Below are positions 1-64,000 of a stretch of 64,000 nt of DNA, in pieces (positions within the stretch are counted from its first letter, which is position 1; every line of letters starts with the position of its first letter). The notes under the pieces were generated by a model, which saw only the letters and a list, made by a program, of their open reading frames with translations, did not search any database and had not been told where the DNA came from. A program made the translations under genes and the position numbers. The stretch comes from Sedimenticola sp. (GTDB lineage: Bacteria; Pseudomonadota; Gammaproteobacteria; Chromatiales; Chromatiaceae): positions 62,001 to 126,000 of the forward strand of contig JALSRN010000048.1 of NCBI GenBank assembly GCA_026984735.1, given 5' to 3'.

Positions 1-507
1 TTTGGTCACCGCATAAGGCGAGAGCGGATTGCCGATCTTCTCCTCCACCTTGGGCAGGTCGGAATGGTCGCCGTAGGTGGAGCTGGAGGCGGCGTAGACG
101 AAGCGCTTCACGCCGGCGTCGCGGGCGGCCACCAGCATGTTGAGAAAGCCGTCGATGTTGGCCGCATTGGTGGCCAGCGGATCCTCCAGAGAACGCGGCA
201 CCGAACCCAGCGCCGCCTGGTGCAGCACGAAATCCACGCCGGCGCAGGCGCGAACGCAGTGGGACGGTTCACGGATGTCGCCTTCCTGAAAGGCGAAGCG
301 CGCCCACTGCTCCGGCGTCACCAGGCGCTCCACCTCTTCGAGGTTGCGGCGGTGGCCGGTGGCGAAGTTGTCCAGCCCCACCACGCGCTGGTCCAGCTTC
401 AGCAGGGCCTCCAGCAGGTTGGAGCCGATGAAGCCCGCCACTCCCGTGATCAGCCAGGTGGCGGGGCGCTCGCGCAACCGCGCCTGGACCTCTTCGTAGC
501 GGCTCAT
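1..507 (-). CDS. tviC: UDP-N-acetylglucosamine C4-epimerase family protein (partial, 3' end outside window)
   Basis: Short-chain dehydrogenase/epimerase of the WbpP/TviC type, which interconverts the C4 configuration of UDP-GlcNAc/UDP-GlcNAcA in the cytoplasm for surface polysaccharide precursors. The visible 169 codons start at ATG 507 and begin [15 protein letters not shown]. They show the NAD-binding motif TGVAGFIG (residues 21-28), the serine region AASSSTYG and the catalytic YxxxK pair; Lys169 is the last codon in the window. The start lies 2 bases after the stop of the upstream dehydrogenase gene, so the two are almost certainly co-transcribed. The pairing with a TviB/WbpO-type dehydrogenase favours the UDP-GalNAcA pathway over a simple GalE. 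The C-terminal half is not visible. Confidence 0.85.
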
Positions 508-509
508 GG

Positions 510-1799
510 TCACAGCCGCCAGAAGTTGGTCCCTTCCGGTATCTGACTGCGATCGAGCATCGACTTCACATCGACCAGCACGCCGTCCCTTCCCAGCATG
601 GCCAAGTAGTCGGAGACCGGTCGCTCGCGGAAGGTTTCGTGGGGCACCGCGAGGATGAGGGCGTCCAGATCACGGAACTCTTCGAGGGGCGTCATCTCCA
701 TCCCCACATACTCCTCCGCCTCCGCCCGGTCGGCCACCGGATCGAAGACCATGGGGGTGACGCCGTACTCGCCCAGTTCGGCGATGATGTCCACCACCTT
801 GGAGTTGCGCAGATCCGGACAATCTTCCTTGAAGGTGAGGCCGAGGATGCCCACCCGCGCCCGCGCCACCTCGTGGTTGCTCGAGAGCATCAGCTTCATG
901 GTCTTCTCGGCCACGAACTTGCCCATGCTGTCGTTGATGCGGCGGCCCGCCAGGATCACTTGGGGGTTGTAGCCCACCGCCTCGGCCTTGTGGGTGAGGT
1001 AGTAGGGATCCACGCCGATGCAGTGGCCGCCCACCAACCCCGGCCGGAAGTTGAGAAAGTTCCATTTGGAGCCCGCGGCCTCCAGCACGTTGAGGGTGTC
1101 GATGCCCAGGCGGTCGAAGATGATGGCCAGCTCGTTGATGAGGGCGATATTGAGGTCGCGCTGGGTGTTCTCGATCACCTTGGCCGCTTCCGCCTCCTTG
1201 ATGGAGGCGGCGCGGAAGACCCCCGCCTCGATGATCGATTCGTAGAGCGCGGCCACCCGCTCCAGACAGTCGTCATCGTCCCCCGAGACCACCTTGACGA
1301 TGCGGGTGAGGGTGTGCACCTTGTCGCCGGGATTGATGCGCTCGGGCGAATAGCCCACATGGAAGTCCTCTTTCCACTTCATGCCCGACTCCCGCTCTAG
1401 GATGGGCACGCAGATCTCCTCGGTGAGGCCGGGATAGACGGTGGATTCGAAGACCACCGTGGCCCCCCTCTTCATCACCGAACCAGCGGTGTGGGTGGCT
1501 CCTTCCAAAGGGGAGAGATCGGGCTGGTTGGCCTCATCGATGGGAGTGGGCACGGCGACGATGAGGTAGTCGGCCTCGCGCAACGCCTCCTTGTCGGTGG
1601 TGAACTCCAGCCGAGCGGCGGCGGCAAAGCCCTCATCCGGCACCTCGCCGGTGGGATCGTAGCCCTGCCGGTAGCAGGCGATCACCGGCTCTTTCAGGTC
1701 CAGGCCGATGGTGCGGTACTTCTTGCCGAATTCGATGGCCAGCGGCAGGCCCACGTAGCCCAGGCCGATGACGCCGACGACGGGTTCCGAATCGTTCAT
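510..1799 (-). CDS. tviB: UDP-N-acetyl-D-glucosamine 6-dehydrogenase, TviB/WbpO type
   Basis: NAD-dependent nucleotide-sugar dehydrogenase that oxidises C6 of UDP-GlcNAc (or UDP-GalNAc) to the uronic acid in two steps. The 429-residue protein has the normal family length. The N-terminal Rossmann motif [11 protein letters not shown] lies at 9-19, a conserved FESTVYPG at 117-124, and the catalytic cysteine in [15 protein letters not shown] is Cys260. The UDP-binding C-terminal domain follows ([16 protein letters not shown]). The start has AGGAAG about 7 bases upstream. The gene is followed by the matching epimerase, so the pair supplies an aminouronic acid for capsule, O-antigen or exopolysaccharide. 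UDP-glucose dehydrogenase (Ugd) is the alternative; the sequence looks more like TviB/WbpO. Confidence 0.88.
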
Positions 1800-1846
1800 T
1801 CTTCTGGCTTCCTGTCTGCGGAAAGATCCCCAAGATCAAAAGGTGA

Positions 1847-1875
1847 ATTCTACTTCATTCCCCCTTCGAACCGAA
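1847..1875 (-). promoter_or_regulatory. possible sigma70 promoter of tviB
   Basis: Reading the minus strand, TTCGGT (1875-1870) and TAGAAT (1852-1847) are separated by 17 bases, about 45 bases before the tviB start. The -10 is good, the -35 is weak. Confidence 0.3.
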
Positions 1876-1891
1876 ACGGCTTGTAGGGTCT

Positions 1892-4800
1892 CTACGGCTG
1901 CAACCGCACCTCCAGCGCACGGTCGGCGTTCAGGTGCACGTCCCGCTGCGGGAAGGGGATCTCGATGCCGGCGGCCTTGAACTCCTGATTGATGCGGTGG
2001 CGCAGGGCGCTCAGGGTCCGTACCCGCTGATCGGTGGAGTCGATGACGCAGCGCAGCTCCAGCACCAGGGCGTTGTCGCCGAAATCGTCGAAATTGATCC
2101 AGGGTGCCGGCTCCTTCAGCACGCGGGGATGCTCCCGCGCCGCCTCCAGCATGATCTTCTCCGCCAGCGCCACGTCGGCGCCGTAGCGGACGCCCACCAC
2201 CAGCTTGAGACGGGTGGTCTGGTCGGAGAGGGTCCAGTTGAGCAGGCGCCCGGTGATGAATTCCTTGTTGGGCACCAGCAGCTCCTTGCGGTCCCGCGTG
2301 AGGATGGTGGTGGCGCGGATGCGGATGCGGGTCACGGTGCCGTCGGTGTCGCCCACGGTGACGAAGTCGCCCACCCGGATGGGCCGCTCGAAGAGAATGA
2401 TGAGCCCGCTGATGAAGTTGGCCACGATCTCCTGCAAACCGAAGCCGATGCCCACGCCGAGGGCCGCCACCAGCCACTGGATCTGGGCCCAGCTTCCTCC
2501 CACCGCCTTGAACAGCGCCACCGCGCCCAGCCCGGCGATGAGATAGCCGCTGAGGGTGCGGATGGTGTAGCGCCCCCCCGGCGACACCCGAAGATACTGC
2601 AGCAGTAGGATCTCGATGAGCGACGGCAGGTTGCGCGCCGCCAGCACCGTGGCCACCAGGATGGCGAACACCGAGAGCAGGTCGCCGAGGGTGACGGCCA
2701 CCTGCTGGGGCTCCCCGTTCACCACCACCTCGTTGTGCCACAGAGCGATCTTGTCGAGCAGCGAGAGCGCGGGAAAGAGCGGCGCCCAGATGAACCACAG
2801 CCCCACCGCGCCGGCGAGGAAGAGCAGCGCGTTGAGCAGCCGGCGGCTCTCGTCGCTCAGCGCCACCAGGTTCACCTTCTCCTCTTCCGGCTCCCGTTCG
2901 GCCTGGGCACCCTCCCCTTCGCCCTGCGCCTGCTGCTGCAGGGCCTTGCGCCGCTCCAGCGCAGCCTGGTAGGCGATCCGCCTGCGGGTGAGCAGCAGCC
3001 AGGACTCGGCGAGCTGCTGGGCCACCACCAGCGCCGAGACCAGCCACAGCGAGTTCATCAGATAGCGCAGGATGGTGGCGCCGGTGTAGACATAGCCCAG
3101 CAGCGACAGCCCCACCAGCGCCACCGGAATCCCCATGGCCACCGAGAACCACAGCCAGCGCAGCCGCGCCGCGTAGCCGTGGGGATACTGCCGCAGATAA
3201 CCGGCGACGATGCCTCGCGCGGGATGGAACAGGCGGTAGATGAAGAAGTTGAGCGACAACGCCAGCACCACGAAATTGAGCTTCACCACCACCGCCGCCA
3301 GGCCTTCGTGCAGCACGGTGCTGGCGATGACCGTGAAGGCCGAGGCCGGGATGAAGACCCAGAAGAGGTGGGTCAGGGCGCGCCGCAGCTTGCGCAGATT
3401 CTCCTCGCGCCAGCGGAAATGGGCCTGAAGCAACCCTCCCTTCATCGCCAGCGCCCGACCCGCCAGCAGCGAGTAGAACGGCGCCAGCACCCAGAGCACC
3501 GCCTGGGCCAAGGCATGGGCCTGGAGCGAGCGGTCGCCCAGCTGCTTGAAGAGCCAATAGAAGAAGAGCAGCCAGAGCACCGGCCAGAGCGCCAGCAGAA
3601 GGCTCAGAAAGAGCGCCTTGAGGGTGCCGGTGAAATTGGCGTAGCCCGGCTTGCCGGCGTCCACCCCCGTGGCGCGAATCGCCCGTCGCAAGGAACGATG
3701 CAGAAGCGAGACTGCCACCAGCACCAGCAACAGCAGCAGAGCCCTCGGCGACTCGCCCAGCATCTCCAGTAGATCGCGCCACATGGCCAGCCACGCCCGG
3801 GCGTCGAACAGCCTCTGCAGCTCCCCGCCGAGCGCTTTCAGATCGGAGAGGTGGAAGGCCCGGGTGTTGCGCACCCACAGAAGATGCTCGGCCAGATAGT
3901 CGTCAAACTCCTGTACCGCCTGCGCCAGATCCTGGAGCGCGAGATCCTGCTCGGTGAGCGCCTTGATGTAGGACTCCTGAGCCTTGGCCAGCTTCCGCCG
4001 AAGCTCGAGCTGGCGCTGGCGAAGGCGCCGCACCTCGGGCTCGAGCCGCTTGCGCGCCTCTTCGGAGAGACCGGCGGGCCACTGGATTCCCACCTCGCCG
4101 CCGCGCAGCGCTTCGAGCTTCTCCCGCAGCCGGATCTGTTCCAGCCCCGCTTCGGTGATGCGCCGCCGCACCTCCGCCATGCTGCGGTGCAGCGTGCGCA
4201 GATCGGGCAGCCGCTGGCGCTGCTCCAGCAGCACCTGCCCCAAGGCCCCCTTGAGGCCGGCGATCTCCACCTTCTCGCGGGTGGAACTGAAGGTGTCCCG
4301 GATCTCCTTGGCCTGGCCGCGCAGGCGGTTGTCGATGCTGGTCATCCGCTCCAGGCGGGCGGTCACCTCGGCCAGCTGCTCTCCCAGGCGGGTGTTGGCC
4401 TCGGCCAGCTTCTTCAGCAACGGGCTGCGCTCGGCCACCGCCTTCTGAGTCCTCTTCTCGCTGCGGCTGAGCCGCTCCACCTCGGCCATGCGCCGCTCGT
4501 TGAGCAGCCGCTCCAGCTGCTCGACGCGCGACTCGCTGAGAGCGAGGCGCCTCTTCGCCTGCTGCAGACGGGCATCGCGCAGCGCCCGGCGGGCCGGCAG
4601 CGAGAGCAGCTCCTGCTCCAGCATGCGCACCTCTTGGCGCAACGCTTCCAGTTGCGCCCGATCGCGCAACCGCCGCGCCTTTTCCAAGGACGAGGCGGGC
4701 GCAGCCGCCGCCTGGATCTTCTGCTGCAGCGCGTCGAGCTCCTGGCGGGCCTGTACCAGGCGGTCGCGGGCGGCCTGCGGCCGCTCCTTCATCAGCCCCG

Positions 4801-5290
4801 GGTCCTGCTCCAGTTGGGTGATGAGCGCTTCCCGCGCCAGCAGGTCCGCCTTTTCCGTCTCCACCAACTGGGCGAGCTCCTCCATCGATTTCCTCGCCAG
4901 CCTGGAACGGTCGATGCGCGGCGAGGCCGGCTTGGCGGCCAGCTTCTTGCGGATCGCCGCCGTCTCCCGCGGTGCTTCGGTGCGGGAACGGAGGAAATCC
5001 TTCGCCTTGCGGTGGTACTCCTTCGCCTTTTCCAGCCAACCCCTGGCCTCTTGGTAGAGATTCGCCGCCTGCTTGCGGTCGGCCTCCGGACCCTGCTGCG
5101 CTTTTTCCGCCGAGTCGATGGCCGCCGCCAGCCGGTCGAAATCCACCGCCGGAAGGGAGGCGTCGGGCAACGGCTGCTCCTTTCCGGAAGTCGCGGTGAA
5201 GGCGCTGAAAAGCAGCGTCAACAGAGCAAAGAGGCGTAGCCAGGACAAAGAGCGGAACCTCGAACGAAACCGGATGAGACGATATTGCAC
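1892..5290 (-). CDS. mscK: MscK/KefA-type mechanosensitive channel
   Basis: Large inner-membrane mechanosensitive channel that releases solutes on hypo-osmotic shock. From N to C: a signal peptide (hydrophobic LRLFALLTLLFSAFTA), about 450 residues of charged heptad-rich periplasmic coiled coil, a multi-span membrane region (roughly 515-900), and the conserved MscS pore and beta domain near 930-1132 (GVGIGFGLQEIVANFISG, then FERPIRVGDFVTVGD). Length is close to the E. coli MscK of about 1120 residues. An in-frame start exists at GTG 5392, but it puts 34 non-signal residues ahead of the signal peptide and would cover the phosphofructokinase promoter. GTG 5290 (VQYRLIRFRSRF) is preferred, although its ribosome binding site is weak. 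It is divergent from the kinase gene. Confidence 0.85.
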   Translation of the reverse strand: MQYRLIRFRSRFRSLSWLRLFALLTLLFSAFTATSGKEQPLPDASLPAVDFDRLAAAIDSAEKAQQGPEADRKQAANLYQEARGWLEKAKEYHRKAKDFLRSRTEAPRETAAIRKKLAAKPASPRIDRSRLARKSMEELAQLVETEKADLLAREALITQLEQDPGLMKERPQAARDRLVQARQELDALQQKIQAAAAPASSLEKARRLRDRAQLEALRQEVRMLEQELLSLPARRALRDARLQQAKRRLALSESRVEQLERLLNERRMAEVERLSRSEKRTQKAVAERSPLLKKLAEANTRLGEQLAEVTARLERMTSIDNRLRGQAKEIRDTFSSTREKVEIAGLKGALGQVLLEQRQRLPDLRTLHRSMAEVRRRITEAGLEQIRLREKLEALRGGEVGIQWPAGLSEEARKRLEPEVRRLRQRQLELRRKLAKAQESYIKALTEQDLALQDLAQAVQEFDDYLAEHLLWVRNTRAFHLSDLKALGGELQRLFDARAWLAMWRDLLEMLGESPRALLLLLVLVAVSLLHRSLRRAIRATGVDAGKPGYANFTGTLKALFLSLLLALWPVLWLLFFYWLFKQLGDRSLQAHALAQAVLWVLAPFYSLLAGRALAMKGGLLQAHFRWREENLRKLRRALTHLFWVFIPASAFTVIASTVLHEGLAAVVVKLNFVVLALSLNFFIYRLFHPARGIVAGYLRQYPHGYAARLRWLWFSVAMGIPVALVGLSLLGYVYTGATILRYLMNSLWLVSALVVAQQLAESWLLLTRRRIAYQAALERRKALQQQAQGEGEGAQAEREPEEEKVNLVALSDESRRLLNALLFLAGAVGLWFIWAPLFPALSLLDKIALWHNEVVVNGEPQQVAVTLGDLLSVFAILVATVLAARNLPSLIEILLLQYLRVSPGGRYTIRTLSGYLIAGLGAVALFKAVGGSWAQIQWLVAALGVGIGFGLQEIVANFISGLIILFERPIRVGDFVTVGDTDGTVTRIRIRATTILTRDRKELLVPNKEFITGRLLNWTLSDQTTRLKLVVGVRYGADVALAEKIMLEAAREHPRVLKEPAPWINFDDFGDNALVLELRCVIDSTDQRVRTLSALRHRINQEFKAAGIEIPFPQRDVHLNADRALEVRLQP

Positions 5291-5327
5291 CAGAAGCCAC
5301 GATTTTCCCAGCCGCCGATGGGGCGCA

Positions 5328-5357
5328 TTGACAGCATGCCGGCAATCCTTCGAGAAT
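5328..5357 (+). promoter_or_regulatory. candidate sigma70 promoter of the phosphofructokinase gene
   Basis: A perfect TTGACA (5328-5333) and GAGAAT (5352-5357) with an 18-base spacer lie about 75 bases upstream of the kinase ATG. It falls in the mscK-pfk divergent region if mscK starts at 5290. Confidence 0.45.
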
Positions 5358-5430
5358 GCTCGACGCCCGAACGGGATGTGGAGAAATTCCACGGACTCTA
5401 TTCACCCCCTGCCAAAGGGAGCAGCGTTCC

Positions 5431-6561
5431 ATGACCAAGCACATCGGTATCCTCACCGCCGGCGGAGACAGCCCCGGCCTCAACGCCGCCATCCGCGGCG
5501 TGGGCAAGGCCGCCCAGAACTGGTACGACATGCAGATGATCGGCTTCCTGGACGGCTTCCGGGGGCTGGTGGACAACCGCTTCCAGCGCCTCGACGGCGA
5601 AGCGCTCTCGGGCATCCTCACCCGTGGCGGCACCATTCTCGGCACCAGCCGCGACAAGCCCCACCGCATGCTCTTCGGCGGCAAGGTGCAGGACATGACC
5701 GACGTGATCGTGGAGAACTACCACGCCAACCAGCTCGACTGCCTGGTCTGCATCGGCGGCGGCGGCACTCAGAAGAACGCCCTCAAGCTCATGGAGAAGG
5801 GGCTCAACATCATCACCCTGCCCAAGACCATCGACAACGATGTCGCCATGACCGACGTCACCTTCGGCTTCGACACCGCCCTGGGCATCGCCACCGACGC
5901 CATCGACCGGCTCCACTCCACCGCCCACAGCCACCACCGCATCATCGTGGTGGAGATCATGGGCCACCGCGCCGGCTGGCTGGCGCTGGGCTCGGGCATC
6001 GCCGGGGGCGCCGACGTGATCCTGCTGCCGGAGATCCCCTACGATCTCGAAGTGGTGGCCGAGGCGATCCGGCGGCGCTCCCGCGGCGGCAAGAATTTCA
6101 GCATCGTGGCGGTGGCCGAAGGGGCCCTGCCCAAGGAGAAGGCCAGCCTGGTGCAGGAGGCGGAGCAGCGCAAGGCCAACGCCGCCAGCAAGAAGGAGAA
6201 GAAAGAGGCCAAGGAGGTGCTGGCGCGGCTGGCCCAGGACTACGCCAACCACACGGTGCTCCTCTCCAGTCAGCTGGAGCAGCTCACCGGCCTGGAGTCG
6301 CGGGTCACCATCCTCGGCCACCTGCAGCGCGGCGGCACTCCCTCGGCCGCCGACCGGCTCCTGGCCACCCGCCTGGGCACCGCCTGCGCCGATCTCATCG
6401 ACGCGGGCACCTACGGCGTGATGGTGGCCGCCCGCGGCGACGAGGCCGTGCCGGTGCCGTTGGAGGAGGTGGCCGGCAAGAAGAAGCTGGTGCCGCCCGA
6501 CCACCCCTGGGTCACCAGCGCGCGGCGGGTGGGCACCTGCATGGGAGACTCCATAGACTGA
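5431..6561 (+). CDS. pfkA: 6-phosphofructokinase, group III (phosphoryl donor ATP or PPi uncertain)
   Basis: Phosphorylates fructose 6-phosphate in glycolysis, or runs reversibly if PPi-linked. The protein has 376 residues: N-terminal [18 protein letters not shown], the donor-site motif [10 protein letters not shown] (108-117), and PKTIDNDV (131-138) with catalytic Asp135. The E. coli Asp103-Gly104 pair is Gly111-Gly112 here, and the E. coli Gly124 position is Lys132. Gly at 104 is typical of ATP enzymes, while Lys at 124 is typical of PPi enzymes and of some ATP enzymes of this clade, so the donor cannot be settled. A lysine-rich insertion (about 230-275) is visible. ATG 5431 follows AAAGGGAG; a longer in-frame start at 5356 has no support. 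Confidence 0.88.
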
Positions 6562-6599
6562 AATCATTCGGCTCCGGATACGCTGCCCGGAATCTCGCG

Positions 6600-6740
6600 A
6601 TACGTCTCTCCCAACGACAGCGGACGGCCATGACGGCCATTGGGAACGCCGGCGAACGGATCGCCAGCGACGACGCCGCGGTCCTGCTCTTTGGCTCCCG
6701 GGTCGATGACCGCCAACGCGGCGGCGTTCTGTTCATATGA
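6600..6740 (+). pseudogene. remnant of a minimal nucleotidyltransferase (MNT-type) domain
   Basis: A short plus-strand reading frame gives IRLSQRQRTAMTAIGNAGER and then VLLFGSRVDDRQRGG. This closely resembles the start of MntA/KNTase-like nucleotidyltransferases, where GSR...RGGD(I/L)D carries the metal-binding aspartates. Here the frame runs out after RGG as VLFI-stop, so the catalytic Asp pair and the rest of the domain are missing. No ATG precedes the homologous part (it would begin near ATA 6600). It lies between the phosphofructokinase stop and the 3' end of the peptidase-hydrolase gene. This is read as a decayed fragment of a toxin-antitoxin or mobile-type gene. Confidence 0.5.
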
Positions 6741-6799
6741 ACATTCCCCAAGAGCGCCTTCAGCGCGGCTGGCTGTGACGCTCTGATGCCGACCCGGCG

Positions 6800-8593
6800 T
6801 CAATAATCGAGATCGGCCGCCGTGAACGGCCGCCGCGGCGGCCCGTCCAACACCCGTCGCAGGATGTGGTTCATGGTCCAGGGATCGTTGTCGAAGCCGC
6901 CGTGGCTGGTGGCGCGGGTGGCGTCGCCGCTCACGCCGTCCGAATAGTGGAACGCCGGCCGGCCGTCCACCACCGGCGCCTGGCGCGAAAACTTCTCCAT
7001 TCCCAGCAGGGGGCGCCCCCGCTGCCGCTCGAAAGCGTTGGAGACGAGATAGAGGAGCGACTTCCGGTAGATCCGCACCACGTTGTCGTCCCGCTCCAGG
7101 CGATCCTCCAGGTTGTAGACCGCCATCTCCTTCAGCCACAGGCCACGCCGCTTCCGCAGCACCGGCAGATAGTTCCGCTCGTACCACTCCAGGGTGCAGG
7201 CCGGCGCCATCAACGAACAGGTCTCGATCTCCAGCTTCCGCCGCTTCAGCGTGCGCAACAGCGCGCCCAGCGCCACTCCGCCGGTGCTGTGGCCCACCAG
7301 ATGCAGCTTCATCGGCTTGCCGCCGCCGTGCAACCGGCGCAGAAACCGCTCCAGGGCGTCGGTGGCGGCGCCAGAGGCGGCGAAGGCCTGGTGGGCGTCC
7401 TTCTTCATCTCCTCCCACAACAGGGTGCCGCCCCCCCGCAACACCCCTTCGATGAAGCGGTCGGTCCAGTCGCTGAAGCCCCCCACGCGCCCCTCGGCCT
7501 CCACGCACTTGCGCCGGATCACGTCCTTCAGCTCTTCCGCCAGCCCGGTGTCGTACATCACATGGAAGGGATAGATGCCGTTGGCCTTGAAGACGTCGCG
7601 CATGGCGTCGATGCGCCTGGCCGACTCTTCCGGGCTGTTGAGCCCCCCATGGACATAGAGCAGCAGATGGTCGTACTTGTCGCTGGCGGCCACCAGGCGG
7701 GCGGTCTGCTCCACGTCGAAGGGGGTGCTCCAGTAGCGGCCCCGTTCGGCGTAGCGGCCGTCGTCCACATGCACGAAGTGGCCGGCGATGCGGGAGCGGG
7801 GCACCTTGGGGCGCCGCTCCGCCTCCTGCGGCATCCGCTTAGCCTGCCGCGCCCGCAGACCAAAGATCTGCGGCGTCGGCAGGGCCACGCGGAAGACCCA
7901 GGCGTCCCAGACGTTCTCGATCCAGTCCTCGTAGCTCCACAGCGCCAGGCCCTCCTCGCCCCAGCGCCTTCCCCAGGAGTTCTGCACCCAGAAGCCCCGC
8001 TCGTCGTACCCCACCAGCGCGAAGGCGTGGCCGCCGTCCGGCTCGCCATGGGGCGGAATCACGCCGTTCACCGGCTCGTCCCACCCCTTGTGCACCCGTG
8101 CCGAGACCACGACCGCCCCCGCCTCGTCGAGCGCGGCGTGGTAGTGGCTCACCTCGGGAAGCAGCCGATAGTAGGCCCCCACGGTGTGGTTGCGGGCGTC
8201 CTTGGCGCGGCGCACCGTGAGGTCGCCCGGCCGCCCCATGCGGAAGGGCCAGTACTCTTCGCGGCACACTCCCATGTTCACCCATCCCTTGATGGCGCCC
8301 CGCAGGCTAGAGCCGTCGTACTCCTCCCCCGGCCACTCGTCGTGGCGCTTGGCCATCTCGTAGAGCATGCGCGGGCTCACCCGCTCCTCCCGGCCGGCGC
8401 GCGCGTACTGCAGGTCGATGGCCGCCGCCAGCGCGAAGCCGGTGCAGGCGCTGCTGCTGTGCTGGTCGAGGATCCGCAACCCCCGCGGCGGGGGCAGCGC
8501 CGGATCCAGCCTTCGCAGCGGGGGGCGGTAGATCCAGTCGCGCAGGTCGGGGACGTCGGCGGTGGCGCTCTTCTTCCTGCGAACGGCGGACAT
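6800..8593 (-). CDS. papain-like (C1) peptidase fused to an alpha/beta-hydrolase domain
   Basis: A two-domain protein of 597 residues with no signal peptide. The N-terminal half is a C1A-type cysteine peptidase: DLRDWIYRPP near the start, oxyanion Gln44, nucleophile Cys50 in DQHSSSACTGFALA, catalytic His189 in DGGHAFALVGYD, and Asn205 in VQNSWGRRWG. After a linker (about 240-270) comes an alpha/beta-hydrolase: oxyanion-type LLYVHGGLNS (311-320), nucleophile elbow GHSTGG with Ser436, and a candidate acid/base pair in NLEDRLERDD and SHGGFDND (His564). ATG 8593 is chosen because AGGGAGGAG stands 7 bases upstream; an 11-residue longer form from 8626 lacks this. It is transcribed alone, convergent with a nucleotidyltransferase remnant. 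Substrates are unknown. Cytoplasmic location is inferred from the lack of a signal. Confidence 0.8.
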   Translation of the reverse strand: MSAVRRKKSATADVPDLRDWIYRPPLRRLDPALPPPRGLRILDQHSSSACTGFALAAAIDLQYARAGREERVSPRMLYEMAKRHDEWPGEEYDGSSLRGAIKGWVNMGVCREEYWPFRMGRPGDLTVRRAKDARNHTVGAYYRLLPEVSHYHAALDEAGAVVVSARVHKGWDEPVNGVIPPHGEPDGGHAFALVGYDERGFWVQNSWGRRWGEEGLALWSYEDWIENVWDAWVFRVALPTPQIFGLRARQAKRMPQEAERRPKVPRSRIAGHFVHVDDGRYAERGRYWSTPFDVEQTARLVAASDKYDHLLLYVHGGLNSPEESARRIDAMRDVFKANGIYPFHVMYDTGLAEELKDVIRRKCVEAEGRVGGFSDWTDRFIEGVLRGGGTLLWEEMKKDAHQAFAASGAATDALERFLRRLHGGGKPMKLHLVGHSTGGVALGALLRTLKRRKLEIETCSLMAPACTLEWYERNYLPVLRKRRGLWLKEMAVYNLEDRLERDDNVVRIYRKSLLYLVSNAFERQRGRPLLGMEKFSRQAPVVDGRPAFHYSDGVSGDATRATSHGGFDNDPWTMNHILRRVLDGPPRRPFTAADLDY

Positions 8594-8730
8594 GGTTGGC
8601 TCCTCCCTTTTGCGCGAACACGACAACCCTACTTTGCCACATTCGGGCGGGAAAGGCGGCCCCGCTTTCCCGCCCCTGGCAAGACGAATCTCCGAAAAAC
8701 GAACTCATCACCCGTGAACGGCTGGCATTG

Positions 8731-8847
8731 ATGGAAAAACGGGGCATTCTGGATGTGGAAGAATGGAACGAGGCAAGAGAGGGCCGCATCGCCCGGGAGC
8801 AAGGTGTTACACTGCTCCCTCACCCTCAGGAACGACCGCCAAGATGA
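8731..8847 (+). CDS. possible 38-residue ORF upstream of ispH
   Basis: ATG 8731 opens a frame beginning [19 protein letters not shown] and ending in TGA at 8845-8847, which overlaps the ispH ATG (ATGA). The composition is protein-like and the overlap suggests translational coupling. There is no clear ribosome binding site, however, and the frame stays open further upstream, so it could be the tail of a decayed gene. The family was not recognised. Confidence 0.25.
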
Positions 8848-9806
8848 AGATCCTCCTCGCCAACCCCCGCGGCTTTTGCGCCGGCGTGGATCGCGCCATC
8901 GAGATCGTGGAGCACGCCGTGTGGGCCTTCGGCGCCCCCATCCATGTGCGCCACGAAGTGGTGCACAACCGCTTCGTGGTGGAGCACCTCAAGCGCAAGG
9001 GGGTGATCTTCGTGGACGAGCTGGACGAAGTGCCCGACGGCAGCACCGTCATCTTCAGCGCCCACGGCGTCTCCCAGGCGGTGAAGCAGGAGGCCGCCCG
9101 CCGCGACCTCCAGGTGTTCGACGCCACCTGCCCGTTGGTGACCAAGGTGCACCTGCAGGTGGCCCGCCACTGCCGCAACGGCTTCGAAGTGGTCCTCATC
9201 GGCCACAAAGGCCACCCCGAGGTGGAGGGCACCATGGGCCAATACCACTGTCCCGAGGGCGTGGGCATCCACTTGGTGGAGACGGTGGACGACGTGGCCG
9301 GGCTGCGGGTGGAACGTCCCGACCGCCTCGCCTTCGTCACCCAGACCACCCTCTCCATGGACGACACCGCCGCCATCATCGACGCCCTGCGGGCCCGTTT
9401 TCCCGCCATCCAGGGGCCGAAGAAGGACGACATCTGCTACGCCACCCAGAACCGCCAGGACGCCGTCAAGCGGCTGGCCCGGCAGAGCGACGTGATCCTG
9501 GTGGTGGGCTCGCCCAACAGCTCCAACTCCAACCGCCTCAAGGAGATCGCCGAGAAGCTGGGCAAGCCGGCCCACCTGGTGGACAGCCCCGACGACCTGC
9601 AACGGTCGTGGTTCGCCGGCGCCGGAGTGGTGGGCGTGACCGCCGGCGCCTCGGCGCCCGAAGAGCTGGTGACCCAGGTGATCGGCCGGCTGCGGGAATG
9701 GGGCGCCGGCGCGCCAGAGGAGGATGCCGGCAGACGGGAGGAGGTGACCTTTCCGCTGCCGCGGGAGCTGAAGAAGCAGAGCGGCCGAAGCGGTTCCGTG
9801 CGGTGA
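8844..9806 (+). CDS. ispH: 4-hydroxy-3-methylbut-2-enyl diphosphate reductase
   Basis: IspH (LytB) catalyses the last step of the MEP isoprenoid pathway, reducing HMBPP to IPP and DMAPP with a [4Fe-4S] cluster. The 320-residue protein starts with the hallmark [15 protein letters not shown]. The three cluster cysteines are Cys12, Cys96 ([11 protein letters not shown]) and Cys198 ([11 protein letters not shown]). [13 protein letters not shown] and [12 protein letters not shown] are also typical. Start ATG 8844 gives the standard N-terminus; AGGA lies about 13 bases upstream. It sits just ahead of the type IV pilus minor-pilin operon, as lytB neighbours this cluster in Pseudomonas. Confidence 0.97.
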
Positions 9807-9922
9807 ACCGGCGTGAACCGGATCACTCTTTGCGACGAAGGAAGGGCGGTTCGTCCGGCAAAGGATACCGCTCGTCCGTTTCCACCTTGATTCTTTTCAC
9901 CCTTTCGAACAGATTTTCCAGC

Positions 9923-10471
9923 ATGAAACCCGGAATGAAAAATTCTCCTCCCGGCCCCCTCTGCCGGGGGTTCACTCTGGTGGAGCTGATGATCGGCCTC
10001 TTCGTGGCCGCCATCCTTCTCGCCATCGCCATTCCCGGCTTCGGCAACCTCGTGCGGGATAACCGCATGGCCTCCGCTGTCAACGCCTTGGTGGGCGGGT
10101 TGCAATCCGCGCGCATGGAGGCGGTACGGCGCAACAGGCCGGTGACGATCTGCATGAGCTCCAACGGCACCGCTTGCACCACCAACGGCAACTGGAACCA
10201 GGGCTGGATTCTGTTCGCGGAAAATGACGTCAGCGGCAACACCTTGGGGGTGGTGGACAACGGGGAGACCATCCTGCGGACGCACGGAGCCATCGGCAAC
10301 AACATCGCCATGACCAGCACGCTCGACCACGTCACCTTTCAACCCGCCGGCACCCCTTCGCAGAACGGCAACGTCAAGGTGTGCGACGACCGCACAGGAA
10401 ACACCGGCCGACAGTTGAACCTACTTGCCAGCGGCCGCCTGCGGGTGAACCAGGGGGTGAGTTGCCCATGA
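9923..10471 (+). CDS. fimT: type IV pilus pseudopilin, GspH/FimT family
   Basis: Minor pilin-like protein of the type IV pilus priming complex, inserted in the inner membrane after PilD processing. It has 182 residues. The class III leader ends CRG|FTLVELMIGLFVAAILLAI, with the conserved Glu5 of the mature form. The C-terminal GspH domain contains paired cysteines and QGWILF, common in FimT/FimU. ATG 9935 is an alternative start 4 codons later. It opens a chain in which the next gene starts inside this stop codon (ATGA). About 115 bases separate it from ispH, so it may have its own promoter, but no convincing one was found. Confidence 0.88.
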   Translation: MKPGMKNSPPGPLCRGFTLVELMIGLFVAAILLAIAIPGFGNLVRDNRMASAVNALVGGLQSARMEAVRRNRPVTICMSSNGTACTTNGNWNQGWILFAENDVSGNTLGVVDNGETILRTHGAIGNNIAMTSTLDHVTFQPAGTPSQNGNVKVCDDRTGNTGRQLNLLASGRLRVNQGVSCP

Positions 10472-10902
10472 AGAGTGTCTTCCGGCAATCGGGCGTGGGG
10501 CTGATCGAGATCCTGGTCACCCTGGTGATCTTGGCCATCGGCATTCTGGGGCTGGCAGGGCTCCAGTCCCAGTCGCTGAAGAACAACGAAAGCTCGCTGC
10601 AGCGCTCCCAAGCGGTGGTTTTGAGCTATGCGGCCTTCGACATGTTGCGCGTCAACCGTGCTGCAGCCACCAACGGCAGCTACAACATGTCCATGACCTG
10701 CGCCGCTCCCACCGGCAACACTTTGGTGAGCAACGACCAGGCCTACTGGATCAGCACTTTGCAATCGTCCCTCGGTGCTGGGACCTGCGGCTCCATCAAC
10801 TGCCAGCCCACCGGTGATTGCACCGTCATCATCCAGTGGAACGAGCAGCGCGCCACCGGCGGCAGCGCCACCCAGACGCTCACCACACGGAGCCGCCTAT
10901 GA
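10468..10902 (+). CDS. pilV: type IV pilus minor pilin PilV
   Basis: A 144-residue minor pilin. The prepilin peptidase site is near QSG|VGLIEILVTLVILAIGILGLAGLQ, with the GLIEILV and LGLAGLQ signatures of PilV. Cys pairs (TCAAPT, GTCGSINC) probably form disulfides in the periplasm. The ATG overlaps the fimT stop by 4 bases (ATGA), and its own stop overlaps the pilW start in the same way. With PilW, PilX and FimU-like proteins it would form the tip complex that primes pilus assembly and presents PilY1. Confidence 0.92.
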   Translation: MKSVFRQSGVGLIEILVTLVILAIGILGLAGLQSQSLKNNESSLQRSQAVVLSYAAFDMLRVNRAAATNGSYNMSMTCAAPTGNTLVSNDQAYWISTLQSSLGAGTCGSINCQPTGDCTVIIQWNEQRATGGSATQTLTTRSRL

Positions 10903-11936
10903 GAAACATTCCTCGCATCAAGAGAGACGACCACAGCAAGGGTTTCACACTGGTGGAGCTCATGGTGGCCATGGTGCTCGGCCTGCTGCTGCTGGCCGGC
11001 ATCGTCAGCGCTTTCGTGGCCAACCGGCAGGTCTATCGCACCAACGAAAACATGGCCCGGCTGCAAGAGACGGCGCGCATCGTCAACGAGCTGATGGGAC
11101 GCGACATCCGGGCGGCGGGGGGCAATCCTTGCGGCACACCGCTCGTGGCAAACGTGCTCAACAACCCTGCGAGCAACTGGTGGTCGAACTGGGCGGCTGG
11201 CTCTTTGGTGGGCTATGACGACAACCAAAGCGCTTCTTTCAAGGCGTTCGGGGGCAATGTCGCCGACCGAATTCAAGGAACCGATGCTCTCCTTGTCCTC
11301 AGTGCCACCACCAAGGAGGGGGTGAGCATCGTCAGCCACAACCCACCCGCTGCTCAGTTCCAAGTGAATACCGTCAACCATGGGATCAATGTGGGTGACA
11401 TCCTCATGGTGTGCGACCCAGCCACAGCGGCCATCTTCCAAGTGACCAATGCCCAACCCGGTACCAACACCACCATTGTGCATCAAACTGGCACTGGCAC
11501 ACCGGGAAATTGCAGCAAGGGACTGGGCTATCCCACTGTCTGCACTACCAACGGCACTCCAAAAGATTTCACAGGGGGAATTCTGGCCCGTTTTTCGGCT
11601 GGTTTCTGGTACATAGGAAACAACGGCCAGGGCGGACGATCGCTCTACCGCTTGGGAATGGATGGTGGGCCCAGCTCTATTGCCACGCAGGAAATCGTTG
11701 AAAACGTGACCGACATGCAGATCCAATATCTGACCCGCAACGGCAATACCCTGGCCAACAGCTACGTCGGCGCCAGCGGCATCTCCGACTGGACCAATGG
11801 CGCCACCAACCTGGTGGTGGCGGCACGCGTCACCCTCACGCTCCAGACTGGAGAGAACGTCAGCACCACGCAAGGGAACATCCAGCGCACCGTCTCCTTC
11901 ACCACCAGCATCCGCAACCGGGAGGTGGTCCAATGA
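10899..11936 (+). CDS. pilW: type IV pilus minor pilin PilW
   Basis: A 345-residue minor pilin. The N-terminus carries a leader ending SKG|FTLVELMVAMVLGLLLLAGIVSAF, including Glu5, and continues RQVYRTNENMARLQE, typical of PilW. The large C-terminal periplasmic domain ends with TSIRNREVVQ. ATG 10899 overlaps the pilV stop, and its stop overlaps the pilX start. The central part (about 11,200-11,700) looks less GC-rich than flanking genes, as is common for variable pilus-tip proteins. Confidence 0.92.
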   Translation: MRNIPRIKRDDHSKGFTLVELMVAMVLGLLLLAGIVSAFVANRQVYRTNENMARLQETARIVNELMGRDIRAAGGNPCGTPLVANVLNNPASNWWSNWAAGSLVGYDDNQSASFKAFGGNVADRIQGTDALLVLSATTKEGVSIVSHNPPAAQFQVNTVNHGINVGDILMVCDPATAAIFQVTNAQPGTNTTIVHQTGTGTPGNCSKGLGYPTVCTTNGTPKDFTGGILARFSAGFWYIGNNGQGGRSLYRLGMDGGPSSIATQEIVENVTDMQIQYLTRNGNTLANSYVGASGISDWTNGATNLVVAARVTLTLQTGENVSTTQGNIQRTVSFTTSIRNREVVQ

Positions 11937-12514
11937 ATCCTTCCTGCATGCAGGCGCCTCGAAAACAGCGCGGCGTGGTCCTGGTGGTGGGACTGTTGCT
12001 GCTCATGGTGATGACCATCCTCGGCGTCTCCTCCTTGAGCACCATCGGTCTGGAGGAGCGCATGAGCGCCAACGCCTACGACCGGAGCATCGCCTTCCAG
12101 GCCGCCGAGGCGGCTCTGCGAGAGGGAGAACAGGTGGCGCTCACCCAATCTCAAAACGGCAACAATGGTTTCGTCAATGGGGGAATCTATTCCCCCACTC
12201 CAGGGCAGTGTGGTAACTCCCCTTGTCAAAACGGGTTGTGTTCCCAGCCGGACCCCAACTGCACGGTTCGATGGCTGGACAGCGGTTTCACCAGCTGGTC
12301 CCCTACCCAGACCCTCATGCTTGGCAGCCTCGCCGGAACGGCCGAATATTTTGTCGAATACCTGGGTACAGGATATCCCTGCAATCCGTCCGATACCACC
12401 ACCAATCTCAATTGCAAGCGCTATCGGATCACGGCACGCAGCCGCAGGGTGGACGGTAACGGCAACCCGATCGGAGCCGAGGTGATGCTCCAATCCATCT
12501 ACGCCACGCCTTGA
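11933..12514 (+). CDS. pilX: type IV pilus assembly protein PilX
   Basis: A 193-residue minor pilin. The N-terminus QRG|VVLVVGLLLLMVMTILGVSS fits PilX, which lacks the Glu at position 5 found in most pilins. SAFQAAEAALREGE-like sequence follows (FQAAEAALREGEQ, about residues 60-72), the usual PilX N-terminal helix. It overlaps the pilW stop by 4 bases. The C-terminal domain contains several cysteines (GQCGNSPCQNGLC). It acts with PilV, PilW and PilY1 at the pilus tip. Confidence 0.9.
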   Translation: MNPSCMQAPRKQRGVVLVVGLLLLMVMTILGVSSLSTIGLEERMSANAYDRSIAFQAAEAALREGEQVALTQSQNGNNGFVNGGIYSPTPGQCGNSPCQNGLCSQPDPNCTVRWLDSGFTSWSPTQTLMLGSLAGTAEYFVEYLGTGYPCNPSDTTTNLNCKRYRITARSRRVDGNGNPIGAEVMLQSIYATP

Positions 12515-12534
12515 ACATCGAAAGGAGGCACGCA

Positions 12535-12903
12535 ATGAGCCAGCCACAGCCGCTTTCCGACAATAGAAGAGGTCCCGTCCGGCGCCTGCCGATCTTCCTG
12601 GCGCTGGCGCTGGCGGCTGCCGGCCTGCAAGCCGACGAGGTGGTGGGCCGGATCACCGCCATCGACCAGGCGGCGCACCGCATCCAGATCGACGGCACCT
12701 GGTTCGAGCTGGAGCCGGCCACGCTCGTCCGCAAGGAGCAGCAAGGAGGCACGGCCATTCCGGTTCTGCCTCAGAGCCTGCAGCCGGGCCAAGCGATCTC
12801 CGCAGAGATGAAAAAGGATCATATAGGACGCCTCCGCATCCTTTCCCATGACATCGACAGCAGACCCACCCTCGTCGCCCCCCCTTTGAAGAGGAGGAAA
12901 TGA
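12535..12903 (+). CDS. small secreted protein between pilX and pilY1 (PilY2-like by position)
   Basis: A 122-residue protein with a cleavable signal peptide (RRLPIFLALALAAAGLQADE). The mature part reads EVVGRITAIDQAAHRIQIDGTWFELEPATLV, which suggests a small beta-barrel. ATG 12535 follows a strong AAAGGAGG; the in-frame ATG 12511 does not. In Pseudomonas a protein of similar size, PilY2, is encoded after pilY1. This one precedes pilY1, so orthology is inferred only from context, size and export. It probably helps PilY1 or pilus assembly in the periplasm. Confidence 0.6.
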   Translation: MSQPQPLSDNRRGPVRRLPIFLALALAAAGLQADEVVGRITAIDQAAHRIQIDGTWFELEPATLVRKEQQGGTAIPVLPQSLQPGQAISAEMKKDHIGRLRILSHDIDSRPTLVAPPLKRRK

Positions 12904-12904
12904 G

Positions 12905-15900
12905 ATGAAGAACCTCCCCTATTGGACCAAGATACTCCTTTGGGGCCTGGCGGCTGGCTTGGCCTCCTCAGCCGGCGTCGCCTCTGCCACGCCCATTCCT
13001 CCTGCTCCACTGATCACCGCCACCTCCATCGAGCCCAACATCGTGGTGCTGCTGGACGATTCAGGTTCCATGCACTGGGAGTCGATGCCAGATGACCTGG
13101 TCCGCCCCTATTATCTCTATCCACGGGCCAGCAGCATCTATGGCGCGGGGGATTATACGGCCGATGCGGTGGACACCAGCACCTCCAACAAATACGCCTG
13201 TTATCTGCGCTCTGCACACAACAACAACATCTACTACGACCCCAGCTTTCGCTACTACCCTTGGAGCAAGCAGGACGGCACGCTCTGGCCCGATGCCAAT
13301 CCCACGGCCGCCTACCACAATCCCGCCAACCCCAGCGCGGGCACCAGGAATCTGACCGTCAATAACACCCAATATGCTCATTGGCGTGAAAACAGTGGTT
13401 GGGCATGGACAAACAAAACGTTTTATCCGGCGACCTATTTTCGATACAACGGCGGTAACGTCTTGAACTGCAGCAGCTACACTCGAATCGAGATCAAACC
13501 AGCAAACGCTCCTTTTCCCAAAGCACCGGGCCGCACCGACTGCGCCGGAAGCAGTTGCACCTATGCGGAGGAGATACAGAACTTCGCCAACTGGTACAGC
13601 TACTACCGCTCCCGCATCCTCATGGCGCGGGCCGGCATCGGCCGTGCCTTCTCCAGCCTGGGGAACAACGTGCGCGTCGGTTTTGGAACCATCAACCAGG
13701 GCAGCACAAACGTGGATGGGGTGAGCACGAGCACAATGATTCTCGGCGTCCGCGAATTCCAGGGCAGCGACCGGCAGCAGTTCTTCGACACGCTCTACAA
13801 CCGCGCCGTACCGCCGGCCAGCACCCCCATGCGCCGCGCCGCCGACGACGTGGGACGCTATTTCAGCCGCACCGATAGCAAGGGGCCGTGGAGCAGCACA
13901 CCGGGACAGTCGGGAGGCACCGATTACACCTGCCGACAGAGCTTCCAGATCCTCACCACCGACGGCTACTGGAACAGCTCCTCCGCTTCCACTTCCGGCG
14001 CCCGCCAAAACAACGACGGAACCAACGGACCCACGATCACGGGCCCCGGCGGACAGAGCTACACCTACAGCGCCGTGACGCCCTTCACCGACAACTGGAG
14101 CAACACGCTGGCCGACGTGGCCATGTATTACTGGAAGCGCGACCTGCGCACCGACCTCGCCAACGAGGTGCCCACCCACTACATGGACCCGGCCTTCTGG
14201 CAGCATCTGGTCACCTTCGGCGTGGCCCTAGGATTGAGCGGTACCATCAATCCCCAGACCGCCTTCGACGCCATTCACAACGGCACCGTGATCAACTGGC
14301 CGGACCCCATCCACAACTACACCACCGCCCGGGTGGACGATCTGCTGCACGCAGCGGTAGACGGCCGGGGTGGCTTCTTCACCGCGCGCAATCCGAAAGA
14401 TTTCGCGAACGCGCTGCGCGACAGTCTGCTCAACATCGTGGCGCGAACCGGCTCCGGAGCTTCGGTGGTGGCCAACAGCACCTCCATCACCACCAACACC
14501 CTGGTGTTCCAAGCCACCTTCAACAGCGGCGACTGGTCCGGCGACCTGCTCTCCTACCAGGTCACCACCAGTGGCGTGGCCACCACGCCCTTCTGGAAAG
14601 CGGCCCAGCAGATCCCTTCCCCTTCCAACCGCAACATCTTCGTCACCACGGGAGGAGTCGCCCAGCCGTTCCAATGGGCCAACCTGGCCGCTTCCGACCA
14701 GGCGGCCATCGGCAGTTCAGACATCCTCGACTACCTGCGGGGCGACCGCTCGAAGGAACTCCTCCAGGGGGGCAGCTTCCGCAACCGCGGCGCCACGGTA
14801 CTGGGCGACATCGTCCACTCCCCGCCCTTCTACGTCAAAGACAGCGACACCGTCTTCATCGGCGCCAACGACGGCATGCTGCACGCCTTCGACGCGTCGA
14901 CCGGCGCCGAACTGTTCGCCTACATTCCCAGCGCCTTGGTCGCCAAGCTGGGCCAGCTCTCCGACCCCGCTTACAGCCACGACTACTTCGTGGATGGAGA
15001 CATCGTGGTCTCCAGCCATTCCGTAACGGCGAACAAGAACTATCTGGTGGCAGCCCTGGGACGGGGCGGTCGGGGGCTCTTCAGCCTGGATGTCACCACT
15101 CCTTCGAGTTTCGGCAGCAGCGATCTCCGCTGGGAGCATTTCGACACCACCGATACCGACCTGGGCTACATGCTGGGCGATCTGATCCTGGCCAGAACCA
15201 ACGACGGCAACCTTTCGATCATCGCCGCCAACGGCTACAACAGCGCCTCTGGCGAAGCGGTTCTCTATGTCTTCGATCTGGCCACCGGCGCCGTCACCAG
15301 AAAGATTCACACGGGCGTGACCGGCAACAACGGCCTCTCGTCTCCAGTGGCGCTCGATACGGACAATGATGGCGACGTGGATTATGTCTATGCCGGCGAT
15401 CTCAAAGGCAACGTCTGGAAATTCGACCTCTCCAACGGTACGCCCGCCGCATGGGATGTACGGTTCAACAGTGGCGGAACCCCCCAACCGCTGTTCACCG
15501 CTACTGACCCTTCCGGCAATGCTCAGCCCATCACTGGTCCTCTTTCGCTGGCCTATGACACCAACGGCAGCAGCCAGACTGCGGGCAAGCTCTTCGTCTT
15601 CGTGGGCACGGGCAGCTACCTATTCGCGGGAGATCCTGCCGACACGCAGGTGCAGAGCTGGTACGGCCTGATCGACGAGGATACCCCTCTTACCGGCGGC
15701 CGCAGCGTTTTGAAACAGCGGGCGCTGAACACGACGGGCACCGTGTCTGGATACAACGTTCGCACCTTCGCAACCGCCAGCAATGGGGACATGGCGGGCA
15801 TGAAAGGGTGGTACATCGACTTCCCCGCCGGCGAGCGGATGGTCACCGGCTCCACGCTCTATCAGCTTGCCAAGCCCACGCTGGTGGGATCGAGCATCAT

Positions 15901-16210
15901 TCCCATCGACGATCCTTGCAAGCCGGGCGGCAAGGGCTATCTCAACGCCATCGACCCCTTCACCGGCGCCAGCACCGATTTCGTGGTCTTCGACCTCAAC
16001 GACGACAACGCCTTCGATTCGAAGGATAACCTTGGAAGCGATGTCGTCGGCTCGGTGGACCTCGACATCGGCATGCCAGGCGCGCCCGTACTGGTGGGCA
16101 ACCAGATGGTGGTGGGCGGCTCTTCGGGCAAGATCGCCAGCCTGAGAGTGAACCTGGGCGGCGCCGCCACCACCGGCCGGCTGATGTGGCGGGAGATCAT
16201 CCGTGAATAG
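12905..16210 (+). CDS. pilY1: type IV pilus tip adhesin/assembly protein PilY1
   Basis: A 1101-residue secreted protein. Signal peptide about 1-28. A von Willebrand A-like N-terminal region has the MIDAS motif LLDDSGSMH (Asp51, Ser53, Ser55). The C-terminal half is the PilY1 beta-propeller (from about 610), with FIGANDGMLHAFDASTG and a calcium loop Asp818-x-Asp820-x-Asp822-x-Asp824-x-Asp826 followed by VYAGDLKGNVWKFD. PilY1 binds Ca2+, opposes pilus retraction and mediates adhesion. The start has GAGGAGGAAATGAG just upstream. It is followed by pilE, 14 bases downstream. Confidence 0.95.
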   Translation: MKNLPYWTKILLWGLAAGLASSAGVASATPIPPAPLITATSIEPNIVVLLDDSGSMHWESMPDDLVRPYYLYPRASSIYGAGDYTADAVDTSTSNKYACYLRSAHNNNIYYDPSFRYYPWSKQDGTLWPDANPTAAYHNPANPSAGTRNLTVNNTQYAHWRENSGWAWTNKTFYPATYFRYNGGNVLNCSSYTRIEIKPANAPFPKAPGRTDCAGSSCTYAEEIQNFANWYSYYRSRILMARAGIGRAFSSLGNNVRVGFGTINQGSTNVDGVSTSTMILGVREFQGSDRQQFFDTLYNRAVPPASTPMRRAADDVGRYFSRTDSKGPWSSTPGQSGGTDYTCRQSFQILTTDGYWNSSSASTSGARQNNDGTNGPTITGPGGQSYTYSAVTPFTDNWSNTLADVAMYYWKRDLRTDLANEVPTHYMDPAFWQHLVTFGVALGLSGTINPQTAFDAIHNGTVINWPDPIHNYTTARVDDLLHAAVDGRGGFFTARNPKDFANALRDSLLNIVARTGSGASVVANSTSITTNTLVFQATFNSGDWSGDLLSYQVTTSGVATTPFWKAAQQIPSPSNRNIFVTTGGVAQPFQWANLAASDQAAIGSSDILDYLRGDRSKELLQGGSFRNRGATVLGDIVHSPPFYVKDSDTVFIGANDGMLHAFDASTGAELFAYIPSALVAKLGQLSDPAYSHDYFVDGDIVVSSHSVTANKNYLVAALGRGGRGLFSLDVTTPSSFGSSDLRWEHFDTTDTDLGYMLGDLILARTNDGNLSIIAANGYNSASGEAVLYVFDLATGAVTRKIHTGVTGNNGLSSPVALDTDNDGDVDYVYAGDLKGNVWKFDLSNGTPAAWDVRFNSGGTPQPLFTATDPSGNAQPITGPLSLAYDTNGSSQTAGKLFVFVGTGSYLFAGDPADTQVQSWYGLIDEDTPLTGGRSVLKQRALNTTGTVSGYNVRTFATASNGDMAGMKGWYIDFPAGERMVTGSTLYQLAKPTLVGSSIIPIDDPCKPGGKGYLNAIDPFTGASTDFVVFDLNDDNAFDSKDNLGSDVVGSVDLDIGMPGAPVLVGNQMVVGGSSGKIASLRVNLGGAATTGRLMWREIIRE

Positions 16211-16224
16211 GCAGGAGTAGAACG

Positions 16225-16641
16225 ATGAAGTGGACGAATACGCGCGGTTTTACTCTCATCGAGCTGATGGTGGTGGTAGCCATCGTGGCCCTCCTGGCCA
16301 TTATCGCCTACCCCAGCTACACCAAGCAGGTGCAGAAGAGCCGGCGGGAAACGGCGGAATCCTGCCTGATGGAGCTGGCGCAATACATGGAGCGCTATTA
16401 CACCACCAACATGAGGTACGACCAGGATACTGCCGGTAACGCTGTCTCTCTCCCCACGACCGACTGTACCCAGAACCTCAACGGGTTTTATACCTTTAGC
16501 TTCAGCGGCACACCCACCGCCACCACTTTCACCATCCAGGCGGCTCCCGCCGGCGCCCAGGCAAGCGACAGCTGCGGCACCTTGAGCATCGACCAGCTCG
16601 GCGCGAAGACGCCTACCACCAGCGGCTGCTGGACCAATTGA
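16225..16641 (+). CDS. pilE: type IV minor pilin PilE
   Basis: A 138-residue pilin with leader MKWTNTRG|FTLIELMVVVAIVALLAIIAYPSY, a textbook class III signal with Glu5. C-terminal disulfide-forming cysteines (SDSCGTLSID and TSGCW) match PilE minor pilins. GCAGGAG precedes ATG 16225. It is the last gene of the fimT-pilE run and converges with an orphan FimT-like gene 13 bases away. Major pilin is less likely, because it closes the minor-pilin operon. Confidence 0.9.
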   Translation: MKWTNTRGFTLIELMVVVAIVALLAIIAYPSYTKQVQKSRRETAESCLMELAQYMERYYTTNMRYDQDTAGNAVSLPTTDCTQNLNGFYTFSFSGTPTATTFTIQAAPAGAQASDSCGTLSIDQLGAKTPTTSGCWTN

Positions 16642-16654
16642 GGCCGACCCTCTT

Positions 16655-17212
16655 TCAAGGGCAGCTCAGGGGCCGGCCGCTGGCGTCTTCGTGGATGCCG
16701 TCGCCATCCCGGTCGGCGGAAAAACGCACCCGGCCGCTTTTGTTGACGATCACCGCCCGCGCATAGCGGAGATCGCCGTCGGCCGGACAGACCCCGAAGG
16801 TGCCGTTGCCCGCCAGAGTGAAGCCCACCGGGCTGAAGCGCATCCGGCTGGAAGAGCCGAAGGCCGACAGGCGCAACCGGTAGCCCGCGGCCGGCCGCCC
16901 CACCGTCAAGCGCGGCTCGCCCGCGTCCCGCGCGCCGTCGCCGTCCCGATCGACGAACAGCAACCAGCCCTGGCTCCAGCTCCCTCCGCAATCGACGCCG
17001 TTGCCGCTCTTGCAGAGGGTGACCACCCGGTTGCGCCGGACCGCCTCCAGGCGGGCGCGCGCCAGCACCGAAGCCAGTTTCTGCACCTCGGCCGCCGCTC
17101 CCGCCGCTTTCCGCTGCCCCAGAAAAGCGGGCACCGCCAGGGTGGTCAGCAGGGCCGCCACGGCCAGCGCCGTGACCGCTTCCACCAGCGTGAATCCGTT
17201 CGCTCTCCTCAT
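16655..17212 (-). CDS. orphan GspH/FimT-family pseudopilin with an EF-hand-like loop
   Basis: A 185-residue pseudopilin. Leader RRANG|FTLVEAVTALAVAALLTTLAVPAF (Glu5 present), then the GspH domain (RLEAVRRNRVVTLCKSGNG, WSQGWLLFVD). A perfect 12-residue EF-hand-type loop, DRDGDGARDAGE, lies at 88-99, and a second acidic stretch (DRDGDGIHED) near 167-176. ATG 17212 is chosen because GGGAGGAG lies 6 bases upstream; the ATG 7 codons earlier lacks this. It is convergent with pilE and therefore separately expressed. It may substitute for FimT/FimU in the pilus or belong to a type II secretion-like machine. Confidence 0.82.
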   Translation of the reverse strand: MRRANGFTLVEAVTALAVAALLTTLAVPAFLGQRKAAGAAAEVQKLASVLARARLEAVRRNRVVTLCKSGNGVDCGGSWSQGWLLFVDRDGDGARDAGEPRLTVGRPAAGYRLRLSAFGSSSRMRFSPVGFTLAGNGTFGVCPADGDLRYARAVIVNKSGRVRFSADRDGDGIHEDASGRPLSCP

Positions 17213-17419
17213 CGCGCTCCTCCCTTCTTCCATGAACGAAAGGCGCTGCTAAAGATGCCAACGAAGGAGAAGAGAGAACAATCCTCCCTTCCCTGAAGCG
17301 GCTGTAGGACGATTCCGACGAATTCACGGAAACCACGCGGCGGCCCCCAATCGCTCGCTCCCCCACTCCACCTTTCCGGGTACAATCGAAACAGGCTCCA
17401 CCAATGTAGGGGAAAGGGG

Positions 17420-17959
17420 ATGGCAACGCCACGACTCGAAGATCTGCCCCATTACGGCTACCAGGACTATCTCCAGTGGGAAGGGCGTTGGGAGCTCATC
17501 GCCGGGATTCCCTACGCCATGACGCCAGCGCCGAGCGTGCGCCATCAGTCCATCAGCGGCCGCATCGACCGACTTTTGCAGGAAGCGCTGGAAGAGTGCC
17601 AAGGATGCCGTGCCCTGCTGCCGGTGGACTGGAAGATCGACGAAGACACCGTAGTGCAACCCGACAACCTGGTGATCCGCCACGAACCGCAACATGCCTA
17701 TCTCACCCGGGCGCCCGTCCTCATCTTCGAGGTGCTCTCGCCGAACACCGCCCGCAAGGACAAGATCACCAAGTTCGCTCTCTATGAGCGCGAAGGGGTG
17801 CGCCACTACGTGATCGTCGATCCGGACGAGAAGGTGGCCAAGGTGTATCGGCGCCACCAGGGGCGCTACATCAAGGTGACGGACGCGGTGGAGGAGCGCT
17901 GCGCCTTCGACCTTGGCGATTGCTCCATCGAGTTGGACTTCTCCAGGATCTGGAACTAA
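17420..17959 (+). CDS. Uma2 family (DUF820) PD-(D/E)XK nuclease-like protein
   Basis: A 179-residue protein of the Uma2 family, which has a restriction-endonuclease-like fold; family roles are mostly unknown. Family hallmarks are GRWELIAGIPYAMTPAP near the start, VVQPDNLVI, then PVLIFEVLSPNTARKDKITKF and YVIVDPDEK. The Asp of QPDN and the Glu of FEVLSP are the expected metal ligands. AGGGGAAAGGGG precedes ATG 17420. It ends 3 bases before thiO and may share its transcript, though no functional link is known. Confidence 0.85.
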   Translation: MATPRLEDLPHYGYQDYLQWEGRWELIAGIPYAMTPAPSVRHQSISGRIDRLLQEALEECQGCRALLPVDWKIDEDTVVQPDNLVIRHEPQHAYLTRAPVLIFEVLSPNTARKDKITKFALYEREGVRHYVIVDPDEKVAKVYRRHQGRYIKVTDAVEERCAFDLGDCSIELDFSRIWN

Positions 17960-17962
17960 TTC

Positions 17963-19063
17963 GTGCCCGACATCCTCATCATCGGCGGCGGCATCGCCGG
18001 CCTGCTCACCGCGCGGGAGCTGGCGCTGGCCGGCGCCTCGGTCACCCTGCTGGAGCGCAATCCGCGCCTGGCCCGGGAGTCCTCCTGGGCGGGCGGCGGC
18101 ATCCTCTCGCCGCTCTACCCCTGGCGCTACCCCGCCGCCGTCACCCGCCTGGCCCGCTGGAGCCGCCGCGCCTATCCTCTTCTGTGCGAAGAGCTCGAAG
18201 AGGAGACGGGCATCGATCCGCAGCACCTCGAGAGCGGCCTCTTCATCCACAGCCCCGAGGAGGAGGCCGAGGCGCTGGAGTGGGCCACCCGCTGGGAGGA
18301 GCCGGCGGAGCGGGTGGACGCCGCCGCTCTTCACCGCATGGAGCCGGCGAGGCGCGATCCGCCCGCCTCCATGCTCTGGTTTCCGAAGATCGCCCAGGTG
18401 CGCAACCCCCGCCTGGTGAAGGCGCTGGCGGCCGATCTGGAGCGCCGCGGCGTGAGCCGGACGACCGGCGCGCCGGTGGAACGGGTCGAACTCTCCCAAG
18501 GGGGAACCGTGGCGGTCCACGCCGGCGGACAGCGCTGGACGGCGGAGAAGGTGGTGGTCTGCGCCGGAGCCTGGAGCGGCCGGCTGCTGGCCTCTTGCCC
18601 GCCCGCGCCGGCGATCCGCCCGGTGCGCGGCCAGATGCTCCTCTTCCGCGCCCGTCCCGGCCTTATCCGCCACATGGTGCTGGAGCGGGACCGCTACGCC
18701 ATTCCGCGCAAGGATGGCCGGGTGCTCTTCGGCAGCACTCTGGAGGAGGCGGGGTTCGAGAAGGTCGCCACCGAGGCGGCGAGGCGGGAGCTCCACCGCA
18801 TCGCGGTGTCGCGTTTTCCCGCTCTGGGCGGCTGCCCGGTGGAGCGCCACTGGGCCGGCCTGCGCCCCGGTTCTCCCGGCGGAATCCCCTATATCGGCCC
18901 CCATCCGCAATCTTCCCGCCTCTTCGTCAACGCCGGCCATTTCCGCAACGGCGTGGTGCTGGCGCCCGCCTCGGCGCGGCTGGCGGCGGACCTGCTGCTG
19001 GGCCGCGAGCCGATCCTGGACCCCACCCCCTACGGCTGGCAGGCGGAACGGCCTCGAGCGTGA
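17963..19063 (+). CDS. thiO: glycine oxidase ThiO
   Basis: FAD-dependent oxidase that converts glycine to the imine used in the thiazole branch of thiamine synthesis. The 366-residue protein has the FAD motif LIIGGGIAGLLTARELALAG at the N-terminus, ESSWAGGGILSPLYPW, typical of ThiO, and a C-terminal HFRNGVVLAPASARLAADLL. The start is GTG 17963, three bases after the Uma2 gene stop. The nearby Nudix-ThiE fusion gene supports a thiamine role. A D-amino-acid oxidase of the same fold is the main alternative. Confidence 0.87.
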   Translation: MPDILIIGGGIAGLLTARELALAGASVTLLERNPRLARESSWAGGGILSPLYPWRYPAAVTRLARWSRRAYPLLCEELEEETGIDPQHLESGLFIHSPEEEAEALEWATRWEEPAERVDAAALHRMEPARRDPPASMLWFPKIAQVRNPRLVKALAADLERRGVSRTTGAPVERVELSQGGTVAVHAGGQRWTAEKVVVCAGAWSGRLLASCPPAPAIRPVRGQMLLFRARPGLIRHMVLERDRYAIPRKDGRVLFGSTLEEAGFEKVATEAARRELHRIAVSRFPALGGCPVERHWAGLRPGSPGGIPYIGPHPQSSRLFVNAGHFRNGVVLAPASARLAADLLLGREPILDPTPYGWQAERPRA

Positions 19064-19115
19064 TCGGCTTACGAAGGTTCCCGGCGGACGCCCGTCGCGG
19101 AGCGCGCCATGCCCA

Positions 19116-20873
19116 TCATGAGGGTGTATCCGGCGGCCCCGCTGCCGAACGATTCTCTTGCGTCGAATGCTGGCGATCGGGCGAAGGCGTCGAGCCGCCT
19201 TCCAGAGGCTCCTCCAGCCTCCAGGCCCGCAGCTTGTGTTTTTCTTTCTCCCAGGGATGGCACTTCTCCCTTAGGGTGGGTGGGCGCAAGGCCAACGGCG
19301 CGGGAAGGGGGATCCGCTCCCCTTCCACGATGAGCAGGCGGGGATAGCCCGGTCGGGCCAGAAAGGCCTCGATCCGCTTCTCGTCGCTCAGGCGGCGCGC
19401 GGGAAAGGGAAGCCGGGCGTAGAACATCACGTCGAGGGGGGGACGGCCGCTCCCCACCAGGCCGATGCGCTCCGGCGGCAGCCCTTGGACCAGGGGCCTC
19501 AACGCCTCGCCGAAGGGGCGGGCGGTGCGCCACAGATCCAAACGGGGCTGCTGGTAGAGGTAGTAGCCCCCCAACAGCACCAGCGCCGGCGCCAGCCAGT
19601 GGGCGGCGCCCGCCGGCACGCCCGTGACCCGCGCCAAGAAGCCCCGCCCTTTCCAGGCCCCCCACCAGGCCGCCAGGGCGATTGCCCCCACGGTGGTTCC
19701 CAGCCAGCGCAGCGCTCCCGGCAGGTCGATTCCCCGCCACGACTCCAGCCAGGGCCAAAGCAGGCCCGAAACCGCCTCCACCAGCGCCAGCAGAACCAGC
19801 AGCGCCGTCTGGAGACGCAGGGTCCAGGGCTTTTCGCCCGGAGAGTGGAGCCAGATCGCCATGAGCAGCATGGAGCCGGGCAGGATGGGCAGGATGTAGT
19901 AGAGCCGCCGCGAACCCGAAGCGCTGAAGAAGAGAAAGACCAGCAGAGTGGCCCAGAGCAGCCAGCGGCCGGCCGGCGGCAGCGAGCGCCAGCGGCGCGC
20001 CAGACCGACGAGCGCGACGAGGAGCAGGGGCGCCCAAGGCAGCGCCAGAGTGGGCCAGTGCACCAGATAGGCGTAGAAAGGCTCCACATGGTCGAACGGC
20101 CGGAAGAAACGCTGCAGGTTCTCCCGCACCACCAGATGGAGCGCCTCCTCCAGATGGCCGCCGGCCCCCACAGCCACCAGCAGATACGGAAGGGCGTAGA
20201 GCGAAGATCCCGCTCCCAGCGCCGCCAGGTGGCGCCCGTTGAGATGGCGCCGCCAACGCCCCTCCGCCAGCAGATCGGGCAGCACCATCAACAGGGGTAC
20301 CGCCACCGCCACCAACCCCTTGGCGTGGGCGCCCACGAACAGCAGAGCGTAGAAAGGGAGATAGGCGCCGAAGGTCGTGGCGTCGCGCCGCCGCCAATAC
20401 CAACCGAGAGCGGCGGTGATGAAGGCCAGGTTCTCCATGTCCGCCTCGCCCAGCCGCCCCCAGCCGAGCAGGCCGTAGCTGAGCAGCAGCAACCAGGCGG
20501 CGGTGAGCGCCACCCGCCGGTTCCACAACCGCCGGCCCAGGTCGAGGGTGGCCCAGAGCACCACCATCGCGCTCGCGGCGCTGGGCAGGCGCAGGGTCCA
20601 TTCGTCGAGGACGCCGGTCAGCCGCGCGAGGCCCGCCGCCAGCCAGTAGCTGAGGAGCGGCTTGTCGAAATAGGTCTGGCCGTTGAGAGTGGGATCGAGC
20701 CAGTTGCCGCTGGCCAGCATCTCGCGCACGATCTCCGCCCAGCGCGACTCGGAGCGCATCAGCCCCACCTCGCCCAGCCCGCCGAAGAGCAGCACCGAGG
20801 CCACCCCCCAGAAGAGCGCCATGGCGAACCGCTCCGGCGGCTCCAATGCGGCGTTGGAGCGAGGCTCACTCAT
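19116..20873 (-). CDS. GT39 (ArnT-like) membrane glycosyltransferase
   Basis: A 585-residue polytopic protein with about 10-12 membrane spans. The N-terminal loop has MRSESRWAEIVREMLASGNWLDPTLNGQTYFDKPLLSYW, the GT39/ArnT active-site region (acidic residues followed by DKPLL). Such enzymes transfer a sugar from a polyprenyl phosphate donor to lipid A or protein on the periplasmic face. Its start overlaps the upstream GT39 gene by 8 bases, so the two are co-translated. The acceptor is unknown. The tail after about 560 is polar and unconserved in appearance. Confidence 0.82.
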   Translation of the reverse strand: MSEPRSNAALEPPERFAMALFWGVASVLLFGGLGEVGLMRSESRWAEIVREMLASGNWLDPTLNGQTYFDKPLLSYWLAAGLARLTGVLDEWTLRLPSAASAMVVLWATLDLGRRLWNRRVALTAAWLLLLSYGLLGWGRLGEADMENLAFITAALGWYWRRRDATTFGAYLPFYALLFVGAHAKGLVAVAVPLLMVLPDLLAEGRWRRHLNGRHLAALGAGSSLYALPYLLVAVGAGGHLEEALHLVVRENLQRFFRPFDHVEPFYAYLVHWPTLALPWAPLLLVALVGLARRWRSLPPAGRWLLWATLLVFLFFSASGSRRLYYILPILPGSMLLMAIWLHSPGEKPWTLRLQTALLVLLALVEAVSGLLWPWLESWRGIDLPGALRWLGTTVGAIALAAWWGAWKGRGFLARVTGVPAGAAHWLAPALVLLGGYYLYQQPRLDLWRTARPFGEALRPLVQGLPPERIGLVGSGRPPLDVMFYARLPFPARRLSDEKRIEAFLARPGYPRLLIVEGERIPLPAPLALRPPTLREKCHPWEKEKHKLRAWRLEEPLEGGSTPSPDRQHSTQENRSAAGPPDTPS

Positions 20874-22437
20874 GGGCGGCGGGCCGCAGCAACACCGCTT
20901 CCATCGGCTCGCCGTCCAGGACGCCCCGCACCGCCACGGGACCGGCGCCGGGGGGCGCCTCCTTCGGGCTCGCCACCAGCATCAGCGGCTGCCGAAGCGC
21001 GGCCCCCTCGGGCCACGTCCGGAAGAAGCGGGGCCGGTCGCCGGTGTCGGCGTTGGCCAGATAGACCACGGCCGCGCCGTCCGCTCCGAGGCGATAGAAG
21101 CCCAAGCCGGCATGAGCCGCCCGCCGCGCTTCCTCGACGCGCTGCACGAAGGGCGCGGAGCGCTGGCGCCGCCACTCGAAGGGTTCCAGCAGCAGGAGGT
21201 TGATGGCGTAGACCGCAAGGGTGGCCAGCAGATAGGGCCGCAGTCCCTCTCCGCCGCCCGGCCGCACCGCCCGCCAGGAGAGAAAGGCGAGCGCCCCGCC
21301 CAGAACGCCGAGATTGAGCTCCAGCTCCGGGAGCCGCTCCGGCGGTCGGAGCGCCAGCGCCCCCACCGCCGCCATCCCCACCAGCGGCAGCAGGCGCAGG
21401 AGCCCCGAGATCCCCCGCTGCAGACGCCTCCAAGCCGCGCCGGGCACCGCCAGCAGCGGCGCCGAGGCGACCAGCGCCAACGCCGGAGCCATGGGCAGGA
21501 GGTAGCGCGCCTTCTTGGTGGCCGGCACGCTCATGCCCACCAGGATCACCAGCATCCAGAGCAGCGCCGCCAGCAGCAGCGGGCGAAAGGGATCGGGTAT
21601 CCACCGCCGTTGCCACAGCCCCACCACGGCCACCGGCGCCGCCAGCAGGTATCCATAGAAATAGTTGCCGAAGCTGTTGAACCAGTAGACCGAGAGCGGA
21701 TCGCGCACGCCGAAGCGGCCGACCACCTCCATGCGCACCACCTGGTCCACGAAGGCGCTCCCGCCCTCGAGCCAGGCCGCTCCCAGCAGCGCCGCCGTAC
21801 CCGCCAGAAGCGCGGCGAATGCGCGCGTCCCCAACCCCAGCGCCGCCCGCCACCCTTGCAGCGCTCCCAGACAGACGAACTCCACGCCCGCCACCATCAC
21901 CAGGCCGATGGGGCCGCGAAAGGCGAGCGCCAGCAGCTGCAGTAGCAGCAGGCGGCCGAAAGGCACCGGCCGCCGCTGCTGGTGGGCGCTCAGCAGCCAC
22001 CACATGCCGGTGGCCAGAAAAGCCATCACGTAGGGGTCCAGCGACAGGGTGCGCGCCTGCTGCAGAAACTCCTGGGTTCCCAGCAGCGCCAGCACCGCTC
22101 CCCAGGCCCAGCGGCGATCCGCCAGGGCGGCGATGCGCCAGGTCATGAGCAGGGTCCAGGCGGAAGCGAGCGCGCTGGGCACCACCGCCAGCGGAAGGGT
22201 GAAGCCGCCGCTCAGCCGCGCCAGCAGCGTCAGGAGCCAGGTGCTGCTTCCCGGATAGTCGGGATAGGGACCCAGATGGGTGTGGGGGAAGAGCGTCCAG
22301 CCGTGGCGCAGCATCTCCTGGACGAAGAGGGCGAAGCGGGGCTCGAAGCCGATGAACTCCCGCGCCGGAACGGCGAAGAGAAAGAGGGCGAGCCCGGCCA
22401 GGAAGAGCAGCGCCTCCTCTCGCCGGCGGCTATCCAT
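20866..22437 (-). CDS. second GT39-like membrane glycosyltransferase
   Basis: A 523-residue polytopic protein related to, but diverged from, its downstream neighbour. The first periplasmic loop reads [20 protein letters not shown], then [20 protein letters not shown]. The aspartate/lysine pattern of ArnT (FDKPP) is replaced by PDYPGS, so its donor or activity may differ. About 10 hydrophobic segments are visible. ATG 22437 is preferred; GTG 22443 is two codons upstream in frame. It overlaps both neighbouring genes and belongs to a chain argJ - Nudix/ThiE - GT39 - GT39. Confidence 0.78.
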
Positions 22438-23377
22438 GGCCACCCCACAATCCGCGAATGGCCGCGATCCCCTGCCCGCCGGCGGCCCACGCCCGTCGCC
22501 GCATGGCGGGCGTCATGCCCCCCAGCGCGAAGACCGGCAACGGCAGTTCTTCCACCAGTCTGCGGAACCCCTCCCAGCCCAGGGGGGCCGATCCTGGATG
22601 GCTGGCCGTGGGAAGCACCGGCGAGAGCACGGCGAAATCGACGCCCAGCTCCACCGCTTTCCCAAGCTCCCGCCGATCGTGGCAGGAGGCGCCCACCACC
22701 AGATCCTCCAACCCGCGCAGCGATTCCAGCGCCATCAGCCGCCGGCTCGACAGATGCACGCCCTCGGCGCCCAGCCGCAGGGCCTCCTCCGGCTCCGCGT
22801 TCACCAGCGCGATGCCCCCGCGAAGGCGGCACCGCTCCAGGAAACGAGCGGCCAGCGACCGCCACCGTCCCGGCGCCATCTGCGGCAGGCGCAGCTGCAC
22901 CAGCTTCGCGCCCGCGGCGAGGGTCCTCTCCAGAGCGGCCAGAAAAGCCGCCTCGTCCTCCACCCGGGGCGGGGTGATGGCGTAGAGGTCGGGCAGCCGG
23001 ACGGCGCCGACGATGGGCGCGTCGGCGGCCGGCATGGGATGGCGCCGCAGATCGGCGGGCTCAACCCAGCGCAGAGGCTGCCCTTCGCGCCCCTGGGGAC
23101 GCCCGCGCCACCGCCGGACCAGCCAGGCGTGCAGCACCACGCGGCGGTCGCCGTAGTCGTGGGCGAGACGGATCAGCGGCCGCGAATGGCCGGGCTCCAC
23201 CCCCAGCTCCTCCATGAGTTCGCGGCGCAGCGCCTGCTCCACCGTTTCTCCGGGCTCCACCTTGCCGCCGGGGAACTCCCACAACCCGCCCTGGTGGGCC
23301 GCCTGGGGCCGCCGCGCCAGCAGCACCCGCCCCCGCTCATCCTGCAACACCCCCACGGCCACCCGCACGCTTTTCAT
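22430..23377 (-). CDS. Nudix hydrolase / ThiE-like fusion protein
   Basis: A 315-residue two-domain protein. Residues 1-130 are a MutT-type Nudix hydrolase with a full Nudix box at 38-60 (Gly38 to Val60, core REL..EELGV), expected to clean up oxidised nucleotides such as 8-oxo-dGTP. Residues 135-315 resemble thiamine phosphate synthase/TenI ([56 protein letters not shown]). This fusion is widespread in gammaproteobacteria and often sits near argJ and secA. The ThiE half may be regulatory or detoxifying rather than a true synthase. It starts 5 bases after the argJ stop. Confidence 0.88.
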
Positions 23378-23382
23378 GCGGT

Positions 23383-24570
23383 TCAGGTGCGGTATTCGGC
23401 GTTGATACGCACATAATCGTAGGAAAGATCGCAGGTGAGCACCCGGGCCGCGGCCGCTCCCCGCCCCAGCGCGATGCGGATGGAGAGCTCGTCCCGGCGC
23501 ATCACCGCCAGACCCGCCGCCTCGGTGTAGTCCGGATCCCGCCCGCCGTCGCGAACGATGCCCACGTCGTCGAGCCAGATGCGCACCCCCTCGATGCGAA
23601 GATCGGCCAGCCCCGCCCGCCCCACTGCGGCGAGAATGCGCCCCCAGTTGGGATCGGAGGCGAACAGCGCCGTCTTCACCAGCGGCGAATGGGCCACGGT
23701 GTAGGCCACCTGGCGCGCCTCCGCCACCGAGGCGGCCTCCATCACCTCCACCGCCACCAGCTTGGTGGCCCCTTCGCCGTCCCGGACGATGGCGCGCGCC
23801 AGCTCCAGGCAGACCTCGGCCACCGCCTCGCCAAGAAGCGAGTCGGCTTCCTTCACCGCCACGCCCGAAGCGCCGGTGGCGAGGAGAACGCAGGCGTCGT
23901 TGGTGGAGGTGTCGCCGTCCACGGTGATGGAGTTGAAGCTCGGCGCCACCGCCTCTTCCAGCATCCTCTGCAGCACCTCCCTGGGCACCTCGGCATCGGT
24001 GGCCACGAAGGCGAGCAGGGTGGCCATGTCGGGCCGGATCATGCCCGATCCCTTGGCCATGCCGGTGACGGTGACGGCGCGCCCCTCGATCTCCAGCCGC
24101 CGGCTGGCCAGCTTGGGCACCGTGTCGGTGGTCATGATGGCCCGGGCGGCGGCTTCCCACCCCTCCTCGTCCAGCGCGGCGAGCAGACCGGGAATGGCGC
24201 GCGCGAAGGGGGTGGTGGGCAGATCCTCGCCGATGACACCGGTGGAGAAGGGCAACACCCGGTCCATGGCCACCCCCGCGGCGGCGGCCAGCAGGCGGCA
24301 GGTCTCGCGGCACGCGGCGAGTCCGCCGTCGCCGGTGCCGGCGTTGGCGTTGCCGGAGTTGATCAGCAGGTAGCGGGGCGCGGCGCGGGCCAGGTGCTCG
24401 CGGGCCACCACGACCGGCGCGGCGCAGAAGGCGTTGCGGGTGAAGACCGCCGCCGCGTTTCCCCCTTCGGTCAGCTCCATCAGCGCCAGGTCGTCACGGC
24501 CGGCGTAGCGGATGCCGGCGGCGGCGGCGGCGAGGCGGAGGCCGGGAACCGGATGGAACGGTGGGTTCAT
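23383..24570 (-). CDS. argJ: bifunctional glutamate N-acetyltransferase/ornithine acetyltransferase
   Basis: ArgJ recycles the acetyl group between N-acetylornithine and glutamate in arginine synthesis. The 395-residue proenzyme cleaves itself between Ala183 and Thr184 in [15 protein letters not shown], and Thr184 becomes the nucleophile. Other motifs are [10 protein letters not shown] (71-80), the FSTGVIGE region (108-115) and [15 protein letters not shown]. The C-terminus ends [10 protein letters not shown] as in most ArgJ. It lies 24 bases after secA and probably continues the secA transcript. Confidence 0.96.
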
Positions 24571-24594
24571 GAGGTTCGCCTGCTCTGGCCCCGC

Positions 24595-27387
<2,793 letters not shown>

Positions 27388-27462
27388 CTAAATTGAAACC
27401 TTCCGAAACACGGAAATCGAACCGGATCCCACTCAGCCGGGGAATCCGCTGAAAATCAGAGA

Positions 27463-27490
27463 ATGATACCGCAATACGCCCACCTCAGAA
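27463..27490 (-). promoter_or_regulatory. possible secA promoter
   Basis: In the 199-base gap between the M23 gene and secA, the minus strand has TTCTGA (27490-27485) and TATCAT (27468-27463) with a 16-base spacer, about 75 bases upstream of the secA start. Confidence 0.3.
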
Positions 27491-27586
27491 TCCGAGATTT
27501 TTCCGGAGAGATTTCGTTCGGCGCATCGGGACGCCCAACCCCTACCGGGCTCCGTCGTCTGGGCTGGAGAAGGCGGGAAGAGGAAG

Positions 27587-28480
27587 TCAGCCGCGCCCGA
27601 TGAAGCGGGCCGGGTTGATAATCTTGCCGTCGCGGCGCACCTCGAAGTGGACATGGGGACCGCTGGAGCGCCCCGTGGAGCCGAGAATGGCGATGGTCTC
27701 GCCCTTCTCCACCCGGTCGCCCACCTTCACCAGGTTCTCGCGGTTGTGGGCGTAGTGGGTGATGTAGCCACCGGCATGGCGGATCTCCACCACGTTGCCG
27801 TAGCCTTGCTCTCGCCCTGAAAAGACCACCACGCCGGCCGCCACCGCCAGCACTTCGCTGCCCGCCTCGGCGGCGAAATCGATGCCGCGATGAAACCGTT
27901 TTTTCCCGGTGAAGGGATCCGTCCGATATCCATAGACCGAAGAGATCCAACCGCGTTTCACCGGACGCCCCGAAATCCGGACCTGCTGGTTCAGCTCACG
28001 CTGCATCAGCAGCTCTTCGAGCAACTCCAGCTTGTGCTCACGGTCCTGCAGATCCCGCCCCAGCCGCTCCAGCTCGTTGGAGATGTCCAATGCGGTGGCC
28101 CCTTTGGCCGCCCCTTCGCCCGCTCCGCCCAGCGGCGGTTCATGGCGGAAGTCGAACTCCTTTTCGTCGAGCTTGCCCTTCTTCACCAGCCGTTCCCCCA
28201 CCGCGTCGAGTCGCAGCATATGGGCGCGAAGGTTGCCGAGCCGCAGGGCCAACGCATCCAGCTCCGCCTCCAGCCGGGCGCGCAGTTCGCGCAGTTGGCT
28301 TTTCTGTTGGGCGAGCTGCTTCTGCAATGCCACCACGCGGCGCGCCCCGCGCTCCCCGGACGCCTGCTGGCGTCCCAGTTGATAAGCGCCCCCCGCCACC
28401 AAAGCCACCAGCAGCAGTGCCAGTACGCCCCGACCGAGATGGGACGAAAGTCGCGATTCGTTGTGGCCGCTGGTGATCAT
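27587..28480 (-). CDS. M23 family murein endopeptidase, membrane anchored
   Basis: A 297-residue protein: one N-terminal membrane anchor (17-36), a coiled coil (about 45-105 and 130-165), and a C-terminal LytM/M23 zinc peptidase domain. The zinc and catalytic residues are present: His197 and Asp201 in FHRGIDFAAEAG, and His276/His278 in GPHVHFE. It should cut peptidoglycan cross-links in the periplasm, or act as an activator. Its place between lpxC and secA is common in gammaproteobacteria and suggests co-regulation with envelope growth. It is divergent from dciA, with only 39 bases between them. Confidence 0.9.
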   Translation of the reverse strand: MITSGHNESRLSSHLGRGVLALLLVALVAGGAYQLGRQQASGERGARRVVALQKQLAQQKSQLRELRARLEAELDALALRLGNLRAHMLRLDAVGERLVKKGKLDEKEFDFRHEPPLGGAGEGAAKGATALDISNELERLGRDLQDREHKLELLEELLMQRELNQQVRISGRPVKRGWISSVYGYRTDPFTGKKRFHRGIDFAAEAGSEVLAVAAGVVVFSGREQGYGNVVEIRHAGGYITHYAHNRENLVKVGDRVEKGETIAILGSTGRSSGPHVHFEVRRDGKIINPARFIGRG

Positions 28481-28519
28481 GGTTTAGACTGCGCCAAAGT
28501 TCCTGGGAACCAAACTCTT

Positions 28520-28918
28520 TTGACCGGAAAACCCGACAAAGTTTCCCGTCTGCTGAAAAGCGGCCCTCGACTCGGCCACCTTGCTCGAATGGTGGCCCAA
28601 CAGCAGGCGCTATTGTCGAGAACCCGATCACATCTTCCCCCTTCCCTGGCCGATCACTGCCTGCACGCCCGGATCCATGGCCGCGAGCTGGTACTGCACG
28701 TGGACTCACCCGCCTGGCACAGCCGCCTGCGCTTTCACGCCCCGGCACTGCTGCGAGCGCTACGAAAGGAGGTACCTCACCTGGAGCGCGTCCGTGTGCG
28801 GGTGCTGATAGTTCCCTCAAGGCGGCCGTCCGCACCTGTCTGCAACCGCAGAGAACAGCGCCGCATTACCCTCGACGCCCTCGCCGACGAGGAACTGAGG
28901 CGACTGCTGAAGCGGTAA
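28520..28918 (+). CDS. dciA: DciA family replicative helicase loader (DUF721)
   Basis: DciA is the ancestral loader of DnaB helicase, used by bacteria without DnaC. The 132-residue frame reads TGKPDKVSRLLKSGPRLGHL and then LPPSLADHCLHARIHGRELVLHVDSPAWHSRLRF, the DUF721 KH-like core. No ATG fits: TTG 28520 gives the typical N-terminus just before KVSRLL, with GGGA about 11 bases upstream, and any longer form would run into the divergent M23 gene. The lpxC-dciA-M23-secA neighbourhood is usual for gammaproteobacteria. It converges with lpxC. Confidence 0.83.
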   Translation: MTGKPDKVSRLLKSGPRLGHLARMVAQQQALLSRTRSHLPPSLADHCLHARIHGRELVLHVDSPAWHSRLRFHAPALLRALRKEVPHLERVRVRVLIVPSRRPSAPVCNRREQRRITLDALADEELRRLLKR

Positions 28919-28935
28919 GGGCCTGAGAGACCGCT

Positions 28936-29850
28936 TCAGGAGACGTGCACCGGCGCGATGTAGGAGATGGGTGCCAGGCCGTCCTCCTCGTCAAAGGTGA
29001 CCTCTTCCCAGGCTTGCGGCATCTCCACCAGCTTGTTCAGCAAGCGGTTGTTGAGCGCATGGCCCGATTTGTAGCCGTAGAAGGCGCCGATCAAGCTGTG
29101 GCCGAGCAGATAGAGATCGCCGATGGCATCGAGAATCTTGTGCTTGACGAACTCGTCCTCGTACCGCAGGCCGTCCTCGTTGAGCACCCGGTAGTCGTCC
29201 ACCACGATGGCGTTGTCCATGCTGCCGCCGAGCGCCAGGTTGCGCGCCCGCAACATCTCGATCTCGCGCAGGAAGCCGAAGGTGCGCGCGCGGCTCACCT
29301 CCTTCACGAAGGAGGTGGAAGAGAAGTCGATGCTGGCGAACTGAGTCTCGTCGGTGAACACGGGGTGATCGAAATCGATGCCGAAGCTCACCTTGAAACC
29401 GTTGAAGGGCTCGAAACGGGCGTATTTGTCGCCATCGCGCACCTCCACGGTCCTCTTGATGCGGATGAATTTCTTGTGGCGGTTCTGCTCTTCCACCCCC
29501 GCCGACTGGATGAGAAAGACGAAAGGTCCGGCGCTGCCATCCATGATAGGCACCTCGGGAGCGCTCACGTCCACGTAGGCGTTGTCGATGCCGAGGCCGG
29601 CGAACGCGGAAAGGAGGTGCTCCACCGTGGAGATCCTGACCCCGTCCTTCTCCAGGGTGGTGGAGAGGCGGGTGTCCCCCACGTTGGCCGCCGTTGCCGG
29701 AATGTCCACCGGCTCGGCCAGATCCACACGACGAAAGACGATACCGGTATCCGGTGCCGCCGGACGCAGGGTGAGAAACACCTTCTCTCCGGTATGCAAC
29801 CCCACCCCCGTGGCCCGAATGACGTTCTTCAGTGTGCGTTGTTTGATCAT
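28936..29850 (-). CDS. lpxC: UDP-3-O-acyl-N-acetylglucosamine deacetylase
   Basis: Zinc deacetylase for the first committed step of lipid A synthesis. The 304-residue protein is almost the length of the E. coli enzyme. Zinc ligands are His78 (STVEHLLSA), His237 and Asp241 ([11 protein letters not shown]); the general base region includes His264 (KSGHALNN). The N-terminus [19 protein letters not shown] fits the family, so ATG 29850 is used rather than the longer frame. In E. coli LpxC is degraded by FtsH through its C-terminal tail; here the tail ends IAPVHVS. Confidence 0.97.
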
Positions 29851-29945
29851 CAGCGCTGGTTCTCCACCGCCCGGCTCCAGGCCAGATTTCGTTGTTCTTG
29901 GAGTGGTATCGGCCCTTGGGCCAGCCGCCGCTCCCCGGGAACCCA

Positions 29946-29958
29946 TGAGTCAGACTCA
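29946..29958. promoter_or_regulatory. 13-base palindrome in the lpxC leader
   Basis: TGAGTC-A-GACTCA is a perfect 6+1+6 palindrome about 12 bases downstream of a candidate lpxC -10. It could be an operator. No regulator is known. Confidence 0.25.
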
Positions 29959-29969
29959 GGGATTTCCCT

Positions 29970-29998
29970 AATCTACCCCCTTTCGTCGCCCAATGCAA
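29970..29998 (-). promoter_or_regulatory. candidate lpxC promoter
   Basis: The minus strand has TTGCAT (29998-29993) and TAGATT (29975-29970) with a 17-base spacer, placed between the ftsZ terminator hairpin and lpxC, about 120 bases before the start. Confidence 0.35.
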
Positions 29999-30016
29999 AC
30001 CCGTTTGCCGGGAAAA

Positions 30017-30045
30017 GGCTGGCATTTTCACGGAAAATGCCAGCC
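30017..30045 (-). terminator. terminator-like hairpin after ftsZ
   Basis: A perfect 13-bp stem (GGCTGGCATTTTC, 30017-30029) with a 3-base loop and the exact inverted copy at 30033-30045 lies 21 bases beyond the ftsZ stop. On the transcript it is followed by TTTTCCC, a short T run. It probably ends the dcw transcript and separates it from lpxC. Confidence 0.6.
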
Positions 30046-30066
30046 ACCCCGGCGTTCCCAAGGAGA

Positions 30067-31275
30067 TCAATCCGCCTGGCGGCGCAGAAAAGCGGGGATG
30101 TCCAGATAATCCAGGTCCGGCTTCTCCGCCGGCTGGGCCGCCCCTCCGCCGGCCATGCGGCGCTTCTCCTGTTGCCGCCGGATGGCGGTGGGAATCTCCA
30201 TCTCGGCATAGGGATCCTTTTTGGCGGCGGCCGGCGCCTCTTCCCCCTTCTCTTCCGCAGTCACGGGGCGCGGCGGCGGAACCACTTCCATCTCCGGCCG
30301 GTTCACCTTCACCACCTCTTCCTCGCCGAGGCCGGTGGCCACCACGGTGACCCGCAATTCGTCGTGCATCTCCGGATCGATGACGGTGCCCACCACCACG
30401 GTGGCGTCCTCGCGGGCAAACTCCTTGATGGTGGTGCCCACCTCGTCGAATTCGCCGATGGCCAGATCCAGGCCAGCGGTGATGTTGACCAGGATTCCCT
30501 TGGCGCCGGCCAGGTGGAAATCGTCCAGCAGCGGGCAGTTGACCGCCGCTTCGGCCGCCTTACGGGCGCGGTCTTCGCCGATGGCGGCGCCCGAGCCCAT
30601 CATGGCCATACCCATCTCCGCCATGACAGTGCGCACGTCGGCGAAGTCCACGTTGATCAGGCCGGGCCGGGTGATGAGCTCGGCGATGCCCTGCACGGCG
30701 TTGAGCAGCACGTCGTTCGCCGCCTTGAAGGCATCCAGCAGAGAGGTGGCCTTGCCCAGCACCGCCAATAGCTTCTCATTGGGAATGGTGATGAGCGAAT
30801 CGACGTGCTTGCCCAGCTCCTCGATGCCCGCCTCCGCCACCTTCATCCGCTTGTCGCCCTCGAAGGGAAAGGGCTTGGTGACCACCGCCACGGTGAGCGC
30901 CCCGAGTTCCTTGGCCACCTCGGCCACCACCGGCGCTGCGCCCGTTCCGGTGCCGCCTCCCATGCCGGCGGTGATGAAGACCATGTCGGAACCCTGGAGC
31001 GCCTCGGCGATGCGCTCCTTGTCCTCCATGGCCGCCTGATGACCGATCTGCGGGTTGGCGCCGGCCCCCAGCCCCTTGGTGAGGTTGGAGCCGATCTGCA
31101 GCGTGGTTTTCACCTCGGAGCTGCTGAGCGCCTGCGCGTCGGTGTTGGCGCAGATGAATTCCACCCCCTCGATGTTGGCACGCAGCATGTGGTTGACGGC
31201 GTTGCCGCCGCCGCCTCCCACGCCGATGACTTTGATCACTGCGTTCTGGCTGTCCACATCCACCAATTCAAACAT
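30067..31275 (-). CDS. ftsZ: cell division GTPase FtsZ
   Basis: Tubulin-like GTPase that forms the Z ring. 402 residues. Tubulin signature GGGTGTG at 106-112, N-terminal [14 protein letters not shown]7-loop [10 protein letters not shown]. The conserved C-terminal peptide [15 protein letters not shown] binds FtsA and ZipA. A strong GGAGGTCAAGAAG precedes ATG 31275. It follows ftsA after 66 bases and is the last gene of the dcw cluster, with a hairpin behind it. Confidence 0.99.
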
Positions 31276-31341
31276 CTTCTTGACCTCCTGATTGCACTCT
31301 GCGTCGCGGTCCCTGCGGGCCCGCCCCGTTTATGAAAAACC

Positions 31342-32568
31342 TCAAAAATTACCCTGAAACCAACTCTTCATCCGCTCCCAGGTCGTCCTGAGCATCCCTT
31401 TGCGTTCGCGCGGCACGCGGACGCCGCTGTTCTGCTGGCCGAACAGCAAGAGCCCCACCCCCGTGGCGTGAATGGGGTTGCGCACCACGTCCGCCAGGCC
31501 GGTGACGTAGCGGGGCACCCCCAGCCGCACCGGCATGTGAAACACCTCTTCCGCCAGATCCACCAGCCCCTCCATCTTGGAGCTGCCGCCGGTGAGCACG
31601 ATGCCGCCGGCCACCACGCTCTCGAAACCGGAACGGCGCAGTTCGTCCTGCACCAAGCCCAGCAGCTCTTCGTAACGAGGCTCCACCACCTCCGCCAGCG
31701 TCTGGCGCGACATGCGCCGCGGCGGGCGGTCGCCGATGCTCGGCACTTCGATGGTCTCTTCCGCCGCCGGCAGCTTGCTCAGGGCGCAGGCGTACTTGAG
31801 CTTGATCTCCTCGGCGTGGTGGGTGGGCGTGCGCAGCGCCACGGCGATGTCGTTGGTCACCTGATCGCCGGCGATGGGGATCACCGCGGTGTGGCGCACC
31901 GAGCCCCCGGCGAAGACGGCGATGTCGGTGGTGCCGCCGCCGATGTCCACCAGGCAGACGCCCAGCTCCTTCTCTTCCTCGTCCAACACCGAGTAGCTCG
32001 AGGCAATCTGTTCGAGAATCAGGTCCTGTACCTCGAGGCCGCAACGACGCACGCACTTGATGATGTTCTGCGCCGCGCTCACCGCGCCGGTGACCATGTG
32101 CACCTGCACCTCGAGACGCACGCCGGACATGCCCACCGGGTCGTGGATCCCCTCCTGGCCGTCGATGACGAACTCCTGGGGCAGGATGTGGAGAATGCGC
32201 TGATCCGCCGGAATGGGCACCGCCCGCGCCGCATCGATCACCCGCTCCACGTCGGTGGGCGACACCTCGCCGTCGTTGATGCCCACGATGCCGTGGGAGT
32301 TGAGACTGGAGACGTGGCTGCCGGCGATCCCGGCATAGACCGATTCGATCTCCACGCCGGACATCAATTCGGCCTCCTCCACGGCGCGCTGGATCGACTG
32401 CACCGTGGATTCGATGTTGACCACCACGCCCTTCTTGAGCCCGTGAGAGGGGTGGGTGCCGATGCCGATGATCTCGATCTCGCCGTCCACCTTCACCTCG
32501 CCGACGATGGCCACCACCTTGGAGGTGCCGATGTCCAGTCCCACGATGATGTTCGTCTCTTTGCGCAT
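31342..32568 (-). CDS. ftsA: cell division protein FtsA
   Basis: Actin-like ATPase that tethers FtsZ to the membrane. 408 residues. Actin-fold phosphate loops are visible (IVGLDIGTSKVVAIVG near the N-terminus, CLVDIGGGTTDIAVF, GGIVLTGGSSKMEG). The C-terminal amphipathic helix RTTWERMKSWFQGNF is the membrane-targeting sequence. ATG 32568 starts 2 bases after the ftsQ stop. Confidence 0.98.
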   Translation of the reverse strand: MRKETNIIVGLDIGTSKVVAIVGEVKVDGEIEIIGIGTHPSHGLKKGVVVNIESTVQSIQRAVEEAELMSGVEIESVYAGIAGSHVSSLNSHGIVGINDGEVSPTDVERVIDAARAVPIPADQRILHILPQEFVIDGQEGIHDPVGMSGVRLEVQVHMVTGAVSAAQNIIKCVRRCGLEVQDLILEQIASSYSVLDEEEKELGVCLVDIGGGTTDIAVFAGGSVRHTAVIPIAGDQVTNDIAVALRTPTHHAEEIKLKYACALSKLPAAEETIEVPSIGDRPPRRMSRQTLAEVVEPRYEELLGLVQDELRRSGFESVVAGGIVLTGGSSKMEGLVDLAEEVFHMPVRLGVPRYVTGLADVVRNPIHATGVGLLLFGQQNSGVRVPRERKGMLRTTWERMKSWFQGNF

Positions 32569-32570
32569 GG

Positions 32571-33314
32571 TCAGCCCTTCTCCTGCGATCGCCAGGCCAC
32601 GGCGAAGCCCTGTTCGTACCTCAGATCGATGCGTCGCGGCTTGCGCGCCGCCCTTCCCAGCAAGGGATAGACGTCCAGAAGCCGGTCGATCCGGTAGCGC
32701 CACTGCTCCCGGCCCACCACCACCAACAGGCCGTCGGCCAGCCGCAGCCGCCACTCTCCACGGGGGTCGAGAGCCACTTGTCGGATCTCCAGCCCCCTGC
32801 CTCGAAAGCCTTCACGCACCCGGCGATAGAAATCGAGCACCCGTCCTGCCTTGCCCTCCGGACCGCGGAAGCGGAGCCGCGGGCCGCGCCATCCCCCCTT
32901 AGCCGGATAGAAGACCTCGCCGGCTTCGTTCACCAACCCACGCTCGTTCCATCGCGCCACCGGTACCTGCTCGGTCACCTTCACTTCGAGACGATCGGGC
33001 CAGACCCGGCGCACGGCGACCGCCGCCACCCAGGGCAGCCGCAAGGCGGCGTGGCGCACCTTCTCCAAATCCACGGAAAAGAAGCCGCCGTCCACCGCCC
33101 CGGCAAGCGCTCTCCGCAGCGCCGCCCGCTCCAGGTGGCGGAAGCGGCCCTCCACCCGGATGGTGCGCAGCGGCAGGGTTCCCGGTTCCGTGAGATGGCG
33201 CACCGCCAACACCGCCGCCACGGCCAGGGCCGCGAAAAAGAGGAGGGCGACCAGCGCCGGGGCCCCTGCCCGCGCGGCGCGGGAGCCGCCTCCGTTCTTT
33301 CTTCTCGCGCTCAC
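32571..33314 (-). CDS. ftsQ: cell division protein FtsQ
   Basis: Bitopic divisome protein linking early and late division proteins. 247 residues from GTG 33314, which overlaps the ddl stop (GTGA), with GAGGGAGGC directly upstream. A short cytoplasmic basic N-terminus and a membrane span (about 18-38) are followed by a POTRA domain (LRTIRVEGRFRHLERAALRRAL) and the beta domain ending in EQGFAVAW. Confidence 0.94.
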   Translation of the reverse strand: MSARRKNGGGSRAARAGAPALVALLFFAALAVAAVLAVRHLTEPGTLPLRTIRVEGRFRHLERAALRRALAGAVDGGFFSVDLEKVRHAALRLPWVAAVAVRRVWPDRLEVKVTEQVPVARWNERGLVNEAGEVFYPAKGGWRGPRLRFRGPEGKAGRVLDFYRRVREGFRGRGLEIRQVALDPRGEWRLRLADGLLVVVGREQWRYRIDRLLDVYPLLGRAARKPRRIDLRYEQGFAVAWRSQEKG

Positions 33315-34243
33315 GCCTCCCTCTCCAAGGTCGTCTCCAGAATGCGCCAGACCAGCTCTTCGAAATCGATGCCGGCATGCCGCGCCGCCATGGGCACCAG
33401 GCTGTGGCTGGTCATGCCGGGCACGGTGTTCACCTCGATGAGCCAGGCCTGTCCCCCCTCGTCCACCATCAGGTCCACCCGGCCCCATCCCGAAGCGCCC
33501 ACCGCCTGGAAGGCGCGCAGCGCCAGCTCCCGCAAGGCGCTCTCCTCCGCCGGCGGCAGGCCGCAAGGCAGGTGGTAGGCGGTGTCCTCCGCCCGATACT
33601 TGGCTTCGTAGTCGTAGAAGGGACGCGGCGTCTCCAGACGGATGGGCGGGAGGGGTTCGCTGCCGAGAACGGCCACCGTGTATTCCGCTCCCTCCACGTA
33701 GCGCTCCGCCATGATGCAGCGGTCGTACTGGCGCGCGGCGACCCAGGCCGACCGCAGGTCGGCGGCCCCGCCCACCCGGCTCATGCCGATGCTGGAACCC
33801 TCACGCGCCGGCTTCACCATCAGAGGAAAGCCGAGGGCGCCGGCGAGCTCCAGCCCCTGCTCATCTTCCAACAACAGGAATTCGGGAGTGGGCAGCCCCA
33901 TGCCGCGCCACAACCGTTTGGTCGCCACCTTGTCCATGGCCACCGCCGAGCCGAGCACGCCGCTGCCGGTGTAGGGAATGCCGAGCGTCTCCAGCAACCC
34001 CTGAACGGTGCCGTCCTCCCCGCCCCGGCCGTGCAGCATGATGAAGGCGCGGTCGAAGCCTCCGCTCTCCAGCACTGCGCAGATGTCGGCGCCCACGTCC
34101 ACCTCGGTCACTTCCACCCCCCGCGTCCGCAGAGCCGCGGCCACCGCCGCGCCGCCCTTCAGCGACACTTCGCGTTCCGCCGAGCGCCCCCCGTAGAGCA
34201 GGGCCACGCGGCCGAAATCCGCCGGGCTGCGACGACGATTCAT
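33311..34243 (-). CDS. ddl: D-alanine--D-alanine ligase
   Basis: ATP-grasp ligase that makes D-Ala-D-Ala for peptidoglycan. 310 residues. Typical motifs: VALLYGGRSAEREVSLKGG, LHGRGGEDGTVQG, YTGSGVLGSAVAMDK, VKPAREGSSIGMSRV and IEVNTVPGMTSHSLVP. ATG 34243 overlaps the murB stop by 4 bases (ATGA). Its own stop overlaps the ftsQ GTG. It is the DdlB-type gene of the dcw cluster. Confidence 0.97.
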   Translation of the reverse strand: MNRRRSPADFGRVALLYGGRSAEREVSLKGGAAVAAALRTRGVEVTEVDVGADICAVLESGGFDRAFIMLHGRGGEDGTVQGLLETLGIPYTGSGVLGSAVAMDKVATKRLWRGMGLPTPEFLLLEDEQGLELAGALGFPLMVKPAREGSSIGMSRVGGAADLRSAWVAARQYDRCIMAERYVEGAEYTVAVLGSEPLPPIRLETPRPFYDYEAKYRAEDTAYHLPCGLPPAEESALRELALRAFQAVGASGWGRVDLMVDEGGQAWLIEVNTVPGMTSHSLVPMAARHAGIDFEELVWRILETTLEREA

Positions 34244-35139
34244 GCCGGTTCTCCCACGATGTGCACCTCGGGCTTCAGAGCGACGCCGAAACGTTCGGCC
34301 ACCACCTCTTGGACGTGCCGGATCAGCGCCTCGATGTCGTCCGCGGTGGCGCCCCCCCGGTTGACGATGAAATTGGCGTGCTTGGACGATATCTGAGCGC
34401 CCCCCCGCACCATTCCCTTGAGGCCCGCGGCCTCGATGAGGCGCGCCGCGTGATCGCCCGGCGGATTGCGGAAGGTGGAGCCGGCGCTTGGTTCGCCCAC
34501 CGGCTGCGATTGGTTGCGCCGTTCCAGCAGCTGCTGGATCCGACGCCGCTCCTCTTCGATGTCGCCCCTCTCCAGTTGCAGCTCGCAACCCACGAACCAC
34601 TCGTCCGGCGGCCCCTCCACCTGGCGGTAGCCCACCCGGTATTCATGGGGCAGGCGCCAGCGCAGCACGCCTTGCCGGTCCACGGTCTGCACCAACACCA
34701 CCCGCTCCCAGGTCTCGCCGCCGAAAGCGCCGGCGTTCATCGCCAGCGCTCCGCCCATGGTGCCTGGAATGCCGGCGAGGAAGGCGGCGCCGCAGAGTCC
34801 CGAGCGGGCCGCCCGGCGGGCCACCAGCGCACAAGGGGCGCCCGCCCCCACCCGCAAGCGGGCGCCTTCCAGTGGCTCGATGGCATCCAACCGGCCTTGG
34901 AGGGCGATCACCGTTCCCGGAAAGCCCCCCTCGCGCACCAGCAGGTTGCTGCCCAACCCGACCCACAACAAAGGCTCGTCCGCCGGTAGCGAGCGCAAAA
35001 AATCCGACAGGTCGGCCAGGTCCTCCGGCTGGAAATAGTGCTTCGCCGGTCCGCCCACCCGCCAGGTGGTGTGTTTCGACATGGGTTCGTCGTAGAGCAG
35101 CATGGTGCCCGCTTCCCGCGCCTCAGCGTTGCTTCTCAT
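34240..35139 (-). CDS. murB: UDP-N-acetylenolpyruvoylglucosamine reductase
   Basis: FAD-dependent reductase making UDP-MurNAc. 299 residues, type II-like compact form without the E. coli extra domain. Motifs: NTT-type start (MSKHTTWRVGGPA), VGLGSNLLVREGG, AFLAGIPGTMGGALAMNAGA, and GEPSAGSTFRNPPGD with the catalytic Ser. ATG 35139 follows AAAGGGAGGAAG. An unreported 55-codon frame ends inside its first codons, so translation may be coupled. Confidence 0.97.
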   Translation of the reverse strand: MRSNAEAREAGTMLLYDEPMSKHTTWRVGGPAKHYFQPEDLADLSDFLRSLPADEPLLWVGLGSNLLVREGGFPGTVIALQGRLDAIEPLEGARLRVGAGAPCALVARRAARSGLCGAAFLAGIPGTMGGALAMNAGAFGGETWERVVLVQTVDRQGVLRWRLPHEYRVGYRQVEGPPDEWFVGCELQLERGDIEEERRRIQQLLERRNQSQPVGEPSAGSTFRNPPGDHAARLIEAAGLKGMVRGGAQISSKHANFIVNRGGATADDIEALIRHVQEVVAERFGVALKPEVHIVGEPA

Positions 35140-35290
35140 CTCTCTTCCTCCCTTTCCGCAAGCCGATGGAGACCGCCCGTCGCGCCGGCCGCTCCTTCCG
35201 CACGCCGCAGCTCGCCGACAGCCCGCTGCTTCTGAGCGATTCTCCGCAGCCCATGTGCAGAAAACGCATCACCTCTTTTCGCCTGTTCAT
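35123..35290 (-). CDS. candidate small gene of 55 residues between murC and murB
   Basis: ATG 35290 overlaps the murC stop (ATGA) and has GGAGGAG 8 bases upstream, as good as any site in this cluster. The frame stays open for 55 codons, starts [20 protein letters not shown], and stops at TGA 35125-35123, 17 bases inside murB. It bridges the only sizeable gap in an otherwise overlapping run of genes. The product would be very basic (many Arg/Lys) with Cys15 and Cys28. Use of AGG/AGA codons is higher than in neighbours, so it may be a coupling leader rather than a protein with its own role. Confidence 0.4.
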
Positions 35291-36714
35291 TCGCACCACT
35301 CCTCCGACAGCCGCTTGGCCAGGCCGCCGATGTCTCCCGCTCCCATCAGCAGCACCATGTCTCCCTCCCTCAGCAGGGCGCCCACCACCTCCGGCACCTC
35401 GTCCAGCTCTTCCACGAACACCGGATCCACCATGCCGCGCGCCCGCACCGCCCGGCTCAGGTCGCGTCCCCCAGCGTCCGGCAAGGGTTTCTCTCCAGCC
35501 GCGAACACTTCGGTCAGCACCAGCACGTCGGCCTGCGACAACACCCGCACGAAGTCCTCGAAGGCGTCGCGGGTGCGGGTGTAACGGTGCGGCTGGAAGA
35601 CCAGCATCAGCCGGCGGCCGGGCCAGCCTTGGCGCACCGCTTCCAGCGTGGCTTCGATCTCCCGCGGGTGATGACCGTAGTCGTCCACCAGGGAAAAGGC
35701 GACGCCCCCCCGGCGGCAGCCCTCCTTCACCTGGAAGCGGCGGCCGATGCCCTCGAATTTCTCCAGCGCCCGCTGGATCGCCCGGCGTTCCACGTCGAGC
35801 TCACGAGCCACGGCGATGGCGGCCAGGGCGTTCAGCACGTTGTGGCGTCCGGGCAGGTTGAGGGTGACCGGGAAGGGGTCGAAACCGAGCCCTTCCACGG
35901 TGAAAGAGGTGGTCTGGCCACGATGACGGATGGAGGCGGCGCGCAGATCGGCATCCTCTTCCGTTCCGTAGGTGAGGAACTGCCGGCTCACCCGCGGCAG
36001 CAACCGACGCACGCCGGGGTCGTCCGCGCAGAGGATGGCCAGACCGTAGAAAGGCAGGTGGTGAAGAAACTCCACGAAAGCGTCCTCCAGTCTGGAGAAG
36101 TCGCCCCCGTAGGTGCCCATGTGATCCCGGTCCACGTTGGTCACCACCGCCATCATGGGCTGCAGATAGAGGAAGGAGGCGTCGCTCTCGTCCGCCTCGG
36201 CGACCAGCACCTCCCCCCGACCGAGCCGCGCGTGGCTGCCGGCGGCGTTGAGGCGGCCGCCGATGACGAAAGTGGGGTCCAACCCGCCCTCGATGAGAAG
36301 GCTGGCCACCAGGCTGGTGGTGGTGGTCTTGCCATGAGTGCCGGCCACCGCCACGCCGTAGCGGAACCGCATCAGCTCGGCCAGCATCTCGGCGCGGGGA
36401 ACCACCGGAATGCGCGCCGCCTTGGCGGCGGCCACCTCGGGATTCTCGGCGGTGACCGCGCTGGAAATGACCACGGCGTCGGCCCCTTCCACGTTGGACG
36501 GCGCATGGCCGATGTGGATGGCCGCCCCCTGTTCGGCGAGGCGGCGGGTGGCGGCGTTCTCCGCCAGATCGGAGCCGCTGATCTCGTAGCCGAGATTGAG
36601 CATCACCTGGGCGATGCCGTTCATGCCGGCACCGCCGATGCCGACGAAATGGATCCGGCGCATGCGGCCCATGGCCTCGGCGGCGTGCACCCGGCCTCTC
36701 CGCAACCGTCTCAT
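35287..36714 (-). CDS. murC: UDP-N-acetylmuramate--L-alanine ligase
   Basis: Adds L-Ala to UDP-MurNAc. 475 residues from ATG 36714, which overlaps the murG stop (ATGA). An in-frame ATG 14 codons later ([14 protein letters not shown]) is an alternative start. Motifs: [18 protein letters not shown] loop [11 protein letters not shown], and [14 protein letters not shown] in the C-terminal domain. Confidence 0.97.
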
Positions 36715-37778
36715 GCCGCCACCTCCACGCACTGGTCCGCCACCCGCCGGGCGGCGTCGGGCCGTCCCAGGGCCCGGGCCCGCCGCGCCATCTCCAACAG
36801 CAGGGCAGGATCGGCCAGCAGCTCCTCGATGAGGGCCGTCCCCTTTCCCGCTTCCAGCTCCCCCTGCGGCAGCAGCCGGGCCGCGCCCCACTCCACCAGG
36901 AACTCGGCGTTGCGCGTCTGATGATCGTCCACCGCATGGGGATAGGGCACCAGCACCGAAGCCACCCCCACCACCGCCAGTTCCGAGACGGTGAGGGCGC
37001 CGGCCCGGCAGATCACCAGATCGGCCCAACCGTAGGCTTCGGCCATGTCGTCGATGAACTCGGTAACCTGCGCCTCCATGCCGGCCTCGGCGTAAGCGGC
37101 GCGCGCCGCCTCGGCCTTGCCCCGCCCCGCTTGGTGGCGCACCTCCATGGGCCGGCCCGCCGCCGCCAGCTCGCCCGCCAATCGTTCGTTGAGCGCCTGA
37201 GCGCCCAGCGAGCCGCCCAGCACCAGAATCCTCACGGGACCCGAACGCCCCTGCAGGCGCTCTTCGGGCGGCGGCACCCGAAGCAGCTCCCGACGTACCG
37301 GATTGCCGGTGGCCGTGGCGCCCACCGCCTCCGGAAAGCTGCCCGGAAAAGCCTCCAGCACCCGTCGCGCCAGCCTCGCCAGCCAGCGATTAGCCATACC
37401 GGGGATCCTGTTCTGCTCGTGAATCACCAGAGGAATGCCGCGCAACCAGCTGGCCACCCCTCCGGGCGCGGTGACGAACCCGCCCATCCCCAGCACCACC
37501 TGGGGCCGCAACCGGCCGAGAATGCGCCACGCCTGGAACACCGCCCGGAGCAGATGGAGCGGCGCCAGCAGTGCGGCGAAGGCGCCCTGCCCCCGCAGCC
37601 GCCGCGCCACGACGACCTCCAAGGGAAAGCCCGCGGCCGGCACGGCGCGCGATTCGAAACTGTCGGGGGTTCCCATCCACTCCACCTCCCAGCCGCGCTC
37701 CCGCAGCTCGCCGGCCACCGCCAGGGCAGGAAAAACGTGGCCGCCGGTGCCCCCGGCCATGATCAGGATGCGCGCCAT
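36711..37778 (-). CDS. murG: UDP-GlcNAc:lipid I glycosyltransferase MurG
   Basis: Peripheral inner-membrane GT28 enzyme that converts lipid I to lipid II. 355 residues. N-terminal [14 protein letters not shown], then [15 protein letters not shown], the donor-site region [13 protein letters not shown], and [15 protein letters not shown] near the C-terminus. ATG 37778 lies 16 bases inside ftsW. Confidence 0.97.
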
Positions 37779-38938
37779 GGCAGCCCCCCCGGCGAATCGT
37801 CGCCGGTACAGTTCTCCCAGTGGATGCGCAGCAGCACGCCCACCGCAAGACAGCTCACGATGAGGCTGTTGCTGCCGTAGCTGATGAACGGCAGGGTCAA
37901 CCCCTTGGTGGGCAGCAGGCCCACGTTGACGCCGATGTTGACGAAGGCCTGCATGCCGAGCCACAGACCGATGCCCCATGCCACGTGGGCCGCATAGCCG
38001 CGACCCGCCGCCTCCGCCACGGCGCCGATGGAGAAGGCGCGCCACACCAGCACGGCAAACAACAGGATGACCGCCACGGTGCCCACCAGCCCGAACTCCT
38101 CGCCGATCACCGCCATGATGAAATCGGTGTGGGCCTCGGGCAGGTAGAACTGTTTCTGGATGCCGTTCCCCAGCCCCACGCCGGCCCACTCTCCCCGACC
38201 GAAGGCGATGAGTGCCTGGGTGAGCTGGTAGCCCGAGCCCAGGGGATCGGACCAGGGATCGAGAAAGGAGGTGACCCGGGCGAGGCGGTAGGGCGAGGTG
38301 ATCACGAGCAGTGCGCCGCCTATCGACACCAGCAGGAAGAGCACGCCGAACTGCCACAGGGGCGCACCGCCCAGAAAGAGCATGCCCATCACCGTGGCCA
38401 GCAGCACGGCGGTGGTGCCGAAATCGGGTTGGGCCATGAGCAGCATGGCGGCCAGCACCACAAGCATCACCGGCTTCACCACCCCCCAAAGGGTGTGGGC
38501 CACCTCCACCTTGCGCCGCATCAGATAGCCGGCCATGTAGAAGATGAGAAACAGCTTCATGAACTCCGAGGTCTGCAGGTTGAAGCCGCCCACCGCGATC
38601 CAGCGGGTGGCGCCGTTCACTGTCTTGCCCACACCGGGAATCAGCACCAGCACCAGCAGAGCGATGCCGAGAAAATAGAGCGCGGGACTGGCGCGCTCGA
38701 TCCACCGCACCGGAATCTGCAAAACCGCCAGAGCGCCGGCCGCGCCCAGCGCAAGCGCCACCAGATGCTTGTCGAGGTAGGCGAACGGCCGACCGTGGGC
38801 GGCGCCGAGATGGAGCGAGGCGGAGCCCACCATCACCACCCCCAGCCCCGCCAGCGCCAGCACGTCCAGCAGCAGCCACCAGTCCACCCCCGCGGGAAGA
38901 CCGCCCAGGCTCTTCGATCGGCAGGCGACGGCGCTCAC
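37763..38938 (-). CDS. ftsW: peptidoglycan glycosyltransferase FtsW
   Basis: SEDS-family septal peptidoglycan polymerase, partner of FtsI. 391 residues from GTG 38938, which overlaps the murD stop (GTGA). About ten membrane spans. SEDS motifs: ATRWIAVGGFNLQTSEFMK, AQPDFGTTAV and GLLPTKGLTLPFISYGSNS. The position in the cluster supports FtsW rather than RodA. Confidence 0.96.
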   Translation of the reverse strand: MSAVACRSKSLGGLPAGVDWWLLLDVLALAGLGVVMVGSASLHLGAAHGRPFAYLDKHLVALALGAAGALAVLQIPVRWIERASPALYFLGIALLVLVLIPGVGKTVNGATRWIAVGGFNLQTSEFMKLFLIFYMAGYLMRRKVEVAHTLWGVVKPVMLVVLAAMLLMAQPDFGTTAVLLATVMGMLFLGGAPLWQFGVLFLLVSIGGALLVITSPYRLARVTSFLDPWSDPLGSGYQLTQALIAFGRGEWAGVGLGNGIQKQFYLPEAHTDFIMAVIGEEFGLVGTVAVILLFAVLVWRAFSIGAVAEAAGRGYAAHVAWGIGLWLGMQAFVNIGVNVGLLPTKGLTLPFISYGSNSLIVSCLAVGVLLRIHWENCTGDDSPGGLPWRAS

Positions 38939-40299
38939 CTCTTCAACTCCTCCACGCAGCGGCGGAACACCTCCCCGCGATGCTCGAACCCCCGGAACAT
39001 GTCGAAACTGGCGCAAGCGGGAGAGAGCAGCACCCGGTCTCCCGGCTGCGCCAAGGCGGCCGCCTCGGCCACCGCCTCCGCCATGTCGGCGGCCTTCACC
39101 ATGGGAACCGTCCCCTCGAGCGCCTCGGCGATGCGGTCGGCGTCCTCGCCGATCAGCACCAGCGCCCGGGCGTGAGCCTCCACCGCCGGCGCCAGCTCGG
39201 TGAAGTCGGCCCTCTTGCCTTGCCCTCCGGCGATGAGCACGGTGCGCCCCTTGGCCGCGGCCAGCCCCTCGAGCGCCGCCACGGTGGCGCCCGGATTGGT
39301 GCCCTTGGAGTCGTCGTACCACTCCACCCCGCCGACGTTACCGAGATATTCGGTGCGGTGAGGCAGCCCCGGAAACTCGCGCAAGGCGGCGGCCATCGCC
39401 TCCAGCGGCAGCTCCAGGGCGCTGCCCATGGCCAGCGCGGCCAGGGCGTTGGCGAGGTTGTGCCGGCCCCGCATGCGCACTTCGTCCGCCGCCAGCAGCG
39501 TCTCGTCACCGCGGCAGAGCCAGGAGCGGCCGCCCGCCCGGCGAAGGCCGAAAACCGTTTCCGACGAGGGTTCCCCCAACGTGAAGGAGAGGGTCTCTCC
39601 TTCACGCGCCATGGCCACCACGCGGGGGTCGTCGAGGTTGCAGATCCCCACCTCCGCCTGGCGGTAGATGCGCGCCTTGGCGGCGGCATAGGCGTCGAGA
39701 GAGGGATAGCGGTCCATGTGGTCGGCGCTGACATTGAGCACCGCCGCCACCGCGGCGCTCAGGCTCTCGGTGGTCTCGAGCTGAAAGCTGGAGAGCTCCA
39801 CGACGAAAAGATCGGCATGCCGCTGCAACAGATCGAGCACCGGCTCGCCCAGATTGCCTCCCACGGCGGCCTTCAACCCCGCGGCGGCGGCCATGCGCCC
39901 CAAAAGAGTGGTGACGGTGCTCTTGCCGTTGGAGCCGGTGATGGCCGCCACCGGCCGCTCCACCGCGCGCGCGAAGAGCTCCACGTCGCCCACCACCGGC
40001 ACGCCCCGCGCCTGGGCCGCCTCCACCTCCGGCGTGGAGAGGGGAACGCCGGGGCTCACCACCACCAGCTCGGCCTGGGCGAACGCCTCGGCCGCGAAAC
40101 CGCCGAGAAAGAGTCCCACGTCGGGCAACTCCCGGCGCAACGGCTCCAGGCCGGGGGGATCCCGCCGACTGTCGGTGACCGCCACCGTCCAGCCCCTCGC
40201 GGCGAGCCAACGGGCGGTGGAGAGACCGCTGGCGCCCAGCCCCACCACCAGGGCGCGCCCCGCGCGGCTCACCGAATCAATTGCCGTCGCCGCTCCCAT
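38935..40299 (-). CDS. murD: UDP-N-acetylmuramoyl-L-alanine--D-glutamate ligase
   Basis: Adds D-Glu to the muropeptide. 454 residues. N-terminal VVGLGASGLSTARWLA, ATP loop ITGSNGKSTVTTLLG, NVSADHMDRY, and YDDSKGTNPGAT in the C-terminal domain. ATG 40299 is 1 base beyond the mraY stop. Confidence 0.97.
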   Translation of the reverse strand: MGAATAIDSVSRAGRALVVGLGASGLSTARWLAARGWTVAVTDSRRDPPGLEPLRRELPDVGLFLGGFAAEAFAQAELVVVSPGVPLSTPEVEAAQARGVPVVGDVELFARAVERPVAAITGSNGKSTVTTLLGRMAAAAGLKAAVGGNLGEPVLDLLQRHADLFVVELSSFQLETTESLSAAVAAVLNVSADHMDRYPSLDAYAAAKARIYRQAEVGICNLDDPRVVAMAREGETLSFTLGEPSSETVFGLRRAGGRSWLCRGDETLLAADEVRMRGRHNLANALAALAMGSALELPLEAMAAALREFPGLPHRTEYLGNVGGVEWYDDSKGTNPGATVAALEGLAAAKGRTVLIAGGQGKRADFTELAPAVEAHARALVLIGEDADRIAEALEGTVPMVKAADMAEAVAEAAALAQPGDRVLLSPACASFDMFRGFEHRGEVFRRCVEELKR

Positions 40300-40300
40300 C

Positions 40301-41383
40301 TCACCGAATCTTCAACGTCGCCAAGCCGATGAGCACCAGGATCACCGTGACGATCCAGAACCGCACGATGACCCTGGGCTCGGGCCACCCCTTGAGCTCG
40401 AAATGGTGGTGCAGCGGAGCCATGCGGAAGATGCGCCGCCCGGTGAATCGATAGGAAGCCACCTGGAGAATCACCGACACGGTCTCCACCACGAAGAGCC
40501 CTCCCATGATGAAAAGCACCAACTCCTGACGCACGGCCACCGCCACCGTGCCCAGCGCCGCGCCCAGCGCCAGCGCCCCCACGTCGCCCATGAAGACCTG
40601 GGCCGGGTAGGCGTTGAACCAGAGAAAGCCCAGACCGGCGCCCACCAGGGCGCCGCAGAAGATGGTGAGCTCGCCCACTCCCGGCAGATAGGGGATGAGC
40701 AGATATTTGGAGAGATAGAAGTGCCCCGAGACATAGGCGAATACGCCCAACGCCCCAGCCACCATCACGGTGGGCAGAATGGCCAGCCCGTCGAGACCGT
40801 CGGTGAGGTTCACCGCGTTGGAAGAACCGACGATGACGAAGTAGGCGAGCAGCACGAAAGCGGGGCCGAGCTCCACCACCACATCCTTGAAGAAGGGCAC
40901 GATGAGCTGGGTGTCGGCCGGTACCGCAGCCGTGGCGTAGAGGGTTGCAGCCGAGGCGAGACCGATCACCGATTGCCAAAGATATTTCCAGCGCGCGGGC
41001 AGCCCCTTGGGATCGCGCAGCACCAGCTTGCGGTAGTCGTCCACCAGGCCCACCACGCCGAAGGCGAGGGTGGTGAGCAGCACGATCCAGACGTAGCGGT
41101 TGTCCAGTCGGGCCCAGAGCAGCACGGCGACAGTGACCGCCACCAGGATGAGGGCGCCTCCCATGGTGGGGGTGCCCGCCTTGGCGAGGTGGCTCTGGGG
41201 CCCGTCGTCGCGCACCGTCTGGCCGATCTTGTATCGACTGAGACGACGGATCATGGGCGGCCCCACCACGAAGGAGATGACCAGGGCGGTGAGCACCCCG
41301 AGAATGGCGCGCAAAGTGATGTAATGGAACACCCGGAAAGCGGGATCGAACTGGCTGAGCCAGTCGGCGAGCCAGATCAACAC
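40301..41383 (-). CDS. mraY: phospho-N-acetylmuramoyl-pentapeptide transferase
   Basis: Integral membrane transferase forming lipid I on undecaprenyl phosphate. 360 residues with about ten membrane spans. Catalytic and binding motifs: [19 protein letters not shown] (Asp pair), [28 protein letters not shown] and [16 protein letters not shown] 41383 overlaps the murF stop and has GGAGG about 7 bases upstream. Confidence 0.98.
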
Positions 41384-42747
41384 AGCTGCGCCTCCTGGCA
41401 GAGCGCTTCCACCACCTTCTCCATGGCGGCGGCGCGCGAGCCTTTCACCAGCACCGTATCGCCGCTGCGCAACTGCTCCCCCAGCGCTTCCGTGAGCTCT
41501 TCGCGGGAGTCGAAATGGCGGGCGCCGCCGCCGAATGCAATCGCCGCCGCCCGGCTCAAAGGACCGCAGGTGAAGAGCAGATCCACCCCCCGCCGGCGCG
41601 CGTAGAGACCCAGCTCGCCGTGCAGCTTTTCGGCGTCCTCTCCCAACTCTCCGAGATCGCCGAGCACCAGCAGCCGGCGGCCCGGCGCCCGGCGGAGCAG
41701 CTCCACCGCCATGCGGACCGACGCCGGATTGGCGTTATAGCTGTCGTCCACCACCCGCACTCCCCGCGGCCCCCGCCGCGGCGCCAGCCTTCCAGCCACC
41801 GGCCGCAGCGAAGCCAGCCCTTCGACCATGGCCTCTCGAGAGATGCCGAGCGCATGGGCGGCGGCGATGGCGGCCAGGGCGTTCATGCGGTTGTGCTCGC
41901 CGGCGAGCCCCATCGCCACTCGAAAACGGTCGCCCTCCAGAGAGACATCGAACTCGCTGCGAAAACCCTCCTCGTCCCAGTACAGCTCCAGAGAGCCGGC
42001 CGGGCTGCGCACGTCCGCCGCCTCGCCGGTGCCGAAGCTGAGTTGTCGCACGGCGGCCCCGAGGGCGCGCCACAGCGGCGCATGGGGGTCGTCGGCGTTG
42101 AAGACGAAGAGACCGTCGGGCGCCAACCCCTCGAGGATCTCCGCCTTGGCGCGGGCCACCCCCTCCACATCGCCGAAGCCGGCCAGATGGGCGGGACCGG
42201 CATTGTTCAACAGGGCCACCTGGGGCTGCGCCAGGCGGCTCAGGTAGCCGATCTCTCCAGGATGGTTGGCGCCCAGTTCCACCACGGCAAAGCGCTCGTT
42301 CTGAAGGCGGCAGAGCGTCAGCGGCAGGCCGATGTCGTTGTTGAGGTTGCCCTGGGTGGCCAGGGTGTCGTCCACCCGCCGGAGAATGGCCGCCAACATC
42401 TCCTTCACCGTGGTCTTGCCGTTGCTGCCGGTGACCGCCACCAGCCGCGCCGGCGACCGCCGCCGCCACAGCGCGCCCAACCGGCCCAGCGCGAGACGGC
42501 TCCGTTCCACCTGCAGCCAGGGCAGCACATCGCCCGCCGGGCGCTCCACCACGGCGCCCGCGGCCCCGCGCCGCGCCGCCGCCTCCACATAGTTGTGGCC
42601 GTCGAAGTTGGGCCCCCGCAGCGCCACGAAGAGCTGGCCCGGCCGCAGGGTGCGACTGTCGCTGGCCACTCCCGACACCACGGCGTCTTGGCCATGGAGC
42701 GTCGCCGGCAGCTCGCGGGCCAGTTCCGAGAGGGTGAAGCGGATCAC
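41377..42747 (-). CDS. murF: UDP-MurNAc-tripeptide--D-alanyl-D-alanine ligase
   Basis: Adds D-Ala-D-Ala to the tripeptide. 456 residues from GTG 42747, which overlaps the murE stop (GTGA) and has GGAGGAG 6 bases upstream; ATG 42765 six codons earlier has no such site. Motifs: [19 protein letters not shown] loop [14 protein letters not shown], and [16 protein letters not shown]. Confidence 0.97.
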
Positions 42748-44270
42748 AGCGTCTCCTCCAGCCACCGCCTCACCTGCTCCACGTCGCTGAAAGGCTGTTT
42801 CAGATCGCCGATCTGCTGATGCGTCTCGTGGCCCTTTCCCGCCACCAGCACGCTGTCGCCCGGTTGCGCTTCGGCCAGCGCGGTGGCGATGGCCCAGGCG
42901 CGATCGGGGATGACGTGGGCCTCGCCCGGCGACTCCATCCCTTCGAGAATGTCGGCGATGATGCTGGCGGAGGGCTCATGGCGAGGATTGTCGTCGGTGA
43001 GGATCACGCGGTCAGCCAGGGCTTCGGCGATGCGCCCCATCTGCGGCCGCTTGCCGCGGTCGCGGTCGCCGCCGCAGCCGAAGACGCACCAGAGCCGTCC
43101 CTGGGTGTGACCGCGCAGGCTGGTGAGCGCACGCTGCAGCGCATCGGGCGTGTGGGCGTAATCGACCGCCACCAGCGGCTGGGCACCGCCGCCGAAACAC
43201 TGCATCCGACCCGGCACGGGCTGCAGGCGGGCCAGGGCGGCGGCAGCCTCCTCCATGGGCACGCCCCAGCTCAGCATCACCCCCAGCACCAGCAGCAGGT
43301 TGGTGGCGTTGAACTCTCCCACCAGAGGGCTCTCGACCACGCCGCCGCCCCAGGAGCTGGCCACCTTCAGCCGCAAACCGGCGTCGCCCTGCTCCAGCGA
43401 CTCCAGGCGCAAAAACTCGTCCGCCCCCAGGGTGCGTCCACCCCGGTGACAGGCCACGGTGCGCACTCTTCCCCGCAACCGTCGCACTAGGCGCCCCCCC
43501 AGCTCGTCGTCGCTGTTGAGCACCGCCAGCTCCAGACTCTCCTGCTGGAACAACTTCTCCTTGGCTGCGGCGTAAGCCTGCATGGAACCGTGATAATCGA
43601 GATGGTCCCGGCTGAGGTTGGTGAACAGGACGGTGTGGAAAGGCACCGCCGCCAGCCGGTGCTGGTCGAGAGCGTGGGATGAGACCTCCATGGCCACCGC
43701 CCGGGCGCCGGCATCGTGCAACGAGGCCAGAACCCGCTGCGCCTCCACCGCGTCGGGCGTGGTGTGGCTGGAAGGTTCCAGCGCGCCGGGAAAGCCGTTC
43801 CCGAGGGTGCCGGTGACCGCGCAGCGCCAGCGTTCCGGCAGCGCCTGGGCGAGAAAGAGGGTGACGCTGCTCTTGCCGTTGGTGCCGGTGACGCCGATCA
43901 TCCGCATCTTCCCGGCCGCCCCCCCGTAAAACCGCGCGGCGATGCCGCTGGCCTTGCGCCGCAATCCTTCGCAGGGAAGGACGGAAATCCCGTGCCGCCG
44001 GGAGAGCGCCTGGATGCGTCCCTCTCCCCACCGCTCGGCAGGCTCCGCAAGCGCCAGCACCGCGCCCCGCGCGACCGCCTCCTGCAAATGGTCCAGGCCG
44101 TGGCCGTGGCCGCCCCGGCAAGCGAGAAAGAGGTGGCCGGCCCGCGCCCGGCGGCTGTCCAGGGCCAGTCCCGACAGCTGCAGGCTCTCCCATCCCCCCG
44201 CCGGCAGTTCGAGATCCGCCAGCAGGGCCCCGGCGCGCCAGGAAGCCTCTTCGTTGCGGCGCAACGCCAT
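42744..44270 (-). CDS. murE: UDP-MurNAc-L-Ala-D-Glu:meso-DAP ligase
   Basis: Adds the third residue of the stem peptide. 508 residues. The ATP loop VTGTNGKSSVTLFLA is present, and the specificity motif DDNPRHEPSA predicts meso-diaminopimelate, as in Gram-negatives. SSHALDQHRL and YAHTPDALQRAL are also typical. ATG 44270 overlaps the ftsI stop by 1 base (TGATG). Confidence 0.97.
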   Translation of the reverse strand: MALRRNEEASWRAGALLADLELPAGGWESLQLSGLALDSRRARAGHLFLACRGGHGHGLDHLQEAVARGAVLALAEPAERWGEGRIQALSRRHGISVLPCEGLRRKASGIAARFYGGAAGKMRMIGVTGTNGKSSVTLFLAQALPERWRCAVTGTLGNGFPGALEPSSHTTPDAVEAQRVLASLHDAGARAVAMEVSSHALDQHRLAAVPFHTVLFTNLSRDHLDYHGSMQAYAAAKEKLFQQESLELAVLNSDDELGGRLVRRLRGRVRTVACHRGGRTLGADEFLRLESLEQGDAGLRLKVASSWGGGVVESPLVGEFNATNLLLVLGVMLSWGVPMEEAAAALARLQPVPGRMQCFGGGAQPLVAVDYAHTPDALQRALTSLRGHTQGRLWCVFGCGGDRDRGKRPQMGRIAEALADRVILTDDNPRHEPSASIIADILEGMESPGEAHVIPDRAWAIATALAEAQPGDSVLVAGKGHETHQQIGDLKQPFSDVEQVRRWLEETL

Positions 44271-46033
44271 CACCGCCCCTGCTCCAGCCGCGCCAACCGC
44301 ACCGCCTGCCGGGCGCGCAGCGCATCGGGCGGCACGTTCAACAACCGCAGCGCGTCGTCCATGATGCGCGCGAACAGCGGAGCGGCCACCTCTCCGCCGT
44401 AGTAGCGCCCCGCGCGCGGATCGTCGATCATCACCACCATCACCAGGCGCGGGTCGCTGGCCGGAGCCATGCCGGCGAAGAGCGCCAGATAGGCGTGATC
44501 CTCGTAGCCCTTCTTTCCCAGCTTCTTCACGGTGCCCGTCTTGCCCGCCACCCGGTAGCCGGGTACGGCGGCCAGCGGCGCCGTGCCCCCTTCGCTCACC
44601 ACCGACTCCATCATGCGGCGCATCGCGCGGGCCGTGGCGGCTTCGAACACGCGAACGCCGCGGGGCGGCGCTCCCCGCCGCAGCAGGGTCACGGGACGGC
44701 GCACGCCATCGGCGGCCAGCACCGCATAGGCCTGGGCCAGCTGAAGTACGGTCGCCGAAAGACCGTAACCGTAGGCGAGGGTGGCCTGGTCGATCTTCGC
44801 CCAGCGGCCGGCGGGACGCAGACGCCCCCGCACCTCGCCGGGATAGCCGCTGCCGGTCTCCTGCCCGAATCCCAGCTTCCACAAATAGTCGTGCAGCACC
44901 TTTCGCGGCAACTTCAAAGCGATGCGCGCGGCGCCCACGTTGCTCGACTTCTGAATGATGGTGCGCAGATCCACCACCCCCAGATCGTGGTGGTCCTTCA
45001 CCTGGTAGCGACCCACGCGGAAGAAACCGGGACTGGTGTCCACCCGCTGGTCGGGTTTCACCGCTCCGGCGTCGATGGCCGCCGCGATCACCAGGGGTTT
45101 CATGGTGGAGCCCGGTTCGAAAACCTGGGTGACCGCGCGGTTGAGCAGCCGTCCTCCGCGACTGCTGCGGTTGCCGTTGGGGTTGTAGCCGGGCTGGTTG
45201 ACCATCGCCAGCACCTCGCCGGTGCGAACGTCGAGCAGCACCACCGAGCCGGCGCCCGCCCGATGCTTCTTCATGGCCGCCTTGAGCTCGCGATAGGCGA
45301 TGTACTGGAGCCGCTGGTCCAGGCTCAGCACCAGATTCCTGCCGGGCCGCGGCATGCGCAGGCTCTCCACGTCGGCGACGACTTGGCGGCGGCCGTCCCG
45401 CAACACCCGCTTGAGGCCGGGGGCTCCCGCCAGCTCGCGATCGAAGGCCAGCTCCAACCCCTCCTGGCCGTGATCGTCCACGTCGGTGAAACCCACCACG
45501 TGGGCGAAGATCTCGCCGTCGGGATAGTACCGCCGGTACTCGCGCAGCACCTGGAGCCCGCGGATCCGCTGCCGGCGCGCCACCTCGAGAACCCGCTGGG
45601 CGCGGGCGGGCGGAAGCCGCCTCTTCAGATAGACGAAATGGCGGCGACCGTAGCGAATCAGCCGGTGGCGCAGGTCGTCGAGACCCATGCCGAGGGCGCG
45701 AGCCAGGGCCGGCAGCCCGTCGTCGTCGGGCCGCAGCAGGCGCGGGTTGGCGGCAATGGAGTCCACAGGCGCGCTCATGGCCAGCACCACGCCGTTGCGG
45801 TCGGTGATGGCGCCCCGGTGGGCGGCCACCACCACCTCGTCGAGGTAACGGTCGGCCCCTTCCGACTGAAGAAAGTCTTTCTCGAAGATCTGGCGATCCA
45901 CCGCCCGCGCCACCAGGGCGACCGCCGCCGCCAGGAAGAGAACCAGCACGAAGCGCCGCCGGCCCGCGTAGGTCCGGGGCATCGCCTCGGCCTTCTTCTG
46001 CATTCTGGCCCGTTTTTTCCGTTTGGCCGCCAT
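44270..46033 (-). CDS. ftsI: septal transpeptidase FtsI (PBP3)
   Basis: Class B penicillin-binding protein that cross-links septal peptidoglycan. 587 residues: basic cytoplasmic tail, membrane anchor (27-45), PBP dimer domain and transpeptidase domain. Active-site motifs: STMK with Ser309 and Lys312, SSN at 363-365, KTGT at 498-501. RGAITDRNGVVLAMS (73-87) is the usual class B start. It follows ftsL by 4 bases. Confidence 0.97.
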   Translation of the reverse strand: MAAKRKKRARMQKKAEAMPRTYAGRRRFVLVLFLAAAVALVARAVDRQIFEKDFLQSEGADRYLDEVVVAAHRGAITDRNGVVLAMSAPVDSIAANPRLLRPDDDGLPALARALGMGLDDLRHRLIRYGRRHFVYLKRRLPPARAQRVLEVARRQRIRGLQVLREYRRYYPDGEIFAHVVGFTDVDDHGQEGLELAFDRELAGAPGLKRVLRDGRRQVVADVESLRMPRPGRNLVLSLDQRLQYIAYRELKAAMKKHRAGAGSVVLLDVRTGEVLAMVNQPGYNPNGNRSSRGGRLLNRAVTQVFEPGSTMKPLVIAAAIDAGAVKPDQRVDTSPGFFRVGRYQVKDHHDLGVVDLRTIIQKSSNVGAARIALKLPRKVLHDYLWKLGFGQETGSGYPGEVRGRLRPAGRWAKIDQATLAYGYGLSATVLQLAQAYAVLAADGVRRPVTLLRRGAPPRGVRVFEAATARAMRRMMESVVSEGGTAPLAAVPGYRVAGKTGTVKKLGKKGYEDHAYLALFAGMAPASDPRLVMVVMIDDPRAGRYYGGEVAAPLFARIMDDALRLLNVPPDALRARQAVRLARLEQGR

Positions 46034-46037
46034 CGCC

Positions 46038-46319
46038 TCAATCGCCTCTACGCTTGATCACCACGATCTCATCCGCCCGGGGCAGACGCATCTTCAACCG
46101 TTTCCGCGCCTCCGCTTCGATGCGCTGCGGCGCTCCCCAGGCGCCGTGCTCGATGAGCAGCGCGTTCCACTCGATGTCCAGCTGGTCCGCCTGCCGGTCC
46201 AGCCGCTTCAGTTGGGCGAAGAGCTCCCGCGACCGGTACTTGCTCTGCACCACGGCGATGGCGGACACCACCACCAGCACCGCCAGAAACAGCAGCCACC
46301 CCAGATGCGCCCGCTTCAT
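46038..46319 (-). CDS. ftsL: cell division protein FtsL
   Basis: Small bitopic divisome protein, partner of FtsB and FtsQ. 93 residues: a hydrophobic segment (about 8-24) after a short N-terminus, then a periplasmic coiled coil ([26 protein letters not shown], shown by heptads). The C-terminal [15 protein letters not shown] is typical. ATG 46319 overlaps the rsmH stop. Assigned by features and position. Confidence 0.93.
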
Positions 46320-47254
46320 GCACTTTTTTCCGCCACCCGCATGACGGCGCTGCGCGCCCGGGGGTTGGCTCGCAGCTCGCTGTCGCCGGGGCGCACCGCC
46401 TTGCCCACCAGCCGCAGCTCACCGGCGCGCAACTGCGCTGCGGTGACCGGCACCCCTTTCGGCAGCCGCTCGCCCTGGGAACGGCTTCGTAGAAAGCGCT
46501 TCACGACGCGGTCCTCCAGCGAGTGAAAACTGATCACCACCAGACGGCCGCCCTTCCCGAGCACTTCCACCGCCTGTTCCAAGCCTCGGCGCAGCTCCTC
46601 GAGCTCGCGGTTGATCTGGATGCGGATGGCCTGGAAGGTGCGGGTGGCGGGATGCTTGTGCCGCTCCTGCCGGGGCACCGCCGCGGTCACCAACTCCGCC
46701 AGCTCCGCCGTGGTCCGCAAAGGAGCCTTCCGGCGCCTCTCCACGATGGCCCGGGCGATCCGGCGGGCGTAACGCTCTTCTCCATAGTCGCGCAGCACCC
46801 GCGCGATCTCCGCCTCCGGCGCGGCGGCCAGCCACTGGGCGGCGGTGGGGCCGGCGCCGCGGTCCATGCGCATGTCCAGCGGCCCTTCCAGCTGAAAGCT
46901 GAAGCCCCGCTCGGCCTCGTCCAGCTGCGGCGACGATACGCCCAGGTCCAGCAACACGCCGTCCACTTCTCCTTTCACTCCAAGCCGTTCGGCCTCGTTC
47001 GCCAGCGTCGAAAAACCGGCCCGTATCAGATGGAGACGCTTTTCCCCGCTCCAACGTTCCCTTCCATATTCGATGGCCGCCTCGTCACGGTCGAAAGCGA
47101 TGAGACGACCTTCCGGCCCCAACCGTTCGAGAATGGCCGCGCTGTGGCCGCCCCGACCGAAGGTGCCGTCCACATAGCAGCCATCGGGCCGCACCCCCAG
47201 GGCCTCCACCGCCTCCTTCAACAGGACCGGCTTGTGGAGGTGCGCATCGGCCAT
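46316..47254 (-). CDS. rsmH: 16S rRNA (cytosine(1402)-N4)-methyltransferase RsmH
   Basis: SAM-dependent methyltransferase (MraW) modifying C1402 of 16S rRNA. 312 residues. Motifs: [29 protein letters not shown] (SAM site), [20 protein letters not shown] and [18 protein letters not shown] 47254 overlaps the mraZ stop by 1 base (TGATG). Confidence 0.98.
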
Positions 47255-47709
47255 CAGAGGGCCAGGTTGGCCAGCTCTTCCGACAGCCCGCTCTCGGGAT
47301 TGCGGAACGCCTCCAGCCACTCCTCCTGGCCCTTGAACCAGGCGTCCGCGTCCCAGATCTCGAACTTGAACCCCTGCCCCACCAGCGCCACCTGCTTGCT
47401 CATGCCGGCGTAGTCGCGCAGGGACTTGCTCAAGAGGATGCGCCCCTGCCCGTCGAGCTGCACCTCCTCGGCATAGCCGATGAGCAGCCGTTGCAGGTTC
47501 TTGTGTTCCGGTTTGAAGGAGGAGAGGCGGGAAACCTTCTGCACCACCGGCAGCCACTCCCGCTCGGGATAGAGCCACAGGCAGCGATCGCGGGGATTGA
47601 CCGTCACCACCAGACTGGAACCGTCGGCGCCCAGCTCCTTCCGGTATTTCACCGGAATGGCCAGGCGGCCCTTGGTATCCAGGCTCAGGGTGTTGACGCC
47701 GAGGAACAC
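47254..47709 (-). CDS. mraZ: transcriptional regulator MraZ
   Basis: DNA-binding protein with two AbrB/SpoVT-like halves that represses the dcw operon. 151 residues from GTG 47709, giving [23 protein letters not shown], the normal N-terminus; an in-frame start ten codons earlier would cover part of the operator. AAGGGGGGA precedes the start. The second half has [18 protein letters not shown]. Its presumed operator lies immediately upstream. Confidence 0.96.
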
Positions 47710-47713
47710 AAAT

Positions 47714-47751
47714 CCCCCCTTTTCCCCACAAATCCCCACTTCGTAACCCCA
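47714..47751 (-). promoter_or_regulatory. MraZ operator: repeated TGGGG boxes
   Basis: On the minus strand TGGGG occurs at 47751, 47738 and 47728, and a degenerate GGGGG at 47718. The last three start 10 bases apart, one per helical turn. MraZ proteins are known to bind several TGGG-type direct repeats with about 10-base period upstream of their own gene. The first box overlaps the end of the -10 element, so binding should block transcription. Confidence 0.8.
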
Positions 47752-47779
47752 TCATAGGCGGGATTTTCTCTCCGGTCAA
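47751..47779 (-). promoter_or_regulatory. dcw operon promoter (sigma70)
   Basis: Minus strand TTGACC (47779-47774) and TATGAT (47756-47751) with an ideal 17-base spacer, about 40 bases upstream of the mraZ GTG. It overlaps the MraZ boxes. Confidence 0.8.
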
Positions 47780-47941
47780 GGCGCAATCAGAAGAAAAAAG
47801 CTTTGAAGTCAATGGCTTACACACAGAAGCTTTGACAAGGCAAAGAACCCTGAAAACAGGCTGATGAAGATGGAACTTAAAGTGTTTTGTGAAGAAAACG
47901 AGGTTGATCGCCGGCTGTGAAGCGGCTCACGGAAGGAGGGA

Positions 47942-48330
47942 GAGGGGAGACGGCCTGTAAGCCGGGTTCTGTTGCGGCGCCCAAGCGCCGCCGACGGCCA
48001 TTCATCTGGGACGCCCGTCGCCGGACGCCTCGAGCGACCTACCCGGAAGCACCTGCGGGCCACAGGCCGCGCCTTGCGGCGCGCGCTTCCCTATTTGGTC
48101 TTGCTCCGGCTGGGGTTTACCTTGCCACTGCCGTTGCCGGCAGCGCGGTGCGCTCTTACCGCACCTTTTCACCCTTGCCGCCCGGCCACGAGGCCGGGGT
48201 AGGCGGTCTGTTTTCTGTGGCACTTTCCGTGGGCTCGCGCCCCCCAGGCGTTACCTGGCAGCCTGCCCTGCGGAGCCCGGACTTTCCTCCATCGCGGATG
48301 CGACAGCGGCCGTCCGGCCGTCTCCCCCGT
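47942..48330 (-). ncRNA. rnpB: RNase P RNA, bacterial class A
   Basis: Catalytic RNA that trims tRNA 5' leaders. On the minus strand the conserved core is clear: GAGGAAAGTCCGGGCTCC, CAGGGTG-like CAGGCTGCCAGGTAACGCC, GGTAAACCCC and, near the 3' end, AACCCGGCTTACAGGCC. The P1 helix is seen directly: GGGGAGACGGCC near 48328-48317 pairs with GGCCGTCTCCCC at 47955-47944. Ends are therefore estimated to a few bases. It has its own promoter and lies between the ABC operon and the dcw promoter. The 3'-proximal region shows no strong terminator. Confidence 0.95.
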
Positions 48331-48333
48331 CCC

Positions 48334-48362
48334 AACATAGAGACTGCGCTCCCGCATTGCAA
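48334..48362 (-). promoter_or_regulatory. rnpB promoter (sigma70)
   Basis: Minus strand TTGCAA (48362-48357) and TATGTT (48339-48334) with a 17-base spacer; the RNA 5' end inferred from helix P1 is 5-8 bases beyond the -10. Confidence 0.7.
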
Positions 48363-48396
48363 GCGGATCGAGAAATGCCCGAGGGAAGCCCTGGCG

Positions 48397-48432
48397 TGGG
48401 CGGGAGGGGGCGAAGACCCCAAAACCCGCCCA
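48397..48432 (-). terminator. GC-rich hairpin after the ABC operon
   Basis: An 8-bp outer stem (TGGGCGGG with CCCGCCCA) encloses GGGG-TCTTCG-CCCC. It starts one base beyond the stop of the DUF4340 gene. There is no T run, so it may be a transcript-stabilising hairpin rather than an intrinsic terminator. Confidence 0.35.
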
Positions 48433-49413
48433 TCACTTGGCGGACTTGGCCGGCTTCGTTTCGCCCGATCCGCTCCCCTTCTCCTCGTCCGACCCTTTCC
48501 CGCGTTCCACCAGTGCTGCGGCCGAGGAGGCGTCGAGAAGCGGCTTGGCGTTCCAGCTCTCCAGCTTGAGGTACCAGGGATGACGGCTGCTCTTGAGCAG
48601 ATGATAGGCCTTCTTCTTGGGCTTGTAGAGCAGCCAGGTGGCGTCGCCGGCCTTGCCGTGGAGCGCCAGGCGGCGCAAGGGCTTGTCCAGGTGCCAGGAG
48701 GGATCGGGCTCGTCGGCCGCGATGGCGTCCGCCCGTGCCCCGGCCAGGGCGGAGAGCAGATGCCGCGCGGCGCCTTCTTTCAACCGGGCTCCCGGATTTC
48801 CCTCGAGCCGCCACCCTTCTTTCTTCTTCACCAGCTTCAAGCCGTCCACCTCGACGGCGTCCAGCGCCTTGGCCTCGGGCCGCAGAAGCTCTTGATCGAA
48901 CCACCGTTCCGGCTTGGCGGGAAAGCGCCACTCGGGCACTTTGGCCGCATAGACATTTTTCTCGCCGAAGGGACGCAGATAGGTGCGGTCCACCCCCGCG
49001 GACTTGCCCAGGAAGAAGGCCGCAACCCGCTTCTTGCCGGCGAACAGCTCCACCTTGCGGGAGAAACGCCCCTCCGCCACTTCGAAGCGCTCCGCCGCCC
49101 CTTTGCTGGTGGCCACGGGATGATCCAGCTTCGCCCCGGCCACCGCCTCGATGGCCGACTTCGCCTTGCCTTCGGCGACAGGCGCGCCGAAATAGCCCGG
49201 CAGGCGCCACCCCTCCTTCTCTCTCTTCACCTCCAGCCGGTCGCCCTTTTCGCCGGTCACCACCAACCGGTCGACGGATGCCGGAGCGCCCCCTTGCAGA
49301 AGCGGTTTCGGCTGCGGCGAAGCGTTCAAGGCTCCGTCCCGCTGGGCCAATGCCGCCGCCAGCGCCAACTGGGCCAGAAGCAGGACGGAAGCGACGATCA
49401 GCTCCTTTCTCAT
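48433..49413 (-). CDS. DUF4340 domain envelope protein of a Gld-like ABC system
   Basis: A 326-residue protein with an N-terminal membrane anchor or signal (RKELIVASVLLLAQLALAAALAQ). A DUF4340-type region follows, with a repeated pattern of VDRLVVTGEKGDRLEVKREKEGWRL and VDGLKLVKKKEGWRLEG, two copies of a small beta unit. The C-terminus after about 300 is a charged low-complexity tail (GSDEEKGSGSGETKPAKSAK). It starts 1 base after the permease/GldG gene stop. DUF4340 proteins accompany GldA/GldF/GldG-like exporters in many bacteria. The cargo is unknown. Confidence 0.8.
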   Translation of the reverse strand: MRKELIVASVLLLAQLALAAALAQRDGALNASPQPKPLLQGGAPASVDRLVVTGEKGDRLEVKREKEGWRLPGYFGAPVAEGKAKSAIEAVAGAKLDHPVATSKGAAERFEVAEGRFSRKVELFAGKKRVAAFFLGKSAGVDRTYLRPFGEKNVYAAKVPEWRFPAKPERWFDQELLRPEAKALDAVEVDGLKLVKKKEGWRLEGNPGARLKEGAARHLLSALAGARADAIAADEPDPSWHLDKPLRRLALHGKAGDATWLLYKPKKKAYHLLKSSRHPWYLKLESWNAKPLLDASSAAALVERGKGSDEEKGSGSGETKPAKSAK

Positions 49414-49414
49414 C

Positions 49415-52306
49415 TCACACCTCCTGAAGGATCCTGCGGTAACCGTCCAGCGCCTCCCGCCGGCGCCGGCGGTGGATCACCCACACCACGGCGAGCAGCG
49501 CCAGCACCAGCAGGTAGTCGCCGTACTCCACCATCTTCTGCCGGGCGGCGCCCATGGGCTCCAGGGTACGGGCGAAACGGCTGCGATCACGCCCCCGCAG
49601 GGCCAGTAGCGCCTGATCCTGCAGCGACCAATCCACCAGGTTCTGGGCGAAGAGGGCGGGCTTGAGGTACTCGGTGCCGAGCGCTCCCGTCAGCAAGGCC
49701 TCGGCCTCGTCGGTGAAGAGCAGGTTGGAGGCGACCAGGATGAGACGCGCGCCGTCGGCCGAGCGCTCGATCACCCCTTCCGCCCGCCGGTCGGCCTCCT
49801 TCTTCGACGGGGCCTGCTTCCCCTTGCCGGCCTTCTGCTTCCCACCGCTTGCGGAGAGCAGCGGAGAGCGCTTGCCCTTGAAGGCGGAGTCGAAGCGCCC
49901 CTCCAGCATCACCGCCAGGGTGCGCGCCTTGGGTTCCCCCTCGACGCGGAAGCCGAGATCGCCGAACCGGCGAAAATCGGGAACGATATCCAGACTGCTC
50001 GACGTCCAACTCTTCGCCGAGGAGCGCAACAGCCAGGTCACCTTGCGGCCATTGCGCGCCCGCTTCTCCACCTCGATGGGACTGGCGAAGGGCACATAGA
50101 GCTGATCCAGGCCGGCGGTGACGGGCGTGCTCCGGTTGAAGCCGTCGTCGCGCACGTCGAGGATGTAGGGGTAGTCCACCAACTGGATCTCGCGTACGGT
50201 GAAACCGCCGCCCAGATGGCGCTCCACCGGGATGGGCAAGGCGCCGGCACGGGGATCCAGCACCATCTCCCCACCCAATTTCAAGCCGTATCCCGCCAGC
50301 CACTCTTCCAGACCGCTGTCGGCCTTGGAGGCGCTCAGCGACGGTTCCAGGCTGACATCGAAGGGCGAGGCGGCCACCAGCACGGTGCCACCGCGCATGA
50401 GGAACTGGTCGATGGCGAAGCGCTGCTTCTCGTCCAGCGATCGCGGCGCCAGCACCAGCAGCATGTCGGCGTCGGCCGGCAGCCGGCCGCTCTCGAGATC
50501 GGTGTCGATCCAGCGCACCGAGTCGGCCAGCTGGCTCTTCAGCAGCGAATAGCGTCTTCCGCCGGAACCCAAGCCGAGGGGCGAAGGCGTGGCGCCGCTG
50601 GGCGCGAAGACCGCCAGCGTCTTCAGAAATCCGGGCGAAAAGCGCTTCAGCCCCGCTTCCAGCGCCTTGCGGAAACCCTCCTCGTCCAGCGACCGCGGCA
50701 AGGGCACGGGAAACTTCTGGCGCCCGTCGTCCAGCACCATGTAGAACCAGAAAGGGTGCGGATCGAGCAGGTCGAGGATCATGGGCTGGAAGCCTTCCTG
50801 CCGTTGCAGACGCTTGGCCAGCCGCTGGTCCCGGCCGGGATCCTCGAAACGCACCTTGAAACGTCCGCCGGCGCGCCGTTGCAGCCGATCCAGCGCCTTC
50901 CGCAACGCCTTGCGCGCCCCTTCCATGCCCTTGGGCAGAGCGGCGCTGAGGTAGCCGGTGAAGGTGACCGGCCGCACCAGGGTGGCGAAAAGATCGCCGC
51001 CCCCCTGATACTGGTTGAGCACTTTGCGGATGGCCGCGGTGATCTCGTACTCGGGATTGCGCAGCGCCACCTCGAGCTTGGTCTCGGACCCTACCTTGAC
51101 GTCCACCAGATCCTGGTAGCCCAGCACCTTGTACTGGTCGCCGTAGCTCACCAGCACGTGGAAATAGCTGTTGACCACCGAAGCTTGGTACTTGTTGGCG
51201 GTGCGGAAGGGAACCGGGCGGATGCCGAAGCGGGAACCGGCCTCCTCCTCCACCGCCGGATCGTCGTGGGGATCGACGAACTCCACCCGCACCCGGCCTT
51301 TTCCGGCCACCGCGTACTCTTGGAGAAGGTCGCGCAACTGGGGCACCAGCGGCGCCAGCAGCGGATGGGTGGCGGCGCTGAAGTAACCGCGGATCAGCAG
51401 TGGTTCGCGCAACCGCGCGAGGGTGGTGCGGGTGGCGTCCGAAAGGGTGTAGAGGCGTCCCTGGGTGAGATCGAGGCGCAACCCTCCGAGCTGGTCGATC
51501 CAGAGGTTGGCCGCCAGCAGGTTGGCCGCCGCCAGCGCGGTGAGCCACGCCGCGGCGCGATGGCCGGGCCGGGCGGGATTGCCGGCCCAGGCGGTGCGCG
51601 CCAGCTCCAACCGGTTGAGCAGCAGAAAGAGCGCGGCGATGGAAACGTAATAATAGAGATCGCCGAGGTCGAGCACGCCGCGCACGATCTCCTCGAAGCG
51701 GCTTCCCAGACCGATGGCGCGCAGCCACTCGCCCGCCCGGTAGCTCACCAGCCCCGTGATCGCCGGCGCTCCCGCCAGATAGAGCGCGCCGCCCACCGCC
51801 ACGGTGAGAAGCAGGGCGACGATCTGACTCTCCGCCCGGCTCGACGCCCATAGCCCGATGCCGAGATAGGCGGCGGCGAGAAAGAGCGCCGCCAGATAGC
51901 CGCCCGCCACCGGTCCCCAGTCCAGGGGCCCCAGGAAGGCGACGCTCACCGGCAACGGCAGGGTGAGCAGCAGCGCCAGGGCCACCAGCAGCCAGCCGGC
52001 CAGGAACTTGCCGAGCACCAGCGACCAGGGCGAGACGGGCGCGGTCACCAGCAGTTCCAGCGTCCCCGCGCGCCGCTCCTCGGCCCAGGCGCGCATGGTG
52101 AGGGCCGCCACCAGAAAGAGCAGCAACAGCGGCATCCAGCGGAAGAGCGGTTGCAGGTCGGCGATGTTGCGCGCGAAGAAGGTCTCCACCCAGAAAAAGA
52201 CGAAGAGCGTCACCGCCAGGAAGAGGGCGAGAAAGAGATAGGCCACCGGCGAGCCGAAGAAAGCGGCCAGCTCCCGGCGCGCCACCTGCCGGATCTCACG
52301 CCACAT
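49415..52306 (-). CDS. fused ABC-2 permease (GldF-like) and GldG-like protein
   Basis: A 963-residue fusion. Residues 1-250 are an ABC-2 type permease with six membrane spans (MWREIRQVARRELAAFFGSPVAYLF onward, shown by RAWAEERRAGTLELLVTAPVS). A further span (AAWLTALAAANLLAANLW) leads into a GldG-like extracytoplasmic domain (LRLDLTQGRLYTLSDATRTTL, then ADMLLVLAPRSLDEKQRFAIDQFLMRGG), and a last span near the C-terminus (YLLVLALLAVVWVIHRRRR). In gliding Bacteroidetes GldF and GldG are separate; here they are one polypeptide. ATG 52306 has GGGGAGG upstream and overlaps the ATPase gene by 11 bases. Confidence 0.85.
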   Translation of the reverse strand: MWREIRQVARRELAAFFGSPVAYLFLALFLAVTLFVFFWVETFFARNIADLQPLFRWMPLLLLFLVAALTMRAWAEERRAGTLELLVTAPVSPWSLVLGKFLAGWLLVALALLLTLPLPVSVAFLGPLDWGPVAGGYLAALFLAAAYLGIGLWASSRAESQIVALLLTVAVGGALYLAGAPAITGLVSYRAGEWLRAIGLGSRFEEIVRGVLDLGDLYYYVSIAALFLLLNRLELARTAWAGNPARPGHRAAAWLTALAAANLLAANLWIDQLGGLRLDLTQGRLYTLSDATRTTLARLREPLLIRGYFSAATHPLLAPLVPQLRDLLQEYAVAGKGRVRVEFVDPHDDPAVEEEAGSRFGIRPVPFRTANKYQASVVNSYFHVLVSYGDQYKVLGYQDLVDVKVGSETKLEVALRNPEYEITAAIRKVLNQYQGGGDLFATLVRPVTFTGYLSAALPKGMEGARKALRKALDRLQRRAGGRFKVRFEDPGRDQRLAKRLQRQEGFQPMILDLLDPHPFWFYMVLDDGRQKFPVPLPRSLDEEGFRKALEAGLKRFSPGFLKTLAVFAPSGATPSPLGLGSGGRRYSLLKSQLADSVRWIDTDLESGRLPADADMLLVLAPRSLDEKQRFAIDQFLMRGGTVLVAASPFDVSLEPSLSASKADSGLEEWLAGYGLKLGGEMVLDPRAGALPIPVERHLGGGFTVREIQLVDYPYILDVRDDGFNRSTPVTAGLDQLYVPFASPIEVEKRARNGRKVTWLLRSSAKSWTSSSLDIVPDFRRFGDLGFRVEGEPKARTLAVMLEGRFDSAFKGKRSPLLSASGGKQKAGKGKQAPSKKEADRRAEGVIERSADGARLILVASNLLFTDEAEALLTGALGTEYLKPALFAQNLVDWSLQDQALLALRGRDRSRFARTLEPMGAARQKMVEYGDYLLVLALLAVVWVIHRRRRREALDGYRRILQEV

Positions 52307-53228
52307 GGCGCACCTCCCCGCCGGCCTGCACCTCGGCGAAGACCTTCTCCAGATCCTGCTGCTCGGGGCAGAGGCCATAGAGCGCGAAGCCCGCCCGCTG
52401 CACCGCCCGCGCCACTTCCGGCCCGGCGTCGGGGGGCGCCTCCAGGCGGTAGGCGTGGCGGCCCTCCGTCCCGCCGAGGGGCTCCAACGACTCCACCCGG
52501 GGCAGCGCCGAGAGCAGCGGCCGCACCTCCTCTTCGGGGCGGTCCACCTCCAGGCGCAGGCCGCGCGCCTGTTGCAGTTCCTCGAGGCGGGCGTCCACCA
52601 CCTTGCTGCCGGAGCGCAGGATGATCACCCGCTCGCAAACCGCCTCCACCTCTTGCAGTATGTGGGTGGAGACGATCACCGTGGCCTCCTTCGCCAGCTC
52701 GCGGACGAGCCGGCGCATGTGCAGGATCTGGGTGGGATCCAGGCCGTTGGTGGGCTCGTCGAGAATGAGGATGCGCGGCCGGTGAAGGATGGCCTGGGCC
52801 ACGCCCACCCGCTGCCGGTAGCCGCGAGAGAGGGTGTGAATGGGCGCGAGCGCCTTGGGCGCCAGCTCGGTGAGGCGGATGGCCCGCGCCAGCGCGGCGC
52901 TCCTTTCGGCGGGCGCCACGCCGTGCAGCCCCGCCTGGAAATCGAGATACTCCATCACCGTCATGTCGGGATAGAGGGGGCAGTTCTCCGGCAGATAACC
53001 AATGCGGGATTTGGCTCGATGGGGATCTTCCGCCACCGGCTTCCCATCCACCCGGATCACCCCTTCGGTGGGCTCCAGGAAACCGGTAATCATCTTCATG
53101 AGGGTGGTCTTGCCCGCGCCGTTGTGCCCCAGCAGTCCGACGATCTCCCCCGGCTGGATGCGGAAGCTCACCTCCGCCACCGCCGTGAAATCGCCGAACC
53201 GGCGCGTCACGCCTTCGACGTCGATCAT
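52296..53228 (-). CDS. ABC transporter ATP-binding protein (GldA-like)
   Basis: A 310-residue ATPase. Walker A GHNGAGKTT (34-42), signature LSRGYRQRV (133-141), Walker B ILILDEPT (153-160), switch His in VSTHILQEVE. After about 230 a C-terminal extension typical of ABC-2 exporter ATPases. It powers the adjoining fused permease. Three genes (ATPase, permease/GldG, DUF4340) form one operon. ATG 53228 is used since the longer frame has no ABC homology. Confidence 0.9.
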   Translation of the reverse strand: MIDVEGVTRRFGDFTAVAEVSFRIQPGEIVGLLGHNGAGKTTLMKMITGFLEPTEGVIRVDGKPVAEDPHRAKSRIGYLPENCPLYPDMTVMEYLDFQAGLHGVAPAERSAALARAIRLTELAPKALAPIHTLSRGYRQRVGVAQAILHRPRILILDEPTNGLDPTQILHMRRLVRELAKEATVIVSTHILQEVEAVCERVIILRSGSKVVDARLEELQQARGLRLEVDRPEEEVRPLLSALPRVESLEPLGGTEGRHAYRLEAPPDAGPEVARAVQRAGFALYGLCPEQQDLEKVFAEVQAGGEVRHVA

Positions 53229-54443
53229 GGCTGTGGACTCCGTGTTGTTGTTCTTCAGGCGAAGCAAAAACGCGCAATTGGAACCGTGGAACTGGAAAAA
53301 GTTCCCCGCGGAGCGGCTCGTCGGCCAGCGCGAAGACAGGCGGCGCGGACGCGACCCGGCGGTCAGGAGGCCGTGCAGCTCTCGTCCACGCAGGCGAGGC
53401 AGCGACAGGGGGCGAAGGAGCGGGCGTCGGCCTCCTCCATGGGCAGCCGCAGATCCGCCGGCACCCGCCCGGCCAACAGGGCGCCCTCGGGCAGATAGGA
53501 AAAGAGCTGGTCGTAGCGGCGCACCTCGTGCTGGTTCACCCGACGATGGATGTGGGAACGGTTCAGCTCGCGCGGGTGGCGCAGCCCGGCGGTGGCGATG
53601 ATGTCGGCGGTGCGCGCACCGTGGCGGCGTGGAACCGCGCCACGCGGCGAGCCTTCTCTTCCACCACCAGCCCGCGGTAGAGGCGCGGATCCTGGGTGGC
53701 CACGCCACTGGGGCAGCGGTTGGTGTTGCAGGTGAGCGAATGGACGTAGCCGAGCGCGAACATCATGCCGCGCGCGCTGTTGCACAGATCCGCCCCCAGC
53801 GCCATGTTCTTCACCAGATGGAAGCCGGTGAAGATCTTGCCCGAAGCGACCACCCGCACCTCCTCTCTGAGACCGAAACCGATGAGGCCGTTCACCACCA
53901 GCGCCAACGCCTCGCGCAGCGGCATGCCGATGGAGTTGGCGTACTCCAGCGGCGCCGCGCCCGTCCCCCCTCGCCCCCGTCCACGGTGATGAAATCGGGA
54001 CGGATGCCGGTCTCCACCATCGCCTTGCAGAGAGCGAGAAACTCGCCCTCCCGGCCCACGCTCAGCTTGAATCCCACCGGCTTCCCCTCCGAGAGGCGGC
54101 GCAGCCGTTCGACGAAGCGCATCAGCTCGATGGGGTTGGAGAAAGCGGTGTGGGCCGCCGGCGACTCCACCTTCACATGGGGCTCCACTCCGCAGATCGC
54201 GGCCACCTCCGGAGTGTTCTTCTCGGCCGGCAGGATGCCGCCGTGGCCGGGCTTGGCGCCCTGAGAGAGCTTGATCTCCACCATCTTCACCGCCTCCAGG
54301 CGGGCCAGCTCCCGGAAACGCTCCGCGGAAAAGCGGCCCCGCCGGTCCCGGCAGCCGAAATAGCCGGTGCCGATCTGCCACACCAGATCGCCGCCGTGCT
54401 CCAGATGGTATTAACCCGGCACCAATCTATGCCATCCTCAGGG

Positions 54444-54534
54444 CGTCAGACAGAAGTCGGAACGCGGCGCGCTTCGCAGGCAATGGTGATTCCATCGGCA
54501 AGAAGCGCAACAAAGTGCTGGCTTCTGTCTGACG
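54444..54534. repeat. inner inverted repeat of the MITE (first stem)
   Basis: CGTCAGACAGAAG at 54444-54456 is exactly inverted at 54522-54534, giving a 13-bp stem with a 65-base loop within the element. Confidence 0.85.
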
Positions 54535-54564
54535 TCCCGATCTTTTTGAAATTCAATCGGTTCG

Positions 54565-54662
54565 GTCACCACGAGCGTCCCCGTGGACGTCGTTGCCGCA
54601 CCTCGACAGGGAACGACCCTGCCTTCGGCGCGGCGCCTCGCCACGAGCGCGCTCGTGGTGAC
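54565..54662. repeat. inner inverted repeat of the MITE (second stem)
   Basis: GTCACCACGAGCG at 54565-54577 is exactly inverted at 54650-54662. The right arm also belongs to a 16-base perfect palindrome, CACGAGCGCGCTCGTG (54642-54657), so two alternative folds are possible. Confidence 0.85.
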
Positions 54663-55325
54663 TGAGGGTGACATAGATTGGTGCCGGGTTAATAGGGAGT
54701 GATGCCGCCTTCGCCGGTGTTGTGCGCGAAGCCTCCCTGCCGGGCACCGAGATTGAGCGCCTGGATGGCGGGGGGACTGAGCGCACCGAAGCTCATCGCC
54801 GAGATGTTGAAGATGCTGGCGGTGTAGGGACGGTCGCACTGGGAGCCTCCCACCACCACGCGAAGATCGGGCTCGACCTCGGCCGGATCGAGGAGCGACA
54901 GCGAATGATCGATCCATTCGTAGCCGCTGCGGTAGGCGTCCACCCGGCTGCCGAAAGGCACCGTCTCCACCGCTCCCTTGGCGCGCTGGTAGACGATGCT
55001 GCGGAACATCCGGTTGACCGGCATGCCGTCGGTGTCCGACTCGACGAAATATTGCCGGATATAGGGACGCAGCCGCTCCATGAGCCAGCGCCCGCGCCCG
55101 AAGAGGGGGAAGTTGGGGCGGATGGAGTGGCGCTTCTGGAGCCGGTCGTAGAGACCCACGCCGGCCAGGGGCAGCAACGCCACCAGCGTCCAGAGAATGA
55201 CGGGGCGGAACGGCGCCAGCAGCGCCACCGCCAGAAAGAGCCCGCCGAACACCTTGAAGAAAGTGGAGCGCATCGGCTTCCCTCAGGCTTTCCCAAGAGA
55301 CCGGCGGGACGGCCGCTTCATTGCG

Positions 55326-55940
55326 TCATTTGCGCTTCCAGGCGCCTTCCTTGCGGTACCAATAGCCTTTGGGCACCTCTTCGATCCAGATGCGGGCGAA
55401 GGTCTTGCGGATCTCTCCTTCCCACTCGGGATGGCCGTTGGCGCGGGCGATCTCGCGGTAGAGGGCGTTGCGGTCGCGGTTCTCGTCGGCCACCAGTTTC
55501 TTCAGCCGGTTGCGCTGACTGAGCGGCACCTGTTTGAGCGAACGGATCTGCACCAGTCCCGACTCGTTGAAGCCCACGGCGCCCGCGCGGTACCAGGGAG
55601 CCAGCTGCCGCTGCCGCTGCTGCATCGACTTGCGCAGCCGGGCGATGGCGGGAGTGTCGATGTCGATGTCGGCGCCGGCCGCTTCGGCCACCGGCACCAG
55701 CCGCTCCAGCAGCCGGCCGGCCAGCAGCCAAGCCGGATGGGGGCGGTCGAGATAAGAGTGGTCCGGCCCCTTTTCCGGCGCTTTGGGCGCCTGCTGCGGG
55801 GCCTGTCCGCTGTTCTTGAGCACATCGCGCACGATGACCCGCGCCGCCTGCTCCGCCGCAGCGGCCGGGAAATAGATGTTGATGGTCACACAGGCGCTGA
55901 GCAGAAGGCTCAGCAGAGGCCAACCGGTTTTCTTGAACAT
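55326..55940 (-). CDS. DUF1318 (YdbL-like) lipoprotein
   Basis: A 204-residue protein with a lipobox (LLLSAC, Cys17), so probably an outer-membrane lipoprotein. CVTINIYFPAAAAEQAA right after the cysteine recalls the short lipoprotein YnbE. The C-terminal 110 residues match YdbL/DUF1318 (ARLRKSMQQRQRQL, GLVQIRSL, VADENRDRNALYREIARANG, ending WYRKEGAWKRK). In E. coli YdbH, YnbE and YdbL are three neighbouring genes involved in phospholipid movement between membranes. Here the last two may be combined. It lies 4 bases after the YdbH-like gene. Confidence 0.8.
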   Translation of the reverse strand: MFKKTGWPLLSLLLSACVTINIYFPAAAAEQAARVIVRDVLKNSGQAPQQAPKAPEKGPDHSYLDRPHPAWLLAGRLLERLVPVAEAAGADIDIDTPAIARLRKSMQQRQRQLAPWYRAGAVGFNESGLVQIRSLKQVPLSQRNRLKKLVADENRDRNALYREIARANGHPEWEGEIRKTFARIWIEEVPKGYWYRKEGAWKRK

Positions 55941-55944
55941 GATT

Positions 55945-57948
55945 TCACTCCACGACGATGCCTTTCAACTGAATAGCGCGCAGCCGCGCCAGCAGGTCCT
56001 TCCAGGCCACGCGCCGGTTCCTGCCGATGACGTCCACCCGCGGAAGCAGCGCTCCCTTGACGATATAGTAACCGCCTCCCGGGCCGGGGGCACCATCCAG
56101 TTCGGCGGTGTCGCCGTGGAGGGTCACCCGCAGTTGCAGCCGGTCGTAGGCGAAATCCTTGAACAGCCCCAGGAAGGTTCCGGAAAGCCCCGCCGCCACG
56201 CCGTTGCCCAGCTTGGTGAGATCGTCGATGGCGCGCTGGCTGATGCGGTGGCGGCGCGCGTCGTGGGGAGGCGATCTCAGTTCCGCCTCGAAGCCGGCCA
56301 CTTCCCATCCCACCAGCCGCAGGTCGCGCACCCATCCTTCCAGGCTCCCCTCGATGCGACCGAAGGAGAAGGTGCGGGAGAGCTGCGCCAGGTCGAGATT
56401 CTCCAGGCGCAGGCGGGTCCGCAACACCGGAGCCGGGCCGAGGAGATCTTCGACGGTCAACCCCTCCACCACCACGCGACCGCCGAACAACTTCAGCACG
56501 AGGTCGCCCTCCAGTCGCAGGCGGCCTTCCGCGTAGTGGAAACGCGGCAGGCTCGCGTCCACTTTTCCCTCCAGAGGAGGCCAGTCCAGCGCGGCGCTGA
56601 GCGCCTTCAGGCTCAATCCCGCCAGCTCGGCGCCCCCCTCGGCCTCGAACGGCCCGCGAGGCAGACCGGAGATGATCAGGCCGGTGAGCTCGAGGCGGCC
56701 GCGCAGCAGATCCACCGCGAACGGCGCCACCTCCAGGCGATGGGGACGGGCCCGCAAGCCCACCTCGGCGCCTCCCAGCGCCACCCGGTAGAGATGAGCG
56801 CTCGTCCACGAGAGGCGGGAGGGAGACGCCGGCGCGGACGCCTTCCAGTAGAGCCGGCCGGAAAGACCATCGAAGCCGAAGCGCCCCCCTTCGTCCTCGA
56901 GCCGCGCCGATTCCAGCGCCAGCGCGAACGCCCGCGGTTCTCCGCCGCCCAGCGTGATGCTGCCGGAGGCTCGGCCGCGCAGCTGCAAGGCGTCCGCGGG
57001 CGTGCCGATGAGCAGCGGCTGGAGCAGCAGGGCATAGCCCTTGGCCAGGTCGGCCAGGCGCCATCGGAAAACGCCTTCGCGCAGGCCGCCCGCGCGCCAG
57101 TCGAGCCGTCCGGAGAGCTCCAGCAGCGCCGGCCACCGCGCCGTCAGTCGTTCGAGATGGAGGCGTTTCTCCCGTTCGTTCCACCACCCCTCGGCGTTCA
57201 GAGTCAGGGGCCGTTCGAACTCCAGGTAGAAAGGATCGAGATAGAGCTGGCCGCGCTTCAATCGCAGTTGCAGATCTCCCTGCGGGCGCTTTCCACCGTC
57301 GAGCTTCCCCGACAGGGAAAGGGCGAGCGCCTCCCCCACGTGAAGTCCCTCTTCATCGCTGAAGCCGAGCTTGGAGGCGGCCAACCGGAAACGCCCTTTC
57401 CAGCCGCCGGATGGGCGCCGGCTCCCCGAGGCGGCCAGCGACAGCGCGCCCGACCCGCTCCAGCCGGATGCCCAGCGGCTCAGCAGCGGAGCGAGCCGCA
57501 GCCCTTCCAAGTTCAGGTTGCCCCCCCAGCCGTCCTGGTCTCCTTCCAGCCGCCCTTCCAACCGCCCTCGGCCCAACCGAAAGTTCTTCAGCGCCAAGGC
57601 AAGCCGGCCGGAAACCCAACGCCACTCCAGCCCGCCGCCGACCCGCTTCCAGGGGGCCAGCGCAAAATCCAGCTTCGCCTCGCGGCAGTCGCCGCCGCCC
57701 TCCTGAAACAGCCGAAGACGGGGACAGGAGAGGTCCAGGCCGGCGGCCTCGAGATCCAGCGCGGGAAAGGTCAATCGGTCCAGATGGAGGTCGAAGGCGG
57801 CCCGCCCCGAGTCGCCGGGAAGCAGGCGCAGCCGCACCCCTTCGGCCCGCCACTCCGCTCCTGCCACCGACGCGGCGGCAAGCCCCGCCTCCTCCACGGC
57901 GGAGGCGGCGGCCGCCCAAAAGAGCAGGAGCGCCAACAGCAGAGGCAC
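55945..57948 (-). CDS. YdbH-like intermembrane phospholipid transport family protein
   Basis: About 667 residues, one N-terminal membrane segment (PLLLALLLFWAAAASA) and then an almost continuous beta-rich repeat region like AsmA/TamB/YdbH proteins, with many alternating hydrophobic strands (LRLRLENLDLAQLSRTF). The C-terminal part (GTFLGLFKDFAYDRLQLRVTLHGDTAELDG and then GGGYYIVKGALLPRVDVIGRN) is a YdbH-type signature. GTG 57948 with GGGGG upstream is preferred. A longer form from ATG 58038 would add 30 residues without signal character and overlap the divergent gene. It is paired with the DUF1318 lipoprotein. Confidence 0.75.
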   Translation of the reverse strand: MPLLLALLLFWAAAASAVEEAGLAAASVAGAEWRAEGVRLRLLPGDSGRAAFDLHLDRLTFPALDLEAAGLDLSCPRLRLFQEGGGDCREAKLDFALAPWKRVGGGLEWRWVSGRLALALKNFRLGRGRLEGRLEGDQDGWGGNLNLEGLRLAPLLSRWASGWSGSGALSLAASGSRRPSGGWKGRFRLAASKLGFSDEEGLHVGEALALSLSGKLDGGKRPQGDLQLRLKRGQLYLDPFYLEFERPLTLNAEGWWNEREKRLHLERLTARWPALLELSGRLDWRAGGLREGVFRWRLADLAKGYALLLQPLLIGTPADALQLRGRASGSITLGGGEPRAFALALESARLEDEGGRFGFDGLSGRLYWKASAPASPSRLSWTSAHLYRVALGGAEVGLRARPHRLEVAPFAVDLLRGRLELTGLIISGLPRGPFEAEGGAELAGLSLKALSAALDWPPLEGKVDASLPRFHYAEGRLRLEGDLVLKLFGGRVVVEGLTVEDLLGPAPVLRTRLRLENLDLAQLSRTFSFGRIEGSLEGWVRDLRLVGWEVAGFEAELRSPPHDARRHRISQRAIDDLTKLGNGVAAGLSGTFLGLFKDFAYDRLQLRVTLHGDTAELDGAPGPGGGYYIVKGALLPRVDVIGRNRRVAWKDLLARLRAIQLKGIVVE

Positions 57949-58027
57949 GACAACCCCCGATGAGGAAATGGATTCGGACAGCTTCCATCGTGGCACAATG
58001 GCGGCATGGGTTGAAGAGAGAAATGGC

Positions 58028-58384
58028 ATGGCCCGCATCGAAACCGTTACCGCCCCCTTGGTGGTGCGTCACGCCGACGGTCGCGAGCAGGTGATGGCGC
58101 GCGCTTTTCCCCATCCCCGCGGGGTGGTGGTGCTGGACCTCTTCTGGCACCGCTCCACTCCCGACCGCGCCGCCCACCTGCTGGAGGGGGAGCTCAGCGG
58201 CGAGGGTCCCTGGCGGGTGGGCGAGGCGGTGATCCGGGTGCTCGGCTGCCAGCACACCGACCCCCACCTCCAGGAGCAGTTCCTGCCCTGGAAACGGTAT
58301 CTGGAAGCGTACGGGGATCAGTACCCTCCCGAGGAGCAGATCCGCGAGATCGCCCGGCGGCTCGGCTGCCGCTTCGAAGCGTAG
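58028..58384 (+). CDS. conserved hypothetical protein, 118 residues
   Basis: Not recognised. Starts MARIETVTAPLVVRHADGRE at ATG 58028 (GAAGAGAGAAA upstream). The sequence is soluble in character: a beta-rich first half (GVVVLDLFWHRS) and a helical end (PPEEQIREIARRLGCRF). It is divergent from the YdbH-like gene with about 80 bases between, which favours the short form of that neighbour. It converges with a 124-residue protein of unknown function. Base composition matches the neighbours. Confidence 0.6.
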   Translation: MARIETVTAPLVVRHADGREQVMARAFPHPRGVVVLDLFWHRSTPDRAAHLLEGELSGEGPWRVGEAVIRVLGCQHTDPHLQEQFLPWKRYLEAYGDQYPPEEQIREIARRLGCRFEA

Positions 58385-58424
58385 AAGAGCCGGCCCCGGA
58401 ACCCACGACCGGTCTCCGGCATCT

Positions 58425-58441
58425 CCGACGGCGGGCGTCGG
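58425..58441. terminator. hairpin between convergent genes
   Basis: CCGACG-GCGGG-CGTCGG, a 6-bp perfect stem in the 63-base gap between two convergent stops. No T run. It could be a weak bidirectional terminator. Confidence 0.3.
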
Positions 58442-58447
58442 ACGCGA

Positions 58448-58822
58448 TCAATCGAGGCGGGCGAGCACCGCCTCCACCTTCTTCTCGGTGACCGGAAAGG
58501 AGATGGCCTCCCACACCGGAAAACGCTCCCGGAACTTCTCGAAAAAAGCCTCGTGCGCCGGGGGATAGAAGACCAGCAGCTTCACCTGGGGATGGCGCTG
58601 GAGTATGGCGCCCTGCGTCTCCAGGTTGGAGCTGCGGTCGCGGAAGTCGGTCTGGTAGTTGTACTCCGCCACCACCACGTCGGGAAGCTGCTTCTTCAGC
58701 CAGGCGCGCGCCTTACGCTGGGAGGTGACCCACTCCACCTCGAACCCCAGCCGCTGGTAGAGCGGAATCAGGTTGGGATAGCCGCCCAGCTCGACGATGG
58801 CCAGCAGCTTGCGGCCGCTCAT
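58448..58822 (-). CDS. conserved hypothetical protein, 124 residues
   Basis: Not recognised with certainty. ATG 58822 overlaps the stop of the upstream Sfum_1244-like gene (ATGA), so the pair is translationally coupled. MSGRKLLAIVELGGYPNLIP and then DVVVAEYNYQTDFRDRSSNLET suggests an alpha/beta fold a little like a receiver domain, but the phosphoacceptor pattern is not convincing. The C-terminus VTEKKVEAVLARLD is a helix. Context: beside formate dehydrogenase and an unknown helical protein. Confidence 0.65.
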   Translation of the reverse strand: MSGRKLLAIVELGGYPNLIPLYQRLGFEVEWVTSQRKARAWLKKQLPDVVVAEYNYQTDFRDRSSNLETQGAILQRHPQVKLLVFYPPAHEAFFEKFRERFPVWEAISFPVTEKKVEAVLARLD

Positions 58823-59880
58823 GCGGCGCTCTCCTCCCGGCATCGGCGCTCCAGATGGCGGCGGATGGGATCGGCCGCCTTGCGTCCGTGCAGTCCGTGC
58901 AGATCGAGCAGCTCGCGCGCCAGCCGCTCCCAGCGCTCACGGTCCGCTTCCGCGCGGCGGCGCAAGGGCTCCAGATCCCCGCTCTCCAGCCACTGGTCGT
59001 AGGCCGCGCGCAGTTGGGGATAGAGATGCTGACGCATGCCGCTCAGGTTACCCAGATAGAAATGGATGGAGGGCTCGTAGCCCCGCTCCAACAGCATCGG
59101 CAGGGTGCGACGGGCGTCGGCCAGATGGTCCTTCACCGCCCGAGCCATCAGCTCCGCCGGCGTGAGAGCCAGATCCATGAGCATCCGGTTCCAACCGTCG
59201 CCCAGCTGCTCCGAGGCCTCCATCTCGCCCAGCTCGTGTTCGCGGGCGGCGGCCAGCTCGGCCTCGGTCATCGCGTCCAGGGCACGGTCCGGATCGGCGT
59301 CGAAGTCGTAGCAGGCGAAGGCCCGGCCCAGAGGGTTGTCGGGCCGGCTCCAGGCCCAGCTCTCGTATTTCTCCCACAGATAGCGGCGCAACGCCTCGCG
59401 CCGGAGGAAGACCCCGGCCTCGCTGGCCATGGCGGGCGGCGCGTTGAGACAGCGAGCGTACTCCCGACCGCAAAGATGGAGGGCGCCCTGCCCTTCGCGC
59501 TCTTCGCGGTCGAGCAGCTCGGCGATGAAGAAGTGGGCCCGCGCGCCGCCCGTCAGCCCCGCGCTGTAGACCGCGCCCAGCGGCTCCAGCGCCCGGTTGA
59601 TGGCCAGCGTGTCGAAAGGCTCGAAGGTTTCTGCCCCGATCTCCAAAGGACGGTAGTCGGCCTCGGCCAGCTCCTCCCAGAGCGCTTCCCGCTCTTGGAG
59701 CCAGGCCCCGACCTCTTCCTTGGGGAGGGGATCGCGGATGCCCGCGCCGGTCTCCCAGCGATAGTACTCCCGCATCTTCAGCAGGTAGGTGCACATGGTG
59801 AAGTCGCCGCCGTGGCGGGCGTCGGCCACGTGGCAGTTGTACTGCACCTGCTCGCAGATTTCTCGCAGCGAAGGGTTCAT
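58819..59880 (-). CDS. Sfum_1244-like conserved protein of unknown function
   Basis: 353 residues, recalled as an uncharacterised family named after Sfum_1244. The N-terminus MNPSLREICEQVQYNCHVAD, then ARHGGDFTMCTYLLKMREYYRWE is the strongly conserved part, with Cys9, Cys16 and Cys30. A further pair is seen in HLCGREYARCLNAPP. The rest is helical and acidic. No membrane span, signal or known catalytic motif is evident. The cysteines could bind metal, but that is only inferred. It is divergent from the 185-residue protein and coupled to the 124-residue one. Confidence 0.7.
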   Translation of the reverse strand: MNPSLREICEQVQYNCHVADARHGGDFTMCTYLLKMREYYRWETGAGIRDPLPKEEVGAWLQEREALWEELAEADYRPLEIGAETFEPFDTLAINRALEPLGAVYSAGLTGGARAHFFIAELLDREEREGQGALHLCGREYARCLNAPPAMASEAGVFLRREALRRYLWEKYESWAWSRPDNPLGRAFACYDFDADPDRALDAMTEAELAAAREHELGEMEASEQLGDGWNRMLMDLALTPAELMARAVKDHLADARRTLPMLLERGYEPSIHFYLGNLSGMRQHLYPQLRAAYDQWLESGDLEPLRRRAEADRERWERLARELLDLHGLHGRKAADPIRRHLERRCREESAA

Positions 59881-59893
59881 ACCGCCTCAATTC

Positions 59894-59924
59894 TTGAGTA
59901 AAATGCTTGGTTATTGAGTTATAG
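59894..59924 (+). promoter_or_regulatory. possible divergent promoter with short palindrome
   Basis: The 79-base divergent region is AT-rich compared with its surroundings. TTGAGT (59894-59899) and TTATAG (59919-59924) are 19 bases apart, a long spacer. CTCAA-TTC-TTGAG (59886-59898) is a small palindrome overlapping the -35. Confidence 0.25.
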
Positions 59925-59959
59925 CACGAAGCCGGAACCGGCTCAAAAGGAGAATTCAC

Positions 59960-60517
59960 ATGGCATTGCGCATCAAGAGCCGCTGGCACGGCGAGGGCGA
60001 ACGCAGCCTGGACGAGATCGCCGGCGCCCTGGCGTTCATCGCCTGGCGGCTGGCCCAGGACAAGGCGATCAATCTGCACGGCGAGGATTTCGTCTACGAG
60101 AGCGACCGCCAGCGCATGGATGTGATCATCGAATATCTGATCTTCCAGTTGCAGATCATGGACCGCCTGGCCCACGACCGGCTGGAGATGAGCGACGAGG
60201 AGCGCCGCCAGCTGATCGTGGCGGTGGCGCAAAAGATGGGGCGGATCGTGGAGGACAACAGTCTCGATCTGTTCGGGCCGGGCGACCATCTGCCGGCCTT
60301 TTTCGACCGGATCAACGAGCGCGCCGCCGAGTACGCCGAATTCCGCTATACCGACGAAGGCCCCTCCTACCCCTTTCTGCGCCACCTCGGCTACGAGATC
60401 CAGCAGATCATGGGAGAGTCGCAGGAGAACCGCTGGGTCATCGACCAGGTGATGGACAAGGACGGCGTGGAGGTGGACCGCAAGCTGGCGCGGGCGATGA
60501 TGGATCTCTTCGACTGA
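59960..60517 (+). CDS. conserved helical protein, 185 residues, unknown function
   Basis: Starts MALRIKSRWHGEGERSLDEI at ATG 59960 with AAAAGGAG upstream. The sequence is mostly helical (ALAFIAWRLAQDKAINLHGED, LIFQLQIMDRLAHDRLEM, EERRQLIVAVAQKMGRI) with no membrane span. Not recognised beyond being a conserved-looking protein. It is divergent from the Sfum_1244-like gene and convergent with formate dehydrogenase, and could belong with either. Confidence 0.7.
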   Translation: MALRIKSRWHGEGERSLDEIAGALAFIAWRLAQDKAINLHGEDFVYESDRQRMDVIIEYLIFQLQIMDRLAHDRLEMSDEERRQLIVAVAQKMGRIVEDNSLDLFGPGDHLPAFFDRINERAAEYAEFRYTDEGPSYPFLRHLGYEIQQIMGESQENRWVIDQVMDKDGVEVDRKLARAMMDLFD

Positions 60518-60604
60518 GCCACCTTCCCCTTTTTCGGCACGCATGGCCGCCTCCATCATCGATCGGGCTTTTTCCCGCCATCGCGCATTCCGCTCCCGGG
60601 GCGC

Positions 60605-60633
60605 GGTGGCGGCGGAAACTTTTCCGTCGCCGC
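60605..60633. terminator. imperfect hairpin between convergent genes
   Basis: An imperfect stem of about 11 pairs (GTGGCGGCGGAAA against TTTCCGTCGCCGC) lies in the 124-base gap between the 185-residue gene and the 3' end of the formate dehydrogenase operon. Possibly a bidirectional terminator. Confidence 0.3.
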
Positions 60634-60641
60634 TTCCCCTC

Positions 60642-63419
60642 TCACCAGAGCCGTTCCCCGATTTCGCCTCCAGGCCGCATCCGAATGGCGCAGAACTTGT
60701 ATTCGGGGATCTTGGCGTCGGGATCCAGCGCTTCGTTGGTGAGCAGATTGGCGGCGGCTTCGGCGTAACAGAAGGCCATGAAGACCGTCCCCCGCTGTAG
60801 CCCGCCGTTGGCGCGGGCATGGGCGCAGACCCGGCCGCGGCGCGATTCCAGGGTCACCAGGTCCCCCGGCTCCACCCCCAAGCCGGCCAGATCCTGGGGA
60901 TGGATCTGCACCACCGCCGTCGGCTCGATGGCGTCGAGCACGGTGGCGTGGCGGGTCATGACGCCGGTGTGCCAATGCTCCAGCTGGCGGCCGGTGATGA
61001 AGACGTACGGATACTCGTCGTCCGGCAGTTCCGCCGCCCGCGTGAACGCCGCCGGCACGAAGCGCCCCCGGCCCGTCGGCGTGGGAAAGCTTTCGGTGAA
61101 GAGGACCGCTTGCCCGGGGTCGCCCTCTTTTCGACAGGGGTAGATGACCGAATCCTCCCGCTCCAGGCGTTCCCAGGCGATGCCGGAGATGCTGGGCATG
61201 GCGCGGCGCATCTCTTCGAACACCTCCCGGGGACCGGCATAGTTCCAGTCCAGCCCCATGCGGCGGGCGATCTCCTGGATGATCCAAAGGTCCTGACGCG
61301 CCTCGCCGGGCGGATCGATGGCCTGACGGCCCAGCTGCACCCGGCGGTCGGTGTTGGTGAAAGTGCCGCTCTTCTCCGGGAAGGCCGAGGCCGGCAGCAC
61401 CACGTCGGCGAAACCGGCGGTCTCGGTGAGGAAGATGTCCTGCACCACCAGATGCTCCAACTTGGCCAAGGCGGCGCGGGCATGGGCCACGTTGGGATCG
61501 GACATGGCCGGGTTTTCCCCTTCGATGTACATGCCGCGCACCTGGCCTTTCTCGATGGCGTGGATCACCTCCACCACCGTCAGACCCGGTTCGGGATCCA
61601 GTTCGGCCCCCCAGAGCTTTTCGAAAAAGTCTCTCGCCTGGGGATCGCCGACCGGCTTGTAGTCCGGGAACACCATGGGAATCAGACCGGCATCGGAGGC
61701 ACCCTGGACGTTGTTCTGCCCGCGCAAGGGATGGAGGCCGGTGCCGGGACGGCCGATCTGGCCGGTCATCAGGGCCATGGCGATCAGGCAGCGGGCGTTG
61801 TCGGTGCCGTGGACGTGCTGGGAGATGCCCATGCCCCAGAAGATCATCGAGGCCTTCGAGGTGGCATACAGACGCGCCACCTCACGGATGGTGTCGGCGG
61901 GAATCCCGCACACCGGCGCCACCCGTTCGGGCGCGTAGTTCTTCAGATGATGGCACAGGTTGTCGAAGCCCTCGGTGCGCTTGGCGATGAATTCCTTGTC
62001 GTACAGGCCCTCCTCGACGATGACGTGCATGATGCCGTTGAGCAGGGCCACGTCGGTGTCGGGGCGGAACTGCAGCGCATGGGTGGCGAAACGGCAGATC
62101 TCCGTGCGCACCGGGTCGGCGACGATGAGCTTGGCGCCGTTGCGGGCGGCGTTCTTGAACCAGGTGGCCGCCACCGGATGGTTGACGGTGGCGTTGGAAC
62201 CGATGAGGAAGATCACCTCGGCCTGCTTCACGTCGGCCACCGGGTTGGACACGGCGCCGGAACCGATGCACTCGAGGAGCGCCGCCACCGAGGAGGCGTG
62301 GCACAAACGGGTGCAGTGATCGACGTTGTTGCTGCCGAAGGCGGTGCGCACCAGCTTCTGAAACAGATAGGCCTCCTCGTTGCTGCCCTTGGCCGAACCG
62401 AAGCCGGCCAGCGCCTTGGGACCGTACTCGTCGCGGATGCGCTTGAGACCGGCGGCGGCCAAATCCAGCGCCTCCTCCCAGGAGGCCTCCCGGAACACCT
62501 CATGCATCCGTTCGGGCGCGACCGGTTCCGTGGTTTTGGCTGCCCCCGTCCGCCGAATCAAGGGCTTGGTCAAGCGATGGGGATGATGCACGTAATCGAA
62601 ACCGAAACGGCCCTTGACGCACAATCGGCTGCGATTGGTCTCGCCGTCGCGTCCCTCCACGTAGAGAATGCGGTCGCCGCGCACGTTGAAGGTCAACAGA
62701 CAACCGACGCCGCAATAGGGACAGGCGGACGGGACTTTCTTGTCCACCGGCAGACGGCCGACGTCGCCGGCCGGCATCAGCGCTCCCGTGGGGCAGGCCT
62801 GGACGCATTCGCCGCAGGCCACGCAGGTGCTGTCGCCCATGGGATCGTCCAGGTCGAAGACGATCTTGGAAGCCGCGCCGCGGAAGGCGTAGCCGATGAC
62901 GTCGTTGGCCTGCTCCTCGCGGCAGGCGCGCACGCAGCGGGTGCACTGGATGCAGGCGTCGAGATTGATCGCCATGGCCGGATGGGACAGGTCCGGATTC
63001 GGTTGCGTCCGCTGGGGGAAGCGGGGCCGGCCGACGCCCATCTTGGCGACCCACCGATCCAGCTCGGAATCGTCCCGGTAGGGAGATTTTCCCTGCTGCG
63101 GCATGTCCGAGAGCAGCAGTTCCAGCACCATCTTCTGGGACTTGACGGCCCGCTCGCTCTTCGCCTGGATCTTCATCCCTTCCTTGGGCGTCCGGCAGCA
63201 CGACGGCGCCAGCACCCGTTCCCCCTCGATCTCCACCACGCAGGCCCGGCAGTTGCCGTCCGGGCGGTAACCCTCCTTGTAACAGAGATGGGGGATCTCG
63301 ATCCCGTGGCGTTTGGCCGCCTGGAGGATGGTTTCCCCCTCGTAGGCGGTGATCTCCCGCCCGTCCAGGGTGAAAGCGACGGTTTCGAGATCTTCGGCAT
63401 ATTCGGGACCGGCAGCCAT
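60642..63419 (-). CDS. fdsA: NAD-dependent formate dehydrogenase, alpha (catalytic) subunit
   Basis: Mo/W-bis-MGD enzyme that oxidises formate to CO2 or reduces CO2. 925 residues. N-terminal [2Fe-2S] domain (Cys46, 57, 60, 74), two ferredoxin-type [4Fe-4S] sites (Cys156/159/162/166 and 199/202/205/209), then the catalytic domain with its cluster CPYCGVGC (Cys233, 236, 240, 267). The metal ligand is Cys373 in RLCHASSVAALLE, not selenocysteine. The extra His-Cys3 cluster motif of NuoG-type proteins is not seen between residues 75 and 155. It starts 3 bases after the beta subunit gene. No signal peptide, so cytoplasmic. Confidence 0.92.
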   Translation of the reverse strand: MAAGPEYAEDLETVAFTLDGREITAYEGETILQAAKRHGIEIPHLCYKEGYRPDGNCRACVVEIEGERVLAPSCCRTPKEGMKIQAKSERAVKSQKMVLELLLSDMPQQGKSPYRDDSELDRWVAKMGVGRPRFPQRTQPNPDLSHPAMAINLDACIQCTRCVRACREEQANDVIGYAFRGAASKIVFDLDDPMGDSTCVACGECVQACPTGALMPAGDVGRLPVDKKVPSACPYCGVGCLLTFNVRGDRILYVEGRDGETNRSRLCVKGRFGFDYVHHPHRLTKPLIRRTGAAKTTEPVAPERMHEVFREASWEEALDLAAAGLKRIRDEYGPKALAGFGSAKGSNEEAYLFQKLVRTAFGSNNVDHCTRLCHASSVAALLECIGSGAVSNPVADVKQAEVIFLIGSNATVNHPVAATWFKNAARNGAKLIVADPVRTEICRFATHALQFRPDTDVALLNGIMHVIVEEGLYDKEFIAKRTEGFDNLCHHLKNYAPERVAPVCGIPADTIREVARLYATSKASMIFWGMGISQHVHGTDNARCLIAMALMTGQIGRPGTGLHPLRGQNNVQGASDAGLIPMVFPDYKPVGDPQARDFFEKLWGAELDPEPGLTVVEVIHAIEKGQVRGMYIEGENPAMSDPNVAHARAALAKLEHLVVQDIFLTETAGFADVVLPASAFPEKSGTFTNTDRRVQLGRQAIDPPGEARQDLWIIQEIARRMGLDWNYAGPREVFEEMRRAMPSISGIAWERLEREDSVIYPCRKEGDPGQAVLFTESFPTPTGRGRFVPAAFTRAAELPDDEYPYVFITGRQLEHWHTGVMTRHATVLDAIEPTAVVQIHPQDLAGLGVEPGDLVTLESRRGRVCAHARANGGLQRGTVFMAFCYAEAAANLLTNEALDPDAKIPEYKFCAIRMRPGGEIGERLW

Positions 63420-63422
63420 CCT

Positions 63423-64000
63423 TCACTCCTCCAATTCGTGGGAAAAATGTTCGAACACGCAGCGGATCGGATTGGGCGCCGCCTGCCCCAGGCCGCAGAT
63501 CGAGGCGTCGGCCATCACCTGGCACAGGTCTTCGAGACGCTGGCGGTCCCACTCACCCGCCTCCATCAGCCGAGCCGCCTTGGCGGTCCCCACCCGGCAG
63601 GGAGTGCACTGGCCGCAGGATTCATTCTCGAAGAACTTGATGGCGTCGAGGGCCAGATCCCGGGCCCTGTCGTGCTGGGAGAAGACCACCACCGCCGCTG
63701 AGCCGATGAAGCAGCCGTATGGATTGAGGGTGTCGAAATCCAGCGGAATGTCGCCCAGGGACGCGGGCAGGATGCCGCCGGAGGCGCCCCCGGGGAAATA
63801 GCCGTAGAATTCGTGGCCCGGCAACATGCCGCCGCAGTATTCGTCGATCAGTTCGCGCACCGTGATCCCTGCCGGCGCCAGATGCACCCCCGGCTTCTTG
63901 ACCCGGCCGGAGACCGAGAACGAACGCAGCCCCTTGCGCCCGTGACGGCCGAAGGAGGTGAACCAGTCCGGGCCCTTCTCGACGATGTCGCGCACCCAGT
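63423..64000 (-). CDS. fdsB: formate dehydrogenase beta subunit, NuoF-like (partial, 5' end outside window)
   Basis: C-terminal 191 residues of a NuoF-type flavoprotein that passes electrons from FMN to NAD+. The visible part has KGLRSFSVSGRVKKPGVHLAP, GGASGGILPASL, and the cluster motif ESCGQCTPCRVGT, with the fourth ligand in ASICGLGQAAP. The frame is open through the window edge. Together with fdsA it forms a soluble FDH; a gamma (NuoE-like) subunit may lie outside the window. Confidence 0.9.
   Translation of the reverse strand, partial: WVRDIVEKGPDWFTSFGRHGRKGLRSFSVSGRVKKPGVHLAPAGITVRELIDEYCGGMLPGHEFYGYFPGGASGGILPASLGDIPLDFDTLNPYGCFIGSAAVVVFSQHDRARDLALDAIKFFENESCGQCTPCRVGTAKAARLMEAGEWDRQRLEDLCQVMADASICGLGQAAPNPIRCVFEHFSHELEE

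Follow-up and report, generated by a model that had tools for sequence, protein, structure and literature searches.

A widespread family of TA-bordered mobile elements whose two inverted hairpin arms appear to be conserved as folded single strands

Nezha and Stowaway are MITEs derived from IS630/Tc1-mariner transposons. MITEs are usually read as passive remnants with an interior that is free to drift. The element described here resembles the IS630/Tc1-mariner-derived MITEs in size, in its TA duplication, in its terminal inverted repeats and in its presumed movement in trans, and its terminal 11 bp recur in IS630 elements from the same bacterial family. It differs from them in that its interior bears no parental remnant and in that its core is recognisable across taxa with differing ends.

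The insertion, its host gene and its copies

The insertion lies in a window of 64,000 nucleotides, the whole stretch of DNA that was analysed. The element proper has a length of 282 bp (54411–54692) and is bordered by TA on each side; the features of the locus are listed in Table 1. A first-pass annotation made from the letters of the sequence had described such a 282-bp element, with 21-base perfect ends and a TA duplication, inside a glutamate-synthase-like gene, and this description was confirmed from the coordinates and from matches to the Pfam family Glu_synthase (PF01645). The inverted repeats are perfect over the outermost 21 bases, and the further, imperfect extension of the ends was borne out as well (33 nt at 94% with the TAs counted). 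The two inner inverted repeats that had been given as 13 bp are present at greater length, one at 54438–54463 versus 54515–54540 (26 nt, 81%) and the other at 54562–54586 versus 54641–54665 (25 nt, 84%), and the feature reported as a 16-base inner palindrome is a near palindrome at 54638–54661.

When the flanks were fused via a single TA, an open frame (..GGITPYHLEHGGDLVWQIGTGYFGCR..) was obtained across the glutamate-synthase-type gene, with PF01645 matched in order, in consecutive stretches, on either side of the element. Removal of the element thus restores the host reading, as had been claimed, and the claim that a TAA stop is supplied at the element's edge also proved right: the frame of the interrupted gene ends there. 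We conclude that the 282-base insertion is genuinely a piece of mobile DNA that entered a gene at a TA site. Two more frame changes, besides the insertion, were seen in the same gene in a three-frame reading (window 53560–54000); either the gene is decayed, or the assembly is imperfect at these further frame changes.

Table 1. Features of the insertion and of the interrupted gene (window coordinates).
Feature	Position	Strand	Basis
Entire insertion, both TA copies included	54409..54694		Inverted repeats and copies elsewhere
Left TA target duplication	54409..54410		Sequence and empty-site reading
Right TA target duplication	54693..54694		Sequence and empty-site reading
Left terminal inverted repeat, starting TTAACCCGGCA	54411..54440	+	Terminal 11 bp identical to IS630 ends
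Right terminal inverted repeat	54664..54692	-	Inverted-repeat search and alignment of copies
Arm 1, hairpin with two conserved internal loops	54441..54537	+	Model R1, 94.7 bits
AT-rich linker separating the arms	54538..54563		Alignment and consensus fold
Arm 2, inverted relative of arm 1	54564..54663	-	Model R1 on the minus strand, 49.7 bits (L001:1658-1753)
Interrupted glutamate-synthase-type gene, 5' part up to the TAA supplied by the element	54689..55273	-	PF01645, profile positions 65–107
Continuation of the glutamate-synthase-type gene past the element, followed by more frame changes	53892..54383	-	PF01645, profile positions 119–240

The annotation had named multiple copies at TA sites as a check, and such copies were found: the element matched at 11 places in its own genome (23 match rows, merged by hand) and in 13 of the 55 genomes searched, its own included. 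The 11 places comprise two full-length copies (286 bp with the TAs, 98% identical), six shorter or degenerate copies and three fragments; four of the six shorter copies have paired ends, measure 203–219 bp and lack part of the right arm. A scan of 49 loci for paired ends gave 284 bp as the commonest end spacing (13 loci). TA was present at both start and end in 22 of the 32 paired-end copies from the own genome and relatives, the other 10 being without it; this count is biased, the ends having been chosen by a TA-containing pattern with up to 3 mismatches. No common coding frame was found among the 21 full-length copies, the longest start-to-stop frames of which (28–78 codons) lie on differing strands and at differing positions. 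As is characteristic of MITEs, the elements are short and multi-copy, carry terminal inverted repeats and a target-site duplication, and contain neither a transposase nor any other coding frame.

An extra insert of some tens of bases, in part with a small hairpin of its own, was observed within arm 1 at five loci (L075, L095, L091, L092 and L107). In the draft genomes G394 and G265, several contigs terminate inside or beside an element; the family thus appears to interrupt assembly, and the copies counted there may be too few.

Arm architecture and strand-specific wobble pairs

The window element folds better than all of 200 dinucleotide shuffles on both strands (z −14.2 and −16.0). In the 21 full-length copies, aligned regardless of structure, the consensus fold consists of a terminal-repeat stem and two hairpin arms of about 97 nt, mutually inverted, with conserved internal loops and situated about 30 bp inward of the ends. 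Of the cells of this alignment, 96.0% are paired (78.9% in shuffles), 63 of the 103 pairs have changed on both sides, and the covariation score is 0.483 versus 0.173, a value reached in 0 of 500 shuffles. Pairing drops to 32–43% when the partners are slid by 1–3 columns, a comparison that favours the structure because this was derived from the same alignment, in which many copies are closely related.

Arm 1 and arm 2 are inverted relatives: R1, a covariance model built on arm 1, matches arm 2 on the opposite strand. Concerted evolution of the arms was considered and rejected, core likeness being 0.65 within an element and 0.66 between opposite arms of different elements. With likeness within an element no greater than between elements, the arm duplication looks old. 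A reading of arm 1 as an intrinsic terminator was also discarded; a T run follows the arm in the window but is mostly missing from related copies. As to the linker, the short-linker elements L112 and L111 have their arms separated by a small hairpin of GGG/CCC, of the CCCTTCGGG type, and in TTAACCCGGC-type elements the linker is mostly 27–30 nt long.

Sequence conservation is concentrated in the internal loops. In a set of 114 arms, positions C23, A25, G26, G27 and C28 on the 5' side and A69, A70, C71 and G75 on the 3' side are 96–100% conserved, as are A60 and A61 of the second internal loop (96%), while most stem positions vary. Loop conservation is weaker, and still recognisable, in the phylum-wide set. 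Arm 1 of the window departs from the consensus at A24, A25 and C73 (CGCGG for CAAGG, and A for C73), and with these core positions lost the window copy may be derived or may stem from a dead lineage.

The arms were compared with the terminal repeats by their wobble pairs. Palindromes that are kept by DNA repair are expected to show G·T and A·C equally often, whereas selection on a folded single strand is expected to produce an excess of G·T on that strand. The outer 20 pairs of the 114 distinct arms, each read in its own orientation, contain 153 G·T and 30 A·C. These arms are what is left of the best 150 of 175 matches once 34 rows that overlapped with a better one, a row carrying a long insertion and a duplicate had been taken out. 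In 35 two-arm elements, the left arms gave a G·T:A·C ratio of 52:8 and the right arms one of 40:10, each on its own strand, and the terminal-repeat stems of the same elements gave 24:26, that is, no bias. The terminal repeats thus constitute a built-in control without strand bias, and it is the interior that is the conserved part of these elements.

The excess persisted when the arms were thinned to less than 80% identity (38 of 54 favour G·T, 3 of 54 A·C) and at 70% (20 of 28 and 1 of 28, respectively). The 44 arms that lay outside model building gave 48:9; G·T predominated in 27 of them and A·C in 5. Both arm alignments, A3 and A4, had been fitted to the model, and sequences from which the model was built are among those of A3; in the plain MAFFT alignment A1, 28:10 distinct G·T:A·C events were counted for the arms in their own orientation and 5:12 for the terminal repeat. 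Arm orientation was assigned as the better-scoring strand, and in most cases the loops decide this by tens of bits; it is unlikely that the orientation was set by the wobble itself.

These counts bear on the possibility that the family is an ordinary MITE in which template-switch repair keeps the palindromes perfect, so that covariation arises with no selection on structure. The process itself is a known one, which can create and maintain hairpin stems according to the available part of PMC8794818, and it suits the terminal repeats, which covary without a wobble bias. It predicts no G·T excess, however, of the kind that the arms show on opposite strands, and internal loops with mismatches, in fact the best conserved part, would tend to be erased by it. 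We therefore consider this account improbable; template switching explains the terminal repeats better than the arms.

The suggestion in the first-pass annotation that the element could fold into a structured nucleic acid held up in the shuffle folding, in the covariation, which exceeds that of shuffles, and in the strand-specific G·T excess, the last two being the marks expected of structured RNA or single-stranded DNA. A G·T excess on each arm's strand is not predicted by palindrome repair alone. Selection appears to act on each arm as a folded single strand, perhaps as RNA, with one arm to each DNA strand. The inner hairpins look conserved in this folded form, which is unexpected for ordinary elements of such kind.

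Terminal repeats, target sites and the IS630 link

The family elements are mostly 255–285 bp long and have terminal repeats of about 30 bp. The two-arm plan was found within terminal repeats of very different sequence, namely TTAACCCGGC, CTAACCC, CTAAGACAAACG, CTGAGACAACCC, GTGGGCCAAGCGG, GTACTCTTTCAAGG, GTGTACTGC, GGGCCTGTTC, TACCCAAACC and others. TA borders both ends in 27 of the 34 elements with clear terminal repeats and is missing on at least one side in the other 7; for this count the ends were located regardless of TA, one of 35 elements was set aside as weak, and several elements came from one genome. Control dinucleotides at the same offsets were found 5 times for AT, once for GC and never for CG, AA or TG. 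The distance from TA to arm is 28–34 nt, and 30–31 nt in 17 of the 27 elements. One complete genome contains 22 elements with identical 21-bp ends, 19 of them with TA on both sides (262–263 bp, 12 distinct sequences); a search of this genome for longer elements with the same ends was negative, and the IS630 elements found in it end differently.

Among 91 distinct insertion sites, selected for TA and an inverted repeat, the target CTAG was counted in 20 of 34 G-starting and 8 of 28 A-starting ends (raw counts, the register of A-starting ends being ambiguous) and in none of the listed contexts of C- and T-starting ends. CTAG is a target preference of IS630 according to the title of Tenzen and Ohtsubo 1991, as cited in PMC2170065. 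At L371:1314-2502 (Azotobacter chroococcum), a CTAG-bounded IS630 element abuts a family member; the left end of the latter lies at the CTAG of the IS630 element, but its end sequence is not shared with it.

The second check named in the annotation, an IS630-type transposase gene with matching ends, was borne out in two genomes of the family, with 11 terminal bp matching; no such gene was found in the own genome. The transposase of locus L053, one of those from the genus, matches the NCBIfam model transpos_IS630 (NF033545, 217 bits), and its element ends GCCGGGTTAATA. Relatives of this transposase at E≤1e-60 were found in 6 of 194 genomes of the bacterial family. Ends were sought at 12 such loci. 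Three of them (L055 from one genome, L056 and L061 from a second) proved to be intact elements, 1091–1100 bp long, in which TA followed by TTAACCCGGCA stands at both ends; no such pair was found at the remaining loci. The terminal 11 bases of these three elements are identical to those of the window element. A stretch of 16 bases, TTAACCCGGCAACCAA, is common to the IS630 element L055 and the genus element L086, and a variant end with CCTGG is found at the IS630 remnant L054 as well as on elements from further genomes of the genus. At L053:330-375, a palindromic repeat that is unrelated (GGGGACGGAGGG...CCCTCCGTCCCC) precedes the IS630 remnant. For this end type, a MITE moved by an IS630 transposase is supported, not proven.

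The match of element ends to an autonomous element is confined to the TTAACCCGGC end type and to 11 terminal bases, and no cognate insertion sequence was found for the other end types tried. DDE_3 genes are scarce among carriers: 0 of 1 for the own genome, 2 of 15 genomes of the genus (own included), and 3 of 11 and 5 of 16 genomes in two further sets of carriers, so that carrier genomes do not as a rule hold a cognate transposase. In the DDE_3-bearing carriers of the last two sets, the transposon ends differ from those of the element or were not found; the DDE_3 locus L248, for example, has the end TTAACCCGGCAAT, whereas the elements of the same host end CTAAGACAAACG. DDE_3 was absent from six TTAACCCGGC-type carriers outside the family (G262, G265, G329, G402, G434 and G509), and our confidence in the explanation preferred below is lowered because of these six genomes.

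The arms are absent from the IS630 loci: no R1 match at E≤1 was obtained in 10 of 10 loci, 5 of them with both ends determined. These loci accordingly provide no parent of which the MITE interior would be a deletion remnant; such an interior is lacking in many accepted MITEs. A resident autonomous partner with extended ends was sought with a 21-bp pattern in one complete and one draft genome and with a 13-bp pattern in a second complete genome as well, and no pair of these ends 0.7–3 kb apart was obtained. Nearby paired ends lay about 240–285 bp apart, and some ends were solitary or tens of kb apart. Two widely spaced +/- arm pairs (L184 and L233) each had a nearer partner, and L140, a 1-kb candidate for an autonomous element, seems to consist of two element remnants with an unrelated gene between them.

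The explanation that we prefer, and to which we give about an even chance, is that the insertion belongs to a phylum-wide family of non-autonomous transposable elements, with arms selected as folded single strands and with mobilisation by an IS630-type transposase. IS630/Tc1-mariner transposases would cut and paste the element at TA through its ends, as the one end type with matching IS630 elements suggests, and each arm would be kept by selection for working as a folded single strand on its own strand, RNA being the likelier form. Because the arms lie on opposite strands, a transcript from either direction would include one arm in its working orientation, and the direction of insertion would be of no consequence to the element. 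As to its role, we favour the view that the arm is an RNA module by which the host would tolerate the insertion or a host factor would recognise it. More broadly, and with somewhat less than even confidence, we propose a phylum-wide superfamily that is characterised not by its ends but by two strand-specific folded modules in inverted arrangement. Such a pair would be an orientation-proof device of RNA (or single-stranded DNA), with loops kept across Pseudomonadota and ends that changed repeatedly, perhaps to suit the available IS630-type transposase.

G·T is well tolerated in DNA hairpins also, and single-stranded DNA therefore fits as well as RNA. One rival account, which we regard as possible though rather unlikely, is that the arms work as hairpins of single-stranded DNA that arise on the lagging strand or in the course of transposition and serve as targets for a recombinase or a replication factor; each transposon end would then consist of a terminal repeat and a sub-terminal hairpin, inverted by nature. 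The inverted arms and their steady distance from TA do resemble transposon ends, and the loops are retained while the terminal repeats differ greatly; on the other hand, the IS630 loci are armless, the three intact same-ended elements included, and the loci inspected (at most about 8 kb each) included no autonomous version in which a gene lies between two arms.

Gene context was evaluated for the 19 copies of one complete genome by rough longest-frame gene calls. Fifteen of them lie outside called frames and 10 between divergent genes, some 15–26 nt before a start, as would suit a host-beneficial regulatory RNA that spreads as a MITE, for example in the leaders of neighbouring genes. Many copies, decayed copies and an in-gene insertion look selfish, and we hold such a benefit to the host to be very unlikely. 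Under the preferred reading, a mobile element selected for folded arms, a testable question is raised: what such an element gains from a folded module, of RNA or DNA, that is present in both orientations.

Distribution and comparison with known systems

Arms were surveyed with R1 within the phylum, Pseudomonadota, 10–11 candidates being scored per genome and the E-values being rough. At E≤1e-4 they were detected in 102 of the 369 class genomes, spread over 79 of 272 genera, and at E≤1e-5 in 61 of the 398 genomes sampled from the phylum, spread over 40 of 213 genera; 31 of these 61 lie outside the class, as counted by hand. With 102 of 369 genomes of the class positive, the family is common enough that it may affect the intergenic annotation and the assembly of many genomes. 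The arm-core pattern matched 103 stretches in the named genome collection; among the matches listed (80 of the 103), all bear the names of Gammaproteobacteria or of taxa included in them. Family members occur in Pseudoalteromonas, Azotobacter and Pseudomonas replicons. These relatives were obtained with other queries; among plasmids no match to the window element was found, and one broad plasmid query matched only sequence lying outside the element. Phage records gave no match to the element, viral contigs none to the exact core pattern, and E. coli genomes none to the family member L364.

In a scan of ten loci against Rfam (E up to 1), no match above thresholds was found. Inside the elements, matches were of the miRNA type only and below gathering scores, the best being MIR1151 in L077 (44.4 bits versus 90). 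No description of the two-arm family was found among the matches listed in the literature searched, the scope of which excluded subscription journals and ISfinder. Likenesses to integron attC sites and to bridge RNA were weighed and set aside.

ERIC, which we take to be RU-1, is presumably flanked by TA. ERIC, RU-1 and similar enterobacterial repeats are likewise short, palindromic and mobile (PMC2759123 and PMC2229807, in the parts available); RU-1, at 127 bp (PMC2759123), is set apart by its description from the two-arm elements of mostly 255–285 bp. QMITE1 and QMITE2 of Coxiella are likewise long palindromic MITEs, there with transcripts, and QMITE2 has relatives in other Proteobacteria; as far as the available text of PMC5896051 describes them, they are set apart by the length of QMITE1 (about 400 bp) and by direct repeats of 2–4 bp that are of other types. 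REP, BIME and REPIN sequences and the R-families of P. fluorescens (PMC2718517) also have many intergenic copies and hairpins. The sizes listed for them range from 50 to 352 bp; in the accessible part of that paper none is of 255–285 bp, and a two-arm plan and a TA duplication are not described. The family is large and apparently unnamed, and we place it with the MITEs, as one that has an unusual conserved interior, rather than in a new class of element.
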